From Prochlorococcus marinus str. MIT 9211 (GTDB taxonomy: Bacteria; Cyanobacteriota; Cyanobacteriia; PCC-6307; Cyanobiaceae), in assembly GCF_000018585.1 (NCBI RefSeq), contig NC_009976.1, forward strand, positions 429,982 through 493,981: a stretch of 64,000 nucleotides of DNA, given 5' to 3'. A program made the translations under genes and the position numbers. Of this stretch, positions 1 to 64,000 are shown piece after piece. The notes beneath the pieces were generated by a model, which made no database searches, was not told where the DNA came from, and was given only the letters and a program-made list of their open reading frames with translations. Position 1 is the first letter of the stretch. Each line of letters starts with the position of its first letter.

Positions 1-116
1 TTTAACCCTGCAATAAGAGAATCTTGATCTTTAACAGCTGAGCTAGCAGCAATTGTTATGACTTCGTCCCCGCTTTTGAGAGGTTTTGGAATGGTTTCTG
101 ACTTAATAGCGAGCAT
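1..116 (-). CDS. LD-carboxypeptidase (S66 family), N-terminal fragment
   Basis: Only the first 38 codons are inside the window; the gene runs off the left edge. The ATG is at 116-114 and the protein begins MLAIKSETIPKPLKSGDEV, followed by an ITIAASSAV stretch. A short 'PLKxGDxVxIxAxSS' opening is typical of the S66 LD-carboxypeptidase (LdcA/MccF) family, which trims the terminal D-Ala from murein tetrapeptides. The start lies 2 bases beyond the stop of ubiA on the same strand, so the two are probably co-transcribed and translationally coupled. The family call rests on a short fragment. Confidence 0.55.
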   Translation of the reverse strand, partial: MLAIKSETIPKPLKSGDEVITIAASSAVKDQDSLIAGL

Positions 117-118
117 AT

Positions 119-1054
119 CTAATTAACTTTACTGAGAATTAAGCCTAATAAAAATAGGCTTCCAAGCAGTACTTGGTTACTAAAATGTCTACTAATCATA
201 GAGGTGCTAATAGCATTTAGATTTATTAAATGTATTTCCCTTTGCATCCCTATACTCGCTATTAACCAAATTGGCCAAAAAACTAAACTTGTATCTGCCT
301 TAAACGCTCCAAATCCAAGGAGGACACTGGTTATGAAATAGCAGATAGAAACAGTTATTTTTGCGTTTCCTCCAAGACTTAAAACACTACTATGGAGCCC
401 TAAGTTTTTGTCATCATTCTTATCTGCCATTGCATAAACAGTGTCAAATCCAAAAGTCCATGTCATGGTTGCAAGCCAGCATGAGATAAGAGGCCAGCCA
501 CCACTTAAAGAGGACTCGCTTGCTGCCCATGGGATTAGTACAGAGAATCCCCAGCAAAGTGCCAAAAGAGCTTGCGGATATTTAAACCATCGTTTTGAAG
601 ACGGATATATAAGAATCGGGATCAATGAAGCAGAAGCAAGTTGTAAGCACAGAACTCTGCTAGAGCCAGGTAGTAGCAAAACTATGAGAAGACTAAGTGT
701 TAATGCTGTGACTAATAGTCCCCAAGCGGTTGAGGTTTTAATCTTGCCACTGGCTAATGGACGATTTTTTGTACGCTTAACTTTACTATCAAGATTGATA
801 TCCCAAAGATCATTAGCTATACAGCCTGCAGCACTTGTGAATATGCCACCTGTGATAATTAAAGCAATGAGCAACTTTTGAGGTGGGGCTGATGGTGTTA
901 GCCACAGAGACCATCCAGCTGGAATTAATAGAATCAACCTTCCGCTTGGCTTATTCCAACGTAAAAGATGGATCCAATTTTTGAGTTCAGTTTTATAGTG
1001 AAGGCTTTTCACAGATAATTTTTTTTGAGAAAAATTTAGAGGATTTTTAACCAA
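119..1054 (-). CDS. ubiA: 4-hydroxybenzoate polyprenyltransferase (UbiA family)
   Basis: A 311-residue polytopic membrane prenyltransferase that attaches the polyprenyl tail to 4-hydroxybenzoate; in cyanobacteria this feeds plastoquinone synthesis. Both Asp-rich prenyl-diphosphate/Mg2+ sites are visible: NDLWDINLD near residue 82, with NRPLASG just after it, and DTVYAMADKNDD near residue 205. About eight hydrophobic segments follow a basic N-terminus, as is usual for the family. The gene is divergent from ppx, whose start is 48 bases away, and sits directly upstream of the LD-carboxypeptidase. Related UbiA enzymes such as chlorophyll synthase share the motifs, but the overall pattern and length fit the 4-hydroxybenzoate enzyme. 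Confidence 0.92.
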   Translation of the reverse strand: MVKNPLNFSQKKLSVKSLHYKTELKNWIHLLRWNKPSGRLILLIPAGWSLWLTPSAPPQKLLIALIITGGIFTSAAGCIANDLWDINLDSKVKRTKNRPLASGKIKTSTAWGLLVTALTLSLLIVLLLPGSSRVLCLQLASASLIPILIYPSSKRWFKYPQALLALCWGFSVLIPWAASESSLSGGWPLISCWLATMTWTFGFDTVYAMADKNDDKNLGLHSSVLSLGGNAKITVSICYFITSVLLGFGAFKADTSLVFWPIWLIASIGMQREIHLINLNAISTSMISRHFSNQVLLGSLFLLGLILSKVN

Positions 1055-1101
1055 GTTAGGTTTTTAAATGCCAAAGTGTCTATGCCCTAGGTTCTGGTCA
1101 T

Positions 1102-2721
1102 ATGCCAGGAGACAAGACTCTCTATGAGTCGGTAAAAACTAATCTTGGCAATGAAAAAACGCGTTGCATTGGGGCAATTGATATCGGGACAAATTCAACG
1201 CATTTGTTAGTGGCATCAGTGGCAACTGATTTGCATACTTTTAGCATTGACCTTGCGGAAAAATCATCCACAAGGCTGGGAGAGAGGGACCCTGATTCTG
1301 GCAATTTGACGGCTGTTGCTATGGAAAGGGTTTTTGATGCTTTGAAGAGATTTAAGGATCTTGCCTTTAGCCATCAAGTCGAAGATTTAATTATTGTTGC
1401 CACTAGTGCTGTGAGAGAGGCTCCTAATGGAAGAGAATTTGTAAATCGACTTCAAAATGAGCTTGACCTAAATGTTGAGTTGGTTAGTGGTGCAGAAGAA
1501 GCAAGGTTAATTTATTTAGGTGTTCTCTCTGGAATGCCATTTGGAGACCGCCCTCATCTCTTGGTTGATATTGGAGGTGGGTCAACAGAAATGGTTCTCG
1601 CAGATGGACGAGATGCCAAGGCACTTACTAGCACTCGTGTTGGAGCAGTTCGTCTTCAAAGAGACTTTATTAATAATGAACCCATACCACCTGAAAGAAA
1701 AGAGTTTTTGCAGACTTTTATTCAGGGTTCTTTGGAGCCAGCTGCAACCAAAATCGCAAGAAGAATGAAGTATGGGGAGACTCCTGTAATGGTTGCGACA
1801 AGTGGTACTGCAATGGCTATTGGAGCAATAGCTTCTGAAGATGCCAATCCTTCTGTATTGAAATTACATGGATTTAAATTGACCAAGGATTCTTTGGATA
1901 AAATCATTTCAAGACTCTTAGTACTAAATCCTGAGGAAAGGAAAAAGTTACCTTCAATAAGTGATCGGCGTGCTGAAATAATTGTTCCAGGGGCTTTGAT
2001 TCTTCAGACAATAATGGAGATGATGAAAGTGGAGGAGGTTGTTCTCAGCGAAAGGGCATTGCGAGAAGGTTTGGTAGTTGATTGGATGTTTAGGAAAGGA
2101 TTGTTAGAAGATCGTTTTAGTTTGCAAGGAAGCATTCGGCAGCGTACTGTGCTCCATCAAGCTCAGAGATTTGCGGTTAATAGTTCGCGGGCTCAGAGAG
2201 TTTCCAGCCATGCTCTAGCTCTATATGACGATTCTCGTGGTGTTTTGCATCGGGACAAAGGTGAAGGTAGAGATTTGCTTTGGGCTGCAGCAATGCTTCA
2301 TGCTTGTGGTCAACATATAAATCTAAGTGCTTATCACAAACACTCTTGGTACCTAATACGTCATGGAGAATTACTGGGCTATTCACATTCTGAGCATTTA
2401 ATGATCGCAGCTATAGCTCGATATCATCGAAAGAGTCTCCCTAAAAAACGTCATGATGCTTGGCAAGCCTTGGGTAGCAAAGAACAACGGAAGATTGTTT
2501 CTGAAATGGCACTTTTACTTCGTTTGTCAGTTGCTGTAGATAGACGCCCTCAACCAGTAGTTGCTTCTATAGATGTTGCTTCCGAAGAGAATAAAGTTAC
2601 TATTAAACTTATTCCAGAACAATCAACTCAAAGCTTAAGTTTAGAACAGTGGAGCTTAAGCAATTGCATCCCATTAGTAAAGAGTTTAACGGGAGTAGAA
2701 TTAAAGATTTTATTGGATTAA
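1102..2721 (+). CDS. ppx: Exopolyphosphatase / guanosine pentaphosphatase (Ppx/GppA)
   Basis: A 539-residue protein that releases phosphate from the ends of polyphosphate and may also act on pppGpp. The ASKHA fold is recognisable from GAIDIGTNSTHLLVAS near residue 24 (phosphate-1 loop) and DIGGGSTEMVLA near residue 156 (phosphate-2 loop). The C-terminal part (about 330-520) is the helical HD-like domain normal for long Ppx proteins; it includes HACGQHINLSAYHKHSWYL and ends in a short beta segment. The start is ATG, 48 bases from divergent ubiA. The 3' end overlaps the converging RodZ-like gene by 4 bases. The sequence alone cannot separate Ppx from GppA specificity. Confidence 0.9.
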   Translation: MPGDKTLYESVKTNLGNEKTRCIGAIDIGTNSTHLLVASVATDLHTFSIDLAEKSSTRLGERDPDSGNLTAVAMERVFDALKRFKDLAFSHQVEDLIIVATSAVREAPNGREFVNRLQNELDLNVELVSGAEEARLIYLGVLSGMPFGDRPHLLVDIGGGSTEMVLADGRDAKALTSTRVGAVRLQRDFINNEPIPPERKEFLQTFIQGSLEPAATKIARRMKYGETPVMVATSGTAMAIGAIASEDANPSVLKLHGFKLTKDSLDKIISRLLVLNPEERKKLPSISDRRAEIIVPGALILQTIMEMMKVEEVVLSERALREGLVVDWMFRKGLLEDRFSLQGSIRQRTVLHQAQRFAVNSSRAQRVSSHALALYDDSRGVLHRDKGEGRDLLWAAAMLHACGQHINLSAYHKHSWYLIRHGELLGYSHSEHLMIAAIARYHRKSLPKKRHDAWQALGSKEQRKIVSEMALLLRLSVAVDRRPQPVVASIDVASEENKVTIKLIPEQSTQSLSLEQWSLSNCIPLVKSLTGVELKILLD

Positions 2722-3221
2722 TTTTTTGAAGTTTCTTTGCTAGAGGGTGAAATTACACTGCCATCGTAAGGGATTATTCTGTAGCGATATTTAGTTATTA
2801 ATTTTGGCATTGAAACTACTATCAATAAAGTTATTAGGGATATTCCGGAAAGAGTTAATAGTTTTGGGATAGTTAACAGATGTTGGATTTCTTTTTTGGA
2901 ATCATTTGAATGTTGAGGTGGAGACTTTAATAAAGTGTCTTCTAAAACCCCTTCTTTTTCAATTTTTTTCTCCACTCCAAGCTTCTCAGAGATTCTTCGA
3001 ATCATTCCTTTTATAAAAACTTTTTCGGGTAAGAGGTCTTCTTGCCCATTCTCTATTGCGATAATTTGTTCTTCTCCCATCCTAAGAATTTCTGATAATT
3101 CCTTTGAGGATATATTTTTACTCTGTCTAGCTTCTTTTAAAAGCTTACCAACCCTTTCAAGAGATGGCTTAATAGATAGATCTATTTTTTGATTACTGTT
3201 CTGATCTTCAATATTTTTCAC
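2718..3221 (-). CDS. RodZ-like helix-turn-helix membrane protein, short
   Basis: A 167-residue protein with an N-terminal Cro/RodZ-type helix-turn-helix (about residues 23-85, containing LGxLL-like GKLLKEARQSKNISSKELSEI), a linker, one transmembrane helix (about 120-140, LLTLSGISLITLLIVVSMP) and only about 25 residues beyond it. RodZ links MreB to the elongation machinery through the HTH domain. Here the usual periplasmic domain is essentially absent, so this is either a minimal RodZ or a related anchored HTH protein. The start is GTG. It overlaps the end of converging ppx by 4 bases, and cobM lies upstream on the same strand. The HTH probably binds protein rather than DNA, by analogy with RodZ. 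Confidence 0.6.
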   Translation of the reverse strand: MKNIEDQNSNQKIDLSIKPSLERVGKLLKEARQSKNISSKELSEILRMGEEQIIAIENGQEDLLPEKVFIKGMIRRISEKLGVEKKIEKEGVLEDTLLKSPPQHSNDSKKEIQHLLTIPKLLTLSGISLITLLIVVSMPKLITKYRYRIIPYDGSVISPSSKETSKN

Positions 3222-3259
3222 TATATGAAGAAACTTTTTTCTAAATCTAGCGCAGAGAA

Positions 3260-4012
3260 TTAAGTTTGGCGAAAAAGATGTTTGTGATCAGGGCTATATA
3301 ACCTTGAACGTCTTTTATTGGGGTTTAATGCTGGGCTAATTATATAAAGAGTAGTTCTGAAAAGCCCTTTCTTTTTTGAGACGGATGCCATTTTTCTTAG
3401 AGGAACTATTGTTAGCCATTCGTCTTGCCAGCTAACCCTATAGCCAATTGCTACAGGGGTATCATCTGAATAGTACTTTAATAATGTTGCTTGAACTTTA
3501 TCTACATGTCTAGCACTCAGATAAAGGCAAAGCGTAGCTTTTAGGGATGCTAAATTCTCTAGTTTTTCATTCTCAGGTATAGCTGTTCTACCTTCTGTTC
3601 TACTAAGAACAATTGTTTGCACAACTCCAGGGATTGTAAGTTCTTTTTGTAATGCACAGGCTGTTGCTTGATAAGCACTTATCCCTGGGATTACTTCGAC
3701 TTCTATTCCGGCTTCAGCAAGGGAACATATCTGCTCTGAAATAGCACCAAAAAGGTTTGGATCACCATCATGTAGGCGGACAACTTTTTTCCCTTTTTTG
3801 GTTTCTTTTATAAGTAAAGGAATAATTTCTTCCAGGGTTAAAGAACTAGTTTTTATCTTCTGGCAGTTTTTTGGTGCAAGTGCTGCTATTTGAGGAGAGA
3901 TTAAAGAATCGGTCCATATTAAAATTTCTGCTTTTTGTATTCGATCTAATGCACGAACCGTAAGTAGATCTGGTGCTCCAGGCCCTGCACCAACTATTGA
4001 GAGCAGATTCAT
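3260..4012 (-). CDS. cobM: Precorrin-4 C11-methyltransferase
   Basis: A 250-residue SAM-dependent methyltransferase that methylates C11 of precorrin-4 in corrin ring synthesis. The tetrapyrrole methylase fold is clear: [16 protein letters not shown] at residues 6-21, [16 protein letters not shown] near 98, and [15 protein letters not shown] near 127. Length and motif spacing match CobM/CbiF. The ATG overlaps the TGA of lgt (ATGA, 4009-4012), indicating translational coupling although the functions are unrelated. Other corrinoid genes in the window, cobK (damaged) and cobO, are dispersed rather than clustered. Confidence 0.92.
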
Positions 4013-4920
4013 TGATGCTTTCTCCCTATAATGCCTAAACTAGGAAGCTTCTTTTTCCTTTGATATATCCAAAAAAGACCTAGTAACCCAAGGCCAAAAA
4101 GTATTGTGCTAATTAATTGAGCTATACGAATTCCTCCTATGCAAAAAGGTGGAACACCTCCAAGACAAAGTGGATCTGTCCGAAGCCCTTCTATCCAAAC
4201 TCTCCCTAGGCTGTAGATAATGGCATATACACAACTCAATGACCCAGAAGGCAGTTTAAGTTTCCCTTTGATGCTGAGCCTGATTAAAGAAATCAAACAA
4301 AGAAAAAGCAGAATATTCCAAATAGACTCGTATAGAAATGTAGGGTGAAAATAATTGTTGTCTAAAAAGAATTCAGGTCTATAAGGGTAAGGAATAAATA
4401 ATTTCCATGGAAGATCAGTTGGTAATCCAAAGGCTTCGTTGTTAAAAAAATTACCCCATCGACCAATAGCTTGACCTAATGCAACTGATGGAATAAGTAC
4501 ATCAAGAACATCCCAGAAATCTTCTTGCTTTAATCTGCAGAAAATTAAGATAGCAATTGTTCCTGCAAGTAAAGCACCATGAATAGCAATACCACCTTGC
4601 CAAACTTTAATAAAGGTAGGTATTGATATGGTTAATCCAAAAGCTTGTATAGAGCTCCAGAAATTAGACCCACTATAGTTTCTCCATTCAAAAATTACAT
4701 AATATGCTCTTGCTCCAATAATTGAAGAAATAACAAGTATTGGAAGTAAATCGTTTATTAGATTTTTTGATAACCCTTTTATTGAAGCAAGCTTATTTGA
4801 TAGATTTAGACCTATTAAAACGGCAAAAGCAATTAATAAGCCATACCACCTTAGAGTAAAGAAACCAACCTTTAATAGTTCTGGACCTGGGGACCTAAAG
4901 GTCGCAAAATAGGCTTCCAT
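4009..4920 (-). CDS. lgt: Prolipoprotein diacylglyceryl transferase
   Basis: A 303-residue inner-membrane enzyme that transfers diacylglycerol from phosphatidylglycerol to the lipobox cysteine of prolipoproteins. It has about seven hydrophobic segments. The family signature [14 protein letters not shown] is near residue 152, preceded by [12 protein letters not shown] near 110, which carries the conserved His-Gly. The ATG is at 4920 and the stop overlaps the start of cobM by 4 bases. petA begins to be transcribed further upstream on the same strand, and its stop lies 29 bases before this start, so petC-petA-lgt-cobM may share readthrough. Confidence 0.95.
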
Positions 4921-4949
4921 TTCTTTGATTGATTATTAAAATAATCTAA

Positions 4950-5882
4950 TTAAATGCCCTCTGCAGCCTGAACTTTCTCAACTTGCTTCTTCTTGAGAAC
5001 AAGTAATATCTGAGTTAAAGCAACACCGCAGAAGAAAACTATTAAACCTAAAACCCTTCCTGGACTTTGAAGAACAACCTCTGCATCTAGTTGTCCAAAA
5101 CCACCTGCATTAGGATCATTTGTAAGAACTTCACCTTGCTCTATTTCATCGCCTTCCTTCACAATTACTGTAGGGCCTACAGGAATTGACTCACTAACCA
5201 ATTCTCCTTCTTTGGTTTGAATTGTTATATTTGAAGACCCATCATCGTTAAGATCTATAGATGAGATTGTTCCCGCTTTTGAAGATGTGAAAATTGAGTT
5301 GTTACTTTTTTCTCCCGTTGGATAAACCTGTCCCCTACCTCTATTGCCTCCGACATGAATCGAATATTTGCCAAAGTGAATATCTTTATTGGTAGCAGGA
5401 TTGGGTGAAAGTATAGGGAATACGATTTCTTTGTTTTGATCACCCGGTAAGGGACCTACAACGATAATATTTTCTTTGTCTTCGCTGTATTGAGTGTAGT
5501 AAACACCACTAGTTTCTTTCTTTATTTGATCATTCCAGCGATCTTGGGGCGCAAGTTTGAAACCATCTGGAAGCATAACCAATGCACCAACTTGAAGAGG
5601 TACTTTGCTGCCATCTACTCCAATCTCTTGAGTCCCTTTTTTGTACGGGATTTTTACTGAGGCTGTGAAAACACTGTCTGCAGCTACCGATTGAGGAAGT
5701 TCAACTTGAGTGGGCATCTGAGCTAGGTGGCAGTTTGCACAGACCAACTTCCCTGTAGCTTCTCGAGGGTTTTCATAATTCTCTTGTGCCCAGAAGGGAT
5801 ATGCCCAACTTGAAGATGGCATAAGAATTAAAGAAAAGCCTATAAGAAGAGAGCTTAGAAAGAGTGTGAAAATTCGACGCAT
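4950..5882 (-). CDS. petA: Cytochrome f, apoprotein
   Basis: A 310-residue c-type cytochrome of the b6f complex that passes electrons from the Rieske protein to plastocyanin or cytochrome c6. The signal peptide ([17 protein letters not shown]...SSWA) ends at a mature N-terminus YPFWAQ, whose Tyr amine is the known axial haem ligand. The covalent haem site CANCH follows about 20 residues later. A large lumenal domain and a single C-terminal transmembrane helix (about 275-295, [19 protein letters not shown]) complete the family plan. I chose ATG 5882: longer frames to 5996 would run through the end of petC and lack a signal peptide. petC is 43 bases upstream on the same strand. Confidence 0.97.
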
Positions 5883-5925
5883 GATCAGATTGTAGAAGCT
5901 AAATGGAGCGAAATTTATAGAAGTT

Positions 5926-6462
5926 TTATGTCCACCAGGGTTTTTCCCCGGTTCGGAAGTCAGTTTCTGCCCATTGACTAACAAAAACTTTGTCATCTTC
6001 TACATCGATATGGGCTAAAGCTAATGATAGTGGTGCAGGACCTCTTACAACCTTTCCATTAGCATCGTATTGACTACCATGACATGGACAAATATATTTA
6101 TTCGCTCCACTGTTCCAAGGGACAACACACCCTAAATGAGTGCAGATTGCATTTATTCCAAAGTTCCCAATTGCTTCTGATCCTTCAACAATTAAATATG
6201 TTGGATCACCTTTGAGACCTTGGACAAGACTTCTATCTCCTGCAGGATGATTAGAAAGCCAGCCACTTGCAGTTATTGGGTTGCCAAGTTCGTCTTTTGC
6301 AGAAGTTCCACCTCCACCTCCACCAGCTCGTAAAGGCATGAAGTAATTGGCTACTGGATAAAGTGCGCCTAATGCGACGCCAGTTGCAGTCCCAAATGTA
6401 AGTAGATTCATGAACTGCCTGCGACCCATTGAGGGCACATCGCTAGGAGTCATTTGTGTCAT
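5926..6462 (-). CDS. petC: Rieske iron-sulfur protein of cytochrome b6f
   Basis: A 178-residue [2Fe-2S] subunit that accepts electrons from plastoquinol at the Qo site and passes them to cytochrome f. It has a twin-arginine-like N-terminus ([21 protein letters not shown]) and a membrane anchor, then the Gly-rich hinge GGGGGG near residue 48. The cluster ligands are CTHLGC (about 108-113) and CPCHGS (about 126-131). Length and order match cyanobacterial PetC. It forms an operon with petA. Its uncleaved anchor is a known Tat substrate, and tatC lies close by (6856-7650). Confidence 0.97.
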
Positions 6463-6560
6463 GCCTGATGTTCTAACAGTCCTTATTGATAACTATTATG
6501 TACTGCCATGGTCCAGTAGTGCTTTTTAAATACAGGGATCTCAATGATTTGATTTTTTAA

Positions 6561-6908
6561 ATGAGCTTTGGGCCCCCAGAAAATTCCTTGAAATCTTTGA
6601 GTGTCAGAGAGGTGCTGACACTTATAAGAGGTCATTGGGGAGTCAGTTACGACCTCAGGCTTGTCATAAGAGGTAATGGTATTTATTTGCATATCATGTG
6701 GGCATATCTTGAACAAAAGTCTTTCGGCCTTACAGAGGAAGAATACTTGCAATCACTTGCTTATGTTATTGATGTGGTTAATCGATTAGGTCAGGCTTCA
6801 GTGGTTAGAAACTGGTTATTGAATTGTTCTTCAAAGCCTAGGCTTGGTAAAGCTATTAGTTTGAAGCTGAAGGGGGAAAAGGAGGTTTTGAAGGAATTCG
6901 TTCTCTGA
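6561..6908 (+). CDS. DUF3067 family protein
   Basis: A 115-residue soluble protein matching the cyanobacterial/plastid DUF3067 pattern: an N-terminal segment ending LTLIRGHWGVSYDLRLV, then LYLHIMWAYLEQ-like text and the closing KPRLGKAISLKL. The function is unknown; conservation in phototrophs suggests a role near photosynthesis. It starts at ATG 6561, divergent from petC, whose start is 98 bases away. It ends inside the 3' end of the converging tatC, with a 53-base overlap in a different frame. No membrane segment or catalytic motif is evident. Confidence 0.8.
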   Translation: MSFGPPENSLKSLSVREVLTLIRGHWGVSYDLRLVIRGNGIYLHIMWAYLEQKSFGLTEEEYLQSLAYVIDVVNRLGQASVVRNWLLNCSSKPRLGKAISLKLKGEKEVLKEFVL

Positions 6909-7650
6909 ATTGCGTACTCAGGAGTACAAGAAGAACACCTACAAAAAACAACGCTGTTATAGAGCCTGCAAGTAATAACATTGTTATTGGATCAGTTGAG
7001 GGAGTTAAGACTGCACCGGCAACTGCGGATCCCATTAATACCCACCTCCATGCGCCAATCATTTGCTTCCAGTTGATAAGACCAAATATTCCTAAGAGCA
7101 GTTGAAGTATTGGTAGTTGAAATGCTAGCCCTGTCCCAACCATTAGTAATAGAACAAAATCCAAATAACGTTCAATTGACCAAAGTGGTTCAACTACGTC
7201 TGCTCCATAGCTAACTAAGAACTTTAATGCTGCAGGAATTAAAGCCCACCAAGCAAAAAATATTCCTGCTATGAATAAAATTGCTGACCCAGCAACAGCA
7301 GGAGCAATTAATTTCTTTTCTGGTTTTGTTAGTCCAGGTAAAATAAATCCAAGAAGTTGGAAAATTAAATAAGGGAGAGCAATAGTAAGACCTGAGTATC
7401 CAGCAACTTTTACGGATACAAAAAGAAATTCTCCTGGTGCAAGTTGTAAAAATCGAATAGAGCCTGCAGGAGCTTCTAGTAAACGAACTAGGGGCTTTAC
7501 AAATATCAGGCTTAATACTGCAGAAGCAACTATCGAAATTATACTTTTAAGAATTCTTTGCCGTAATTCTTCTAGATGATCAACAAAAGGCATTTTTAAG
7601 TCATTATCAACTTCACTTTCTATGGCTTTGCTTTTCAATGGAGTTGCCAT
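6856..7650 (-). CDS. tatC: Sec-independent protein translocase TatC
   Basis: A 264-residue polytopic core subunit of the twin-arginine translocase, which recognises RR signal peptides of folded proteins. The N-terminal signature MPFVDHLEELRQRILKS is at residues 20-36, and six hydrophobic segments follow, ending near residue 245. An extension of about 20 residues before the signature is usual in cyanobacteria. The likely substrate petC is in the neighbourhood. No tatA or tatB is visible here. The 3' end overlaps the converging DUF3067 gene by 53 bases. Confidence 0.95.
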   Translation of the reverse strand: MATPLKSKAIESEVDNDLKMPFVDHLEELRQRILKSIISIVASAVLSLIFVKPLVRLLEAPAGSIRFLQLAPGEFLFVSVKVAGYSGLTIALPYLIFQLLGFILPGLTKPEKKLIAPAVAGSAILFIAGIFFAWWALIPAALKFLVSYGADVVEPLWSIERYLDFVLLLMVGTGLAFQLPILQLLLGIFGLINWKQMIGAWRWVLMGSAVAGAVLTPSTDPITMLLLAGSITALFFVGVLLVLLSTQFRERIPSKPPFPPSASN

Positions 7651-7863
7651 AGAGATTGGCCAGATTTGACTCTTAGTTTTTTCAGGTTGTTTCAGAGAAT
7701 CCTAAGAAACTCCAAGTTGATCTTAAGAGATGCTAAGTGATTTGGGAAAATAGAGCCATCAACTTAAAATCTGTTCTTTGTCATTTATCTCTAAACAATC
7801 GAAATTTTTTTTGAGTTTAGATTTATCTATATAAGGCAATCTTTTTCTCTTTGAACCTAGCTA

Positions 7864-8133
7864 CTATCTTTTTTTGATATTCCTTGAAGGATTTGTTGGG
7901 TCGGGGAGTAAAAATGGTGGACATTCATTTAGGGACGATTCGCCATATAGTTCGTACTCTCTATAACCCCCCATTTTCCCATTTGTTTTCATCAATGCAC
8001 TAATGAAAGCTAAGAGAAGGAAAACGGTTGGGGCACCAATAATTAGCGCAGCTGCGAAGATGTAGCCAACTAAGAATTCTGGGAAAGTATGATTGCCAAG
8101 AAATTCATGCGTGCCAAGTAGAAATTCAAACAT
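7864..8133 (-). CDS. Small single-pass membrane protein, unknown function
   Basis: From ATG 8133 this is 89 residues starting MFEFLLGTHEFLG. One strongly hydrophobic helix (about 20-45, VGYIFAAALIIGAPTVFLLL) is followed by a polar tail with GYREYELYGE and a proline-rich end. I do not recognise the family. The tail after a single helix resembles small subunits of photosynthetic or respiratory complexes, but that is only an impression. An earlier ATG at 8169 would add 12 residues and place the start inside rqcH, so 8133 is preferred; it lies 10 bases past the rqcH stop, suggesting co-transcription. Confidence 0.6.
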   Translation of the reverse strand: MFEFLLGTHEFLGNHTFPEFLVGYIFAAALIIGAPTVFLLLAFISALMKTNGKMGGYREYELYGESSLNECPPFLLPDPTNPSRNIKKR

Positions 8134-8143
8134 TTCACTCGTA

Positions 8144-9883
8144 CTAACTGGGTGCTGATGATAGAGCATTTTGGGCGTTTGCTGTAGCTCTTTTGAAATG
8201 ATCTTCGCCGTTTAATGGATTCCCCCAAAGAATTTTTCCGCCTTTATGCTTTACCGTTCCAGGGATTGCGCCTTTTAGTTTTTTAAGCTGGTTTGTTTGA
8301 GCCATAATTATAGGAACTTTTTTATTTAGCTTTGCTCGACTAAAAAAAGCAGCGAGATCAGCACCCATTTGCAAATCATTTTCTTCATAGATTCCATTTG
8401 ATGCTTTCATGACTACATGGCTGCCTGGACATTCTTGTGCATGAAACCATATATCCCCCTTTCGAGATTCTTTGAGGCTAATAAGCTCATTCTGCCGGTG
8501 ATTTCTTCCAATTTGTATTGACAAGCCACTAGGGCTAATTAATTCAAGTATTAGAGATGGTTGAACTATTGAATTTGTAGAAGAAGCTTTAATTTGAGAT
8601 CTGAATAAGTGCTTTTCAAGCTCATCTTTTAATTCGCTTATTGCTTTTATTTTTTCTGAATTATTTTCACATTGGCTTGAAGTGATTTCGTTAAGAAAAA
8701 GTTCGCTTTCATTAATAAGATTAAGTTTTTTTGTGTGGTGATTGATTCTCTCGATTAGGACAGACTCAGAACGCCTCATTTTCTTCGCCTTCTGATAAAG
8801 GTCCTGGGCTTCCTTGACTTGATCTTTGCTTGGTTTTTGAGAACAAAGGATTTTATCTGCTTGTCTTTTTATAAGATCATTTTTAGGAATATTTTCAAGT
8901 AGATATTTTTGTTTTTTCATCTGAGTCTCTTCAGATTCCTTTATTTTTAGAAGCTTCTTATTAAGCCCACTGGACAACTCCTTAAATCTTTTTAATTCTA
9001 ATTTCGTACGATAGTAATAGCCAAGAGCAAGACTGACTTCTTTTAATTCTGATGAGGCATCATTATTGTAGTTCCATACTTTATAAGCCGTTGGCCCTTC
9101 AAAGAATATAGAGTAAGTTTCTTTTTCTATATGATCTAACCAAATCAGCCATCTTTTGTAGAGAAGGTGCCATGTTTCCTCGGAAATTTCCTTAACTGAA
9201 AGATTTATAATCTCTTTGGCTAATTCTTTTTCTTCACTAGCCAATTGAAGTAGTAAAGAAGGGCTAACCCCTTGAAAATTTTGCAAAAAAGCATCCTTTA
9301 GTTTGATAGGTACTAGGCAAAGTCTTTCCTTCCAGTGGAGAAATGATTCATTTTTATCTGGTTTTACTCCTCTTGGCTGGGGTGGCTGGATATATGGATC
9401 ACCCGTGCTAATGGGTCTTAATCGAGATTGGTGATTACGGATTTGCCTACCAAGAGTTATTGTCTTGCGTTCTTTATTAAGCATAAAGAAATTACTGTGC
9501 CTTCCCATTAATTCGAGGATTAAAAATCTTTGTAATTTTTGATTTGGTCTTAATGCAAAGCCAAATTCTATTATTCGTTCAAACCCTTCTTGCTTTAGTT
9601 CGATCAATGCCATTTGTCGAAGTCCATGATTAATTTGCTTTGCTAGTGTGCTTTCTCCAAAGGATCTGGGAGGAGAGTTTATTTCTACTAACCTTGCCGA
9701 GGATGCATCCCAGCTGAGTTCAACCCAGACAACGCTTGTTACTGTGCGGAAAGATAATTGCAATGTATTTGCTTCTACTTGTTGAGCTTTCTCGAAACGA
9801 CTTGGAATTATTTTTGTACGCATATCAACCATTACAGCCTTGAGACTGGTCAGGTCCATTATTTGTAGCAGTGAATTGTCCAT
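8144..9883 (-). CDS. rqcH: Ribosome quality control protein RqcH (NFACT / Rqc2 family)
   Basis: A 579-residue protein of the Rqc2/NEMF/FbpA group, which binds obstructed 50S subunits and, in bacteria, directs alanine tailing of stalled chains. The NFACT-N domain covers roughly residues 10-210, a charged coiled-coil region 300-440, and the NFACT-R (DUF814) domain the C-terminus, with KGDIWFHAQECPGSHVVMK near 490. It was formerly annotated as a fibronectin-binding protein. ATG codons at 9883 and 9859 (MDLTSLKAV) are both possible; homologues often begin close to the second. The gene is divergent from gmk. Confidence 0.85.
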   Translation of the reverse strand: MDNSLLQIMDLTSLKAVMVDMRTKIIPSRFEKAQQVEANTLQLSFRTVTSVVWVELSWDASSARLVEINSPPRSFGESTLAKQINHGLRQMALIELKQEGFERIIEFGFALRPNQKLQRFLILELMGRHSNFFMLNKERKTITLGRQIRNHQSRLRPISTGDPYIQPPQPRGVKPDKNESFLHWKERLCLVPIKLKDAFLQNFQGVSPSLLLQLASEEKELAKEIINLSVKEISEETWHLLYKRWLIWLDHIEKETYSIFFEGPTAYKVWNYNNDASSELKEVSLALGYYYRTKLELKRFKELSSGLNKKLLKIKESEETQMKKQKYLLENIPKNDLIKRQADKILCSQKPSKDQVKEAQDLYQKAKKMRRSESVLIERINHHTKKLNLINESELFLNEITSSQCENNSEKIKAISELKDELEKHLFRSQIKASSTNSIVQPSLILELISPSGLSIQIGRNHRQNELISLKESRKGDIWFHAQECPGSHVVMKASNGIYEENDLQMGADLAAFFSRAKLNKKVPIIMAQTNQLKKLKGAIPGTVKHKGGKILWGNPLNGEDHFKRATANAQNALSSAPS

Positions 9884-9947
9884 TGAATTAGCTTGGACAG
9901 TAATCGCAGGGAATTTTTGGCTTTGCGATTAATTCATAGATAATGTT

Positions 9948-10505
9948 ATGACTTCAATGAGCTCTCTTATTGTAATTACAGGTCCAAGTGGAGTTGGTAA
10001 AGGAACTTTAGTAGAAAAGTTACTTGAAAGAAATAGTTCACTTTGGCTTTCTATATCTGCAACTACTCGCTCCCCAAGGGAAGGGGAAGTTGAGGGTAAA
10101 AACTATTTCTTTTTAGAACCTAAAAGGTTTAGCGAGGTGAAAGAACAAGGTGGCTTTCTTGAATGGGCAGAATTTGCAGGAAATTTCTATGGAACGCCTA
10201 AAAAACAAATTGATGAAAAGATTTCCCAAGGTAAAAAAGTCTTGCTTGAAATCGAACTCGAAGGAGCTCGCCAAGTTAGAAAAAATTGTGATAAATCATT
10301 CCAAATATTCATAGCTCCTCCTAGCTTTGAGGAACTTGAGCAAAGAATTAGAGGTAGGGGAACTGATTCTGAGAACGCTATTAAACGGCGCTTGGCTAGG
10401 GCAAAAGAAGAAATAAATGCAATAAAGGAATTTGATGCCGTGGTTATAAATGACCACATTGAATTGGCTCTATTAGAAATAGAAAGACTTGTTAAAGCTT
10501 CTTAA
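9948..10505 (+). CDS. gmk: Guanylate kinase
   Basis: A 185-residue kinase that phosphorylates GMP to GDP with ATP. The P-loop [10 protein letters not shown] is at residues 12-21. The GMP-binding region contains [18 protein letters not shown] (about 38-55) and [15 protein letters not shown] (about 70-84). The lid segment [17 protein letters not shown] is near 132. Length and order match the family. ATG 9948 and ATG 9957 are both usable. psaJ converges on it, 14 bases beyond its stop. Confidence 0.97.
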
Positions 10506-10519
10506 TTCTTGAAAAGTTC

Positions 10520-10654
10520 TTATAACCCTGGATGGAACAGAAGGTCTGGAACGAAACGATTCCATTCAACAAGTATACCTGCAGTAAGAACAATCCAAAT
10601 GGTTGCTACTACTGGGGCAGATCTGAACCATTTTGTTGAGAATAGTTTGAACAT
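10520..10654 (-). CDS. psaJ: Photosystem I reaction centre subunit IX
   Basis: A 44-residue hydrophobic protein read directly from the minus strand between gmk and psaF. It begins [20 protein letters not shown] and ends [15 protein letters not shown] single transmembrane helix with the LVEWNRF(V/F)PD C-terminal signature is diagnostic of PsaJ, which packs against PsaF near the plastocyanin/cytochrome c6 docking side. It is 55 bases downstream of psaF on the same strand, the usual psaF-psaJ order. Confidence 0.95.
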
Positions 10655-10709
10655 TAGATGTGGGTTAGTAAATTTTAATTAGGAGTGTGGATCTGAAAAG
10701 ATATTGAAC

Positions 10710-11261
10710 TTAACGAGGGCCATTTAGTGTGATGTTTTCGTCTTTTTCTCTTAGCTCACCACTTCTGCCCTGCTTATTGGCTTCTAATGGCCATGCTGCA
10801 CCCTTACGGAGGCACTCCCTTGCCAAAGCAAAGTCAATGATTATTTCGTTTTCTGCTGGGTTTTTTGTAAGTTTTGAAGCTCTTAGGTACTCCCTACCTG
10901 ACCAGCCAATGATCCCAGCTATATAGATAAAGATGTGGGCTGGAATTAGTACGTCACCTTCATGGTGACGGTTGGCCAAAGCGCCAAAAGGTTCAATGGT
11001 TGCAGCAATAATCAAGTGAGGAAGTCCATCATCTCCGCATGATGCTTTGCTATAGCGTTCAAACCTAGCTATATCTTTGGCGGTTGATGCACTACTTGCT
11101 CGTTCTTGGAAACGAGCATTGTCTGCGCATAGGGTAAGACCATTGGCAGTAAATTCAGTGCTACCCCTGTCAGCGTTAACAGCTTCACCAGCTGCATTTA
11201 CTACAGGTGCTAAACCTAGAAGAAGGAAAGCGGATAGCAGAATTGAGAAGAGACGACGCAT
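10710..11261 (-). CDS. psaF: Photosystem I subunit III (plastocyanin docking protein)
   Basis: A 183-residue lumenal-facing photosystem I subunit. It has a cleavable signal peptide (MRRLFSILLSAFLLLGLAPVVNAAG). Conserved Cys pairs lie in LTLCADNARFQ and YSKASCGDDGLPHLI, and a transmembrane helix follows (HIFIYIAGIIGWSGREYL). The usual closing segment EIIIDFALARECLRKGAAWP is present. In cyanobacteria PsaF is not essential for donor binding but stabilises PsaJ and the outer antenna. The start at 11261 is the only one that gives a proper signal peptide. It forms an operon with psaJ and is divergent from tsaD. Confidence 0.96.
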   Translation of the reverse strand: MRRLFSILLSAFLLLGLAPVVNAAGEAVNADRGSTEFTANGLTLCADNARFQERASSASTAKDIARFERYSKASCGDDGLPHLIIAATIEPFGALANRHHEGDVLIPAHIFIYIAGIIGWSGREYLRASKLTKNPAENEIIIDFALARECLRKGAAWPLEANKQGRSGELREKDENITLNGPR

Positions 11262-11337
11262 TAGTTCGAAGCCTTTTTTAACCTGACTTTTTAGAAGCAG
11301 GATTTCACATTACCTAAGTTAAATGAGATACGACCAA

Positions 11338-12411
11338 ATGATGCAAACTGTACTTGCCCTCGAAACAAGTTGTGACGAGACTGCCGTTGCATTAGTCCAA
11401 TTCGAAGGTGGAAAATTCCGTGTAATTGCTAATTGCATTGCCTCTCAGGCTGATGAGCATTCAAAATGGGGGGGAGTAGTTCCCGAAATAGCCTCTAGAC
11501 GACATCTGGAATTAATGCCTTTTTTAATTAAAGAAGCATTGATTGAGGCGAAAACAGGCTTTGAAAGTATTGATTTAATAGGAGCGACTGTGGCTCCAGG
11601 GCTTACAGGGGCTTTGTTGATTGGATCCTTAACGGCAAGAAGTCTTGCTGCTCTTCACGGGATTCCTTTCTTTGGTGTGCATCATTTGGAAGGACACCTT
11701 GCTTCTGTTTTGCTTTCTGATGAAGTCCCAACCCCTCCTTTTTTGGTTCTATTGGTTAGTGGTGGTCATACAGAACTTATAAGAGTAAACAAAAATTTTG
11801 ATTATCAACGTCTTGGGCGAAGTCATGATGATGCAGCGGGGGAGGCTTTTGACAAGGTGGCAAGATTATTGGGCCTGAGTTATCCAGGTGGACCTTCAAT
11901 TGAAAAAATTGCTAAAGGAGGTGACCCTAGAAGATTTTCTTTCCCTAAGGGAAGGGTCTCCAACCCAGGAGGAGGCTATTACCCATATGATTTCTCTTTT
12001 AGTGGTCTTAAAACAGCTGTATTGCGTCAGGTCGAGAAGCTTAAAAAATCGGATATCGATCTTCCCTTGAGTGATCTTGCTGCAAGTTTTGAGCAGGTAG
12101 TGGCAGAAGTGCTTGTTGAAAGAAGTCTGAAGTGTGCCGAAGAGCAAGGTATCGACTCTTTAGTAATGGTGGGAGGTGTGGCTGCAAATCATCGATTGAG
12201 AGAGCTAATGATGACCAGTTCGAAGGATATTTCTCTGAAAGTTTATTTGGCATCAAAATCTTTTTGCACAGACAATGCAGCAATGATTGGTACTGCAGCA
12301 TTGCTTCGCTTGATTTCTGGCGGTAGTCCTAGTTCTATGGAATTGGGTGTTTGTGCTCGTTTAGGCCTTGAAGAGGCTTCTCGTTTGTATGACGACCAGC
12401 CTCCTTTTTGA
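11338..12411 (+). CDS. tsaD: tRNA N6-adenosine threonylcarbamoyltransferase
   Basis: An ASKHA-fold enzyme that transfers the threonylcarbamoyl group to A37 of ANN-decoding tRNAs. It has the N-terminal [15 protein letters not shown], the metal-binding HHLEGH (about 105-110), VSGGHTELI, and the C-terminal [13 protein letters not shown] and CTDNAAMIG segments. The frame extends to ATG 11323, but family members begin right before '[12 protein letters not shown]', so ATG 11338 or 11341 is more likely. The resulting length of about 357 is normal. It is divergent from psaF and followed after 40 bases by an hli gene. Confidence 0.95.
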
Positions 12412-12451
12412 CACTTTCTTTCGAATTTTTTTGGATCGCTAGAATATTGAT

Positions 12452-12628
12452 ATGAATTCTCGAAAAAAGCCAAGTATTGCAAACTCTGCTGAGCCTGTCA
12501 GTAAGCAAGAGTTGAATTCATGGAAACGAGGGTTTACTCCTCAAGCTGAGATTTGGAATGGAAGGATGGCAACTATTGGACTTATTTTGGGAGTAGGTAC
12601 TTTAGTTCTAGTAAATTTCTTTTTCTAG
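12452..12628 (+). CDS. hli: High-light-inducible protein (Hlip), single-helix
   Basis: A 58-residue protein translated directly from 12452. The chlorophyll-binding motif EIWNGRMA (residues 33-40) leads into one transmembrane helix (TIGLILGVGTLVLVNFFF), the standard one-helix ELIP/Hlip plan. Hlips bind chlorophyll and carotenoid and protect photosystems or chlorophyll synthesis under excess light. The polar N-terminus of about 30 residues is ordinary for picocyanobacterial Hlips. It is transcribed with tsaD (40-base gap), and the DUF1643 gene starts 1 base after its stop. The hli family number cannot be assigned from sequence alone. Confidence 0.93.
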   Translation: MNSRKKPSIANSAEPVSKQELNSWKRGFTPQAEIWNGRMATIGLILGVGTLVLVNFFF

Positions 12629-12629
12629 C

Positions 12630-13199
12630 TTGAAAATATCGAAATTCCTTTTGAAAAATTTAAATTTAAGTTTAGAAGACAGCAGAGAAGCCTTTAGTGT
12701 TTGTGGCTCATATAGATGGTGGCTCACAAGAAAGATTGGTTGTGAGCAAAGAAAATTGCTTTTTATTGGTTTAAATCCTTCCAATGCAAATTCTGTAAGA
12801 GATGATCCAACTCTTAAAAGGCTTATAGGTTTTTGTAGATCGTGGAAATATGGAAGTCTTATTGTTGTGAATTTATTTGCAAGAATCGGAAAGTCTCCAT
12901 CAATACTCAAGTTTTGTGCTGATCCAGTTGGATTTGAAAATAATTCTGAGCTTAAATATAGAGCTTCGTTATGGGCAAATAATTCAGACTGGGATTTATG
13001 GCTTGGGTGGGGTGCTAATGGCGTTTTTAAACAAAGAAATCTAAAAGTGCTTGAATTATTGGCAGAATATTCACATATTCGTTTTGATAACTTCCCAAAT
13101 TCTTTAGGGCCATTAGCAATAGGAGTAACTAAGGGAGGTCACCCAATGCATCCTCTTTATTCGTCTAAACGCAAACTTTTAAAAGCATTTGAGATTTGA
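12630..13199 (+). CDS. DUF1643 domain protein
   Basis: A 189-residue soluble protein matching DUF1643: RKLLFIGLNPSNANSVRDDPTLKR near residues 42-65, VVNLFARIGKSP near 79, and a closing PLAIGVTKGGHPMHPLY. The molecular function is unknown. The only in-frame start is TTG 12630, 1 base after the hli stop, so translation is likely coupled to hli. No membrane segment or recognised catalytic motif is present. The gene is followed by about 200 bases with no gene. Confidence 0.8.
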   Translation: MKISKFLLKNLNLSLEDSREAFSVCGSYRWWLTRKIGCEQRKLLFIGLNPSNANSVRDDPTLKRLIGFCRSWKYGSLIVVNLFARIGKSPSILKFCADPVGFENNSELKYRASLWANNSDWDLWLGWGANGVFKQRNLKVLELLAEYSHIRFDNFPNSLGPLAIGVTKGGHPMHPLYSSKRKLLKAFEI

Positions 13200-13396
13200 T
13201 AAAAACCTTTAATTATTTCTATAAAGAAAAAAGGAGCTAATTAGTACTACCATTTAATTATTGGAGGGGTTATATAAGTAAATATGTTGTTTGTTTTAAT
13301 TGAGAGGTCTTTTAGAGAACTGTCCGTACAGGCTTTATATCAATGCACATGACTTTTTCAATGAAATTGATGAAATGAGTCGCAACATGCATTTTT

Positions 13397-14614
13397 GTGA
13401 GTGCGATGACTCCTGAGAGGCTAGGTCTACTTTGGGGTATCACAGTTTTTGCTGGTGCTGGGGCAAGGGTTTTGTCTGTGATATCTGGATTGCCAGGTGT
13501 TGTGCTATTGCTTTTGTCTGGCTTGTTGATTGGAAGATCAGGGCTTGGACTAGTTGAGCCACTCGATTTAGGCCAAGGTCTTGAGACAATTGTTGGTTTG
13601 TTGGTCAGCCTTGTCCTTTTTGATGGGGGGCTGAATCTTCGTTTGCCCGGGGGGACTATTAAGGCAACTGTTTTGCGTATCTCACTTATAAGGATTTTTA
13701 TATCTTTTGCGGCTGTGCTGGTAACTGCTCATCTATTAGCCGGTTTGTCTTGGTCAGTATCGTCCGTATATAGCGCAATTGTTCTTGCAACTGGGCCAAC
13801 AGTTGTAACTCCACTTGTTCAGCAGATTCGTCTTGCCTCTCCTCTGGGTGATGTCCTTGAAGCAGAAGGTTTGGTGCTTGAACCCATAGGGGCTGTTTTA
13901 GCTTTGCTTCTCCTTGAACTCCTTGTGGGCGATTTACATGGTCTTAGGGAAGTCGCTTTCGGTTTGTTAGCAAGGTTAGGAGGAGGCGTGATTATGGGCT
14001 TGTTTGCAGGGTGGATTCTTGCCGAAGCTCTTCAAAGAATTAAAACGGATGCTTCTTTAGGCATAAGGTTGCAATTGACTCTGGGCATAGTTTTTTTACT
14101 TTATGGTTTTTGTGAATGGTTATTACCTGAGTCAGGCTTGCCTGCTTCAGTCGCAGCAGGTTTCATAGTTGGTAGAAGGCAATCTATTGAAGTAGATCAG
14201 TTAGATCAATTAATTAGAGAGTTAGCCCAATTAGCAATCACAATGTTATTCCCATTACTTGCTGCAGATGTGTCATGGAGAGAACTAAGTCCTTTGGGCT
14301 GGGGTGGAATCAGCTGTGTTTTGGTCTTAATGTTAATTATTCGACCTGCAGCGGTAAGCCTTGCAACTATTGGACTGCCCTTGGATTTTAGGCAAAGATT
14401 GTTTTTGGGTTGGTTAGCTCCTAGAGGGATTGTCACTGCAGCAGTGGCTTCCCTTTTCTCTATTCGATTAGAACAAGCAGGAGTTTTGGGGGCAGGACGT
14501 CTTCAGGGATTAGTTTTCTTAACGATTTTGATGACCGTTGGCATTCAAGGTCTTACAGCTAAGCCATTGGCTAAAGGATTGGGTTTGTTGGCAAAACAAG
14601 AGCAAACTCCTTAA
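13397..14614 (+). CDS. Sodium/proton antiporter, CPA1/NhaP-type
   Basis: A 405-residue polytopic membrane protein with about 12 hydrophobic segments, typical of NhaP-like cation:proton antiporters. The family core is visible: LVSLVLFDGGLNL near residue 70, LATGPTVVTPLVQ near 131 and LEAEGLVLEPIGAVLALL near 155. The paired acidic residues of the core (AEG...EP here) are the usual ion-binding neighbourhood; many homologues have 'NDA' or 'GPT' variants. GTG 13397 is used; ATG 13406 is an alternative. gltX converges, with a 6-base gap. Confidence 0.88.
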   Translation: MSAMTPERLGLLWGITVFAGAGARVLSVISGLPGVVLLLLSGLLIGRSGLGLVEPLDLGQGLETIVGLLVSLVLFDGGLNLRLPGGTIKATVLRISLIRIFISFAAVLVTAHLLAGLSWSVSSVYSAIVLATGPTVVTPLVQQIRLASPLGDVLEAEGLVLEPIGAVLALLLLELLVGDLHGLREVAFGLLARLGGGVIMGLFAGWILAEALQRIKTDASLGIRLQLTLGIVFLLYGFCEWLLPESGLPASVAAGFIVGRRQSIEVDQLDQLIRELAQLAITMLFPLLAADVSWRELSPLGWGGISCVLVLMLIIRPAAVSLATIGLPLDFRQRLFLGWLAPRGIVTAAVASLFSIRLEQAGVLGAGRLQGLVFLTILMTVGIQGLTAKPLAKGLGLLAKQEQTP

Positions 14615-14620
14615 AAAGAA

Positions 14621-16051
14621 CTATAAACATCTTTCTATTCTTGATTTGTCTTGGTTGATTTCTGAAAGAAGTATCCATGAATTAATTACATCAGGGCCTT
14701 GCAAGCATCCTAGAAGTGCTGCTCTGAGGCTTTTCATTATTAACCCTTTCTTAAACCCACCAAAAACTGCTGCATCATTAATTAGTTTTTTTGCATGCTC
14801 AACAGTTAATTTATTTATTTTTGAGGTATCTATTTGCTTTAAAAGAATTTTTAGAGAGTCTTTAGCACCTTCTATCTCTAATTGATTAATAGCATCTTGA
14901 TTTAATAATGGGTCTTCAAAAAAGAAACGACTTTGTTCAACGCTGTCAGTCAATAGAGTCATTGAAGGTTTTATAAGTTCAATAAGCTTTAGAGACCATT
15001 CCAAATTAGGTAGATCCCAACCTTCTTTATTAAAGAGAGGCTCAACAGCTTTAAGAATTTCTTCAGAGGATGAGTCATGAATTGTTTGAGAGTTGAGCCA
15101 TTTGAGTTTTTCCCAATCAAATTTTGCACCCGCTTTATTTACACGATCAAAATCAAATACTTTTGAAGATTCTTCAATAGTAAATTTTTCATCCATGCCA
15201 TCCGGTATAGACCAACCGAGGAGAGTCATGTAGTTGGACATTGCTTTAGAGGTATATCCCATCTCCTTGAAATCACTTATGGAAGTTACGCCATCGCGCT
15301 TAGATAATTTTTTGCCTTCAGCATTAAGAATTAATGGGGTATGGGCAAACTTTGGGAGTGTTAGTCCAAGTGCCTTATAAAGAAGTATTTGTTTCGCTGT
15401 ATTGGCAATATGGTCTTCTCCTCTAATGACATGCGTAATGCCCATATATCCATCATCTATCACTACAACTAAGTTATATAGAGGGTCTCCAATCTCATTG
15501 GCTGGAGCTCTTCTGGCAATCACCATGTCTCCACCAAGATCTTTCCCTGTCCAATTCATTGGTCCCCGAACAAGGTCATTCCATTGGATGGATTCATTAT
15601 CATCAATACGAAAACGAATAACAGCAGTTCTGCCTTCAGATAAAAAGTTTGACTCTTCTTCTGTACTTAATGACCGGTGCCTGTTGTCATACCTTGGGGG
15701 CTTATTTCTTGACTTTTGCTCTTCTCTCATTGCAGCAAGCTCTTCTTCGGTTGTGAAGCACCTATACGCAAGGCCTTTTTCAAGTAAGTATTTAATTGCT
15801 TCGCGATGCTGCTCAATACGATTGCTTTGAATTATTGGTTCTGCGTCCCAAGTAAGGCCAAGCCAATCAAGACCTTCAAGAATATTTTCTTTGTACTCCT
15901 CTTGCGACCTTTCTTTATCAGTATCTTCTATGCGAATAAGAAAGCTGCCATTATTTTTTCGGGCAAACAACCAATTGAATAAAGCTGTTCTTGCTGTGCC
16001 TATATGTAACTTCCCAGTTGGGCTAGGAGCAAGTCTTACTTTTATTGCCAA
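14621..16051 (-). CDS. gltX: Glutamyl-tRNA synthetase
   Basis: A class I aminoacyl-tRNA synthetase of 476 residues. It also feeds tetrapyrrole synthesis, since Glu-tRNA is the substrate of HemA and then HemL (present in this window). The HIGH motif is in [14 protein letters not shown] at the N-terminus and the KMSKS motif is KLSKR near residue 240. The frame is open to 16099 but would then run toward tRNA-Asp. The conserved N-terminus [12 protein letters not shown] begins at TTG 16051, which I take as the start. The gene follows tRNA-Asp on the same strand by 21 bases. Confidence 0.94.
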
Positions 16052-16072
16052 GGCTTTTTTCAGATCTGGATA

Positions 16073-16146
16073 CGGGACCGACGGGATTCGAACCCGCAAC
16101 TTCCGCCGTGACAGGGCGGTGCTCTAACCGGTTGAACTACGGTCCC
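16073..16146 (-). tRNA. tRNA-Asp (anticodon GUC)
   Basis: A 74-base cloverleaf on the minus strand. The acceptor GGGACCG pairs with CGGTCCC and has discriminator G. The anticodon stem CCGCC/GGCGG surrounds loop CTGTCAC, giving GUC. The T arm GCGGG-TTCGAAT-CCCGT is perfect. CCA is not encoded. It lies between a small protein gene and gltX on the same strand. Confidence 0.97.
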
Positions 16147-16262
16147 AAGTTTTATAGGACTAGCCTATATGTCTTAGGAATGACCAAAGAAGTATCAATG
16201 TATAACATGCCTCCCGTCAAATTGGACAAAAGGTATGAATAAAAGGCTTCTAGGGTTTTAGA

Positions 16263-16296
16263 AATTGTCATCTTAAGGAATTTAAGTATGACAATT
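16263..16296 (-). terminator. Strong AT-rich inverted repeat, possible terminator
   Basis: AATTGTCAT (16263-16271) pairs with ATGACAATT (16288-16296), and the inner CTTAA/TTAAG bases extend the stem with one bulge, leaving a GGAA-type loop. It starts 10 bases beyond the stop of the 62-residue gene (minus strand). No long U tract follows, so termination is plausible but not certain. It could instead be a processing site ahead of tRNA-Asp. Confidence 0.45.
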
Positions 16297-16305
16297 CCTT
16301 CTGAA

Positions 16306-16494
16306 TCAGGGACGAAACCCTGCAGGTTCAATCAGTCTGACTTGGTTGCCGCGAGCAGTGAATTCTCTGCCTTGATCACTTTGGACAACAACTCTGCCGC
16401 CGGATTTGACTCGAATAACACGGGCTCTGACCCAGCCGAGAGCAGCTGACTCAAGAACTTTTACGACATCACCAGGTTGAAGATCTAACTCCAT
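16306..16494 (-). CDS. Small KOW/SH3-like protein, unknown function
   Basis: From ATG 16494 this is 62 residues starting MELDLQPGDVVKVLE. The pattern of alternating hydrophobic strands with GDVVKV, ARVIRVKSGGRVVVQ and EFTARGNQVRLIE suggests a small five-strand SH3/KOW-like barrel. That fold is often RNA- or ribosome-associated, but no function is established by the sequence. A longer frame to 16560 would overlap tRNA-Trp and was rejected. The position between two tRNAs and beside rplS and gltX fits a translation-related role, which is inference. Confidence 0.7.
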   Translation of the reverse strand: MELDLQPGDVVKVLESAALGWVRARVIRVKSGGRVVVQSDQGREFTARGNQVRLIEPAGFRP

Positions 16495-16530
16495 TCTCAG
16501 AACTAAGAAACTGCTGTAAGGGTGATCGAA

Positions 16531-16603
16531 CGCGCCGTGGAGGACTTGAACCCCCGACATCAGGTTTTGGAGACCTGCGTTCTACCAACTGAACTAACGG
16601 CGC
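16531..16603 (-). tRNA. tRNA-Trp (anticodon CCA)
   Basis: A 73-base cloverleaf on the minus strand. The acceptor GCGCCGT pairs with ACGGCGC and has discriminator G. The anticodon stem CAGGT/ACCTG encloses loop CTCCAAA with anticodon CCA. The T arm GGGGG-TTCAAGT-CCTCC is complete apart from a wobble pair. CCA is not encoded. It lies 62 bases beyond the rplS stop on the same strand. Confidence 0.96.
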
Positions 16604-16665
16604 ATTTTAGATGCCCTAGTACCAAAGTTGCGACAATGGTATTTGGATTGAACGAGGTCGAGACC

Positions 16666-17157
16666 TCAGCGATCGAAGCGCTGCTTGACGCGAGTGGCTT
16701 TGCCAACACGTTCGCGCAGATAGAAAAGCTTCGCTCTTCTAACTTTACCGCGACGCTCGACTTTTATTGAGGCGACCTGAGGGCTATGTACCATAAAAAC
16801 TCTTTCAACCCCTACACCTTGAAAGATTCGCCTAACAGTAATGGTTTGGTTTATGCCCCCGTGACGTTTTGCAATAACCACACCCTCATAAGGCTGAACG
16901 CGTTCTTTGTTCCCTTCACTTATGCGAACTCCTACTTTGACGGTATCGCCTACGTAAACTTCTGGAACTTTGTCTTTCTGTTGTGAAAGCTCAAACTCTT
17001 TAATTAGATCTTTAGTTTCACCCTTTTGGTTATGAGTTTTTAAACCAGAAGAAGAGCTTGGTTTCTTTTCTTTGGGTGAATCACTCTCTGGTGGACTTGT
17101 TAGTCCACCACTGCTTGATTCCTCTGTTGAAGAGGTATTTTGTAAATCAGCAGTCAT
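16666..17157 (-). CDS. rplS: Large ribosomal subunit protein bL19, N-terminally extended
   Basis: A 163-residue ribosomal protein located at the 30S-50S interface. The L19 core runs from about residue 46 to the end, with [20 protein letters not shown], the [12 protein letters not shown] segment, and the closing [17 protein letters not shown]. The first 45-50 residues are a Ser/Glu/Pro/Lys-rich, low-complexity extension absent from typical L19 proteins of about 115 residues. No later ATG precedes the core closely, so the extension is probably translated. Downstream on the same strand are tRNA-Trp, the KOW-like gene, tRNA-Asp and gltX. Confidence 0.95.
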
Positions 17158-17278
17158 CCGAACCTTTTAATTTATTTGCCGAAAAACTATTGTAACTCTT
17201 CACAAATCATTCTCCTCAGGCATTTGCTCTTTTTTCTTAAGTTTTAGATTTTAAAAAACCGATTTACCTCCAGCTTTT

Positions 17279-17346
17279 AGGGCCCATTTAACTCCAACAG
17301 TACTAGGTAAGAGAAAACCTGCTTCTCATTGAAGCCCTTTTTCTTT
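17279..17346 (+). other. Structured intergenic segment ending in a U-rich tract
   Basis: Within the 280-base gap between rplS and map, AGGGC (17279-17283) can pair with GCCCT (17334-17338). An inner hairpin GAGAA/TTCTC lies at 17311-17315 and 17323-17327, and the plus-strand 3' side continues as TTTTTCTTTCTT. That arrangement resembles the end of a small plus-strand transcript. No promoter was identified and no coding frame was found. Pairing is short, so the call is tentative. Confidence 0.25.
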
Positions 17347-17453
17347 CTTATTTACCAGGACGTATAGATTAACTATTGATATCTTGAAATCAGCTTTAAG
17401 GAAACTCCTTTTTGGGAGACTTGGCTTATTAGAAATCTTTGCCTTTTATCGGA

Positions 17454-18296
17454 ATGTCAAAACTTTTTGCAGATTTGCTTTCATCTGGTGCTTTAGGCAA
17501 GCAGATCAATCAAGGGCCGCGTATTCAGCAAAGACGAGGTGTGGAAATAAAATCCTCTAGAGAAGTGGCAATTATGCGTAAGGCTAGTCAAATAGTGGCA
17601 ACAGTTCTTCGAGAGATCAATGAAATGGTTGAACCTGGTCAATCCACTAAGGATCTTGATAAATATGCAGAGACTAGGATAAGAGAAATGGGAGCTGTGC
17701 CGAGCTTTAAGGGGTATCACGGATTCCCCGCAAGTATTTGTTCAAGTATTAATAATGAGGTTGTTCATGGGATCCCAAGTTCTAAGAAGATTATCAAGCG
17801 TGGGGATCTTTTGAAAGTAGATACTGGAGCTTATTTTGATGGCTATCATGGAGATAGCTGTATCACTATTTGTGTTGGAGATGTATCGGATGAAGCAAAA
17901 CAACTAAGTAGAGTAGCTCAAGAATCTTTGATGGCAGGGCTTGCTCAGATAAAACCACAAAATACTCTTTTAGATATAGCAGGTGCTATTGAAGACCATG
18001 TCAAAGCACACGGATTTAGTGTTGTTGAAGATTACACAGGCCATGGGGTTGGCAGGAATCTACATGAAGAACCATCTGTATTTAATTTCAGGACAACTGA
18101 ATTACCCAATATTCAATTACGCTCGGGGATGACATTAGCCGTCGAACCTATATTAAATGCAGGTAGTAAAGCCTGCAGAACACTAAAAGATGGATGGACA
18201 GTAGTTACAAAAGATAATAGTTGGTCTGCTCAATGGGAACATACAATTCTAGTTACAGATGATGGATGTGAAATTTTAACTGATAGAACAAAGTAG
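17454..18296 (+). CDS. map: Methionine aminopeptidase, type I
   Basis: A 280-residue dinuclear-metal peptidase that removes the initiator methionine. Metal ligands are visible in order: [13 protein letters not shown] (two Asp), [12 protein letters not shown] (His), VEPIL (Glu) and WEHTILVT (Glu). An N-terminal extension of about 35 residues precedes the catalytic core, which starts near [19 protein letters not shown]. It lacks the zinc-finger arms of eukaryotic type Ic enzymes. ATG 17454 (MSKLFADLL) is preferred to the upstream TTG 17439. Confidence 0.95.
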
Positions 18297-18318
18297 TCAT
18301 TGATTATCCCTGCACTAT

Positions 18319-19092
18319 TTAATTAATATCGCCTTTATTCTTAAATAAATTAAAATACATTGCTCTAAAGAATTCGTTTAGAGGTACCAAAAAATAAGTT
18401 ACAGGGTTTGGCGTAACAATAATTAGATTCAAACTAAGACTTGCTTGGTTGATTATCTGGCCTGCCACCCAGTCTGGACTCATTAAACCTAAAGGATTTA
18501 ATTCGGAACGAAAAGGGCCAAGGATAAGTTTGCGAATTCTTAAATTAGATCTTTGCGTTTTAGTTATTGAACTCCCCTTTAAACTAACAAGTTGGCCAAT
18601 TAATCGCTTGGTAATTTCATATACAGGACTTAGTGCAGGCTGAATCTCTGCTTCAGAAGTATTGATCCAAATTTCGTTTTTCTTAGACGAATGATTGTTA
18701 TTCAGACAGATATTTTCAAAGCGCTGAAATAGTCTCCATGAACTAAGTGCATTGATTTCAAGTGATTCATTGATATCTTTTGACTCACAACTTCCACCAG
18801 GGTTTATTCCATGGTTCAGAATAAGAATGTCTAGACTTGCCAGCACTTTGTCAAGCTTTACTTCCTGTCCACATTCCCATTGAACCCATTCATTGGGAGA
18901 GGTAATTGAATTCTTTTGATGTGATATAGATCTGTGACTTAGTCCTATAACAAAAGCCCCTTGCGATCTAAATTTTTTTGTTAAGGCAATTCCAAGACTT
19001 CCTCTTGCTCCAGTGATTCCTATTCGGCGATTAGCCCATGGATTAATTGGATGGGTTTTATTGGAGGAGGAGTCTTGAGATTCATTAATCAT
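18319..19092 (-). CDS. Short-chain dehydrogenase/reductase family protein
   Basis: A 257-residue Rossmann-fold protein. The cofactor site is ITGARGSLGIAL near residue 25, a TGxxGxxG type. LILNHGINPGG near 91 is the 'NNAG'-like strand, and the catalytic pair appears as YEITK near 160. The C-terminal 35 residues are hydrophobic (LNLIIVTPNPVTYFLVPLNEFF), hinting at membrane association. The substrate cannot be deduced. It converges with map across a 22-base gap and is divergent from the DRTGG protein. Confidence 0.85.
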   Translation of the reverse strand: MINESQDSSSNKTHPINPWANRRIGITGARGSLGIALTKKFRSQGAFVIGLSHRSISHQKNSITSPNEWVQWECGQEVKLDKVLASLDILILNHGINPGGSCESKDINESLEINALSSWRLFQRFENICLNNNHSSKKNEIWINTSEAEIQPALSPVYEITKRLIGQLVSLKGSSITKTQRSNLRIRKLILGPFRSELNPLGLMSPDWVAGQIINQASLSLNLIIVTPNPVTYFLVPLNEFFRAMYFNLFKNKGDIN

Positions 19093-19280
19093 TTTGAAAT
19101 AAAGATGCTTATCTTCATTAGAGAAAACTCTGAATCTCTAATAGTAATAAATATTCTTAGCCAGATTATTCCATAGAACTAATTCTTGATACCAAAGCAT
19201 TTTCCCTATTGCTTTTTTAAAAAGTTGATTGTCGACTAAGATTGATAATTATATATTTTGAGTAGGTAGGCAACTCGGTC

Positions 19281-20372
19281 ATGGGCAAGACCTTAATGAT
19301 CGGATCATGTGAACCGTTTAGTGGTAAGTCGGCACTGGTTCTCGGCATTGGAAGGTATTTAAAGAATTTAGGCAAGTCAGTACGCTTTGGGAAGCCTCTT
19401 GCTACAAGCTTTGAGCATGAGGTCACAAATGAATCAAAATTAATTCCTTTAGTTGATGATGATGTTCGTTTTGTAGGGTCATTTCTTGATTTGTCTGAAG
19501 ATCAGTTAATACCTTCATTACACTTGTTGTCTGCAGAAACTGCGGATAAACGACTGGCAGCATCCAGATTGGAATCAGCTCAAGAGTTTGAAGTAATAAA
19601 AAAGACTCTTAATTCAAACTTTGAGGGCTTAAACATCCTTGAAGCTGCTGGTAGTCTTCATGAAGGCCTCTTATATGGCTTAAGTCTTGTTCAAGTTGCT
19701 AAAAACTTAAATGCAAAGGTCTTATTAGTTCATCTTTGGGAAGATAGTCGAAGTGTAGAACCTTTATTGGCTGCAAAAGCGCAGTTGGGAGAAAATTTAG
19801 CTGGAGTTGTTCTAAATGCTGTAACGCCAGATGATTTAAATACTCTGAAGGGAGAAGTGGTTCCAGCTTTGGAAGCTTTGGGGTTTGATGTTTTTGGTGT
19901 TATGCCTCGCTCTCCTTTGCTTAGAAGTGTAACTGTGGAAGAGTTGGTAAGGAGACTTAAAGCAAGGGTAATTTGTTGTGAAGATAAAATTGAGTTGATG
20001 GTTGAAAACCTAAGTATTGGAGCTATGAATGTTAATTCTGCTATGGAATTCTTCCGTAAGAGGCGCAATATGGCTGTGGTAACTGGTGCTGATAGAACTG
20101 ATATACAACTTGCAGCATTAGAGGCCTCCACTCAGTGTTTAATACTCACAGGTGCTGGGGAGCCTTTACCTCAATTGATAAATAGGTCTGAAGAGTTGGA
20201 TGTTCCTTTGTTGAAAGTTGATACTGATACCCTTTCCACCGTTGAAGTTATTGAACAGGCATTTGGCCATGTAAGACTTCATGAAACTGTTAAAGCTAAA
20301 TATGCTTTTCGATTGGTTCAGGAACATTGTGATTTGGATCGCCTTCTAGAAACTTTGGGAATTTCTTTTTAA
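19281..20372 (+). CDS. BioD-like P-loop protein with DRTGG domain (Pta N-terminal-like)
   Basis: A 363-residue protein resembling the regulatory N-terminal half of long phosphotransacetylases. The P-loop variant is GSCEPFSGKSALVLG near residues 8-22. A dethiobiotin-synthetase-like domain extends to about 210 (LEAAGSLHEGLLYGLS, VLLVHLWEDSRSVEP), followed by a DRTGG domain (about 215-325) containing VVTGADRTDIQLAALEA. The catalytic phosphotransacetylase domain is missing, so it is unlikely to make acetyl-phosphate; it may bind nucleotide or regulate. The SLOG-family gene follows after 39 bases. Confidence 0.82.
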   Translation: MGKTLMIGSCEPFSGKSALVLGIGRYLKNLGKSVRFGKPLATSFEHEVTNESKLIPLVDDDVRFVGSFLDLSEDQLIPSLHLLSAETADKRLAASRLESAQEFEVIKKTLNSNFEGLNILEAAGSLHEGLLYGLSLVQVAKNLNAKVLLVHLWEDSRSVEPLLAAKAQLGENLAGVVLNAVTPDDLNTLKGEVVPALEALGFDVFGVMPRSPLLRSVTVEELVRRLKARVICCEDKIELMVENLSIGAMNVNSAMEFFRKRRNMAVVTGADRTDIQLAALEASTQCLILTGAGEPLPQLINRSEELDVPLLKVDTDTLSTVEVIEQAFGHVRLHETVKAKYAFRLVQEHCDLDRLLETLGISF

Positions 20373-20411
20373 GCTCATGATTACTGCTAATTTCAAATCA
20401 CCTTTATTGGG

Positions 20412-20930
20412 ATGCCCTTGAGTCGCTCCCTTGATATCCCCCCACTTGGCCGAATTGACACTTTGGCCCAGGAATTAGCCTTATTGCAAGATAAGGGAAA
20501 AAGAAGAATAGCTTTTCTTGGAAGTAGACATGTACCTGTTGTGGCTATTCACTTAGTGGAGTTGATGGCTAGGTCTTTAGCGCAAGAGGGACATTCATTA
20601 ATCACCTCTGGCTCTCAAGGTGTAAATGCTGCTGTTATTCGAGCTGTTTTAGAAGTCGACTCTTCTTTGCTAACCGTTCTGCTTCCTCAGAGTCTCGACC
20701 GCCAAACTCCAGAAATACGCGATTTGCTAGGGCAAGTTTTGCATTTGATTGAAAAGGCTGATAATGATTATCTCTCTTTGCCAATGGCAAGCAGCCTCTG
20801 TAATCAGGAAATAATTACTCGATGTGACCAGTTGATTTGCTTTGCATTTCATGACAGCGAGACTCTATTAAGTAGTTGCCATAGCGCTGAAGATATGGGG
20901 AAAATTGTTAGCTTATTGTTTTTTGATTGA
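20412..20930 (+). CDS. SLOG-family protein related to DNA recombination-mediator DprA, short
   Basis: A 172-residue protein with a Rossmann-like SLOG core: IAFLGSRHVPVVAIHLVELMA, LAQEGHSLITSGSQGVNAAVI and LLTVLLPQSLDRQTPEI. These resemble the central domain of DprA, which loads RecA on single-stranded DNA during transformation. It lacks the winged-helix end and much of the DprA core (DprA is usually about 300-380 residues), so a DNA-processing role is not assured. A general nucleotide-ligand SLOG function is equally possible. It probably shares a transcript with the DRTGG gene. Confidence 0.65.
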   Translation: MPLSRSLDIPPLGRIDTLAQELALLQDKGKRRIAFLGSRHVPVVAIHLVELMARSLAQEGHSLITSGSQGVNAAVIRAVLEVDSSLLTVLLPQSLDRQTPEIRDLLGQVLHLIEKADNDYLSLPMASSLCNQEIITRCDQLICFAFHDSETLLSSCHSAEDMGKIVSLLFFD

Positions 20931-21044
20931 ATCTTGCATATTGCAGGAAAAATAAATTAATTTAAAAGAATAGCTCTCTTGAGAATGATTTTATTGGGAT
21001 TATCTCGCTCTTTTTTGTAGTCTTAGAGGAATAATTTATTTTTT

Positions 21045-21542
21045 ATGGCAAGCACTTATTCTTTTGATGTCGTTTCTGATTTTGACCATCAAGAATTGGT
21101 TAATGCAATTGATCAATTAAAGAGGGAGATCAGCCAAAGGTATGATCTAAAAGAATCCAACAGTGAAGTTGAACTAGAAGAAGAAAAAATAATTATAACT
21201 ACTTCTAGTGACATGACTTTGCAAGCAATCGAAGGGGTGCTTCTTCAGAAAGCAACTAAAAGAAAATTATCTTTAAAAATATTTGATTTTCAACCATCTG
21301 AAACATCCTCTGGTAACAGAGTCAGGCAAATTGTGAATCTGCGTAAGGGACTTTCTCAAGATATGGCGAAGAAACTGAGTAAAGCTGTTAGAGACCAATT
21401 AAAGAAAGTAACAGTTTCTATTCAGGGTGATAGCTTGAGAGTTACAGGAAAAAGTAAAGATGATTTGCAGTCTGCGATAGAAATCTTTAGGAAGAAAGAG
21501 GAAGAGCTAGATATTCCTCTTCAATTTGAAAATTATAGGTAA
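21045..21542 (+). CDS. yajQ: YajQ family nucleotide-binding protein
   Basis: A 165-residue protein of the YajQ (UPF0234) family, members of which bind cyclic di-GMP in some bacteria. The N-terminal signature STYSFDVVSDFDHQELVNAI and ISQRYDLKESNSEVEL are present. The second half carries RQIVNLRKGLSQDMAKKLSK and LRVTGKSKDDLQ. It forms two ferredoxin-like repeats without membrane segments. ATG 21045 follows an A/T-rich leader. Whether it binds c-di-GMP in this organism is not shown by sequence. Confidence 0.93.
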   Translation: MASTYSFDVVSDFDHQELVNAIDQLKREISQRYDLKESNSEVELEEEKIIITTSSDMTLQAIEGVLLQKATKRKLSLKIFDFQPSETSSGNRVRQIVNLRKGLSQDMAKKLSKAVRDQLKKVTVSIQGDSLRVTGKSKDDLQSAIEIFRKKEEELDIPLQFENYR

Positions 21543-21637
21543 GTTTCTTTTGTTAAAAAGAATTTTTAAGAATTATTTCTTGATTTTTTTAGCGTATAAA
21601 TTTCCTCTAATCTTATAGAACTACTTTTAAAACTAAT

Positions 21638-21838
21638 TTGACTACAGATCAGATAATCAATCAACTAACTATTAATGCCTTAGAGATCATTGGTAAATCT
21701 AGGAATGAAATAGAGAGAACATGTTGGGTTGTTGTGCATGAATATTGCAATGGTGCTAAACCTTCAGAATATGATATTAGAGAAATTGACGAGAGCCTTT
21801 ATCTCAAAGTGCTAGAGAGGGTTAAAGGACAACTTTGA
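21638..21838 (+). CDS. Small hypothetical protein
   Basis: A 66-residue frame from TTG 21638, beginning MTTDQIINQLTINALEI and ending LKVLERVKGQL. It is acidic-helical in character, with two Cys (residues 29 and 37) and no membrane segment. It sits between yajQ and the prohibitin gene on the same strand with gaps near 90 bases. The residue composition looks protein-like rather than random, but I do not recognise a family and the start is not ATG. It could be a lineage-specific small protein. Confidence 0.5.
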   Translation: MTTDQIINQLTINALEIIGKSRNEIERTCWVVVHEYCNGAKPSEYDIREIDESLYLKVLERVKGQL

Positions 21839-21926
21839 TTTTAATTTCCTTGGATTGCTTACTTAGGTTGAAAAAAATCACACAAACAGTCAGATAAAGA
21901 TATCCTTTAAGAATTCAAAAGATCTC

Positions 21927-22730
21927 ATGACTAATCCTATTCGAAACGTAACCCCTGGGGGATCAGGCGGAGCAGCAACTTTAATGCTGATCCTTTCTTT
22001 TACAGGGATTCTCCTACTGACTCAGGCTTTATTTATAGTTCCAGCTGGTCAAGTTGGTGTGGTAACGACTCTAGGAAAAGTGAGCGGAGGCTCTCGAAGA
22101 CCTGGACTGAATTTCAAGATTCCTTTTGTCCAGTCTGTATACCCATTTGATGTTAGGACTCAAGTTCAAGATGAGAAATTTAGCTCCCTAACTAAGGATT
22201 TACAGGTGATTGATGCTAATGCGACTGTTAAATATGCTTTGAAACCAAGTGAAGCTGGCCGAGTCTTTAGAACTATTACTTATAGCGATAGGGAGGTTTA
22301 CTCAAAAATAATTAAACCCTCTTTGCTTAAAGCACTAAAATCTGTCTTTTCTCAATACGAGCTGGTAACTATTGCAAGCCAGTGGAGTGATATTTCAGAG
22401 TTGGTAGAAAAAACTGTTTCAGAAGAATTAAGCAAATTTGATTATGTCGATGTTCAGGCTCTTGATTTAACAAATTTAAAAATTGCTGATGAATATAAAG
22501 CGGCTATTGAGCAAAAACAGATAGCAGAACAACAACTTCTTAAGGCTCAAACAGAAGTCAAAATTGCTGAACAGGAAGCTTTGAGATATGAAACTCTTAC
22601 TAGGAGTTTAGATGATCAGGTCTTATTTAAATTATTCTTGGATAAGTGGGACGGTAAAACACAAGTAGTACCTGCACTTCCAGGTAGTAAGGCTGGAACC
22701 CCACCAGTAATTGTTGGTGGCAAAAGGTAA
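21927..22730 (+). CDS. Prohibitin / SPFH-band-7 family membrane protein
   Basis: A 267-residue protein with one N-terminal transmembrane helix (about 17-38, LMLILSFTGILLLTQALFIV) and a SPFH domain starting at VPAGQVGVVTTLGKV and continuing through PGLNFKIPFVQSVYPFDVR. An Ala/Glu/Gln-rich coiled coil (about 185-225, YKAAIEQKQIAEQQLLKAQ) follows. Prohibitins form large ring-shaped assemblies that organise membrane microdomains and restrain proteases such as FtsH. The topology suggests anchoring with the SPFH domain outside the cytoplasmic face or in the thylakoid lumen. Confidence 0.9.
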   Translation: MTNPIRNVTPGGSGGAATLMLILSFTGILLLTQALFIVPAGQVGVVTTLGKVSGGSRRPGLNFKIPFVQSVYPFDVRTQVQDEKFSSLTKDLQVIDANATVKYALKPSEAGRVFRTITYSDREVYSKIIKPSLLKALKSVFSQYELVTIASQWSDISELVEKTVSEELSKFDYVDVQALDLTNLKIADEYKAAIEQKQIAEQQLLKAQTEVKIAEQEALRYETLTRSLDDQVLFKLFLDKWDGKTQVVPALPGSKAGTPPVIVGGKR

Positions 22731-22743
22731 TTAATTTAATTCG

Positions 22744-24042
22744 TCAGACAATTTCTGAAAAGCTAGCTTCAAAAGCTTTTATGGTTGTTTCAATATCATC
22801 ATTAGAGTGGGCTAATGATGTGAACCCAGCCTCAAAGGCGCTTGGAGCTAAATAAATTCCTTTCTCAAGCATGGCCCTGTGAAGTTTGCCAAATAGCTCT
22901 GCATTTGTCTGCTTAGCTTCTTGGAAATTTCTCACAGGGCCTTCGCATAGGTAAAAACCAAACATTCCACTAATAAAGCTTCCTGTAATAGGGATACCTG
23001 CTTTCTTGGCAGATTCACAAATTCCATTGATTAATCGTTGAGAAAGGCTCTCTAATCTTTCATAGGTGCCTTCTTGCTTAAGGAGTTCTAGCGTTTTTAT
23101 TCCTGCAGTCATTGCAAGGGGGTTCCCGCTTAGAGTGCCAGCCTGATACATAGGCCCTGCCGGAGCAACCATTGACATAATTTCTTTGCGACCACCATAT
23201 GCACCTACAGGTAGACCTCCGCCAATAACTTTGCCCATTGTGGTTAGATCTGGTGTTACCCCAAATCTTTCTTGGGCGCCACCGTAGCTAATTCTGAAGC
23301 CTGTCATCACCTCATCAAAAACAAGGAGAGACCCATTCTCTTTGGTAAGTTCTCTCAGCCCCTCCAAGAAACCTGGTTCTGGGGGTATAAATCCAGCGTT
23401 CCCAACTATTGGCTCAAGGATTACTCCAGAAATTGCATCAGGATTTTCTGCAAATAATGCTTTAACAGCTTCTAAGTCGTTGTATGGAGCTGTAAGAGTG
23501 TTTGAAGTTGTGCTTCTTGGAACACCAGGTGAGTCAGGTAGACCAAGTGTGGCGACTCCAGACCCTGCCTTTACTAAGAACATATCTGCGTGTCCGTGAT
23601 AACAACCTTCGAACTTTATTAACTTGTCCCTGCCTGTAAAGGCCCTCATTAGCCTTAAGACTGCCATGCAAGCTTCTGTACCGCTATTAACAAAACGGAC
23701 CATCTCCACGCTTGGTACAGCCTCTATGACCATCCCTGCAAGTTTGTTTTCTAATTCGCAAGGGGCACCAAAGCTTGTTCCTTTCTCAAGGGCTTCTTGA
23801 AGTGCAGCAATTACTTCTGGATGAGAATGGCCGCATATGGCCGGCCCCCAGCTCCCTACATAGTCAATAAATCGATTGCCATCAAGATCCCATGCATATG
23901 GTCCTTTAACTCGGTCAAATACAATTGGATCTCCATTGACCGATTTGAAAGCTCGAACTGGAGAACTCACTCCACCAGGCATTAGATCCTGTGCAGCATT
24001 AAAAACTGCTTGAGAGAGATTTGTGTTAAACGCGTTTGTCAC
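22744..24042 (-). CDS. hemL: Glutamate-1-semialdehyde 2,1-aminomutase
   Basis: A 432-residue PLP enzyme that makes 5-aminolevulinate in the C5 route, the entry to haem, chlorophyll and corrinoids. The Schiff-base lysine is in [18 protein letters not shown] near residue 273, preceded by [11 protein letters not shown], which contains the PLP-ring Asp. [22 protein letters not shown] near 123 and YHGHAD near 149 are additional family sites. Length is normal. Its product feeds hemC and, further on, cobM and cobO, all in this window. Confidence 0.97.
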
Positions 24043-24371
24043 GGCAACTAATCAAATGGGCTGCTAACACAGTTGGCCATAATGGCCTAAAACAGTCCGA
24101 TTCGTCTCGTAATTGTTTTTTTGTTCTAAATCCCATGGGTAAATTTGTCTATTTTTGAACGAAAAACGATACATCTCTTTAGCATAAGAAGCATTGGAAT
24201 CACTGCATTCATAGAGATATGATGAATTTTTTATGGTATGAAAACAAACATTAAGTTGGATGTATCAAATAGTGTGATGATTTGAGAATAGATCCTCATA
24301 AGCCTCCAGAAATCTATTTTATTGACCCTATGAAGAAAGAAAGAAAGAAAGATTTGTTTGTGAAGGTGCCT
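24043..24371. other. Intergenic region, 329 bases; no firm gene
   Basis: The region lies between the start of hemL and the end of xthA. It is AT-rich. A short plus-strand frame from TTG 24282 to TAG 24377 encodes 31 residues (MRIDPHKPPEIYFIDP, then a Lys-rich tail), and a second short frame from ATG 24240 precedes it in another register. A tandem GAAA tract lies at about 24333-24350. None of this is strong enough to call as a gene; the region should also hold the hemL promoter. Confidence 0.4.
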
Positions 24372-25205
24372 CTATAGAAAAAAATCAGGTTCTTCATTAC
24401 TCTCTTGCGACGGCCAATCGATTTCGACAAGGACTGGAGCGTGATCACTTGGCTTAATATTTCCTCTTGATTTTTTATGAATTACACAACTTTTAGAATG
24501 ATTAATAAGTTCTTTTGAGAGATATATGTGATCGATCCGCCAGCCTCTATCCCGATCCCAAGCGCCGCTTCGATAGTCCCACCAACTCCAATGATTTGTA
24601 CCCTGCTCGAAGATTCTAAAAATATCTTCAAGCCTTTCCCCTAAAAGCTTTCTTAGTGCTTTTCTCTCGGGCTCGCTAGCCATGATTCCTCCTGATAAAC
24701 GATTAGGGTTGTGTATATCTTTATCTTCTAGTGCAATATTAAAATCACCTAAAAGACATATTGGCTCATCTCTTTCTGACTGACAATCCAGATAGTTTTT
24801 TAAGCAATTTAGCCATTGAAGCTTATATTCATATTTGTCTGAAGTTAATGAAGAACCGTTAGGAACATATACATTTATAATCCTCACACCATTTAATAAA
24901 GTACTTATAACTCTTTTTTGTTCATCTAGATATTGTGCTTCTGGGTTATTTGATAATTCTCCACTCATTCCAAAACGAACATCCTTAAGTGGTGACTTAC
25001 TTATCAGAGCTACACCATTATAAGCTTTTTGACCAAAGAAACTTAGATGATAATCCTTATCTTCAAAGATCTTTGTGGGAAAAGATGCATCTTCAACTTT
25101 TGTTTCTTGTAGGCAAAGTAAGTCTGGGTTGACTTCGGAAAGGAATGCTTCAACTTGACTTATTCTTGTTCGAATTGAATTTACATTCCAAGTAGCTATA
25201 AGCAC
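24372..25205 (-). CDS. xthA: Exodeoxyribonuclease III
   Basis: A 277-residue AP endonuclease/3'-5' exonuclease for base-excision repair. The family signatures are clear: MLIATWNVNSIRTRISQ at the start, LLCLQETKVED near residue 31 (catalytic Glu), ICLLGDFNIAL near 143 (Asp and Asn), the WWDYRSG segment near 213, WRIDHIYLS near 227 and PSDHAPVLVEI near 253 (catalytic Asp-His). Length matches the family. It is transcribed away from the small signal-peptide protein at 25259. Confidence 0.96.
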   Translation of the reverse strand: MLIATWNVNSIRTRISQVEAFLSEVNPDLLCLQETKVEDASFPTKIFEDKDYHLSFFGQKAYNGVALISKSPLKDVRFGMSGELSNNPEAQYLDEQKRVISTLLNGVRIINVYVPNGSSLTSDKYEYKLQWLNCLKNYLDCQSERDEPICLLGDFNIALEDKDIHNPNRLSGGIMASEPERKALRKLLGERLEDIFRIFEQGTNHWSWWDYRSGAWDRDRGWRIDHIYLSKELINHSKSCVIHKKSRGNIKPSDHAPVLVEIDWPSQESNEEPDFFL

Positions 25206-25258
25206 AATCTAATAACGTTATATATATTGGTATAATCTAGCTATATTTTCTGGGTTTG

Positions 25259-25597
25259 ATGGCTGCTCTAATGAAAGTCTTCTTGGTAAATATTTATAGA
25301 TTTTTTTGTATTGGTTTTCCGATACTTCTTGTTGCAGGATCTAGAGATATATTCCCTCAATATAAAATTTTTTCTTTGGCGGAATTTGATCGCCTTGATG
25401 AAGAAAGAGGAAAGGTAGAAAAAAGCTTTGAGGATTCCAATAAGCCTGGCATGCCTTCAGGCCCTTTAGAATTAATGAATGTTCTAAGAAGAGCTACTGC
25501 TATGGATGGAGCGACTAGTCCTTCAGATGCTCTGGATGAGGCGATACAAGCTTTTGAAAACGCAGATAAGGAGGATACGGCTTTACCTTTAAATTGA
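25259..25597 (+). CDS. Small protein with N-terminal signal or anchor, unknown function
   Basis: From ATG 25259 this is 112 residues. A hydrophobic N-terminal segment (about 4-27, LMKVFLVNIYRFFCIGFPILLVAG) is followed by an acidic soluble region rich in Asp/Glu and ending with DALDEAIQAFENADKEDTALPL. It may be an exported or membrane-tethered protein of the picocyanobacterial lineage. I do not recognise a family. TTG 25256 directly ahead is an alternative start. The next gene follows after 61 bases on the same strand. Confidence 0.6.
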   Translation: MAALMKVFLVNIYRFFCIGFPILLVAGSRDIFPQYKIFSLAEFDRLDEERGKVEKSFEDSNKPGMPSGPLELMNVLRRATAMDGATSPSDALDEAIQAFENADKEDTALPLN

Positions 25598-25658
25598 TCT
25601 TCTTTGTGAAGACTCATCATCTCGCTAGATTTTTAGCTTGGTCAGGTAAATATTAGTT

Positions 25659-26312
25659 ATGAGAGATCATCCAATCCCACCAGTTACAGAACCCTTGCAA
25701 TATCGGGCAATAGGTATTGTTAGAGGAATATATAAACCAGAAGATTCAAAATGCTTTACTAAAGGTTGCTTAGTGGATGAGCAAGGTGAAGTAATAGAAG
25801 CGGTTGTTCTTGGAAGGATGATGAATCTTATGAAACGTTATCTTTTGATGGAATCTCCCCACCTTTGGGTCGTTTATCCACGCTGTAGGGATTCAGACCA
25901 TTTGCACCTTCAAATTAGTGGGATTTGGGAGCCCAGTACCTTGAGATCTTCTACAAAAGATAAACCTAATTCAATGGTTTCTAATAATGGCATTGCCATT
26001 CCACTTGATAAAGTTGAGGAAGGAGATAATTATTTCTCTATTAGAGGTGAGTTGATTTATACAAAGCCAGAAAGTAATGATTTAGTTATTAAAGTGAGAC
26101 AAAAGATCAAATCGAATGGTGATAGACCTTTTCCTTTTAAGCTTCGGTTAAAAGGTACTATTCCTTTGGAATCTTTAAGAACTTTTGTAAGCTTGGATGT
26201 TCGTAGAAAAGGCCAATTGCTTCATCTGGAAAATCACGAAGTGATTGCTCCAGTTCCAACTAGAGGTGGTAAGCACAAGAGCAAAGGGTTATCTTTAAAC
26301 AAAAACAAATAG
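25659..26312 (+). CDS. Conserved hypothetical protein, nucleic-acid-binding-like tail
   Basis: A 217-residue soluble protein. The N-terminus EPLQYRAIGIVRGIYKPED suggests a beta-rich domain that may recur near residue 126 (GDNYFSIRGELIYTK), giving two related halves. The tail (TRGGKHKSKGLSLNKNK) is very basic, compatible with RNA or DNA binding. I do not recognise the family. It lies between an anchored small protein and larC on the same strand, with about 150 bases before larC. Confidence 0.65.
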   Translation: MRDHPIPPVTEPLQYRAIGIVRGIYKPEDSKCFTKGCLVDEQGEVIEAVVLGRMMNLMKRYLLMESPHLWVVYPRCRDSDHLHLQISGIWEPSTLRSSTKDKPNSMVSNNGIAIPLDKVEEGDNYFSIRGELIYTKPESNDLVIKVRQKIKSNGDRPFPFKLRLKGTIPLESLRTFVSLDVRRKGQLLHLENHEVIAPVPTRGGKHKSKGLSLNKNK

Positions 26313-26464
26313 TTTATTATGTTAATCAGGCTTATGGTTTGAATTTGCACTTACTCTGCATAAGATGATTGCAACTACTATCTTTTCTTTTCTATAAGTA
26401 AGATAATTTATTGCTCTTGCCTGTTTTAATAGAATGTCTTTTTCTTTCTCAATCTTATTAAAAG

Positions 26465-27697
26465 ATGAAAGAACTATTTATTGATTGCCCAACAGGTCTT
26501 TCAGGTGACATGTTACTTGGAGCTTTGTTTGACTTAGGCACTCCTCAAAATGTAATCACCAGACCCTTAGCTCAAATGGGACTGGGGGAAAAATACTCTT
26601 TAGATGTAAAAGAAACCAAAACTTATGGATTGCGAGGTAAAAGAGTCTTTATAAAAGCGCTAGAAGCTCAACCAAAGCATCGCCGTTGGGCTGAGATAAG
26701 AAATTCAATTTTAGAAGCCACTATGGAAAGTAATCTTCAAGAAAAGGTTCTAATGGTTTTTGAAATTTTGGCTGAAGCAGAAGCTTCAGTTCACGGAATT
26801 AATATTGATCAAGTTGAATTTCATGAAATTGGATCGATCGATACATTAGTAGATGTAGTAGGTGTTTGTTCGGCAATAGATCATTTAGATCTAGAGAGGG
26901 TTTATTGTGCAGCCCCTCCAGGAGGAAAAGGTTTTATAGAAACCGCTCATGGTGCTTTACCTGTTCCAGTTCCAGCAGTATTGGAGTTAGCAAAAAAACA
27001 TCAAATAAAGCTTTTGTCAGAAATTAATCAGCCTTCAGGAGAGTTGACTACACCAACGGGGCTAGCATTGATGATTGTTTTGGCAGATGAATTTACTAGA
27101 CCACAATCTCTTTGTCTTGAATCGATTGGAGTTGGTTGTGGAAGTAGAACTTTAGATCGACCTAATGTATTAAGAGCATGTTTATTAGATTCTTCAGAAA
27201 GCAACACTCTGGCATCTATTAAAGAAGATTTTTACTGGGAGCAAATTGTTACGCAAGAGGCTTGGGTAGATGATGCTAGCCCTGAAGATATATCGATCCT
27301 AATTCATCGATTAAGAGAAGCTGGAGCTCTTGATGTTACTAGTCATTCTATTCAGATGAAGAAAGGCCGTAATGGACAATGTATTAAAGCACTTCTTAGA
27401 CCAAAAGATGTCGGCAAATTTAGATCAATATGGTTTTTACATGGAACAACTATTGGGTTCCGAGAAAGTCTAGATGGGCGATGGCTTTTGCCTCGAAGAT
27501 CAGGTACTTGCTTAACTATTTTTGGTAAGATAAGGGTAAAACAAGTAAGGCGACCTGATGGAAATATTAGTATGAAAATTGAGCATGACGATCTGACTAG
27601 AATAAGTTTGGAAACAGGATTGTCTTTCGATGAGATTCGTACAAAAGTTATTAGTGAGTCCAGTTCATTTTCTCCAACTGAAGAGTGGTCTGAATGA
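26465..27697 (+). CDS. larC: Nickel-pincer cofactor insertion protein LarC (DUF111)
   Basis: A 410-residue CTP-dependent cyclometallase-family protein. In Lactobacillus, LarC inserts nickel into the pyridinium-3,5-bisthiocarboxylate mononucleotide cofactor of lactate racemase. The signature DCPTGLSGDMLLGALFDLG is at residues 6-24. VEFHEIGSIDTLVDVVG near 117 and GALPVPVPAVLEL near 162 are further conserved parts. The gene is uninterrupted, whereas in Lactobacillus the product is made by programmed frameshifting. No larA, larB or larE is visible in the window. It overlaps the next gene by ATGA. Confidence 0.88.
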   Translation: MKELFIDCPTGLSGDMLLGALFDLGTPQNVITRPLAQMGLGEKYSLDVKETKTYGLRGKRVFIKALEAQPKHRRWAEIRNSILEATMESNLQEKVLMVFEILAEAEASVHGINIDQVEFHEIGSIDTLVDVVGVCSAIDHLDLERVYCAAPPGGKGFIETAHGALPVPVPAVLELAKKHQIKLLSEINQPSGELTTPTGLALMIVLADEFTRPQSLCLESIGVGCGSRTLDRPNVLRACLLDSSESNTLASIKEDFYWEQIVTQEAWVDDASPEDISILIHRLREAGALDVTSHSIQMKKGRNGQCIKALLRPKDVGKFRSIWFLHGTTIGFRESLDGRWLLPRRSGTCLTIFGKIRVKQVRRPDGNISMKIEHDDLTRISLETGLSFDEIRTKVISESSSFSPTEEWSE

Positions 27698-28668
27698 TGA
27701 ACTTTCTAACTAATTTCTATTACTTTGTAAGTAAATTTAAAAACAAAATCAACTTACCAGGAGGTTTAAAGCTTTGGGTAACCTTTTGTTGCTTTTCGTT
27801 TATAGGTTATTCAATATTTAATAATTTTGGCCAACTATCACAACAATCTTTCTCAAGATTATCCTTGCTATTTATTTTTAGTGGCTTTCTTGTAAGCTGG
27901 CTTAGCTTGATAATTAATGCAATCGCATGGAAAAAGATTATTTCTTGGTTAGGTTATAACTCTAACGAGATTAAAATTATACCTATATTTTTAAGTACAA
28001 ATCTTTTAAAATATATGCCAGGAGGTGTTTGGCATTTTTTGGAAAGATTTAGGCTGCTTAGAAAGAAGATGCCATCAGATAAAGCTTTTTATTGCGTTTT
28101 ATTAGAGCCTTTCTTTATGATATTCGCTGCATTATTTTGGGTTCCTTTTGGTGATTTTAACCTTATAGTTTTTATTTTATGCTTCTCTCCATTGTTTTTC
28201 TTATCCAATCGATTTATAACACCCTTTGCGTTGGCTATTAAACGATTGAAGATTTCTGATTTCCGTAAACATTACTCAATATCATCACTAAATGAATCTT
28301 CAAATTTAATCCCAATAACTTCTTCTAACTATCCTTACGAAGCTGTATTAGCAGAGATATTTTTTGTGGCTTTGCGTTTTACGGGGTTTTGGTTTTGCCT
28401 TAAAGCTTTTTCAATAGACCATAGTCTTTATTTTACAAAGTGGCTTTCTGCCTTTTCCCTTTCTTGGATGGTTGGACTCATTGTTCCTTCAGCACCAGGC
28501 GGCGTAGGAGTGTTTGAGGCATTCATTCTATTTGTAATTGGTGATGGAGTCTCCGAGCCTCTTCTTATCTCTGCATTGTTGTGTTATAGACTTATTGTAA
28601 GTTTGGCTGATCTTTTTGCGGCTATCTTTATACCAAAGAATCAGATTAGACTTCTATCTACTAATTAA
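27694..28668 (+). CDS. Lysylphosphatidylglycerol-synthase-TM / UPF0104-like membrane protein
   Basis: A 324-residue polytopic protein with about eight hydrophobic segments. The pattern KYMPGGVWHFLERFRLL near residue 107 and LIVPSAPGGVGVFEAFILF near 264 is characteristic of the LPG-synthase-TM / AglD-like family, whose members act as lipid flippases or lipid transferases. No soluble catalytic domain is attached, so a flippase-like role is more likely than lysyl transfer. The ATG overlaps the larC stop (ATGA at 27694-27697), indicating coupled translation. The FutB permease converges with an 11-base gap. Confidence 0.75.
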   Translation: MMNFLTNFYYFVSKFKNKINLPGGLKLWVTFCCFSFIGYSIFNNFGQLSQQSFSRLSLLFIFSGFLVSWLSLIINAIAWKKIISWLGYNSNEIKIIPIFLSTNLLKYMPGGVWHFLERFRLLRKKMPSDKAFYCVLLEPFFMIFAALFWVPFGDFNLIVFILCFSPLFFLSNRFITPFALAIKRLKISDFRKHYSISSLNESSNLIPITSSNYPYEAVLAEIFFVALRFTGFWFCLKAFSIDHSLYFTKWLSAFSLSWMVGLIVPSAPGGVGVFEAFILFVIGDGVSEPLLISALLCYRLIVSLADLFAAIFIPKNQIRLLSTN

Positions 28669-28679
28669 ATTAATTCATA

Positions 28680-30236
28680 CTAATTATCATTATAATCTAA
28701 ACTTGGAATTAGGGAAATTGAAGCTATTAGACCTAGTGAAAGTATTATTAGTGAAGGTATAATCGATTCTCCCATTCTCTCATCCCCAGCGTATTGGAAG
28801 ATTCTTACTGAAAGAGTATCAAAGTTAAATGGCCTTAAGACAAAAGTTAATGGAAGCTCTTTTAAGGTATCTACAAAAACTAATAAGAAACCAACAGTAA
28901 TAGGGCCTTTGAGTAAGGGCAAATGTATCTTTCTTAAAATTTCTCTCCATCGTGACCCAAGGCTAGAAGCTGCCTCGTCAATATTGGGGTTAATTCTTTC
29001 GAAAGCTGAATCTATCCCACCCTTTCCAACAGCTAGAAATCTATTCGAATATCCCCATAACAATAGAAAAAATGGAGCAATATTCCAGGGTTCCCCACGA
29101 AAAGATAGAAGAGCTAAAGCTAAAACTGCACCTGGGATTGCATAGCCAATTCCAGATAGAAACGAAATGCTTTTCATCCAAGTAGATGGATTCCATCTTT
29201 TAGCAATTCCAAGCAATACTGCAATCACCATTGCCAAGCTGGATGCAATTATACCTAAGCCAAGACTTCTAGCGGTTAATGCAAAAAGTTCAATACTTAA
29301 ACCATGATGGATTTGATCGATATTGACAATTGCCCAAACTAAGGGAATCCCAAGAGTAAATAAAGGAGGAAAAAGTGTAATTATTTGGGCTAAAACAATT
29401 TTTATTCCTTTTAGCTCCCAAGCAGGCGATTCAGCTCCAGATATACCTTCTGACCATCTACGACTTTTCCTCCTGAGAGCTTTTTCATAGGCAACAAGAA
29501 CTAAAACAATAATTAATGCAATCAAAGCAAGAGCAATAGCACCAGCAGGGTTGCCCTCTGAGATCCAACTCTCGACAATTCCTGCAGAGATACTTGGGAT
29601 ATTTAATAGTTCTACAGCTCCTAGTTCATTGATTACCTCCATTCCTGCAAGAGCAAGCCCTGTACCTATAGCAGGCATTGCTATTGGAAGAGATACTTTG
29701 GCAAAGCTTTTCCATGGCCCAATACCAAGACTTCTGCATGCCTCGAGTTGAGAGTTACCAGCTTTTGAGAAGCTTTCTGTACTCAAAAGGAAGACGTAAG
29801 GGTATGTGGTTAATGCCATAACTAATACACCCCATTGCATCCCATGAATTCTTATTGAAAAAATACTTCCAAGGTCTATTAAGGTCGCTGAAAGTAGGTA
29901 TGCAGGAGTCGCTAATGGCAAAAGCTGGGCAAGTCTTAATGTTTTTCTTCCTTTAAACCGACAGTTTGCTAGCAGCCATCCATTGGTTGTTCCAAGAATC
30001 CCCCCAAGTATTGAGGTGAAAAGAACTAATACAAAAGTTCCCTTTATTTGACTTATTCCATTAGCCCCTAAATGAACTACTCCTTTAGTAACTCCATTAA
30101 TTCCTTCATATAGAAGACCGAAAAGAGGCCAAAGTATGAAAAAACTGAGAAGTATTGCAATTACATTTAATAGGACTCTTCCTTCTAGTAATTTTTGAGT
30201 AGAGAAGTTCAAAACAGTAGTAGTTTTTGTGCTCAA
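28680..30236 (-). CDS. Iron(III) ABC transporter permease, fused double-domain (FutB-like)
   Basis: A 518-residue membrane protein containing two tandem ABC permease domains, each with an EAA-type loop: EACRSLGIGPWKSF near residue 165 and EAASSLGSRWREIL near 420. This two-in-one arrangement is normal for FutB/FbpB ferric transporters. About 12 transmembrane segments are visible. The periplasmic iron-binding protein and ATPase are not adjacent. The only suitable start is TTG 30236. The phhB stop is 5 bases upstream on the same strand, so it probably belongs to the yjbQ-phhB transcript. Confidence 0.88.
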   Translation of the reverse strand: MSTKTTTVLNFSTQKLLEGRVLLNVIAILLSFFILWPLFGLLYEGINGVTKGVVHLGANGISQIKGTFVLVLFTSILGGILGTTNGWLLANCRFKGRKTLRLAQLLPLATPAYLLSATLIDLGSIFSIRIHGMQWGVLVMALTTYPYVFLLSTESFSKAGNSQLEACRSLGIGPWKSFAKVSLPIAMPAIGTGLALAGMEVINELGAVELLNIPSISAGIVESWISEGNPAGAIALALIALIIVLVLVAYEKALRRKSRRWSEGISGAESPAWELKGIKIVLAQIITLFPPLFTLGIPLVWAIVNIDQIHHGLSIELFALTARSLGLGIIASSLAMVIAVLLGIAKRWNPSTWMKSISFLSGIGYAIPGAVLALALLSFRGEPWNIAPFFLLLWGYSNRFLAVGKGGIDSAFERINPNIDEAASSLGSRWREILRKIHLPLLKGPITVGFLLVFVDTLKELPLTFVLRPFNFDTLSVRIFQYAGDERMGESIIPSLIILSLGLIASISLIPSLDYNDN

Positions 30237-30241
30237 AAGAT

Positions 30242-30532
30242 TTAATCTTTAACAAGTTTATTGATTAACTTCGCGAGCTTAATATCAAGAGTACTGAGTC
30301 CTCCTAAGTCATGTGTTGTTAGTTTAATGGTTACTTCGGAATAAACATTACTCCATTCAGGATGATGGTTTAATGATTCTGCAATTAGCCCTACTTGTGT
30401 CATAAAGCCAAAGGCTTCAACGAAGTTTTGGAAACGGAAGTCTCTCTGGAGCTTATTATCCTTTACTTCCCATCTTGGAAGTGATAGGAGAAGTTCATCG
30501 ATCTCTTTTTTGTTTAGGAGCTCTCTTTGCAT
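30242..30532 (-). CDS. phhB: 4a-hydroxytetrahydrobiopterin dehydratase (PCD/DCoH)
   Basis: A 96-residue pterin-4a-carbinolamine dehydratase. The signature [20 protein letters not shown], followed by [10 protein letters not shown], contains the catalytic His-His and the family Asp residues. In cyanobacteria without aromatic hydroxylases it may serve folate or molybdopterin-related pterin recycling; this is an inference. ATG 30532 (MQRELL) is preferred to TTG 30547, which would put the start 1 base after the yjbQ stop. FutB follows after 5 bases. Confidence 0.92.
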
Positions 30533-30548
30533 GATGATAGAAATCAAA

Positions 30549-31187
30549 TTAATCTGACTGACTACTTAATTCATGTATGCGGTCAATAAGTAAGTCTAAA
30601 CTTGTTTCGGCTTGATCTTCAGAGGTAGTAATACTTGGTGTGTGTTTCTTGTTTAAAAAGCTGTTTATTTTTTCTGGATTGGTCCTTGATAAAATTGAGC
30701 TCAGACTATCTTTTTTTTTGTTAGATTCGTTGTTCTTTACTTCGCCTACTACATGCAAGTTTAATTTCCTCAAATTTTCTGAATATCTATGCTCCCATAA
30801 ATAAACTGCCTGCCAGGTGCCAAGAAGAAGTTTTGACTCATTAATGCTTAGACTTAGACATGTTGAAGTAAGTGTTGTTCTTATATGAGCGGGCATATCG
30901 TCGACACCTTCTTGATCGTGAAGGTATTTATAGCTTTGAGACTTCGCATTAATTGATGTGAACTCTTCTTCAGGAACTAAAGCCTTCATATAAGACGAGA
31001 GATCTTTTAAGACATTAGGGTCTGCATTTTCGTTGATTATAAGGCTACAACTTGTGTGCTTTGTCGATATTACAATAATTCCTTGACTTATCTCTGATTC
31101 TTTGATCCATTGATTTATTTTAGGAGTTATGTTTGTAAAACCCTCTCCTTTTGTTGTAACTAAAAGCTCAGATAGAATTTGCTCCAC
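30549..31187 (-). CDS. YjbQ (UPF0047) family protein with C-terminal extension
   Basis: A 212-residue protein. The YjbQ core occupies about residues 1-145 and contains [21 protein letters not shown], followed by [17 protein letters not shown] and [12 protein letters not shown], where conserved His and Glu residues form the family site. E. coli YjbQ can act as a weak thiamine-phosphate synthase, but the physiological role is unclear. The last 65 residues are a Ser/Lys/Glu-rich tail not seen in the usual form of about 140 residues. The start is GTG. phhB follows immediately on the same strand. Confidence 0.85.
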
Positions 31188-31559
31188 AGAAAATAATAAT
31201 AAAAGACTTATCTTTAATAAAAGACTTTGCCTAACAGCTAATTACTTTTATTAAACTCTATAGTAAATATATCTAATTTACGTGACCAGTCTATCTATAA
31301 AGAGAAATTATGATTTGAAATCCTAAACTCCTCTTAATAGATGCGTAAGAAACTTTCTAAAATATGTATTTAGGATTATTAATCTCAAATGTCTAAAGAA
31401 AGTAGTTTTACGAGTTGATGCTCATATTTTGTCGTCTATTAAGACATAAGATTCTTTGCTTTTTGAGGGAAAGTCAATTAGAGATAAACATAAAGGCGGA
31501 TATTTAAGACTATAGGCCTTATCTTCAGATTAGGCTTAGCAAATACTTTCTACAGAACA
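31188..31559. other. Intergenic region, 372 bases; no gene seen
   Basis: This divergent gap lies between yjbQ and the M32 carboxypeptidase. No frame of convincing length was found. A hairpin GCCTTAT/ATTAGGC (one T-T mismatch) lies at 31516-31535, 24 bases ahead of the TTG start of the carboxypeptidase, without a U tract. It could affect initiation or mark a leader. The region otherwise should contain the promoters of both flanking operons. Confidence 0.5.
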
Positions 31560-33110
31560 TTGCCTGATATCGCTTGGCAGAAACTTGGGGACTACCTTCA
31601 AGAAACCCAGGTTCTGGGCTCAATTCATAGCACTCTTTACTGGGATCAAAACACTTCGATGCCTATTAATGGTGCTAAGTGGAGAGGCGACCAATTAAGT
31701 TTTTTGGCCAGATCGCTGCATGCAAGGCAAAGCAGCGAACGTTTTGAGGAACTGCTTCATGAAGCTAAGGATGAATTTCAACGAAATTATGGTCTGAAAC
31801 CCTTAGTTTCCAAAGAATTTAATGAGAAGAAAAGGAATTTGGAATTATTAACCCAGGAGCTTCATCGTCAAAAGAGGCTTGATCCAGACTTAATTACTCA
31901 GCTTGCAACTGCCCAAACCAATGGGTATTCACTGTGGCAACAAGCAAGGCGGGAGAATGATTTTCAATGTTTTGCTCCTGCTCTTCGCTATCTGATTTCA
32001 CTAAGGCAGGAACAGGCAAAACAGCTTGATGAGCCCCGAAGTTGCTGGGAAACACTTGCACAGCCATTTGAACCCGATTTAACAATTCAACGCCTCAATG
32101 AATTGTTTACTCCTTTGAGGAAGCGATTGCCAGAATTAATATCTAAATACTGTCTTGCCAAAGATATTAATCAACAAAAATGGGACCTTGAGGAAAAATC
32201 ACAACAAGATCTTTGTGAGCGATTACTTCAAGAATGGGGTAGGAATCCCCAAGTTACGTCTATAGCAAGATCTCCTCATCCATTTTCAATTACTCTTGGA
32301 CCTCAAGACTTTCGTCTGACTACTCGTGTTGTACGAGGTCAACCTCTTTCGTGCTTCCTTGCAACAGCACATGAATGGGGACACTCTCTTTATGAGCAAG
32401 GATTACCTTCTCAGTCTCATCAGTGGTTTGCATGGCCTTTAGGTCAAGCAACTTCTATGGCTGTACATGAAAGCCAGTCACTTTTTTGGGAAAATCGAGT
32501 AGCTCGAAGTCGAGCATTTTCATATCGTTTTTGGAAGTATTTTGCTGAAGCAGGGGCTCCGTTGACTTGTGGTCATGACTTGTGGAGAGCAATGAATCCA
32601 TTGACTCCTGGCCTGAATAGAGTTGAGGCTGATGAACTTAGTTATGGACTTCATATCCTAATTCGGACTGAATTGGAAATTGCTTTTCTTGAAGAGGGAT
32701 TGGAAGTTAATGATATTCCTTCTGAATGGAACAAAAAATACAAAGAATTGCTTGGAGTTGTTCCTAGCAATGACTCAGAAGGATGTCTTCAGGATGTTCA
32801 CTGGAGCGAAGGCTCATTTGGTTACTTTCCTTCTTATTTGATTGGTCATTTAATCAGTGCTCAACTCTCAGAAGCAATGATTGAAGGGCTTGCTAATGAT
32901 GGGGTTCAAGGAGAAGATCCCATTGGTGAATGTATTACGAATGCTTCTGAATCTAAGCTTCTATCTTGGTTAAGAAGAGAAGTCCATCATTACGGACGCC
33001 AACTAAATGCTGAACAACTAGTTGAAAAAGTTACGAAAAAGCCTCTTTCTAGCAGAGCATTCTTAACTTATTTAGAAAATAAGCTAGAGCAAATGACCAG
33101 CACCCCGTAG
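31560..33110 (+). CDS. Metallocarboxypeptidase, M32 family (thermostable carboxypeptidase 1)
   Basis: A 516-residue zinc peptidase that removes C-terminal residues. The HExxH motif is AHEWGHSLYEQG near residue 272, followed by HESQSLFWENRVARS near 305 and the M32 segments LIRTELEIAFLEEG and GSFGYFPSYLIGHL. Length and motif order are normal for the family. The start is TTG 31560; no ATG lies close by in frame. The inorganic pyrophosphatase gene follows on the same strand by 26 bases. Confidence 0.92.
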   Translation: MPDIAWQKLGDYLQETQVLGSIHSTLYWDQNTSMPINGAKWRGDQLSFLARSLHARQSSERFEELLHEAKDEFQRNYGLKPLVSKEFNEKKRNLELLTQELHRQKRLDPDLITQLATAQTNGYSLWQQARRENDFQCFAPALRYLISLRQEQAKQLDEPRSCWETLAQPFEPDLTIQRLNELFTPLRKRLPELISKYCLAKDINQQKWDLEEKSQQDLCERLLQEWGRNPQVTSIARSPHPFSITLGPQDFRLTTRVVRGQPLSCFLATAHEWGHSLYEQGLPSQSHQWFAWPLGQATSMAVHESQSLFWENRVARSRAFSYRFWKYFAEAGAPLTCGHDLWRAMNPLTPGLNRVEADELSYGLHILIRTELEIAFLEEGLEVNDIPSEWNKKYKELLGVVPSNDSEGCLQDVHWSEGSFGYFPSYLIGHLISAQLSEAMIEGLANDGVQGEDPIGECITNASESKLLSWLRREVHHYGRQLNAEQLVEKVTKKPLSSRAFLTYLENKLEQMTSTP

Positions 33111-33136
33111 GATGCGACACGAAAATATTTTTGAAT

Positions 33137-33724
33137 ATGGCCAATCTCGATCAGGCACCAAAAAGGCTAATGCCGAATCTATTGCACGTGTTGCCTGCAT
33201 TCGCTAATGAGAAGGAGTTAAGGCTTAACACAATTGTTGAACTTAACTCCAACACAATTAATAAATATGAGCTAATTACAGAGACAGGACATTTAAAGCT
33301 TGATCGAGTTGGATATTCTTCATTGTCTTACCCATTTGCATATGGTTGTATCCCTAGAACTTGGGATGAGGATGGAGATCCTTTAGATATAGAAATAGTT
33401 CAAGTTACTGAACCATTGATACCAGGTTCGATTGTTGAGGCTCGAATCATCGGAATAATGACTTTTGATGATGGAGGAGAAGTTGATGACAAAGTTATTG
33501 CAGTCATTGCAGATGATAAGCGCTTAGACCATATAAAAAGTTTTGAGCAGTTAGGTGAACATTGGCTCAAGGAGACAAAGTATTATTGGGAGCATTATAA
33601 AGATCTTAAAAAGCCTGGTACATGCAGAGTTAATGGGTTCTTTGGCGTCGAAAAAGCAATCGAAATTATTAAATCTTGTGAGACTCGTTATTTATCTCAA
33701 ATTGATCCAACCTTGGTTGATTAA
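33137..33724 (+). CDS. ppa: Inorganic pyrophosphatase, family I (copy with full active site)
   Basis: A 195-residue pyrophosphatase that hydrolyses PPi from biosynthesis. Counting from ATG 33137, the expected residues are present: Glu35, Lys43, Glu45, Arg57, Tyr residues in YPFAYG, Asp79/Asp81/Asp84 in WDEDGDPLD, Asp in FDDGGEVDDK, and YKDLKK near 156. A 25-residue N-terminal segment precedes the usual start. TTG 33131 is an alternative. A second, more typical cyanobacterial family I enzyme is encoded at 48983 and is discussed there. Confidence 0.93.
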   Translation: MANLDQAPKRLMPNLLHVLPAFANEKELRLNTIVELNSNTINKYELITETGHLKLDRVGYSSLSYPFAYGCIPRTWDEDGDPLDIEIVQVTEPLIPGSIVEARIIGIMTFDDGGEVDDKVIAVIADDKRLDHIKSFEQLGEHWLKETKYYWEHYKDLKKPGTCRVNGFFGVEKAIEIIKSCETRYLSQIDPTLVD

Positions 33725-33732
33725 TTAACTCA

Positions 33733-34683
33733 TCAATCCTTTCTTACAGAATCAAAAATTTCTTGAAGGATCTCCATTGCTCCTTGGGATTTAAGTTCAT
33801 TGGCAAGTTCTTTGCCAATTAGCTCTGGATTGCTTTTATCGCCTCTTTTTGAATCTTTAATCAGTTTTTTACCATCTAAGCTCGCGACCATACCGGTAAG
33901 AATTAAGTCTTGTCCAGAAATTTGGCTATTGACGCCTATAGGTACTTGGCACCCTCCCTCTAACTCTCTTAAGAATGATCGCTCTGAAAGGCATCTTTGT
34001 GAAGTTTCTTCATGCTCCAGACTTTTAATTATTTCTAGAACCTCTGGTTTATTCTCCACACATTCAATCCCAAGGGCCCCTTGTCCTACAGCATGTAGAG
34101 AAATTTCGCATGGAATTAATTGATGGACCCTATCTCCAAAACCTAGCCGAGTTAAGCCAGCTGCAGCGAGAATCAAGCAGTCATAGGCTCCGGCATCCAG
34201 TTTCTCAAGCCGAGTAATTAAGTTTCCTCGAACATCTTTAAAGATTAAATGCGGGTAATGATGACGGAGCTGCGCTAGACGGCGAAGAGAGCTTGTACCA
34301 AGGATTGTTCCAGGTGGAAGCTCATGTAATTGCTTGTCTTTAAGAGATTTGTTTACTACTAACGCATCTGCGGGGTCTTCTCTTTCAGTGACGCAGCCAA
34401 GCATTAATCCTTCTGGGAGATTCGTAGGAAGATCTTTGAGTGAGTGAACAGCGATGTCGGCTCTACCAATAAGCATTTGGGCTTCAAGCTCTTTTGTAAA
34501 AAGGCCTTTGTCCCCAATTTTGGCAAGTGCTACATCTAGAATCTTGTCTCCCTGAGTAGCCATTGCTTCTATAGAAATATTTATGCCTGGATGGGCTTTC
34601 TCAAGCTGTTCCTTTACCCAGTGAGTCTGAACCATTGCTAGCTTGCTTCTGCGCGTGGCTATGCGCAATTGGTCTAGAACCAT
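33733..34683 (-). CDS. hemC: Hydroxymethylbilane synthase (porphobilinogen deaminase)
   Basis: A 316-residue enzyme that condenses four porphobilinogens to the linear tetrapyrrole. The cofactor-attachment Cys is in [13 protein letters not shown] near residue 245. [15 protein letters not shown] starts the protein. Conserved Asp and Arg residues for dipyrromethane binding lie in HSLKDLPT and [12 protein letters not shown]. Length is normal. It converges with ppa (8-base gap) and is upstream of nothing on its own strand but the sigA 3' region. It belongs functionally with hemL and gltX. Confidence 0.96.
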
Positions 34684-34858
34684 TAGCGGTACTTATCTTT
34701 TTTTTACCTTACCCACTTGAGGGAACTCTATTTACTTGATATTGCAATACGTTATTAGTCTGATGTTTATATATAGATCTTTATTCCTATAAGTCTTAAT
34801 GGGATGGGTATGAGTTTCTTCTTAAAGTCAATCTTCTTTTCCTCTTGATTGGTTGAGT

Positions 34859-36136
34859 TTATTTAATGTATTCTTTAAGCACTCCATTGCGATTTGGATG
34901 ACGAAGTTTGCGTAGAGCTTTTGCTTCAATTTGACGGATACGCTCGCGGGTTACATCAAATATTTGCCCAATTTCTTCAAGGGTCTTCATACGACCATCA
35001 TCAAGTCCATAACGAAGTCTTAGGACATCTCGTTCTCTTGGGCTCAGAGTTGCGAGAACTCCTTCTAGGTCCTCGCGAAGTAGTGTTTTGGCAACATCTA
35101 ATTCAGGGTTCTCTGAGTCTGATTCAATGAAATCACCAAGACGTGAGTCTTCTTCTTTACCTATAGGAGTTTCTAAAGAAATCGGTAACTGAGCACTCTT
35201 CGCAATAAAGCGAAGCTTTTCAATAGTCATCTCCATACTCTCTGCAATTTCTTCTTCTGAAGGTTTTCTCCCAAATTCTTGACTTAGAACTTTGGTTGTT
35301 TTTTTGATTCTTGAAATTGTTTCGTAAAGGTGGACAGGAAGCCTAATTGTTCTACTTTGATCTGCAATCGCTCTTGTAATTGCTTGACGAATCCACCAAG
35401 TTGCATAAGTGGAGAACTTATAGCCTTTTTCATGGTCGAATTTCTCTGCTGCACGAATAAGCCCCAGACTTCCTTCTTGAATCAGATCTTGGAATGAAAG
35501 TCCTCTATTCATATATTTTTTAGCTATTGAAACAACTAAGCGAAGGTTTGATTGAACCATTTTTTCTTTCGCACGCCTTCCAAGCATTAGTCTCCGGCGA
35601 AACCTTATGACTGGCATTTCAACCAACGCAGCCCACTCTTTTTTGGAGGGGTAATGTCCATTTTCGCTTTCAAACTGGATAGCGATTTCTTCTAAATTTA
35701 GAAGATCTGCAATCTTCCTTGCGAGTTCAATTTCTTCATCAGGCCTAAGTAATCTAATGCGGCCAATTTCTTGTAAATACACTCTGATTGAGTCTTCTGT
35801 ATAAACTCCCTTTGGTCCAATTTTTATACTTGCAAGAGTTTTGTCACTAGCCTCTTGGTCATTTGAATCATCCAGAGAATTCATATTCAAGGTTATTTCT
35901 GTTTCTGGATTGATTTCATTGTTATTAGCTTCTGCAAGTAATTGGTCCGCTGCGAGATCTAAGTCTTTGTCTTGCGATGAGGAAGCTTTCTTCGTAGAGC
36001 TAGGCTTTGATTTTTTTGTAACGGAGATTGATTTCCCTTTTTTCAATGTTTTACTCTCACCAGCCTTTGTGCTGGACTTTTTTGTTGCTTTGGTTTTAGC
36101 CTTTGCAACTGTTTTTTTGGAGGCGACAGGACTCAT
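34859..36136 (-). CDS. rpoD: Principal sigma factor RpoD/SigA
   Basis: A 425-residue group 1 sigma-70 factor. After a Lys/Ser-rich, unstructured N-terminus of about 100 residues come region 1.2 ([18 protein letters not shown]), region 2 with [17 protein letters not shown] and the 2.4 motif [14 protein letters not shown], region 3 ([20 protein letters not shown]) and the region 4 helix-turn-helix [18 protein letters not shown]. It directs RNA polymerase to housekeeping promoters. The N-terminal run of TKKS repeats is low-complexity. ATG 36136 is used. priA starts 389 bases away in the opposite direction. Confidence 0.96.
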
Positions 36137-36525
36137 TGCTTGAAACTCAAAGAATGGCGAAATAATGAAGAGAAGAGATTATTTATAGGAAACGACCTTG
36201 AGCTTCAATTACAACAAATTGAATTCTTAGATTTTTAAGATTAGACAAGGAAGCATTAGTAATAGTTTGGAACTAATACTGAATTGAGTCTGTGAGTTTA
36301 AAAACCTACTTTAGTGCTTTTGTTGAAATTGAATAAAGGTATTTATCATCATTACAGCGTTGTTAGGGGCTTTCTTAGGAGGGTCAAGCTGACAGGAGAA
36401 TCCTGATTAGCAATGACTTCGCGCCTTCCCTCTGAACGAAACTCTGTATGATTTAAGTGAGCGCATTTATGCAGCCCACGTTCCAATGCTAAGAAAATTT
36501 TTCGAAGTTAGCAACTATTCTTTTT
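36137..36525. other. Intergenic region, 389 bases, with a GC-richer block
   Basis: The region lies between the divergent rpoD and priA genes. No convincing frame was found. A locally GC-richer block lies at about 36360-36490, which in this AT-rich genome is a hint of structured RNA or a leader. It contains a small AGGA/TCCT hairpin near 36390 and a TATGAT box. No match to tmRNA, SRP RNA, RNase P RNA or known motifs was recognised. Confidence 0.4.
36447..36452 (+). promoter_or_regulatory. Possible -10 box (TATGAT) upstream of priA
   Basis: A TATGAT hexamer lies 73 bases before the priA ATG on the plus strand. Such a box alone can drive sigma-70 transcription in cyanobacteria, where -35 elements are often weak. 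No good TTGACA-like element is seen 17 bases upstream (CCTTCC). The hexamer could occur by chance in AT-rich DNA. Confidence 0.25.
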
Positions 36526-38787
36526 ATGAGACTTTTGGAGATAGATGTATGGCTTGAAGTGGGGAGGGAGGGGCGTACTTTTTCTTATGGAGATAGTAAG
36601 CAATTAGGCATTGATTTAGGGGACATTGTTCTGGTTGGCTTGAGGGGTAGGCGTATGCATGGTCTTGTTGTAGGGAAAAGAGTTCGGCAATTGAACTCAG
36701 AAGCAGAGCAACTAAGTCTTAAAAAAAAGAACTTTTCTCTGACTGATATTGAATCAATTGTTCAGAAAGCAGCAGTTGAACCAGAGTGGCGTGAGTGGGT
36801 GGAAGCATCAGCGAATAAATGTCATACAGGTTTATTCAGGATGCTAAAAGCTGCTCTCCCTCCAGGTTGGCTGGGTTCTAGAAATCTCAAGAGTTCTGAA
36901 CAGAAAAAATATTGGTGGATTTCTTTGATAACTCCTCATGACATCGACACAGAACTTTCTTTCAAACAGCAAAAAGTTGTCAATTTTCTTCAATCCCGAG
37001 GAGGAGGATCATGGCAGAAGGATTTTGTAATCGAAGGGATCTCATTAAGTGTGTTAAAGAGCTGCTTGGCGAGAGGTGTTGTTTCCCGTGAAAAACGAAA
37101 CTTCCTTATTAGTAGACAAAGTACGGCTATAAAACCTTTCCTCGACAAAGCAAATCAAGAAAGTCCTCGACACTTGACTGACGAACAGAAAATAGCGATG
37201 GAGGCTTTCTTTGAGCAGCCACCAGGATCAACCTTTTTGTTATGGGGTGTAACTGGTTCTGGGAAAACAGAGGTTTATCTTCAAATAGTGGCAAAGGAGT
37301 TGTCTGAAGGTAGGCATTGTCTAATACTTGCGCCTGAAATTGGATTGATTCCTCAACTTGTAGATCGCTTGGTGAAGCGTTTTGGTCCTCGCGTTTTGGA
37401 GTATCACAGTGGCTGTACACAAAATGAACGAGTTAAGGCTTGGAGGGAAGCATTAACTACCTCTCAAGCACTTGTTGTTGTTGGAACTCGCTCGGCTGTT
37501 TTCCTTCCTTTGACACCTTTGGGTCTTATTGTTCTTGATGAGGAACACGATAGTTCTTATAAACAAGAATCTCCTATGCCTTGTTATCACGCCAGAGATT
37601 TGGCTGTAGATCGTGCTCAAAGAGTTGGAGCAAAGGTTTTGTTAGGCAGTGCCACACCATCACTTGCTACGTGGAAGGATTTGTCTCCTAGAGGCCCTAT
37701 TTCTTTCAAGCGCTTGACTCGTCGCATAGCTAATAAGCCGTTGCCTCTTGTACATGTTGTTGATATGAGGCAGGAGCTGGCCTATGGCAATAGACGATTA
37801 ATTAGCAAACCACTAATGGATCGACTTTCAGCACTGCCAGCCTTAGGCGAACAGGCAGTTATTTTGGTCCCTAGGCGTGGTTACAGTACTTTTTTGAGTT
37901 GTCGAAGTTGTGGGGAGGTTGTTCAATGTCCAAACTGTGATGTCTCATTAACTGTTCATCAAGGACGTCAAGGATCTCAATGGTTGAGATGTCATTGGTG
38001 TGATCATCGAGCCAATATTGGCTTTAACTGCAATCAATGTGGCTCAAAGGCTTTCAAGCCTTTTGGAGCAGGTACGCAACGAGTCTTAGAGCATCTTGCT
38101 ACGGAGTTAAAGGAATTAAAATTATTACGTTTCGACCGGGACTCTACTGGTGGTCGAGATGGTCATCGTCGCTTGTTAGAAAAATTTGCTGCTGGTAAAG
38201 CAGACGTCCTTGTAGGTACGCAAATGCTAGCCAAGGGCATGGATATACCTAGTGTCACTTTAGCGGTGGTGCTTGCTGCTGACGGTTTATTGCATCGACC
38301 AGATTTGTTTGCAGGAGAACAGTCCTTGCAGCTTTTTATGCAGTTAGCTGGTAGAGCTGGACGGGGTGAAAAGAAAGGAAAAGTTTTTGTCCAGACCTAT
38401 TCTCCAGAGCATCCAGTAATTAAACATTTGGTTGATGGGTGTTATGAGAGTTTTCTTAAGAAGGAGGCAAAATTACGCAGTGAAGCTGGGTTGGTCCCAT
38501 ATAGTCGCGCTTGCTTACTTCGTGTCTCAGGAGAAACTGCTTCAGTTACAGCTACTTCCGCTACTGCATTAGCAGAATATCTAAAACCCTTTTGCAAATC
38601 TAATGGGTGGACCATAGTGGGCCCAGCTCCAGCAATGGTTGAAAGGGTTGCAGGAAAAAGTCGTTGGCAACTTTTATTACATGGTCCACAGTCAAGTCCT
38701 TTACCCATCCCTTCGGGAGGACAATTGTGGTCATGTCTATCAAAAGGTGTCAATTTATCTATAGACCCAGATCCAATTAATCTTTAA
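36526..38787 (+). CDS. priA: Primosomal protein N' (replication restart helicase)
   Basis: A 753-residue superfamily 2 helicase that recognises stalled forks and reloads the replisome. The Walker A motif is WGVTGSGKTEVYL near residue 239 and the DEEH box is IVLDEEHDSSYKQ near 336. Paired zinc-binding cysteines appear in CRSCGEVVQCPNCD, then RCHWCDHRANIGFNCNQCGS (about 461-508). Helicase motifs LVGTQMLAKGMDIP and LAGRAGRGE are in the C-terminal half. The N-terminal 3'-DNA-binding domain begins at MRLLEIDVWLEVG. DUF3153 converges with a 7-base gap. Confidence 0.95.
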   Translation: MRLLEIDVWLEVGREGRTFSYGDSKQLGIDLGDIVLVGLRGRRMHGLVVGKRVRQLNSEAEQLSLKKKNFSLTDIESIVQKAAVEPEWREWVEASANKCHTGLFRMLKAALPPGWLGSRNLKSSEQKKYWWISLITPHDIDTELSFKQQKVVNFLQSRGGGSWQKDFVIEGISLSVLKSCLARGVVSREKRNFLISRQSTAIKPFLDKANQESPRHLTDEQKIAMEAFFEQPPGSTFLLWGVTGSGKTEVYLQIVAKELSEGRHCLILAPEIGLIPQLVDRLVKRFGPRVLEYHSGCTQNERVKAWREALTTSQALVVVGTRSAVFLPLTPLGLIVLDEEHDSSYKQESPMPCYHARDLAVDRAQRVGAKVLLGSATPSLATWKDLSPRGPISFKRLTRRIANKPLPLVHVVDMRQELAYGNRRLISKPLMDRLSALPALGEQAVILVPRRGYSTFLSCRSCGEVVQCPNCDVSLTVHQGRQGSQWLRCHWCDHRANIGFNCNQCGSKAFKPFGAGTQRVLEHLATELKELKLLRFDRDSTGGRDGHRRLLEKFAAGKADVLVGTQMLAKGMDIPSVTLAVVLAADGLLHRPDLFAGEQSLQLFMQLAGRAGRGEKKGKVFVQTYSPEHPVIKHLVDGCYESFLKKEAKLRSEAGLVPYSRACLLRVSGETASVTATSATALAEYLKPFCKSNGWTIVGPAPAMVERVAGKSRWQLLLHGPQSSPLPIPSGGQLWSCLSKGVNLSIDPDPINL

Positions 38788-38794
38788 TTAAATG

Positions 38795-39889
38795 TCAGGG
38801 CGGAAGCTCTGGGAACCCATAGCCCATTCTAACTTTCAGGCTTTGCATAATAATGACTATCCCTAAAATAAAGAGAACAAAAACTATTCCTAGTCCAAGC
38901 CTATTCCATCGCCATTCCTGAATTTCTATTTCATTTAAAACACCTCTTTCAAGCTCCCAGTAGATATTTGATTCTTTCTCAATTGCTGGTCGTGGACTTC
39001 CTTTAAGTTTTGTTTTATGTGAGACAGGACTTACACTCATTGAGACATTTAAGCCTGGAATTTCTATAAGGTCTTTTAAGTCAACAATTACTTTTAATCG
39101 CTGCTCTAATCCAACTAGCCAATTCTTTTCTTTTAAAGTGATCTGAGGAGAGACGATTTCAATGCCAGCAGCTTCTGTGGCTAATGCAATAGTTGATTTT
39201 ATAAAAGAATTTGCTTCTTGCGAGTTAATAGAAGGACTTTCGATGACTTGGCTACCGTTGCTTGAACTATGAATTGTGATATTAGGGTTTAATTCTTTTA
39301 GAGAGGCTTCAAATTGCTTTTGCCAAGGTAGTAGCTGATTTGAATTACTGTTTATATCAAATGCTAGCTTTAATCTGTCTGGACCTATTAGCTGTACTTC
39401 AGTAGTGAACTGTACACAACCACTTAGAAGAATTGTCAACCCTAAAAATATAGCTAATACCAATCCTGTGAAACCAAGCTCTAACCCCTTTGTTGGACCA
39501 GTTGGAGGCTCTTTGGGTTGCTTAGGTTCAAAGGCTTTTTTGTAGCTATAAGACGATTCCTCTATGAGGGCATCTTTCAGGTTTGGGATTTTTACAGACC
39601 AGCTTTTTGGCCTTTCTAGCTCTGGAGCTTGCAAAATAGAAAGTAGCTGCTTCGCTTCCTGTCGAAGTGAACTTTCTGTATTTTTTAAAAGACTCTTGCA
39701 AATAGAGATTGCCTCCTGATCTTTCCCTTGCCCCATATATGCCGTAATCATTAGGAGTTGAACTTGTCCCTCATATTCAGTTGACAAGCCTTCACCTTTT
39801 AAGACTTTTTCTAACAAAGAAATGCACTGCCCATAATCACCGCTTTCAAGGGCAGCTTCGGCAACTATTAGGCGCTCGGACGCCTCCAA
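38795..39889 (-). CDS. TPR-DUF3153 membrane protein
   Basis: A 364-residue protein in three parts. A TPR-like helical region (about 1-90) is followed by a linker rich in Pro/Lys. One hydrophobic helix (about 138-158) ends in LLSGC (Cys158), a lipobox-like sequence in the middle of the chain. The DUF3153 domain follows (VQFTTEVQLIGPDRLKL onward), and a second helix (about 332-350) is near the C-terminus. DUF3153 proteins are usually short lipoproteins; the fused TPR is unusual. The start is TTG 39889, 1 base after the argB stop, so it is translationally linked. Confidence 0.78.
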   Translation of the reverse strand: MEASERLIVAEAALESGDYGQCISLLEKVLKGEGLSTEYEGQVQLLMITAYMGQGKDQEAISICKSLLKNTESSLRQEAKQLLSILQAPELERPKSWSVKIPNLKDALIEESSYSYKKAFEPKQPKEPPTGPTKGLELGFTGLVLAIFLGLTILLSGCVQFTTEVQLIGPDRLKLAFDINSNSNQLLPWQKQFEASLKELNPNITIHSSSNGSQVIESPSINSQEANSFIKSTIALATEAAGIEIVSPQITLKEKNWLVGLEQRLKVIVDLKDLIEIPGLNVSMSVSPVSHKTKLKGSPRPAIEKESNIYWELERGVLNEIEIQEWRWNRLGLGIVFVLFILGIVIIMQSLKVRMGYGFPELPP

Positions 39890-39890
39890 A

Positions 39891-40793
39891 TTAACCTCTA
39901 CCTGTAATCATTGTTCCAATGCCGGCATCGGTAAATATTTCTAGTAGTAAGGCGTGTGGTATGCGGCCATCAATAATATGGGCGGCAGCAACTCCTTGAG
40001 CTAGTGCTCGAATGCAGCAGCCGATTTTAGGCATCATTCCACCATTAACTATTCCTTTCTCAATGAGTTCTCTTGCTTCCTGTAGACGTATATGCCGTAT
40101 AAGTGAAGTTTGGTCAGACTTATCCCGTAGAATACCTAGGATATCTGTGAGTAGGATTAGTTTTTCTGCACCAAGAGCTGCAGCAATTTCTCCTGCAACT
40201 GTATCTGCATTGATATTTAAGGAGTCCCCCTGCTTTGAAGCTGCAACACTGGAAATGACGGGGATATAGCCTTTGGATAGAAGAGGTTCAATTACTTCTG
40301 TATGGACTTTGGCTACTTCACCGACTAGGCCATGACTGCCATTGTCTAGTTGGCGGCCTTCAATTAAACCTCCATCAATTCCAGATAATCCAACGGATTT
40401 GGCCCCCAGCTGATTTAGTCCTTTAATAATCTGCTTATTAACTCTTCCTGCAAGAACCATTTCGACAATATCCATGGTTTGCTCATCAGTTACCCGTAAG
40501 CCATCACGAAACTTACTTTTGATGCCAAATCGCTCCAGCCATTGGTTGATTTGAGGACCTCCACCATGAACTATGACTGGTTGGGCTCCAACACTTGTAA
40601 GCAATGCAATGTCTCTAAAAACTGCCTTTTTAAGAGTTTCGCTTGACATTGCTGCCCCACCATATTTGATAACAATTCGCCGCCCTACGAATTTTTGTAT
40701 GTATGGAAGGGCTTCACTGAGTACTGAGACTCTTGTTGAATCTTTCTCAGAATGATTATGTTCAAATTGATGGCTGGAAAATGATTGATCCAC
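39891..40793 (-). CDS. argB: Acetylglutamate kinase
   Basis: A 300-residue amino-acid kinase that phosphorylates N-acetylglutamate in arginine synthesis; in cyanobacteria it is activated by the PII signalling protein. Conserved parts are [11 protein letters not shown] near residue 39, [15 protein letters not shown] near 72, NGGMMPKI near 250 (nucleotide-binding Lys) and the closing GIGTMITG. The extension of about 30 residues before the core is typical of PII-regulated, arginine-inhibited versions. The start is GTG 40793. DUF2854 is upstream by 12 bases and DUF3153 downstream by 1 base. Confidence 0.95.
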
Positions 40794-40805
40794 GAGTAGT
40801 TGAAA

Positions 40806-41378
40806 TTATTGAATAGAGGCTTGACTAGAGTTTTCTGTGAGAGTTTCTTTGGGAAGAAGTGTGAGTTCAATTTCTCCTGAAGTATCGGAAGTTATATTCG
40901 CATTCAAGTTTTTGGCAAAGAACCTTCCTAGACGATCTTTTTTATCTTCCCACTTTGTTATTGGCACCCCATTAAATTTAAACTTCATCTGAATTCCATA
41001 GCCATTTCCTCTTTCTAAAAGCTCTATCTCTTGAAGTTGAGGAGGCTTGGCTTCATTCCAGAGCTTTAAAACCTGTAGAGATGATTCAAGGTGAACTCTT
41101 TGTCCATAGCGAAATCTTGTTACATCATTAACAAGGTCTTGTATCTCTTTTGGAAGTTTTTCTTTGAGGGCCTTAAATTCTGAAGATGAGTTTTTGCATT
41201 TAGCTGGAGAAAGTTCTGAACTCTTTAAAGCAAGTCCTATAAGGAGTATCGGAACGCCATAAAAAAAAGTAGGCACACTTAAATTGGCAGCATTACTGAA
41301 GTACGAAATAAGGCCAATTACAGCAAGCACCCCCCCTACAATGGAAATGATAGTTGCTGGAGAAAAATTTTTATTCAT
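40806..41378 (-). CDS. DUF2854 family membrane protein
   Basis: A 190-residue protein with two N-terminal hydrophobic helices (about 8-26 and 34-52, TIISIVGGVLAVIGLISYF and FFYGVPILLIGLALK) and a soluble domain of about 130 residues. This matches DUF2854, a cyanobacterial/chloroplast family of unknown function. The soluble part contains DVTRFRYGQRVHLESSLQ and GNGYGIQMKFKFNGVP. It probably forms a transcript with argB and the TPR-DUF3153 gene. Confidence 0.8.
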   Translation of the reverse strand: MNKNFSPATIISIVGGVLAVIGLISYFSNAANLSVPTFFYGVPILLIGLALKSSELSPAKCKNSSSEFKALKEKLPKEIQDLVNDVTRFRYGQRVHLESSLQVLKLWNEAKPPQLQEIELLERGNGYGIQMKFKFNGVPITKWEDKKDRLGRFFAKNLNANITSDTSGEIELTLLPKETLTENSSQASIQ

Positions 41379-41430
41379 ATTAATTATTTTGGCATTAGTT
41401 GTTCAAAGATTTCATTGAGAGGAAAGACCT

Positions 41431-41622
41431 ATGGGCTCATTTAAAAAAAAATCAGATGATCTGCATGAATTAATAAATCATTTGAATGAAGACAGGGCCT
41501 TTATCTTGGCAAAGCTGGATCAAGGTGATTGGCCCGATCTTAGACATGAATTGGCGGCCTTGGAAAGAGACTTGAGTAGGCTTTTAAGCCTCGCTGCTGA
41601 GAGGCTTCAATCTGATGCATAG
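41431..41622 (+). CDS. Small helical protein, unknown function
   Basis: A 63-residue protein beginning MGSFKKKSDDLHELINHL and ending LLSLAAERLQSDA. It is amphipathic-helical (DLRHELAALERDLSRLLSLA), without Cys or membrane helix, and may be a small coiled coil. The start is supported by a good ribosome-binding site, GAGAGGAAAG, 5-14 bases ahead of the ATG. It is divergent from DUF2854 and converges with ssb (5-base gap). The family was not recognised. Confidence 0.65.
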   Translation: MGSFKKKSDDLHELINHLNEDRAFILAKLDQGDWPDLRHELAALERDLSRLLSLAAERLQSDA

Positions 41623-41627
41623 AAAAC

Positions 41628-42089
41628 TTAGAATGGGATCTCGTCTGTATCTGGGACTAGTGGGGAGCTGTCCCAATTAGCTAGCTCTGGGTTATTACCA
41701 GGTGAGGCAGAGGACTGAGTTCTTTGATTGTGTTGTTCAGGATTTGGAGTATTCGATTTTGTCCCTGCATTCGAATTATTAATGTTTTGGGACACATTAT
41801 GAAACCTGCTAAGGGTGAACTCTGCTTTTTTTTCCTTAGTCCCGTCTTGACGTGGAACTGTATTCATCCTTAATCGCCCTTCCAGAATAAGCTTTTGCCC
41901 AACTTGGATATTATTTTGAAGTTCTTGTGCCAGGTTCCCCCACCCAAGAACTTTTATAAACCCTTGCGGAGCGTCTGCACGTAGGCCCTCAAAACCAACT
42001 TCCATTTCTGCTATGGGAGTTTTATTGTCTTGGGTATATCGGATTGTCGGGGCTTGCTTTACAACAACTTCTAGTAAGCAGTGATTCAT
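41628..42089 (-). CDS. ssb: Single-stranded DNA-binding protein (SSB-like)
   Basis: A 153-residue OB-fold protein. The core (about 1-105) contains APTIRYTQDNKTPIAEMEVGFEG, GFIKVLGWGNLAQELQN and KLILEGRLRMNTV, and is followed by a Ser/Asn/Gln/Pro-rich linker. The C-terminus is PDTDEIPF, the acidic tip ending in Pro-Phe that recruits partner proteins. The core departs from E. coli SSB but matches the shorter cyanobacterial form. ATG 42089 is preferred to GTG 42104. It is divergent from the damaged cobK, whose start is 30 bases away. Confidence 0.85.
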   Translation of the reverse strand: MNHCLLEVVVKQAPTIRYTQDNKTPIAEMEVGFEGLRADAPQGFIKVLGWGNLAQELQNNIQVGQKLILEGRLRMNTVPRQDGTKEKKAEFTLSRFHNVSQNINNSNAGTKSNTPNPEQHNQRTQSSASPGNNPELANWDSSPLVPDTDEIPF

Positions 42090-42118
42090 TTCAATTTCAA
42101 GCACTGAGATTCATCTTG

Positions 42119-42921
42119 ATGCACAGTCGAAAAAATTGCCAGCGTCGTCTTTGGTTGTTAACCGGAACTGGAGAGGGACCGTCTCTTGCGAAAGCCTTTA
42201 TTGGTAAAGGGTGGCAAGTAAGTGTCAGTGTTGTCTCTTACGAAGCTTCTTTGTCATATTTTGGATTGGGTCTTGAATCTTTGTGGGTTGGCAAACTAGA
42301 AGGGGTTGAAGGTATTTCTGCTGTTTTAAAGAATGCGGATAAAGCTAGTAAGGGTTTTGATTGCATCATTGATGCAACGCATCCCTTCGCAGGTGTAATA
42401 AGCGCAAATCTCAAAATAGCGTCTTCAATCCATGGCCTTCGGCTTATTCGTTATGAACGTTTTTGTTGGAAATTTGTCTGAAGCAAAAATAGATAAAAAG
42501 TGTTGAAGATTTGTCTGGCTTCAACTTGGCAGGACAAAAACTTTTGTTGGCTATTGGATCTAAATATTTGTCTCAGGCTGTAATTGTTGTTCGCAATGCT
42601 GGTGCAATACCTTTTGCAAGGGTATTGCCTAGAGTTGCTAGCCTGACAAAATCTTTATCTTCTCAGTTGCCAGAAGATCACTTGGCGGTTGTTCAGCCAA
42701 GTGATGGCGTTAAGTTAGGCTTATTAGAAAAGGCTCTTTGCAGGAAATGGTCTATAGATGGAGTCTTATGTAGGCAATCTGGCGGGTTGACACAAGAAAT
42801 TTGGCAATCAATTTGCTCAAAAGAAAAAATAGACTTATGGATGATTGCTCGACCTTCTTCTCCTTCAGGGATAGAGATTGCAAATACTTTAGAAGCTTTA
42901 TTTAAATGCCTGGAGATTTAA
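42119..42921 (+). pseudogene. cobK: Precorrin-6A reductase, disrupted in the middle
   Basis: CobK reduces precorrin-6A with NADPH. The first part (from ATG 42119, MHSRKNCQRRLWLLTGTGEGP) contains CIIDATHPFAG and reads to LIRYERFCWKFV before TGA at 42479-42481. The second part resumes in another frame from about 42493 (IKSVEDLSGFNLAGQ) with LLLAIGSKYLSQAV and GVLCRQSGGLTQEIW and ends at 42921. The two frames do not overlap: the second is closed upstream by TAG 42490-42492. A third frame bridges them (LSEAKIDKK, 42474-42500). So at least two changes are needed to restore one reading frame. Both halves are otherwise well preserved. Confidence 0.82.
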
Positions 42922-42956
42922 TATATTTATACCTCATTAATTTTTCTTGCTTATTT

Positions 42957-43292
42957 ATGCCCGAACCTTTGCAAAGTAATCAGTTCATTTTAGTGGTTAC
43001 AACCGAGAAGGACATTGCAAAAGCAAAGTCTATGGCAAGGAGCTTATTAAATAAGAAATTTGCAGCTTGTATAAGTTTCAAAGAGGTCAGATCTATTTAT
43101 TGGTGGGAAAACTCTTTAGAAGAAAGTAATGAAGTCCAGCTTCAAATTAAAACTTCTAAGGATAAGTTTAATCTTCTTTTAAAGGAGGTTAAATCTTTGC
43201 ACTCTTATGACTTACCTGAAATTATCTCTTGGAGTGCTTCTTGCGATAAGGAATATGCTAATTGGCTTAATCAATCTCTTTTGGATTATTAA
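42957..43292 (+). CDS. cutA: Divalent-cation tolerance protein CutA
   Basis: A 111-residue trimeric ferredoxin-like protein; the role in copper tolerance is historical and the function in cyanobacteria is unclear. Family parts are LVVTTEKDIAKAKSMARSLL, FAACISFKEVRSIYWWEN and LQIKTSKDKF, with LPEIISW near the end. ATG 42957 (MPEPLQ) gives the normal length; the frame is open to ATG 42906, which would overlap cobK. The 3' end overlaps the converging PfkB kinase by 26 bases. Confidence 0.9.
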   Translation: MPEPLQSNQFILVVTTEKDIAKAKSMARSLLNKKFAACISFKEVRSIYWWENSLEESNEVQLQIKTSKDKFNLLLKEVKSLHSYDLPEIISWSASCDKEYANWLNQSLLDY

Positions 43293-44313
43293 CATCTTTT
43301 AGATGTAACTGCTCGTCTAAAAGCTTTACAAGAGATTCGCGAGAACGAGGCCCTAATTGAGTGACAATGTGACCTGCACAGAAAGAACCGATTTTCCCAC
43401 ATGTGTAGAGGTCTTTATTGTTTGTATAGCCATAAAGAAAGCCAGCTGCATATATATCGCCTGCACCAGTTGTATCTAATAGTTCTCCTAACTTATAAGG
43501 CCTAACTATATATTCTTTACTTCTATGAAGGATTAATGATCCGTCTTTACCTCTTGTAAGAACTGAGACTTCACACTTTCCTTTTATAATGTTTTTTGCT
43601 GATTCGAAATCATTACTCTCATATAATGAGATTATCTCGGATTCATTTGCGAAAAGTATATCTACATGATTCTCGACTAAGTTTTGAAAGCTTTCTCTGT
43701 GACGGTCTATGCAAAAAGAATCTGATAAAGATAAAGCTACTTTACCTCCAGCTAATTTACACTCTTTTGCTGAAGTGATGAATGCATTCTTTGCTTCATC
43801 ATGGTCCCATAGATAGCCCTCAAGATAGAGGACTTTTGTTTTTCTAACTAATGAAAGATCTAAATCTGCTGGGTTTAGAAAAACTGATGCACCAAGAAAA
43901 GTACACATTGTTCGCTGAGCATCAGGGGTGACAAAAATAAAACATCTTGCAGTAGATGGACCTTTTACTATCGCTGGAGTTGTATAGATGGCTCCTGTAG
44001 AGCAAATATCATGGGTAAAAATTTCTCCAAGTTGGTCTTTTTTTACTCGTCCAATAAATCCTGCCTTGCCACCTAATTGTGATAAGCCTGCCATAGTATT
44101 GGCTGCTGAACCTCCAGAGGTCTCTAGACCAGGGCCACAGCTCTTGTATAACTTATTAGCTTCATCTTCATCGATGAGAGCCATACTCCCTTTTGTTAAT
44201 GAATTTTTCTCAAGAAATGAATCACTTTCGTATACCAAAACATCTACTATTGCATTCCCTATCGCTACAACGTCTATCTCTTTTTCATGATTGTTGATTC
44301 CTTTTTGTTCCAA
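43267..44313 (-). CDS. PfkB-family carbohydrate/adenosine kinase
   Basis: A 348-residue ribokinase-fold kinase. The N-terminus VVAIGNAIVDVLVYE, the glycine-rich ETSGGSAANTMAGLSQLGG near residue 65 and the ATP site LLDTTGAGDIYAAGFLYG near 290 (catalytic Asp) are clear. The pattern is the one commonly annotated as adenosine kinase-like in cyanobacteria. Sugar specificity cannot be read from the sequence; fructokinase or ribokinase activity remains possible. The start is TTG 44313. purA lies upstream, 19 bases before. Confidence 0.85.
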   Translation of the reverse strand: MEQKGINNHEKEIDVVAIGNAIVDVLVYESDSFLEKNSLTKGSMALIDEDEANKLYKSCGPGLETSGGSAANTMAGLSQLGGKAGFIGRVKKDQLGEIFTHDICSTGAIYTTPAIVKGPSTARCFIFVTPDAQRTMCTFLGASVFLNPADLDLSLVRKTKVLYLEGYLWDHDEAKNAFITSAKECKLAGGKVALSLSDSFCIDRHRESFQNLVENHVDILFANESEIISLYESNDFESAKNIIKGKCEVSVLTRGKDGSLILHRSKEYIVRPYKLGELLDTTGAGDIYAAGFLYGYTNNKDLYTCGKIGSFCAGHIVTQLGPRSRESLVKLLDEQLHLKDVNNPKEID

Positions 44314-44332
44314 TTAAAGTAATTTTTTTTAG

Positions 44333-45646
44333 TTATATATTTAATAAAGCACGTTTGGGTCCATGGATTGGATCTTCTACAACAATAGTTTGGTCTCTAC
44401 TTGCTCCTAGTGAGACTATTGCAATTGGGACTTCCATAAGCTCTGCTAGGAATCTCAGATAGGCCATGGCAGATGGTGGTAGATCCTCTAGGCGTTTGCA
44501 CTCTGCTGTTGAGGATTTCCAGCCAGGTAATGATTTAAAGATTGGTTTGCATCTACTAAAATCTTCCGCACTACTTGGGAAATATTCGATTTTTTGTCCG
44601 TCTAATTGGTAAGCCACGCACACTTTAATTTCCTCAAGCTCGTCAAGTACGTCAAGTTTGGTGATGGCGATACAGTCCAACCCATTTACTTCCACAGCAT
44701 ATTTGCCAATTACTCCGTCAAACCAACCACACCTTCTTCGACGCCCTGTAGTTGTTCCATATTCTCCACCCCTGTCACAAAGTTGGTCATTTAAACTGCC
44801 TTCTAGCTCAGTAGGGAAAGGACCTTCTCCAACTCTAGTTGTATAGGCCTTTGCTACCCCAATGACTCTGTCTATTAATGTTGGTCCAACTCCTGCTCCA
44901 ATACAAGCGCCTCCTGAGACAGGATTGGAAGATGTTACGAATGGATATGTTCCGTGGTCAAGATCTAGGAGAGTTCCTTGAGCTCCTTCAAAAAGAATAT
45001 TTTTTCGATTACGGGCAGCTTGGTGGATTGCCCTAGAACAATCGACTACATGCGGCCTTAGGCGATCTCCATACTCTAAATACTCTTCAATGACCTTTTC
45101 TTGGTCTAGAGGGAGCTCTTTATAAATTTTCTGAAGTACATTGTTTTTTTCTGCAAGAGGGATCCTTAGCCTTTCCCTTAACTTTTGTTCATCTAACAAG
45201 TCAATAACTCGAATCCCATTCCTTTGAGCTTTGTCTGCATAAGTAGGACCAATCCCTCGGCCTGTTGTCCCTATCTTCTGCTCACCTCTTCGCTTTTCCA
45301 TTGCTTGATCTATTAATCGGTGATATGGCATTGTTACGTGGGCCGTGGAAGCAAGTTGAAGACCTGAAATATCAATATCGTTTTCAATCAGCATTTCGAT
45401 CTCCTTAAGCATTACCTTGGGATCGACTACTGTTCCTGATCCAATTAGGCAAATCGTTTCTGGATACAAAATGCCAGAAGGAATTAGATGAAGCTTAAGT
45501 ACCTTGTCTTCTACAACTATTGTGTGGCCCGCATTAACACCACCTTGGTAACGCACTACAACATCTGCAGATCTACTTAGTAAATCTGTGATCTTCCCTT
45601 TCCCCTCGTCACCCCATTGAGCACCTATGACTACAACATTTGCCAA
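44333..45646 (-). CDS. purA: Adenylosuccinate synthase
   Basis: A 437-residue GTP-dependent enzyme that joins IMP and aspartate on the way to AMP. The N-terminal [17 protein letters not shown] contains the P-loop-like site and the catalytic Asp. [19 protein letters not shown] is near residue 129, [20 protein letters not shown] near 219, and [12 protein letters not shown] near 299. Length matches the family. The only usable start in frame is TTG 45646. The PfkB kinase follows on the same strand, which is compatible with a role in adenosine metabolism. Confidence 0.96.
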
Positions 45647-45736
45647 TGAAATTGCGGTACGAAACCGCCTAACTGCACAGTTGCTTAGGATCTCAGATTT
45701 TCCTCTTTAAGTCAAAAAATGTTTAAAGATTATCTT

Positions 45737-46171
45737 TTAGATTTCTTTGACGACAATTTTTTCTGCCCTCGAAAGTTCTTTTTTAAGACGTTCTTTCAGC
45801 TTTTCAGGCAAAGGCCGATTAGCAAAGGTCTTGTAGTGACCAGCCATAGCATTTAAGGCCGTTTGCATGGTCGTAAAGGAATTTGTCCCATTAAATTGAG
45901 GTCTATTACGATATCTGGAAATGTACTGTGTAATAAGTTCTAAAGCCTCGTCTTTGGCTTCGGATCGATTCTCTGAATCATCTGGAATAGCAATGGTTTC
46001 TTTGAGAGTTTGAGCCACTGAGACTGTATCTTCTACAAAATCTCCTGACATGGAAGATTTTGCTGCTTGAGCAGTTTGTCCAAAAGGTAAAACCAGTAGT
46101 AAGAGGCCTAAGCAAATTGCCCAAGCAGCTCTCATCAACCTTTCTTTAAGCTGATGAAAGTTAGAAAACAT
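45737..46171 (-). CDS. psb27: Photosystem II assembly factor Psb27
   Basis: A 144-residue lumenal protein that binds CP43 during PSII assembly and repair. The signal peptide (AAWAICLGLLLLVLPFGQTAQAA) is followed by the four-helix domain with LKETIAIPDDSENRSEAKDE, ISRYRNRPQFNGTNSFTTMQ and ALNAMAGHYKTFANRPLPEK. Freshwater homologues carry a lipobox Cys at the end of the signal peptide; none is present here, so cleavage by ordinary signal peptidase is predicted. ATG 46171 and ATG 46135 (MRAAWAIC) are both possible. proS is upstream. Confidence 0.93.
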   Translation of the reverse strand: MFSNFHQLKERLMRAAWAICLGLLLLVLPFGQTAQAAKSSMSGDFVEDTVSVAQTLKETIAIPDDSENRSEAKDEALELITQYISRYRNRPQFNGTNSFTTMQTALNAMAGHYKTFANRPLPEKLKERLKKELSRAEKIVVKEI

Positions 46172-46204
46172 TTGATATATGCAATTGCTCCAACTTTAGA
46201 AGAA

Positions 46205-48007
46205 TTAATAGGAGATTGATGATTTCTTTCTAGATATCTCTGCTATTAGCTCTTTTACAACAATTTCAGATTCAATTAGCTTTACACTTCTATCAGACCT
46301 TTTGAGCAGTTCTACCTTGCCTGAGGACGAATCGCGACCAACTACAACTCTCCAAGGGATTCCTATTAGATCAGCATCTTTAAACTTCACACCGGCTCTT
46401 TCATCCCTGTCATCCAGTAGTACATCAATACCTTTATGCCTTAGTTGCTTATATATATCCTCGCCAAGCCTATTTTGAACTTCGTCCTTTATGTTGGCGA
46501 TGACAATAATTACCTCAAAGGGAGAGATAGATAATGGCCAAATTATTCCTGATTGATCATGACTTTGCTCAACTGCAGCTTGTGCAATTCTAGAAACTCC
46601 TATCCCATAACAACCCATCCAGAAAGGCTCAGAGCTACCTTTCTCATTAGTAAAATTGGCTTCAAGAGATGAGGAATACTTCCTTCCTAATTGAAAGATA
46701 TGACCTACTTCAATTCCTCTTTTTTCTATTAAAAATTGCTTATTATCATAAAAGCATTGATCACCAGGTTTTGCTTTTCTAATGTCAACTACTTTCGGTA
46801 AACCACCAACATCAGACCAACTTGAGAATGCTCTATGTTGTTCAGTTTTATTAGCACCACATACAAATAATTCTAACTCTGCTGCAGTCTTGTCTGCAAA
46901 TCTAACAAATTTTTTATTCCAGCTAGATGCATTTGATAACATTACATCTTCTAAGTCAGGACCTATTGATCCAAAAGGTATATTGATCAAGCCCTGTCTA
47001 TCTAAATCATCCTCTGTAATTGACTTTAGTGCAATTAAATTTTTATTTAGAAACTTACTTATTTCATTCGAAAGCTTTGTTTCATTAAGCTCTTGATCTC
47101 CTCTTATGCTTATTAGAACTGGCTGCTCTCTCCCATTCTCTAGTATGGCTAGCATGACAATCACTTTTATTATTTGATCCGCTTGGAAATTTTGATTTAA
47201 GCAAAGTTCATTTATAGAGTTTTGATTTTTTGTTTCTATTAATATTGGAGCATTTTTTTCTAGAGGGATAGCGGCCTTAGGTATAGAAATAGCCTTCTCT
47301 TGATTTGCAGCGTATTTTCCATCTTTAGAAATAAGTATTAAATCCTCTCCAGCATCTGCTGTCACCATAAATTCTTGAGATGCAGCACCCCCTATTGCAC
47401 CACTATCTGCTTCGACTGCAACTGTTTTTATCCCACACCTTTCAAAAATTTTTCGGTATGCATCATCCATTGATGCATAAGAAGTCTTTAGATCTTCTTC
47501 ATTAGCATGAAAAGAATATGCATCTTTCATAATAAATTCTCTGCTTCGCATTAAACCAAACCTTGGCCGTATCTCATCTCTAAACTTAGTCTGAATCTGA
47601 TAAAGATTTACTGGAAGTTGCTTATAAGAATGGAGACTTTCTCCAGCAATTTGGGTGATAATCTCTTCATGTGTAGGCCCAAGTCCTAGTTCTCTACCTT
47701 GCCTGTCTTTTAAATTAAACATTATTCCCTCTCCTGCCGTATATCCTTCCCATCTGCCAGTCTTTTTCCATAAATCTGATGGATGCAGCTGTGGTAATAG
47801 AGCTTCCAAGCATCCTTTTGCATTTAACTCTTCTCGAATAATGCAATTGATTTTTTGAATAACTCTCCACATCAAAGGCAAATAAGCGTATATCCCTGAT
47901 GTGATTCGTTTTATAAAGCCCCCTCTGATGAGTAATTGGTGGGAGATTATTTCGGCGTCGGCGGGAGCATCCCGCAGCGTCACCAGCATTAGGCGGGAGA
48001 CGCGCAT
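46205..48007 (-). CDS. proS: Prolyl-tRNA synthetase, bacterial type
   Basis: A 600-residue class II synthetase. Motif 1 is in AYLPLMWRVIQKINCIIREE, motif 2 in NLYQIQTKFRDEIRPRFGLMRSREF and motif 3 in GCYGIGVSRIAQAAVEQ. The editing insertion between motifs 2 and 3 is complete, which fits the bacterial, Glu-rich branch rather than the eukaryotic-like one. The anticodon-binding domain ends the protein. ATG 48007 is used. psb27 follows on the same strand by 33 bases. Confidence 0.96.
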   Translation of the reverse strand: MRVSRLMLVTLRDAPADAEIISHQLLIRGGFIKRITSGIYAYLPLMWRVIQKINCIIREELNAKGCLEALLPQLHPSDLWKKTGRWEGYTAGEGIMFNLKDRQGRELGLGPTHEEIITQIAGESLHSYKQLPVNLYQIQTKFRDEIRPRFGLMRSREFIMKDAYSFHANEEDLKTSYASMDDAYRKIFERCGIKTVAVEADSGAIGGAASQEFMVTADAGEDLILISKDGKYAANQEKAISIPKAAIPLEKNAPILIETKNQNSINELCLNQNFQADQIIKVIVMLAILENGREQPVLISIRGDQELNETKLSNEISKFLNKNLIALKSITEDDLDRQGLINIPFGSIGPDLEDVMLSNASSWNKKFVRFADKTAAELELFVCGANKTEQHRAFSSWSDVGGLPKVVDIRKAKPGDQCFYDNKQFLIEKRGIEVGHIFQLGRKYSSSLEANFTNEKGSSEPFWMGCYGIGVSRIAQAAVEQSHDQSGIIWPLSISPFEVIIVIANIKDEVQNRLGEDIYKQLRHKGIDVLLDDRDERAGVKFKDADLIGIPWRVVVGRDSSSGKVELLKRSDRSVKLIESEIVVKELIAEISRKKSSISY

Positions 48008-48163
48008 AAACTTTTTCCTTTATGACTGAATACCGATCCTATCCCCTTGAAGGGAAACAGTGTGACTAACCACTAAAGTGTCATGGATGTATCAATCTAG
48101 ATAGATCTTTGAAGTATTTATCTGCTAACTTCTGCAAAGTTTTTTCTGACATGTAAATAGATC

Positions 48164-48628
48164 ATGTTTAATGGTGATGTGGCTTCAAATGATTCTCAAC
48201 CGTTAGACATAACAGCTGATCTCAAGGATTACAAGACTGGCATGACCAATTCAGACTCACTTATCGGTATAGATGAAGTACAGAAGGCACTTAATCGCTC
48301 AAGGGCCTCTGTTTATAGGTACACAAATACTGACACTAGAAATTTAAACCCTCCTTTTAACCCAAGGAAACTAAACCCTGAATACCGAAGTGATCAAAAA
48401 GATCCCCTTCTTTTTCATCCTAATGAGGTGGCTAGATTTGCTAAAGACATACTTAGGATTAAAGAAGTTACTGTTGAAGTATTAAATTCACCTTCTACAG
48501 AGACTCAGAATGTTTTGGCTTCTATTCTGGAAGAGTTGCGTCTAATAAGAATTCAACTGGAGGGAACCTCACCTGCTTCTGAGGAGTTTTTAACTAATCG
48601 AGAGAGAAAGGACTGGCCAGCCGCCTAA
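48164..48628 (+). CDS. HTH protein (possible resolvase- or MerR-like DNA-binding), unknown target
   Basis: A 154-residue protein with a helix-turn-helix-like segment, IGIDEVQKALNRSRASVYRYTN near residues 34-56, and a Tyr/Arg-rich stretch with NPEYRSDQKDPLLFHPNEV. A long C-terminal helix (about 95-135) could dimerise it. The pattern 'a specific residue set chosen by SRASVYRY' resembles recognition helices of small excisionase/MerR-type proteins. ATG 48164 is used; ATG 48242 would still keep the HTH. It is divergent from proS. Confidence 0.6.
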   Translation: MFNGDVASNDSQPLDITADLKDYKTGMTNSDSLIGIDEVQKALNRSRASVYRYTNTDTRNLNPPFNPRKLNPEYRSDQKDPLLFHPNEVARFAKDILRIKEVTVEVLNSPSTETQNVLASILEELRLIRIQLEGTSPASEEFLTNRERKDWPAA

Positions 48629-48695
48629 TGTGAAAAAAGTGTGAGAAAATACATACAATGCAGAAAATCAAAAAAAGGTTTTCTTTCAATTCTTG

Positions 48696-48720
48696 AGAGA
48701 TTTAGTTTTTGATCTCTTTT
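48696..48720 (+). terminator. Hairpin with following T run
   Basis: AGAGAT (48696-48701) pairs with ATCTCT (48712-48717) around a 10-base loop, and T residues continue through 48720. It lies 68 bases past the stop of the HTH gene. A second short hairpin, AGAAAA/TTTTCT (48662-48684), precedes it. Together they resemble an intrinsic terminator, although the stems are short. Confidence 0.4.
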
Positions 48721-48747
48721 AATTCATTTATTGTTGAATCAATCTGA

Positions 48748-49041
48748 ATGGATTCAGAATCAACTTCAGTCAGACACTCCTATCAGACGGAATCTTCACC
48801 CCTTGCAAATGCAGGAGATCTTACTGAGGTAGATGATGATGACCCCTATAGTTGGAATGGAACTTCAAATGCTTTATTCGGCTTGGCGATTGCAATAGTT
48901 TCGATTGGAGTTCCACTTTCAGTAGTAGTAATTGATCAACCTTCTGCAAATGATGAAACCATCCCAACTGCTTTAGAGCCTTATGGATCTAAGCCCTATC
49001 CCTCCTTCTCCATCAAAAGGTTTAGTAAACCTGGTAGTTGA
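48748..49041 (+). CDS. Small single-pass membrane protein
   Basis: A 97-residue protein. An N-terminal acidic part (SPLANAGDLTEVDDDDPYSWNGTSN) leads into one hydrophobic helix (about 42-63, ALFGLAIAIVSIGVPLSVVV) and a polar tail of about 35 residues. The family was not recognised. Its last 59 bases overlap the start of the second pyrophosphatase in another frame, so the two are probably translated from one transcript. Confidence 0.6.
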   Translation: MDSESTSVRHSYQTESSPLANAGDLTEVDDDDPYSWNGTSNALFGLAIAIVSIGVPLSVVVIDQPSANDETIPTALEPYGSKPYPSFSIKRFSKPGS

Positions 49042-49510
49042 AATACCTGCTGGAAGTAGGAATAAATATGAGTACTTTTCAGAAGCTGGTGTAATGGCTC
49101 TGGATAGGGTTTTGCATTCATCGGTACGGTACCCCTTTGATTATGGATTTATTCCCAACACACTTGCAGAGGATGGTGCTCCATTAGATGCAATGGTCAT
49201 TATGGAAGAACCTACATTTGCAGGATGTTTAATTCAGGCAAGACCTATTGGAGTACTTGATATGCATGATTCAGGTGCATATGATGGAAAACTATTGTGC
49301 ATTCCAACGGCAGATCCTCGTCAGAAAGATATTAATAGTATTCGACAAATTGCTCCCAACCAACTTGAAGATGTTGCTGAATTTTTTAGAACATATAAGA
49401 GCTTGGAGGGTAGAGTTGTTTTGATAGATGGTTGGAGGGATTTTGATGCAGTAGATGACTTACTTCAAACTTGTATAGAAGCTAAGAATAACGCAGAATC
49501 TAATAATTAG
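48983..49510 (+). CDS. ppa: Inorganic pyrophosphatase, family I, second copy
   Basis: A 175-residue protein close to the standard cyanobacterial pyrophosphatase. Most active-site residues are in place: Glu20, Lys28, Glu30, Arg42, Tyr50, Tyr54, Asp64, Asp69, Asp96, Asp101, Lys103 and the YK pair near 145. The metal ligand equivalent to E. coli Asp67 is Ala66 (sequence EDGAPLD instead of the usual DGDPxD). The first copy at 33137 keeps that Asp. The start MDLSPIP matches homologues exactly, so the 59-base overlap with the preceding gene is probably real. Confidence 0.92.
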   Translation: MDLSPIPPSPSKGLVNLVVEIPAGSRNKYEYFSEAGVMALDRVLHSSVRYPFDYGFIPNTLAEDGAPLDAMVIMEEPTFAGCLIQARPIGVLDMHDSGAYDGKLLCIPTADPRQKDINSIRQIAPNQLEDVAEFFRTYKSLEGRVVLIDGWRDFDAVDDLLQTCIEAKNNAESNN

Positions 49511-49556
49511 TTCTTAATTAAATTTTCTAGGATATAATTAAGGAAAATTAATTACT

Positions 49557-49913
49557 ATGCGTGTCAAGATCTATAGCTATTCAGCATGTGGAACATGTAA
49601 GAAAGCCCTGAAATGGCTTGATTTAAACAATATTGATTATGAGTTAATTGATATAACAATAAACCCACCTTCTAGAAAACTGATTATTAGTGCCTTAGAA
49701 CAGCTAGGAAGTAGGAAATTCTTACTTAACACCAGTGGTAAGAGTTATAGAGAGCTAGGTGGAGAAACGATTAGATCAAAAACAGATGAAGAGGTGATAG
49801 ATCTACTTGCTCTTGATGGGAAACTAATAAAAAGACCTTTTCTAGTTGATAATAAAGGAAGAGTTTTAGTTGGCTTTAAAGAACCTAGTTGGAAGGATTT
49901 CTTTCAGAATTGA
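49557..49913 (+). CDS. Spx/ArsC-family protein (YffB-like)
   Basis: A 118-residue thioredoxin-fold protein. The redox motif CGTC (Cys11, Cys14) in YSACGTCKKALKWLDL is at the N-terminus. LNTSGKSYRELG near residue 58 and RPFLVDNKGRVLVGFKEP near 93 are typical of the ArsC/Spx family. The classical arsenate reductase Arg residues cannot be verified, so a stress-regulator or glutathione-linked role is equally possible. Its 3' end overlaps the converging membrane protein by 29 bases. Confidence 0.82.
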   Translation: MRVKIYSYSACGTCKKALKWLDLNNIDYELIDITINPPSRKLIISALEQLGSRKFLLNTSGKSYRELGGETIRSKTDEEVIDLLALDGKLIKRPFLVDNKGRVLVGFKEPSWKDFFQN

Positions 49914-51384
49914 AGTTTAGTAAATCTAACTCCTTAATTATTTCATTGACTTCTAATTGATTTTTGAATTGACGGAAGCTGGAGATTTTTAACTCTTCAA
50001 GGAAAGAAGTTATCAACTCTTGGCTTTGTCTTCTAATTACTTCATTCTCTAATAGATAGGCCAGCTCCTCCCAAAATCGATCGACAACATCCACGCTTAA
50101 TTTATTAAGCGTTAGATCTTTCTCGGATATTTTATTAGCCGTATTCTTTGATAAATCTAGGATTGCATCTGTCATTCCTAATGCTAATTGGAGGCTTATC
50201 GCAGACTCTGCTTTTCCTATTAAAGGACTTCCTTTAAATGCAATAGGTAAAGAAGAGCTTTTCATACTTTTTTGTAGAGAATGATTCAATAAAGCAATGA
50301 TTTGAGGCCTTAGATTAGGACCTACCTTCTGAAGTAATAAAGGTATCCAAAGTCTTAAAAAATCCGATAAATTGTTAGCTTTATCTTTATTTATGGATTG
50401 ATGACTACGTAAACCTCTAACTTTTGAAGCTAAATTAGGTGACTTGATTATAACTTGAAAAGAATCTATAATTCTTAGTGTTAGTACCTCGAAAATCTCT
50501 ATAGCCAGAAGAGCTACTATCCATTGACTTATTACTGCTCTTATAGGTTCTAGTTGAATTAACTTTGCATTAGAAAGTTTTGCAGTAACAGGCACTATTC
50601 GCAGTATGCGGAATACAGGTAGAAATAGTGGTATATCTAACCAACTTTTCAGAAATGCATCTCTTAACGTAATACCTTTAAACTTTCTTTTTAAGTTATA
50701 TGTCTTGAATATCACGTCTATTAGGAATATTAGTTGAAAAGGCAGATCTATTTTCCAAGAATTACTTATCTGGTTCCCATTGCTATCAAATCTATATGAA
50801 TAATTGCTTCTTAATCTATTTATTATTTGGCCTTCCCAAAATAGTTTTTCATTTTCCCAGTTAACTTTCTCGAGATATGTAACTGAAAATAACTTGTTGA
50901 TAGCATTTATTCTGTTAATCTCAGAAGACTTCTGTCTGAGTCGGTTATTAATTGCAAGGAGGTTTTTACGGTTATGGGGTATCGAATTAACTTCCATTTC
51001 TTTTAGAAACTCAACACTTAATAAACTGTGTTTCCCTAAGGCTGACATTGTTTTGGTGTTATTAATACCTAGTCTTGATATTAACTCACTTAGCTGATTG
51101 AAGCTTTCGATATACTCTTGACTATTAGCATGTGGTTTTATCCCTTTCGCTCTGTCGTAAATTTTTATTGGATTTATAAACTTATTATTAGGAACTTTTA
51201 TTAAATTTGATTTAAGCACGATTAGTTTTGGCTGAATTAAGAAACTTCTTAATGGGATATAGTTAATATCAAAAATTACCCAAGAAATATTTGCCATTGC
51301 TAGTATTGCTATTGCTTTATTCCATCTATTCAAAAATCTTTGGTTAGACCTTTCTTTAGCATCTTGCCAACGAGGTCGAATCAT
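49885..51384 (-). CDS. Conserved cyanobacterial membrane protein, unknown function
   Basis: A 499-residue protein with hydrophobic segments near 25-42, 218-232, 250-265 and 288-312. The central part (FQLIFLIDVIFKTYNLKRKF, then LKSWLDIPLFLPVFRILRIV) alternates basic and hydrophobic residues in a way reminiscent of voltage-sensor-like membrane helices, but no pore or selectivity motif is visible. The C-terminal 180 residues are soluble and helical. ATG 51384 is divergent from lepB. The family is not recognised with confidence. Confidence 0.65.
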   Translation of the reverse strand: MIRPRWQDAKERSNQRFLNRWNKAIAILAMANISWVIFDINYIPLRSFLIQPKLIVLKSNLIKVPNNKFINPIKIYDRAKGIKPHANSQEYIESFNQLSELISRLGINNTKTMSALGKHSLLSVEFLKEMEVNSIPHNRKNLLAINNRLRQKSSEINRINAINKLFSVTYLEKVNWENEKLFWEGQIINRLRSNYSYRFDSNGNQISNSWKIDLPFQLIFLIDVIFKTYNLKRKFKGITLRDAFLKSWLDIPLFLPVFRILRIVPVTAKLSNAKLIQLEPIRAVISQWIVALLAIEIFEVLTLRIIDSFQVIIKSPNLASKVRGLRSHQSINKDKANNLSDFLRLWIPLLLQKVGPNLRPQIIALLNHSLQKSMKSSSLPIAFKGSPLIGKAESAISLQLALGMTDAILDLSKNTANKISEKDLTLNKLSVDVVDRFWEELAYLLENEVIRRQSQELITSFLEELKISSFRQFKNQLEVNEIIKELDLLNFNSERNPSN

Positions 51385-51471
51385 AATTACTTAATCTTCA
51401 TTCCAAGTTATTAGTATATAGGAAGTGACTATATTGGGTTATTAAATTCATCCAAATGCTATGGAGTTGAA

Positions 51472-52188
51472 TTGTTAAAAAAGAAAGCGTCTAACCCTCA
51501 GCAGATTAGTCATGTCCTTAATCAGGCTATGGCTCAACGCTTCTTTGCGTTTTGGGATTTTTGGGGGCCGGTAATTATTACCTTCACTCTTTACTTGGGT
51601 ATTCGTAATTACCTTGCTGAAGCTAGGTATATCCCTTCAGGATCAATGCTTCCAACTCTGGAGATTAATGACCGTCTTGTGATAGAAAAGCTAACTTTTC
51701 GAAGAAGACCTCCTAAGAGAGGTGAAATAGTGGTTTTCAATTCCCCTTTTTCTTTTGATCAAAAATTAATATCAGAACGATCTACGCAACTTCCTTCAAC
51801 CCTTAAGTGCACTTTACTAAGCTTGCCTTTAATAAATTTAATTCCTGGTCTTGGAGATCCAGCATGTGATGCTTATATCAAAAGGGTCGTGGCAGTTGCT
51901 GGTGATGAAGTTTTTGTCGGATTCCAAGGCGAACTCTTTGTTAATAGTCAGTTAGTTAATGAACCTTATGTAGAAAGGTTCTGCACACTATCAGCGAACA
52001 ATCTTGGTAATTGCAAATCTTTAAGAGCTAAAGTTCCTGAAGGTCATGTTTTTGTCTTAGGAGACAATCGTAGAAATAGTTGGGACGGAAGATTCTGGCC
52101 TGGCAGTCAATTTTTACCACATAAAGAAATCATAGGTAGAGCTACCTGGAGATTCTGGCCAATTAATCGAATAGGAGGTCTTCGCTAA
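51472..52188 (+). CDS. lepB: Signal peptidase I
   Basis: A 238-residue membrane serine protease that removes signal peptides. The catalytic Ser is in PSGSMLPTLE near residue 57 and the Lys in AYIKRVVAVAGDE near 139. GHVFVLGDNRRNSWDGR near 190 is the conserved box E. One N-terminal transmembrane helix (about 29-46) is present. The only start that keeps the anchor whole is TTG 51472; ATG 51529 would still retain it. Overlap with the converging dihydroorotase-like gene is 26 bases. Confidence 0.92.
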   Translation: MLKKKASNPQQISHVLNQAMAQRFFAFWDFWGPVIITFTLYLGIRNYLAEARYIPSGSMLPTLEINDRLVIEKLTFRRRPPKRGEIVVFNSPFSFDQKLISERSTQLPSTLKCTLLSLPLINLIPGLGDPACDAYIKRVVAVAGDEVFVGFQGELFVNSQLVNEPYVERFCTLSANNLGNCKSLRAKVPEGHVFVLGDNRRNSWDGRFWPGSQFLPHKEIIGRATWRFWPINRIGGLR

Positions 52189-53437
52189 TCAAGCCGCAAT
52201 CCTCAACTGCGCCAATAATTTCTTTCCCTTCCCAAGGTTGATTAGATGGATAAGGAATTTCTTCTTTTGGGAAAGTTTTTATCCAGCGCTTTTTAGGATC
52301 AAAAAGCAGCCATCGATTACTCTCCAACTTTAGTTCTTCTGGTGGAAAGTTCAGTATTTTTGAAGGGCCAAAACTTAGTGCTTCCCATAATTGCTCAACT
52401 GTCCAATTACGCTTTTCTACTAGTTCTTTCCATAGAGAGGGAAGTACTAGATCATGGCCACATATGCCAGGCGATCTTTGGTCTGTAGGCTTTTTAATTT
52501 CTGCCTGCTCTAAAGGAATTGCATGAACGGCTACGCCAGTAATGATGCGTTTCTGCAGTCCCTCAATGAGTTTATTTCGATCTTTTGCTCCCCCAAGTGA
52601 GGGACATATTCGAAGACCTTGTCCTGAAAGTTCAATTTGTGATGTGTCTGCTAGAAGGTGCCACCAAGATACGCTTGCCATGGGCTTTATAGGACTGTTG
52701 GAAAGTATTGATACTCCTTTGGCTGTTGATAAATTCATTAGCCTTAGATTTATCTCTGGGTGTTGCTCTTGCAATTCAAGTAACACCTTGATAGGGATTG
52801 TTTCACTTGCAAATGGATCTGGAACAAACCCTGCTCTCAACGTTTCTACACCTTCTCTTAAAATGCCATTCCCTTGAATACCTTTATCTCTTGGTGCAAA
52901 TAGAACAGGAGCATGACCCATTTGACCAAGCAAAAAACCTTTTTGCATTATTTCGCTTGAAAGTATTGAGTCATCTTCAGCTAAGCCAATGGCCCCAAAA
53001 TCAATAAGATCTTTATGTGGTGAGAGGTCTTTGCCATACCCTTCCAAGCTAAAACTTCCCCATAAATGTATTAATACATTTTCATTGGGATTAGAAAAAC
53101 CTTGTAGTCGTTCAGGCCGATCCCTCCATGAAAGACCTCTTGGAAGAATGGCTATTTGCCCATAGCCAGCCAATGATGCTTTATGTCTCAGGCTGACTAA
53201 TGTTTCACTGAATCCATTGAGTGGATCTTGAAGAATAGAATGTGGGTCTACGAGGCATGGCGCAAAAATTTTATTTCGGGCCTGGACTTGTTTAAATCCA
53301 TGCTTTCTTGCTATATCACGGGCATTCTCTCCAAAGGCTTTTATTCTCTTGTCGATTACGAGAACGGCACCCTCAGATAGCCTCTCTTGCTCCTTTGATA
53401 GGATTTTGACTGGATCTAATAAGTAAGTGTTTGTCAT
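52163..53437 (-). CDS. Dihydroorotase-like protein lacking catalytic residues
   Basis: A 424-residue member of the dihydroorotase/amidohydrolase family by overall pattern: FAPCLVDPHSILQDP (about 58-72) replaces the usual PGxxDxHxHxRxP, so the first metal His remains (His66) but the second is Ile68. The segment expected to hold the catalytic Asp (TDHAPH in active enzymes) reads VAVHAIPLEQ here. The lysine/His ligand segments are also not conserved. Pseudomonas PyrC' is a known inactive homologue that supports aspartate transcarbamoylase; a similar structural role is possible. ATG 53437 is used. The histidine phosphatase precedes it by 4 bases. Confidence 0.78.
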   Translation of the reverse strand: MTNTYLLDPVKILSKEQERLSEGAVLVIDKRIKAFGENARDIARKHGFKQVQARNKIFAPCLVDPHSILQDPLNGFSETLVSLRHKASLAGYGQIAILPRGLSWRDRPERLQGFSNPNENVLIHLWGSFSLEGYGKDLSPHKDLIDFGAIGLAEDDSILSSEIMQKGFLLGQMGHAPVLFAPRDKGIQGNGILREGVETLRAGFVPDPFASETIPIKVLLELQEQHPEINLRLMNLSTAKGVSILSNSPIKPMASVSWWHLLADTSQIELSGQGLRICPSLGGAKDRNKLIEGLQKRIITGVAVHAIPLEQAEIKKPTDQRSPGICGHDLVLPSLWKELVEKRNWTVEQLWEALSFGPSKILNFPPEELKLESNRWLLFDPKKRWIKTFPKEEIPYPSNQPWEGKEIIGAVEDCGLISEDLLFD

Positions 53438-53441
53438 GTTA

Positions 53442-54773
53442 TTAGAGTGCTCCTTGAGCTGTATCGTCAATCACCCCTCCTAGATGAGAGGTAATATTGA
53501 GGCATGTGACTACCGGGAGTTGACTAGGATCGGTAGGAATATCTACTACTGTAATGCCACCATTGCCTTGTTTAATCATCCAGATGTTCTTGGGCGTTAA
53601 GCCTAACAAGTGGCAGAGAATAGTTTTGTTAACTGCATCATGAGCTACAACTAGTGCTGTTTCATTTTGACTGAGGGTTTCACTTATTTGTTCCCAACAA
53701 TTTGTCGCACGAGTCCACACTTCTTGAATGTTTTCTCCATTTGGCATCTGAACAGTTTCAGGAGAAGTTTTCCATTTATCAAGCAATTTCCCCCAAGTTT
53801 CTCTTATTTCGGTTTCGAGTTTCCCTTCCCATTGACCATGTCCTATCTCTACTAGCCCTCTGAGGCACTCTATTCGTAAGTTTGGGTGATTATTTAGGAT
53901 GATCTTTGCTGTTTCAAAGGGCCTAGACATTGAACTACTAAAGGCTTTGTTGAAAGAAACTTTGCGTAGGAAATTGCTTGCAGCCATTGCTTGCTCTTTA
54001 CCATTTTCATTTAATGGAATATCGATTTGTCCTTGAAACCTACCTTCTTTATTCCAATTGGTTTCACCATGTCTTACAAGGATAAGTCGAGCCCCAGAGG
54101 ATTTCTTAGGTAATGGGGGATCTAAATGAGCCGTACTATTGAGGCTTTCTATTTGAACTTCTTTCGTTTGATTTGAGCAAGAATTTAACTTGATAACCGA
54201 TATAGAAGCATTGTCTAACCTGATTCGCCGGAAACCATTTTGAGGCTTATTTAATAAACTCAGTACGATGCATCTAAGGATTGCATTATGAGCAACGATC
54301 AAGATGTTCTCGTCACTATCTAAACTATGATGCGCTAATAATCTCCCTAGAAACTTATCTGCTTGATGCATTAATTCTTCTATAGGATTGTATTCAGAAC
54401 CGTTTTCGCGTTTAAGAACAAGTTTATTAGGACTTTTTTTCCAAGTAAAATATTCATCTGGAAATTGAGATTGTACTTCCTCATTTGTTAGTCCACTCCA
54501 TGAGGCCAAGTCCACTTCTAATAGGTCTTGGTCGTAGATTGGTTTGATTTTTTTGCTGTTGTATCTAAGTAATTCTTTTGTTGTTTCAGCAGCTCTTTTC
54601 AGTGGAGAACTATATACAGTTTGGATTGGTATTGCAGAGAGTGCCTGTCCCGCTCTTTGAGCTTGGGCAACTCCTTGATCTGTAAGTGTTGAAAGATCAT
54701 TGCGACCTTGTATTCGATTTTGTAGGTTAAAACTACTTAATCCATGTCTAATCAGCAGCAGGCGCAAAGTCAT
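53442..54773 (-). CDS. Tandem histidine-phosphatase (phosphoglycerate-mutase-like) protein
   Basis: A 443-residue protein with two complete histidine-phosphatase domains. Domain 1 (about 1-195) has LLLIRHGLSSFN, YSSPLKRAAET and IVAHNAILRC. Domain 2 (about 228-430) has LILVRHGETNWNKEGRFQGQ, FSSSMSRPFETAK and VVAHDAVNKTI. The RHG, Arg and second-His residues are present in both. Such double-domain proteins occur in cyanobacteria and may be sugar phosphatases rather than glycolytic mutases. The first domain has LSS where the usual sequence is ETx. The dihydroorotase-like gene is co-directional, with a 4-base gap. Confidence 0.85.
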   Translation of the reverse strand: MTLRLLLIRHGLSSFNLQNRIQGRNDLSTLTDQGVAQAQRAGQALSAIPIQTVYSSPLKRAAETTKELLRYNSKKIKPIYDQDLLEVDLASWSGLTNEEVQSQFPDEYFTWKKSPNKLVLKRENGSEYNPIEELMHQADKFLGRLLAHHSLDSDENILIVAHNAILRCIVLSLLNKPQNGFRRIRLDNASISVIKLNSCSNQTKEVQIESLNSTAHLDPPLPKKSSGARLILVRHGETNWNKEGRFQGQIDIPLNENGKEQAMAASNFLRKVSFNKAFSSSMSRPFETAKIILNNHPNLRIECLRGLVEIGHGQWEGKLETEIRETWGKLLDKWKTSPETVQMPNGENIQEVWTRATNCWEQISETLSQNETALVVAHDAVNKTILCHLLGLTPKNIWMIKQGNGGITVVDIPTDPSQLPVVTCLNITSHLGGVIDDTAQGAL

Positions 54774-54867
54774 TGGCAGAGGTTCTTTACGAACTCATCT
54801 TATGAATACTCTGCCAGCCTAATCTTGATTGAGGAATGAGAATTGGTTTTTCCTCATTTTGTTTCCA

Positions 54868-56244
54868 GTGAGTAAAGACTCTATGCGACAACAAGGCACC
54901 CCTCAATGGAAAGTTTTATTGGCTGTTTTCTCAGTCTTGTTAACAGCTTTTATTTGGCAAAAAGGCCTTGAGGAAAGTTTTGATAGGCCCTCTGTTGCAC
55001 CAATGCTTTCTCTTAAGCAACATGAGATGGCTCTTTTGGCATCTCCTGCTATGCCAAAGCCGTTAAGACCAATATTCGTGGGCTCTAACCCAGAAAAAGA
55101 ACTTGAGGAAATCATTCGTGAGATTCCTCCTGAAAATAGGAAGGAACGTGAAAACCTGCTGCTTACTTTAGTGGACCAATCAGATGAGAAAAGTAACTCG
55201 CTTAATGAAATTGCTTTCACGGAGAGTAATTGGAATTTAGCTAAAGAGATTTTGCTAGAGAGTCGCAATAAAAATAGAAATATTAAGGCAATCACTAATG
55301 AACTTGAATTCTTAAAGGAAGACCCTCTGATGTATAGGCTGTCTTGCTTGGCGATTGCTAGTAGTCGAGAAGTCTGTGTTGAGGAAACGGTTTCTCAAAG
55401 AATGGCTTTCAGATTAGTAGCCAGTCAATTATTACCTTCCTTGGCAACTTTTTTTGGTATTGGGCTGTGTCTTCGTCAAGGTTGGTTGTTTTACCGTAGG
55501 GAGAGCTCATCATGGCCTGAAAATTTTTCTTTGCCATTATCTGCAATCGATATGGTGCTTCTGGTAGCAGGTGGTTTTGTTGTTCTTGGGGAAGTTATTA
55601 CTCCTTTATTTGCTATACCTGCTAGTCAACTACTTACAGAAAGCATCCATAGTCCAACAAAAGAATCATTGACTGTTTTTGTTGGATATAGTGCAATGAC
55701 TCTCCCATCATTAGTTATTTTTAGACAGCAACTAAGAATGCTCAAAGGGATGGAACCTCCTATAAGGGGGTGGATGCAGTGGGGCATCAAGCCGGTTAAT
55801 AAGGGTGTAATGCAGGCATTACAGGGATGGTTAATGGTGATGCCATTTGTACTGTTGACAAGTTGGCTGGTTGGCTTCTTTCTAGAGGACCCTGGAGGAA
55901 GTAATCCTTTACTTGAGATGGTTTTAAGTAGTAAGAACTATTGGGCATTGTCAATTCTCTTTCTTACTACTGTTGTATTAGCACCCTTGTTTGAGGAATT
56001 TATTTTTAGAGGAGCGCTTTTACCAGTTTTAGTTAAAAGTCAAGGACGAGCATTTGGAGTGATTCTAAGCGCTTTGGTTTTTGCATTAGCTCACCTCAGT
56101 ATTGGAGAGTTGCCTCCATTGCTTGTTCTAGGGATTGGTCTTGCTCTCCTAAGGATAAGTACAGGGCGACTTTTCCCCTGTGTGATTATGCATTCTTTAT
56201 GGAATGGAGTTACCTTCGCAAGCCTATTACTATTAGGCGGGTAG
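54868..56244 (+). CDS. CPBP-family intramembrane metalloprotease
   Basis: About 458 residues with a hydrophobic N-terminus, a lumenal/periplasmic helical segment (about 60-180) and at least seven further transmembrane helices. The CPBP/CAAX-protease motifs are present: LFEEFIFRGALLPVL (EExxxR) and FALAHLSIGELPP, followed by CVIMHSLWNGVTF (His). Family members cleave or process membrane proteins, but the substrate is unknown. GTG 54868 (VSKDSMRQQ) and ATG 54883 are both usable; a TTG at 54829 would add an odd hydrophobic lead. Confidence 0.82.
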   Translation: MSKDSMRQQGTPQWKVLLAVFSVLLTAFIWQKGLEESFDRPSVAPMLSLKQHEMALLASPAMPKPLRPIFVGSNPEKELEEIIREIPPENRKERENLLLTLVDQSDEKSNSLNEIAFTESNWNLAKEILLESRNKNRNIKAITNELEFLKEDPLMYRLSCLAIASSREVCVEETVSQRMAFRLVASQLLPSLATFFGIGLCLRQGWLFYRRESSSWPENFSLPLSAIDMVLLVAGGFVVLGEVITPLFAIPASQLLTESIHSPTKESLTVFVGYSAMTLPSLVIFRQQLRMLKGMEPPIRGWMQWGIKPVNKGVMQALQGWLMVMPFVLLTSWLVGFFLEDPGGSNPLLEMVLSSKNYWALSILFLTTVVLAPLFEEFIFRGALLPVLVKSQGRAFGVILSALVFALAHLSIGELPPLLVLGIGLALLRISTGRLFPCVIMHSLWNGVTFASLLLLGG

Positions 56245-56404
56245 CTTCTTGGACTGGTTCTTTATATTGGACCTTGCAGGGACTGCCAGGGGATGGTTGA
56301 CTATGCTAGTTGTTGATTTTACGTGGTTGTAGAGATTAGGCAAACCCTTATCTAAAGTCAAAATCAATTGCTTCAGTAAAACCCTCAAAAAGGGCTTGAT
56401 CCTT

Positions 56405-56794
56405 ATGAAAGGTCCGTTCTCTCCTCATAAAATTTCACGAAGATATCCAATACTTGCTGGTTTTCATAGAGGAATTGATGGAGGCCTTGTAGGAGTATTA
56501 CTTTGCACAGCCTTAATGTCTGCATTAGCATTACACTCTCAATACCTTTGGACAATCTCCTTTTCTAGATTAGAACATACTCGCGAATTAACTTATAAAT
56601 TAGAGGAGTCAATTGCCAATTTAGAGCGTTATCTTTTACATAGTATTGTCTTGCCAAAAATCATGGTTAAGACTACGTCAGCTGATCTTATTTACCTAGA
56701 TGCTCCTCGTGCCGATAGTCGTTCTAATACTAATATCTCAACAAGCGATAATTACTATAACCTTTCCCATTATCCAATTACTCATGGCTATTGA
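56405..56794 (+). CDS. FtsL-like small bitopic protein ahead of ftsI
   Basis: A 129-residue protein. A short basic cytoplasmic part (MKGPFSPHKISRRYPILAGF) precedes one transmembrane helix (about 27-47, GGLVGVLLCTALMSALAL), then a helical stretch LEHTRELTYKLEESIANLERY that could form a coiled coil, and a polar Asn/Ser-rich tail. This size, topology and position immediately upstream of ftsI match FtsL in the classical division cluster; FtsL sequences diverge so much that only such features persist. The TGA overlaps the ftsI TTG start (TTGA). ATG 56405 is preferred to TTG 56396. Confidence 0.6.
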   Translation: MKGPFSPHKISRRYPILAGFHRGIDGGLVGVLLCTALMSALALHSQYLWTISFSRLEHTRELTYKLEESIANLERYLLHSIVLPKIMVKTTSADLIYLDAPRADSRSNTNISTSDNYYNLSHYPITHGY

Positions 56795-58596
56795 GATTAG
56801 TGCCTAACAACAGACTTCAAAGAGGTATAAGGCGTAAGAAGTTGCGTATCTCCTCATTGTCTCCGATACCTGCTTATAGGCTGAAGTTGACATTCACTAT
56901 TCTTTGCTTAGCTCTTTTGGGTTTAATAGGGAGGTTGGCTTGGCTTCAATTATTTGAAGGGCCTTACTTAGAGGCTCGAGCTCGAGATTTCCAGACTAGG
57001 AAAGTGGAACCTTTAGGCGGAAGACGTTCAATAGTTGATAGGAAGGGCCGATTAATTGCTCTTGATGAAAAGAGATTCAGATTATATGCCCATCCTAGGC
57101 AATTTAAGTTTTCTGGAGATCTACAAGGAGTTTCTCGAACACCATTTGAGGTTGCAAAAAAACTTTCTGCCCCTCTATCTTTATCTACTTATCAATTGGT
57201 AGATATCTTAGGTAATGAGAGGTCGGGCGTTAAGCTTGCTGAGAATATATCTACTGAGACTGCTTCGGAAATTAGGCGACTTCGCATTAATGGCTTAGAT
57301 CTTGAGCCTTATCTACAGCGTGTTTATCCCCAAAATGACCTATTTGCAAATGTAGTAGGCTTCTTAGATTACGATCGAAATCCTCAGGCTGGATTAGAAT
57401 TAAGTTTAAACAAGAGACTGTCTCGTAGGGAAAAAACACGTAAACTTCGATATGGTAGAGATGGCACCCCTCTCCCCAATGATATAGAACCGGGTGTATT
57501 TTTTGAAGATGATTTACGCTTAGAACTTACCATTGATGCCAGACTCCAGGAGGTCGCTCTGAATGCTATTAAAGATCAATTAGATGAATGGAGAGCTGAG
57601 AAAGCTGTTGCTATTGTTATGAATGTCGACAATGGAGAGCTTATAGCACTGGCATCAGCTCCTACATATAATCCTAATAAGTATTGGGAATATTCTTCGG
57701 CTTTGTATAAGGAGTGGTCTGTTCAAGAGTTGTTTGAGCCTGGGTCTACCTTTAAACCGATCAACCTTGCGTTAGCTCTTCAAGAAGGTGTAATTAACCC
57801 TGATGGAATTGTTTATGACTCTGGAAGTGTAAATGTTGGGGGTTGGTCTTTAGGTAATTGGAATAATAAGCCGAATGGAGTGATTAACTATGCCAAGGTC
57901 CTTCAGGTTTCAAGTAATGTTGGAATGGTTAAGATCATGCAAAAACTTAATCGATCGACTCATTGGGAATGGCTTCAAAAATTAGGAGTAGACCAAAGAC
58001 CAGCCACTGATTTGTTAGGCGCAATTGGTGGTCAATTGAAGAGCAAAGAATTATTTGTTGATCAACCTATTCACCAAGCAGTGGCCTCTTTTGGACAAGG
58101 GTTTTCGATAACCCCATTAAAATTAGCTCAATTGCATGCCCTTATTGCTAATGGAGGTCGACTAGTAACTCCCCACATCACAAAAGGTTTTAATGGATCC
58201 GTGCTTCCATTAACAAAAAAAATATCTGAAAAATCTAACCATCAATTGTTACGCCCTGAAGTTACTGAGATAGTTCTTCGCTGGATGGAGTCAGCTGTAA
58301 ATAGTTATGGAAAAAATAGTGTTAAAACAGATAACTATCGGATAGGTGGTAAGACAGGTACTGCTGATCAAGCAAAAGATGGAATTTATAACTCTAAAAT
58401 CTGTAGCTTTGTAGCAATCTTGCCTATAGAGAACCCTCGATTTGTTGTAGTTGTTGCGATTGATGGGCCTAAAAAGCCTTATGCATATGGTTCAACTGTG
58501 GCCATGCCAGTGGCAAAGAAAATTATCGAGAGTTTAATTGTTCTTGAGAAAATCCCACCAAACACTTCTAAGAATATAATTTCTTCGATAGATTAG
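56791..58596 (+). CDS. ftsI: Peptidoglycan D,D-transpeptidase FtsI/PBP3
   Basis: A 601-residue class B penicillin-binding protein of the division septum. The transmembrane anchor (LTFTILCLALLGLIGRLAW, about 29-48) is followed by the non-penicillin-binding module with VDRKGRLIALD, and the transpeptidase domain with the SxxK motif LFEPGSTFKPIN, SSN in LQVSSNVGM and the KTG motif IGGKTGTADQ near 511. Length is normal. TTG 56791 overlaps the stop of the FtsL-like gene by 4 bases, so translation is coupled. Confidence 0.95.
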   Translation: MRLVPNNRLQRGIRRKKLRISSLSPIPAYRLKLTFTILCLALLGLIGRLAWLQLFEGPYLEARARDFQTRKVEPLGGRRSIVDRKGRLIALDEKRFRLYAHPRQFKFSGDLQGVSRTPFEVAKKLSAPLSLSTYQLVDILGNERSGVKLAENISTETASEIRRLRINGLDLEPYLQRVYPQNDLFANVVGFLDYDRNPQAGLELSLNKRLSRREKTRKLRYGRDGTPLPNDIEPGVFFEDDLRLELTIDARLQEVALNAIKDQLDEWRAEKAVAIVMNVDNGELIALASAPTYNPNKYWEYSSALYKEWSVQELFEPGSTFKPINLALALQEGVINPDGIVYDSGSVNVGGWSLGNWNNKPNGVINYAKVLQVSSNVGMVKIMQKLNRSTHWEWLQKLGVDQRPATDLLGAIGGQLKSKELFVDQPIHQAVASFGQGFSITPLKLAQLHALIANGGRLVTPHITKGFNGSVLPLTKKISEKSNHQLLRPEVTEIVLRWMESAVNSYGKNSVKTDNYRIGGKTGTADQAKDGIYNSKICSFVAILPIENPRFVVVVAIDGPKKPYAYGSTVAMPVAKKIIESLIVLEKIPPNTSKNIISSID

Positions 58597-58699
58597 TTTT
58601 TAGAAGAAGAATGGTTTTATAGACCAAATATAAGGGTGAAATAACCGAGGAACATAGCTAGCTTGATATGTATAGATTTTCAAAGGGCTGGTAAGCATC

Positions 58700-59719
58700 A
58701 TGTCATCGCTACTTGAACAGCTTTCTTCAATGACGATCGTTGTTGCAGACACTGGTGATTTAGAGGCTATAAGGACTTTTAAGCCCAGAGATGCGACTAC
58801 TAATCCCTCACTAATTCTTGCAGCCGCTCAAGTTCCTGGCTATCAAAAGTTAATTGATGAGGCACTTAAATCTTCTAGAGAAGAGATCGGAATTAGAGGC
58901 TCTTTTCAAGAAGTAGTTAAAGAAGCGCTGGACCAGATTTGTGTTGTTTTTGGCAAAGAAATACTTAAAAATATTCCAGGTAGGGTCTCAACTGAGGTTG
59001 ATGCTCGTCTTAGCTTTGATACTCAAGCAACAGTTGAAAAAGCTCGTAAACTAATCAGGCTTTATAACAAAGCTGGAATAAAAAATGACAGGGTTTTGAT
59101 AAAGATTGCCTCTACTTGGGAGGGTATTAAGGCTGCTGAGGTCCTGGAACGTGAAGGAATTCACTGTAACCTCACTTTGCTATTTAATTTCTGTCAAGCG
59201 GCTGCATGCGCAGAAGCAGGAGTTACCCTTATCTCTCCATTCGTAGGACGCATACTCGATTGGTATAAAGCAAATACGGGGATAGCCAATTATCCAGGCC
59301 CTGAAGATCCAGGAGTAATTTCGGTTACTAAGATATTTAATTATTTCAAATCTAATAATTATAAAACTGAAGTTATGGGTGCCAGCTTTAGAAATATTGA
59401 AGAGATTGTTGAATTGGCTGGATGCGATTTGCTTACAATTTCACCAAAATTGCTTGATCAGTTAAGCAATACAAATGTTCCACTTGAAAAGAAGCTTGAC
59501 TCTTTGAATCCTAAGCCTGTTGGGCAAAAGATTGACATTGACCATGAAAAATTCGAGTCAATGATGAATTCTGATTCTATGGCATTTGAGAAGTTAGATG
59601 AAGGGATTAAAAAATTCAGCAAGGCAATTGATGACTTGGAGATTAGGCTGCTTGAAAGGATTGCCATCCTTGAAGAAGGTAAGTCTTTTGCCTTGAGTGG
59701 CAACGCTATAAGTTCTTAA
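58700..59719 (+). CDS. tal: Transaldolase
   Basis: A 339-residue class I transaldolase that exchanges dihydroxyacetone units between fructose-6-phosphate and erythrose-4-phosphate. The Schiff-base lysine is in [16 protein letters not shown] near residue 136. [18 protein letters not shown] near 30 and [18 protein letters not shown] near 156 are family signatures. The C-terminal 30 residues ([15 protein letters not shown] and the tail) are longer than in E. coli TalB. ATG 58700 is used. Confidence 0.96.
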
Positions 59720-59739
59720 CAGATTAATCAATAAAGAAC

Positions 59740-59784
59740 ATAGTTTTTCTTTTTGGGAATAAAGCAATCAAAGAAATGAACTAT
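59740..59784. terminator. AT-rich inverted repeat between converging genes
   Basis: ATAGTT-TTTCTTT (59740-59752) pairs with AAAGAAATGAACTAT (59770-59784) with a two-base bulge. It lies between the ends of tal and the flavoprotein gene on opposite strands, the typical place for a bidirectional terminator. The low GC content makes chance pairing possible. Confidence 0.3.
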
Positions 59785-59897
59785 AGCCATCTTCTCTCTT
59801 AAAGATAAAAAAATACCAACACATTTCCTATTAGCTTAATATAAAATAGAACTATCTTTCAAATCGACAAGTAATTATAGATTCATCTATTGTTAGA

Positions 59898-61025
59898 CTA
59901 CTTCTTAAAAAGTAATCTTTTGATTACACGTTGTGCAATATCTCCATAACTCATTTTCCCAGAGAGTATTTGGGCAATTCTTTCTGGCGCAGTAGGTCTT
60001 TTAATTCCTAACTGATAACCAACTTTTGGAAATCTATAAAAGATTTGTGAAATCCTCCTCCCCCAGGCCATTGAATTTCCCCAAGTAACTTTCATTGAGT
60101 TTGTGTAATCACTTAAGTCTTTAACATTTCCTTCTAGCCAAAGATTTAAAGAAAATGCTGCTTTGTATCCACTAATTAATGCTGGACGTAGACCTTCCGC
60201 TAGAAAAGGATCGCAAAGCGAAGCTGCGTCTCCAACTGCGACAATCCCATCTTTATGGAGATTGCAATGACCATTCCAAACTCTTAAGGAAGAGTTTTGT
60301 CTAATGCCTTCTTTGGGGTCAAATCCAAGACTTGGAAGTAACTTTTCAAGAATTTCTTCGATGTTAATTGAGCTTCCCCCAATGAAGGTTCCAACTCCAA
60401 CATTTACGTTGCCTTTAAGAGGAAATGCCCAAGCAAATCCATGATGCACCAAACCAAATTCAAACCTAGAAGTCCCTTCTTCTAATAATCCTCTCCCCTC
60501 AAGACGTACAGAAGTCGTAGAAGCATGGTGAAGATTCTTAGGCCCTATTCCAAAAAGCTTTGGCCAAGGAGATTGCGATCCATCAGCAAGTATTACCGCT
60601 CGAGATTTTAATTTCTTGTTCTCTTTTGAACTAATTACCCAATAACCTTCCTCTTTATATAATTTCGAAACTTCAAAAGGCTTTAATAATTCAGCTCCTT
60701 GATTAATAGCTTGCTCAACTAAAAAAAGATCCAGATTTTCTCTTCTTACAATCCAAAAAGGAGCTGAGCCAGGCAGGTTTGCAATTACTTTGTCTGATAG
60801 ACACCAGCTAAACTCTACTTTTTTTATAACCTCTTCAATAATTGGTTCTAGGCTAAATGGAAATAGCTCTTGAACTGAAGCTGCTATTCCACCTCCACAG
60901 GGCTTTAATTTAGGTAAAAGATCTTTCTCAACAATAGTTACTTTTTTATTAGCATTAGCCAAGTGAAAAGCTGCGGAAGATCCTGCAGCTCCCGATCCAA
61001 TAATGACAACATCTCTTATAGTCAA
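59898..61025 (-). CDS. FAD-dependent oxidoreductase of the geranylgeranyl-reductase family
   Basis: A 375-residue flavoprotein. The dinucleotide-binding site is [18 protein letters not shown] at the N-terminus, [19 protein letters not shown] near 275 is the second FAD motif, and [12 protein letters not shown] near 40 carries the CGG signature of geranylgeranyl reductases. It is distinct from and shorter than typical ChlP; it may reduce other isoprenoid chains. The start overlaps the stop of frr by 4 bases (ATGA), indicating coupled expression in the pyrH-frr operon. Confidence 0.85.
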
Positions 61026-61570
61026 ACCTTGAGGATTTCTTGTTCCTTATCAGAAAGATTTTTTTCTATTTCAGTTATAAACCTATCCGTTAGTTTTTGA
61101 ACATTGTCTTGTTCGTCTCTACTTTGGTCTTCTGAGATCTCACTTTCTTTCTCTGACTTCTTAATTCTTTCAATTGCATCTCTACGAATATTGCGAAGAG
61201 CTACTTTCCCCTCTTCAGCATATTTAGAAGCTAATTTACAAAATTCTTTTCGTCTCTCTTCTGTAAGAGGTGGAATATTTATACGAATGATTTTTCCATC
61301 ATTATTTGGTGTAAATCCAAGATCACTCATTGCTATTGACTTTTCAATTAGCACTAACGAACTCAAGTCAAATGGCTGAATAGAGATTGTTTGCGAATCT
61401 GGAGTAGAGATTGTAGCTAGAGATTTCAATGGAGTATCTGCTCCATAATATTCGACGGTTAATCGATCAAGTAGAGAGGTATTGGCTCTCCCAGTTCTGA
61501 TTGTGTTGAAATTACGTTGTGCGGCTTCTACCGATTTACGCATGTTCTGTTCGAGTTCTTTTGTAATCAT
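61022..61570 (-). CDS. frr: Ribosome recycling factor
   Basis: A 182-residue protein that splits post-termination ribosomes with EF-G. The characteristic start is [16 protein letters not shown], then [23 protein letters not shown] (about 24-46), ISIQPFD and [18 protein letters not shown] at the end. A longer frame to 61609 adds 13 atypical residues and was rejected. pyrH is 46 bases upstream on the same strand, the common bacterial order, and the flavoprotein gene overlaps its stop. Confidence 0.96.
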
Positions 61571-61616
61571 TGAACTTAGATAAGCTATGAGTTGTAACTT
61601 AGAAAACAATAAAAAG

Positions 61617-62330
61617 TTAGCGTGAATTTGTTATAAGGGAACCAATTTCTTCGCCAGCGACTGCTTTGTTTATATTTTCTGCTTCAAAAAGATTAAATAC
61701 AACTATAGGTATTTTGTTGTCTTTGCATAGTGCAATAGCTGTACTATCCATAACCGCTATTTCTCGAGTTAAAACTTCTTGGAAAGTTAATTCTTTATAT
61801 TTAATAGCATCTGGGAATTTCTTTGGATCACGATCATAAACACCATCAACTTTTGTGGCCTTAAATATTACGTCAGCATTAATCTCAGCTGCTCTTAATG
61901 CGGCTGTTGTGTCTGTCGTGAAGAAAGGATTACCACAACCACCACCAAAAACGACTACTCTTCCTTTCTCAAGGTGTCTAATAGCTCGCCTACGAATATA
62001 GGGTTCGGCTATTTGTTGCATTTCAATAGCGGTTTGAACTCTTGTTTCTACTCCCGCTCTCTCTAGACCATCTTGAAGTGTTATTGCATTCATAACTGTT
62101 GCAAGCATGCCAACATAATCAGCAGTGGCTCTGTCCATTCCAGCCGCTGAACCTTTAAGCCCTCTAAAGATATTCCCTCCTCCTACAACAATGGCCAATT
62201 GAGTTCCACTTTCAACTACTTTGGAGACGTCTTTTGCTATGGAAGTAACTATTTCTGGGTCAATTCCATATGGTTTTTCACCCATAAGTGCCTCCCCACT
62301 GATTTTTATAAGAGCGCGTGAGTAAGCCAT
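61617..62330 (-). CDS. pyrH: Uridylate kinase
   Basis: A 237-residue hexameric UMP kinase of the amino-acid-kinase fold. [12 protein letters not shown] is the N-terminal site, VGGGNIFRG near 48 contains the phosphate-binding Gly run, and [19 protein letters not shown] near 130 and [19 protein letters not shown] near 161 are also conserved. ATG 62330 (MAYSRA) gives the usual length; the frame runs to 62360. frr follows, a classical operon. Confidence 0.96.
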
Positions 62331-62474
62331 TCTTGGTGAATATATAGATGACAGTAGCAAGGTTCCTTGAACATCTTTACCTCTGTATGGGTTTGCTGGT
62401 CAGATCTTTAACCCTACGTTTTAATTAGGTAAACATTTTTTGTTTTGGAAGCTTCAGCTTGTGATAGCACAATA

Positions 62475-62639
62475 ATGGCAAGACTTACTATCTCTGCCAT
62501 TGAAAGGAGTACTAAGGATCATGCTTGCTGGAAAGAGCCTTCTATTCACAAGGCAATACTTGTAAGCGGATTGTCAGTGTTGATAGCTTCTATAAAACTT
62601 CTAGAAAAAGATTTAACTGCTCTTGATGACTCTGTTTAG
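62475..62639 (+). CDS. Very small protein, unknown function
   Basis: A 54-residue frame from ATG 62475 (MARLTISAIERSTKDHACWK) ending LLEKDLTALDDSV, with a possible amphipathic or weakly hydrophobic helix (AILVSGLSVLIASIKLL). It is divergent from pyrH, and its last codons overlap the cobO stop by 4 bases. A TTG at 62445 could extend it by 10 residues. I do not recognise it; the composition is protein-like but short. Confidence 0.4.
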   Translation: MARLTISAIERSTKDHACWKEPSIHKAILVSGLSVLIASIKLLEKDLTALDDSV

Positions 62640-63328
62640 AACTCAATGCCTTTCTGAGCTTTAATTCCTTGTTCTTTGAAGGGATGATGCAATAGACTCA
62701 TCTCGGTAACTAAGTCTGCATTGCTAATTAATTCTTGGTGTGCATTCCTGCCAGTCAAAACAACGTGAGTTAACAATGGCCTTTCTTTTAGTCCATCTAA
62801 AACTCTATTCAAAGATATATATCCCAATTTTATTGCGATATTGATTTCATCAAGAATTACAAGTTTATATTCTTTATTCTTTAAATATATTAGTGCTGTT
62901 TCCCAAGCTTTTGAGACAAGTTCTTTATCTCTACTTCTATCTTGAGTCTCCCAGGTGAAACCTTCCCCAAGAGCATGCCATTTTAATAAGTCTCCAAAAA
63001 TTCTTAATGCTTTTGCTTCTCCAGGTTCCCAACCACCTTTGATGAATTGAACAATAGCTACTCGCTCATTATGACCTAGTGTTCTGATCGCCATCCCTAA
63101 AGCAGCAGTGGTCTTTCCTTTCCCATGACCTGTAAAAACAATAACCAAACCTTTTTCTAAACTCCTTTTCTGAACTCTTTTGCCTTGTACTTCTTTTCGC
63201 TTCTTCATTTTATTCTTGTATAGATCTTCTTTAATATCGGGCTCAAGAAAACCTCCCATACCTATCTCAATGGACTTTTTATCAAGATCCTTCAGTATAT
63301 TTTCTTTGTTATTTTGATTGCTAATCAT
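62636..63328 (-). CDS. cobO: Cob(I)yrinic acid a,c-diamide adenosyltransferase
   Basis: A 230-residue ATP:corrinoid adenosyltransferase. The P-loop is IVFTGHGKGKTTAALGMAIR near residue 63, followed by VAIVQFIKGGWEPGEAKAL, YKLVILDEINIAIKLGY and HVVLTGRNAHQEL, all standard CobO/CobA positions. About 55 N-terminal residues are Lys/Glu/Asn-rich and precede the conserved core. It completes the corrinoid set in this window with cobM and the damaged cobK. ATG 63328 is used. Confidence 0.94.
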   Translation of the reverse strand: MISNQNNKENILKDLDKKSIEIGMGGFLEPDIKEDLYKNKMKKRKEVQGKRVQKRSLEKGLVIVFTGHGKGKTTAALGMAIRTLGHNERVAIVQFIKGGWEPGEAKALRIFGDLLKWHALGEGFTWETQDRSRDKELVSKAWETALIYLKNKEYKLVILDEINIAIKLGYISLNRVLDGLKERPLLTHVVLTGRNAHQELISNADLVTEMSLLHHPFKEQGIKAQKGIEF

Positions 63329-63400
63329 AAAAAGATGAATTGCGACTAGATTAGATTATTTCAGTCTAGAAGGTTTGAATTTGAGTTTCTCTATATATAT

Positions 63401-64000
63401 TTAATTAGTTATGCTTGCCAGTGCAGCATCTACAGCCTTTTGTTGGTCTCTTCGAGTAATCCAATGATGATAAGTACGCGTATGAATTGCTACTGAATGT
63501 CCCATCATTCTGGCTGAAACTGTGTCAGGAAGACCAAGATGTATTGTGCGAATTGCCCAGGCATGTCTTAAATCATATGGAGTAAGAGGGAGGTTATATC
63601 TGCGAAATTGTTCAGAGACTCTTTTCCCTACTTGTTGTAGGGTTGTTTGGGAGAGGTCTGTTTCAATTTTGGGAAGAGTATTTGAATTTTCTCCTAGTTG
63701 ATTTAAATCAAATAGGTTTATCCATTGAGGCGGAAATGGCCAAACCTGATGTTCTCCAGTCTTTGTATTAGGAAATACTCTTAATATTTTATCGCCATCA
63801 TTTTTGAGGCAAGAAATATCACAAAAAAACACTTCATGATTTCTTAGGCCATATGTGGCCATTAACCCAAAAACTAATTTCCACTCAGGGTTGGGAATTA
63901 ATTGATAAGCTTCCTCAATTTGTGCATCACTTGGTAATTTCCTAAATTGTGCTTTATGCAATCCATATCCATATGATTTCTTTCTCCAATTGTCTGGGAG
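63401..64000 (-). CDS. Tyrosine recombinase (phage integrase family), 5' end outside the window
   Basis: The frame is open to the right edge, so the N-terminus is missing; 199 residues of the C-terminal part are seen. Catalytic-domain residues of tyrosine recombinases are visible: Arg in ATYGLRNHEVF, the LRHAWAIRTIHLG segment (His-Arg), MMGHS (second His) and the nucleophile in RTYHHW. Family members resolve chromosome dimers or integrate elements; without neighbours beyond the edge I cannot tell which. No attachment-site repeats or phage genes are visible here. cobO lies downstream on the same strand, 73 bases away. Confidence 0.85.
   Translation of the reverse strand, partial: LPDNWRKKSYGYGLHKAQFRKLPSDAQIEEAYQLIPNPEWKLVFGLMATYGLRNHEVFFCDISCLKNDGDKILRVFPNTKTGEHQVWPFPPQWINLFDLNQLGENSNTLPKIETDLSQTTLQQVGKRVSEQFRRYNLPLTPYDLRHAWAIRTIHLGLPDTVSARMMGHSVAIHTRTYHHWITRRDQQKAVDAALASITN

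Follow-up and report, generated by a model that had tools for sequence, protein, structure and literature searches.

The cobK locus

The window analyzed here comprises 64,000 nucleotides (bases 429,982-493,981) of Prochlorococcus MIT9211, a member of clade LLII/III (CP000878; PMC4421930; PMC6102989), whose genome is deposited as one closed contig of 1,688,963 bases. At 42119-42921 on the plus strand lies the cobK locus, which in the deposited sequence consists of two halves in different frames, both matching the CbiJ/CobK family (Pfam: PF02571). The 5' half (42119..42481), corresponding to the coenzyme-binding N-terminal domain, runs from the ATG at 42119 through LIRYERFCWKFV to a premature TGA at 42479-42481; it covers positions 1-102 of the family profile with 68.4 bits and shares 67-69% protein identity with the intact same-genus genes. 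The 3' half (42493..42921), corresponding to the substrate-binding C-terminal domain, lies in a frame that opens after the TAG at 42490-42492 and ends with a stop at 42919-42921; it covers profile positions 115-230 with 55.8 bits, and its identity to the same-genus genes is 54-57%. The sole early in-frame start of this half is a TTG at 42511. Each half alone exceeds the curated cut-off of the profile (28.6 bits), and together they span the profile in order. A bridge between them, LSEAKIDKK, is encoded in the third frame (42474-42500).

Two stops, at 42479 and 42490, interrupt what would be a single continuous frame over both Rossmann-like domains. Since the first frame ends at 42481, ahead of the opening of the second at 42493, no single indel joins the two halves; a sequence-only reading of this DNA had come to the same conclusion, and its coordinates and frames for cobK were confirmed when the sequence was re-read. 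A search of the whole genome for another gene of the family, which that reading had proposed, yielded no second copy of cobK.

Both neighbors of the gene are intact: on the minus strand a divergent gene (41628..42104), whose product we take to be a single-stranded DNA-binding protein, and on the plus strand cutA (42906..43292; Pfam: PF03091, 100.3 bits). The two are also the neighbors of cobK in the same-genus genome G002, where their order is identical and with which the entire window is collinear. Just 5' of the cobK start codon (42110-42121), the residues I-L are invariant in 12 relatives; this conserved stretch may represent a start or ribosome-binding region shared with the divergent neighbor.

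Two shifts at the junction

Every way of skipping two bases at the junction was scored against a profile of eleven relatives. The best model consists of two separate +1 shifts, with a net change of +2 bases. According to the junction alignment and the double-shift scan, the first shift falls within 42460..42476 (best score at 42466-42467) and the second within 42485..42499 (best score at 42491-42493), both on the plus strand; the two are about 25 bases apart, and both extra bases lie within about 35 bp. The bridge read between them (42474..42500, plus strand) matches the interdomain linker of the relatives. With 47.5, the double-shift reading scores like the intact same-genus genes (45.2 and 48.4), whereas shuffled junctions reach a mean of only 18.2 (SD 7.6), and none out of 300 attains 47.5. 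The earlier suggestion that the bridge fits a normal CobK linker is thus borne out. A contiguous +2 model – one 2-base event together with a nonsense change – scores 29.6 with the stop counted, and it still requires two lesions, so that the claim of at least two disabling lesions holds as well.

The A-runs named as slippery sites in the sequence-only reading do not coincide with the best-scoring second shift. The site of this shift is located only to within about 15 bases, and its best score (42491-42493) lies beside those runs and not clearly inside them. A hairpin was considered as a cause of a sequencing artefact or as a stimulus of recoding, and was rejected, the folding being unremarkable (z = -1.50 for DNA, z = -1.79 for RNA). 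Furthermore, a 9-bp direct repeat, ATTTGTCTG, occurs at 42472-42480 and 42509-42517; its first copy overlaps the region of the first lesion, and its second copy lies just past the second lesion. As a seed of template switching, this repeat was set aside, because repeats at least as long are found in 15 of the 703 91-bp segments of the window and because the first copy is explained by orthologous codons.

Homologs and selective constraint

A CobK match is present in 56 out of 60 relatives, and none of the 56 contains an internal stop. In both genomes of the same genus, G001 and G002, cobK is a single frame; their genes share 59-62% protein identity with that of the window outside the junction, while the junction of the window is two bases longer than theirs. 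A comparison of the junction in close relatives had been called for by the sequence-only reading; it shows uninterrupted genes, and the split form is not shared. With respect to the family as a whole, which includes the CobK of Rhodobacter capsulatus (PDB: 4x7g, 5c4n, 5c4r), the gene of the window covers the profile in order and keeps the conserved residues, but it differs in that the deposited gene lacks a single open frame. The intact CobK of G002 matches the solved CobK structure.

Outside the junction, the codons carry the signature of a constrained gene. Of the usable columns that are invariant in 12 relatives, cobK of the window retains 43 out of 44, compared with 43/47 and 43/44 in the intact same-genus genes. 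Its mean identity to outgroup sequences is 48.4%, and that of the intact genes 46.6% and 47.4%. Relative to G002, the two halves have dN values of 0.22 and 0.34, while those between the two intact genes are 0.25 and 0.43; at synonymous sites (dS), these comparisons are at or near saturation. Hence, neither amino-acid divergence nor dN is raised in the remaining codons, as would be expected under relaxed selection. Decay over anything beyond a very short time appears disfavored by these values, and the reading of the locus as a case of recent decay fits poorly: since constraint is intact outside the junction, a loss of cobK, if there was one, would be too recent to have left further traces.

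Corrinoid synthesis and requirement

Besides cobK, six genes of corrin synthesis were checked (cobI, cobJ, cbiD, cobH, cobM and cobO), and all were found uninterrupted. Two of them lie in the window: cobM (3260..4012, minus strand; TIGR01465, 293.6 bits) and cobO, a cobA-type adenosyltransferase (62636..63328, minus strand; TIGR00708, 226.1 bits), both above the cut-offs of their profiles. The completeness of cobM and cobO, which had been stated from the sequence, is therefore confirmed, and the broader statement that the rest of the corrinoid pathway looks intact is justified for the six genes tested.

In this genome, metH is present and metE absent, and a ribonucleotide reductase of class II, which depends on B12, is encoded as well. 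Because of this combination, B12 looks indispensable to the cell as judged from its gene content. No corrinoid importer could be recognized in searches of the genome for the plug domain of TonB receptors and for FecCD: the plug domain gave no match, and the only FecCD candidate turned out to be a permease of the ABC-3 family (219.8 bits versus 34.8 bits for FecCD).

Sequence quality in the rest of the genome

We surveyed frameshifts in sampled stretches covering about 600 kb of the genome against about 660 kb of G002, resulting in 571 conserved genes and 439 kb of aligned sequence. Besides cobK, one frameshifted gene was detected among the 571, which we take to be ndhL from the appearance of its protein (positions 3927-4178 of stretch L070; genome 537,908-538,159). 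Close to a T8 run near the end of this gene, the sequence holds one extra base, which may be an error or a real mutation, so that the final ~25 residues seen in G002 are exchanged for others. Extra-base shifts thus number three in two genes, two of the three within about 35 bp, and the deposited sequence is generally good. Other apparent splits were dismissed. Those near 6500 and 12640 are run-ons into adjoining sequence, the DUF3067 and DUF1643 proteins being essentially complete there, and one in another sampled stretch (L067) runs antisense to a conserved gene on the minus strand. No DNA identical to that of the strain was found in a search of viral contigs.

Interpretation of the broken reading frame

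Among the four readings offered for cobK from the sequence, a sequence or assembly problem with two errors fits best; older decay, recoding and split subunits do not fare as well. We estimate a probability of about 60% that the break is a local error introducing two extra bases. The cell's own cobK is then predicted to be an ordinary, intact gene for precorrin-6A reductase, and the two bases at the interdomain linker would stem from a local fault in base calling or assembly, presumably where the data of an old genome project gave little support. We infer the error from several observations taken together. The gene is fully constrained outside the junction, its double-shift reading restores a linker equal to intact ones, and the relatives are unbroken; B12 is apparently needed, with six intact corrin genes, two B12-requiring enzymes and no recognized importer. 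Two lesions so close together are unlikely to be independent when just one other gene is frameshifted among 571 (439 kb of alignment), and point to a single faulty stretch of sequence; and ndhL, too, carries an extra base though the gene would be expected to be retained. Against an error stand the overall quality of the sequence, the rest of the window and some 600 kb being nearly free of frameshifts, and the position of the extra bases, which are not clearly within long homopolymers. Moreover, the same sequence would be seen if a null allele had recently arisen in culture.

A comparable pattern is known from the GeneTack survey (PMC3711429), in singleton genes of finished genomes that carry a frameshift. 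These are likewise confined to one genome, have intact homologs and resume reading in another frame; the difference is that they contain one shift, while cobK of the window contains two.

A null allele, real and very recent – cobK perhaps lost in culture, or the allele a population variant – is the main rival, and in our judgement an unlikely one. The lesions do stand in a deposited closed genome, and unrelaxed constraint is also compatible with a loss only generations old. Streamlined Prochlorococcus lives among vitamin-producing neighbors, and the setting could perhaps have been culture over years in the company of corrinoid-supplying heterotrophs. What is more difficult to reconcile with this scenario is the presence of two insertions in a gene without excess substitutions: under neutral drift, substitutions should build up faster than a second indel. 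The apparent need for corrinoid in a cell lacking a recognizable importer, and the intact genes of both same-genus genomes, also weigh against it.

Two readings, by contrast, would leave the deposited sequence as it is and the gene active; that a cell in need of corrinoid makes functional CobK from two overlapping, out-of-frame pieces, whether by double slippage or as two subunits, strikes us as highly improbable. In the first case, two +1 events of ribosome or transcript slippage would join the frames and produce some full-length CobK. The bridge frame does code for a good linker, AAA-A permits re-pairing, and cobK is conserved as though functional. But both shifts, some 25 nt from each other, would need to occur efficiently, the A-runs comprise just 5 A, the downstream RNA structure is not unusually stable (z = -1.79), and the arrangement occurs in none of the 56 matching relatives (of 60), so that a frame change conserved among relatives, as expected of programmed frameshifting, is not observed. 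Recoding at A-rich slippery runs is therefore unsupported and has, in our view, very little chance of being correct. Even harder to credit are two separate subunits, the second translated after re-initiation beyond the first stop: the break does sit in the linker that connects the coenzyme-binding domain with the substrate-binding one, but the only early start of the 3' half is the TTG at 42511, no split relative exists among the 56, and the C-terminal chain would have to complete the N-terminal domain, because the two domains of CobK exchange their last strands (PMC4663756).

Most likely, then, the break in cobK is not new biology, whether it is a sequence error or a very recent mutation in culture. 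If the lesions were real, the strain would be a corrinoid auxotroph, which is unexpected in cyanobacteria with predicted corrinoid production; it would still carry metH and a B12-dependent ribonucleotide reductase with no known importer, and the case would bear on the question of which phototrophs of the ocean synthesize pseudocobalamin. In the more likely event that the lesions are errors, the consequence is only a correction, and annotation pipelines would wrongly call the strain cobK-less.

Elsewhere in the window, the proteins encoded at 33131-33724 and 48983-49510 are distantly related, being ~32% identical over 170 residues. The latter resembles what we take to be an inorganic pyrophosphatase; the former is either a diverged relative of it or a match through a shared fold.
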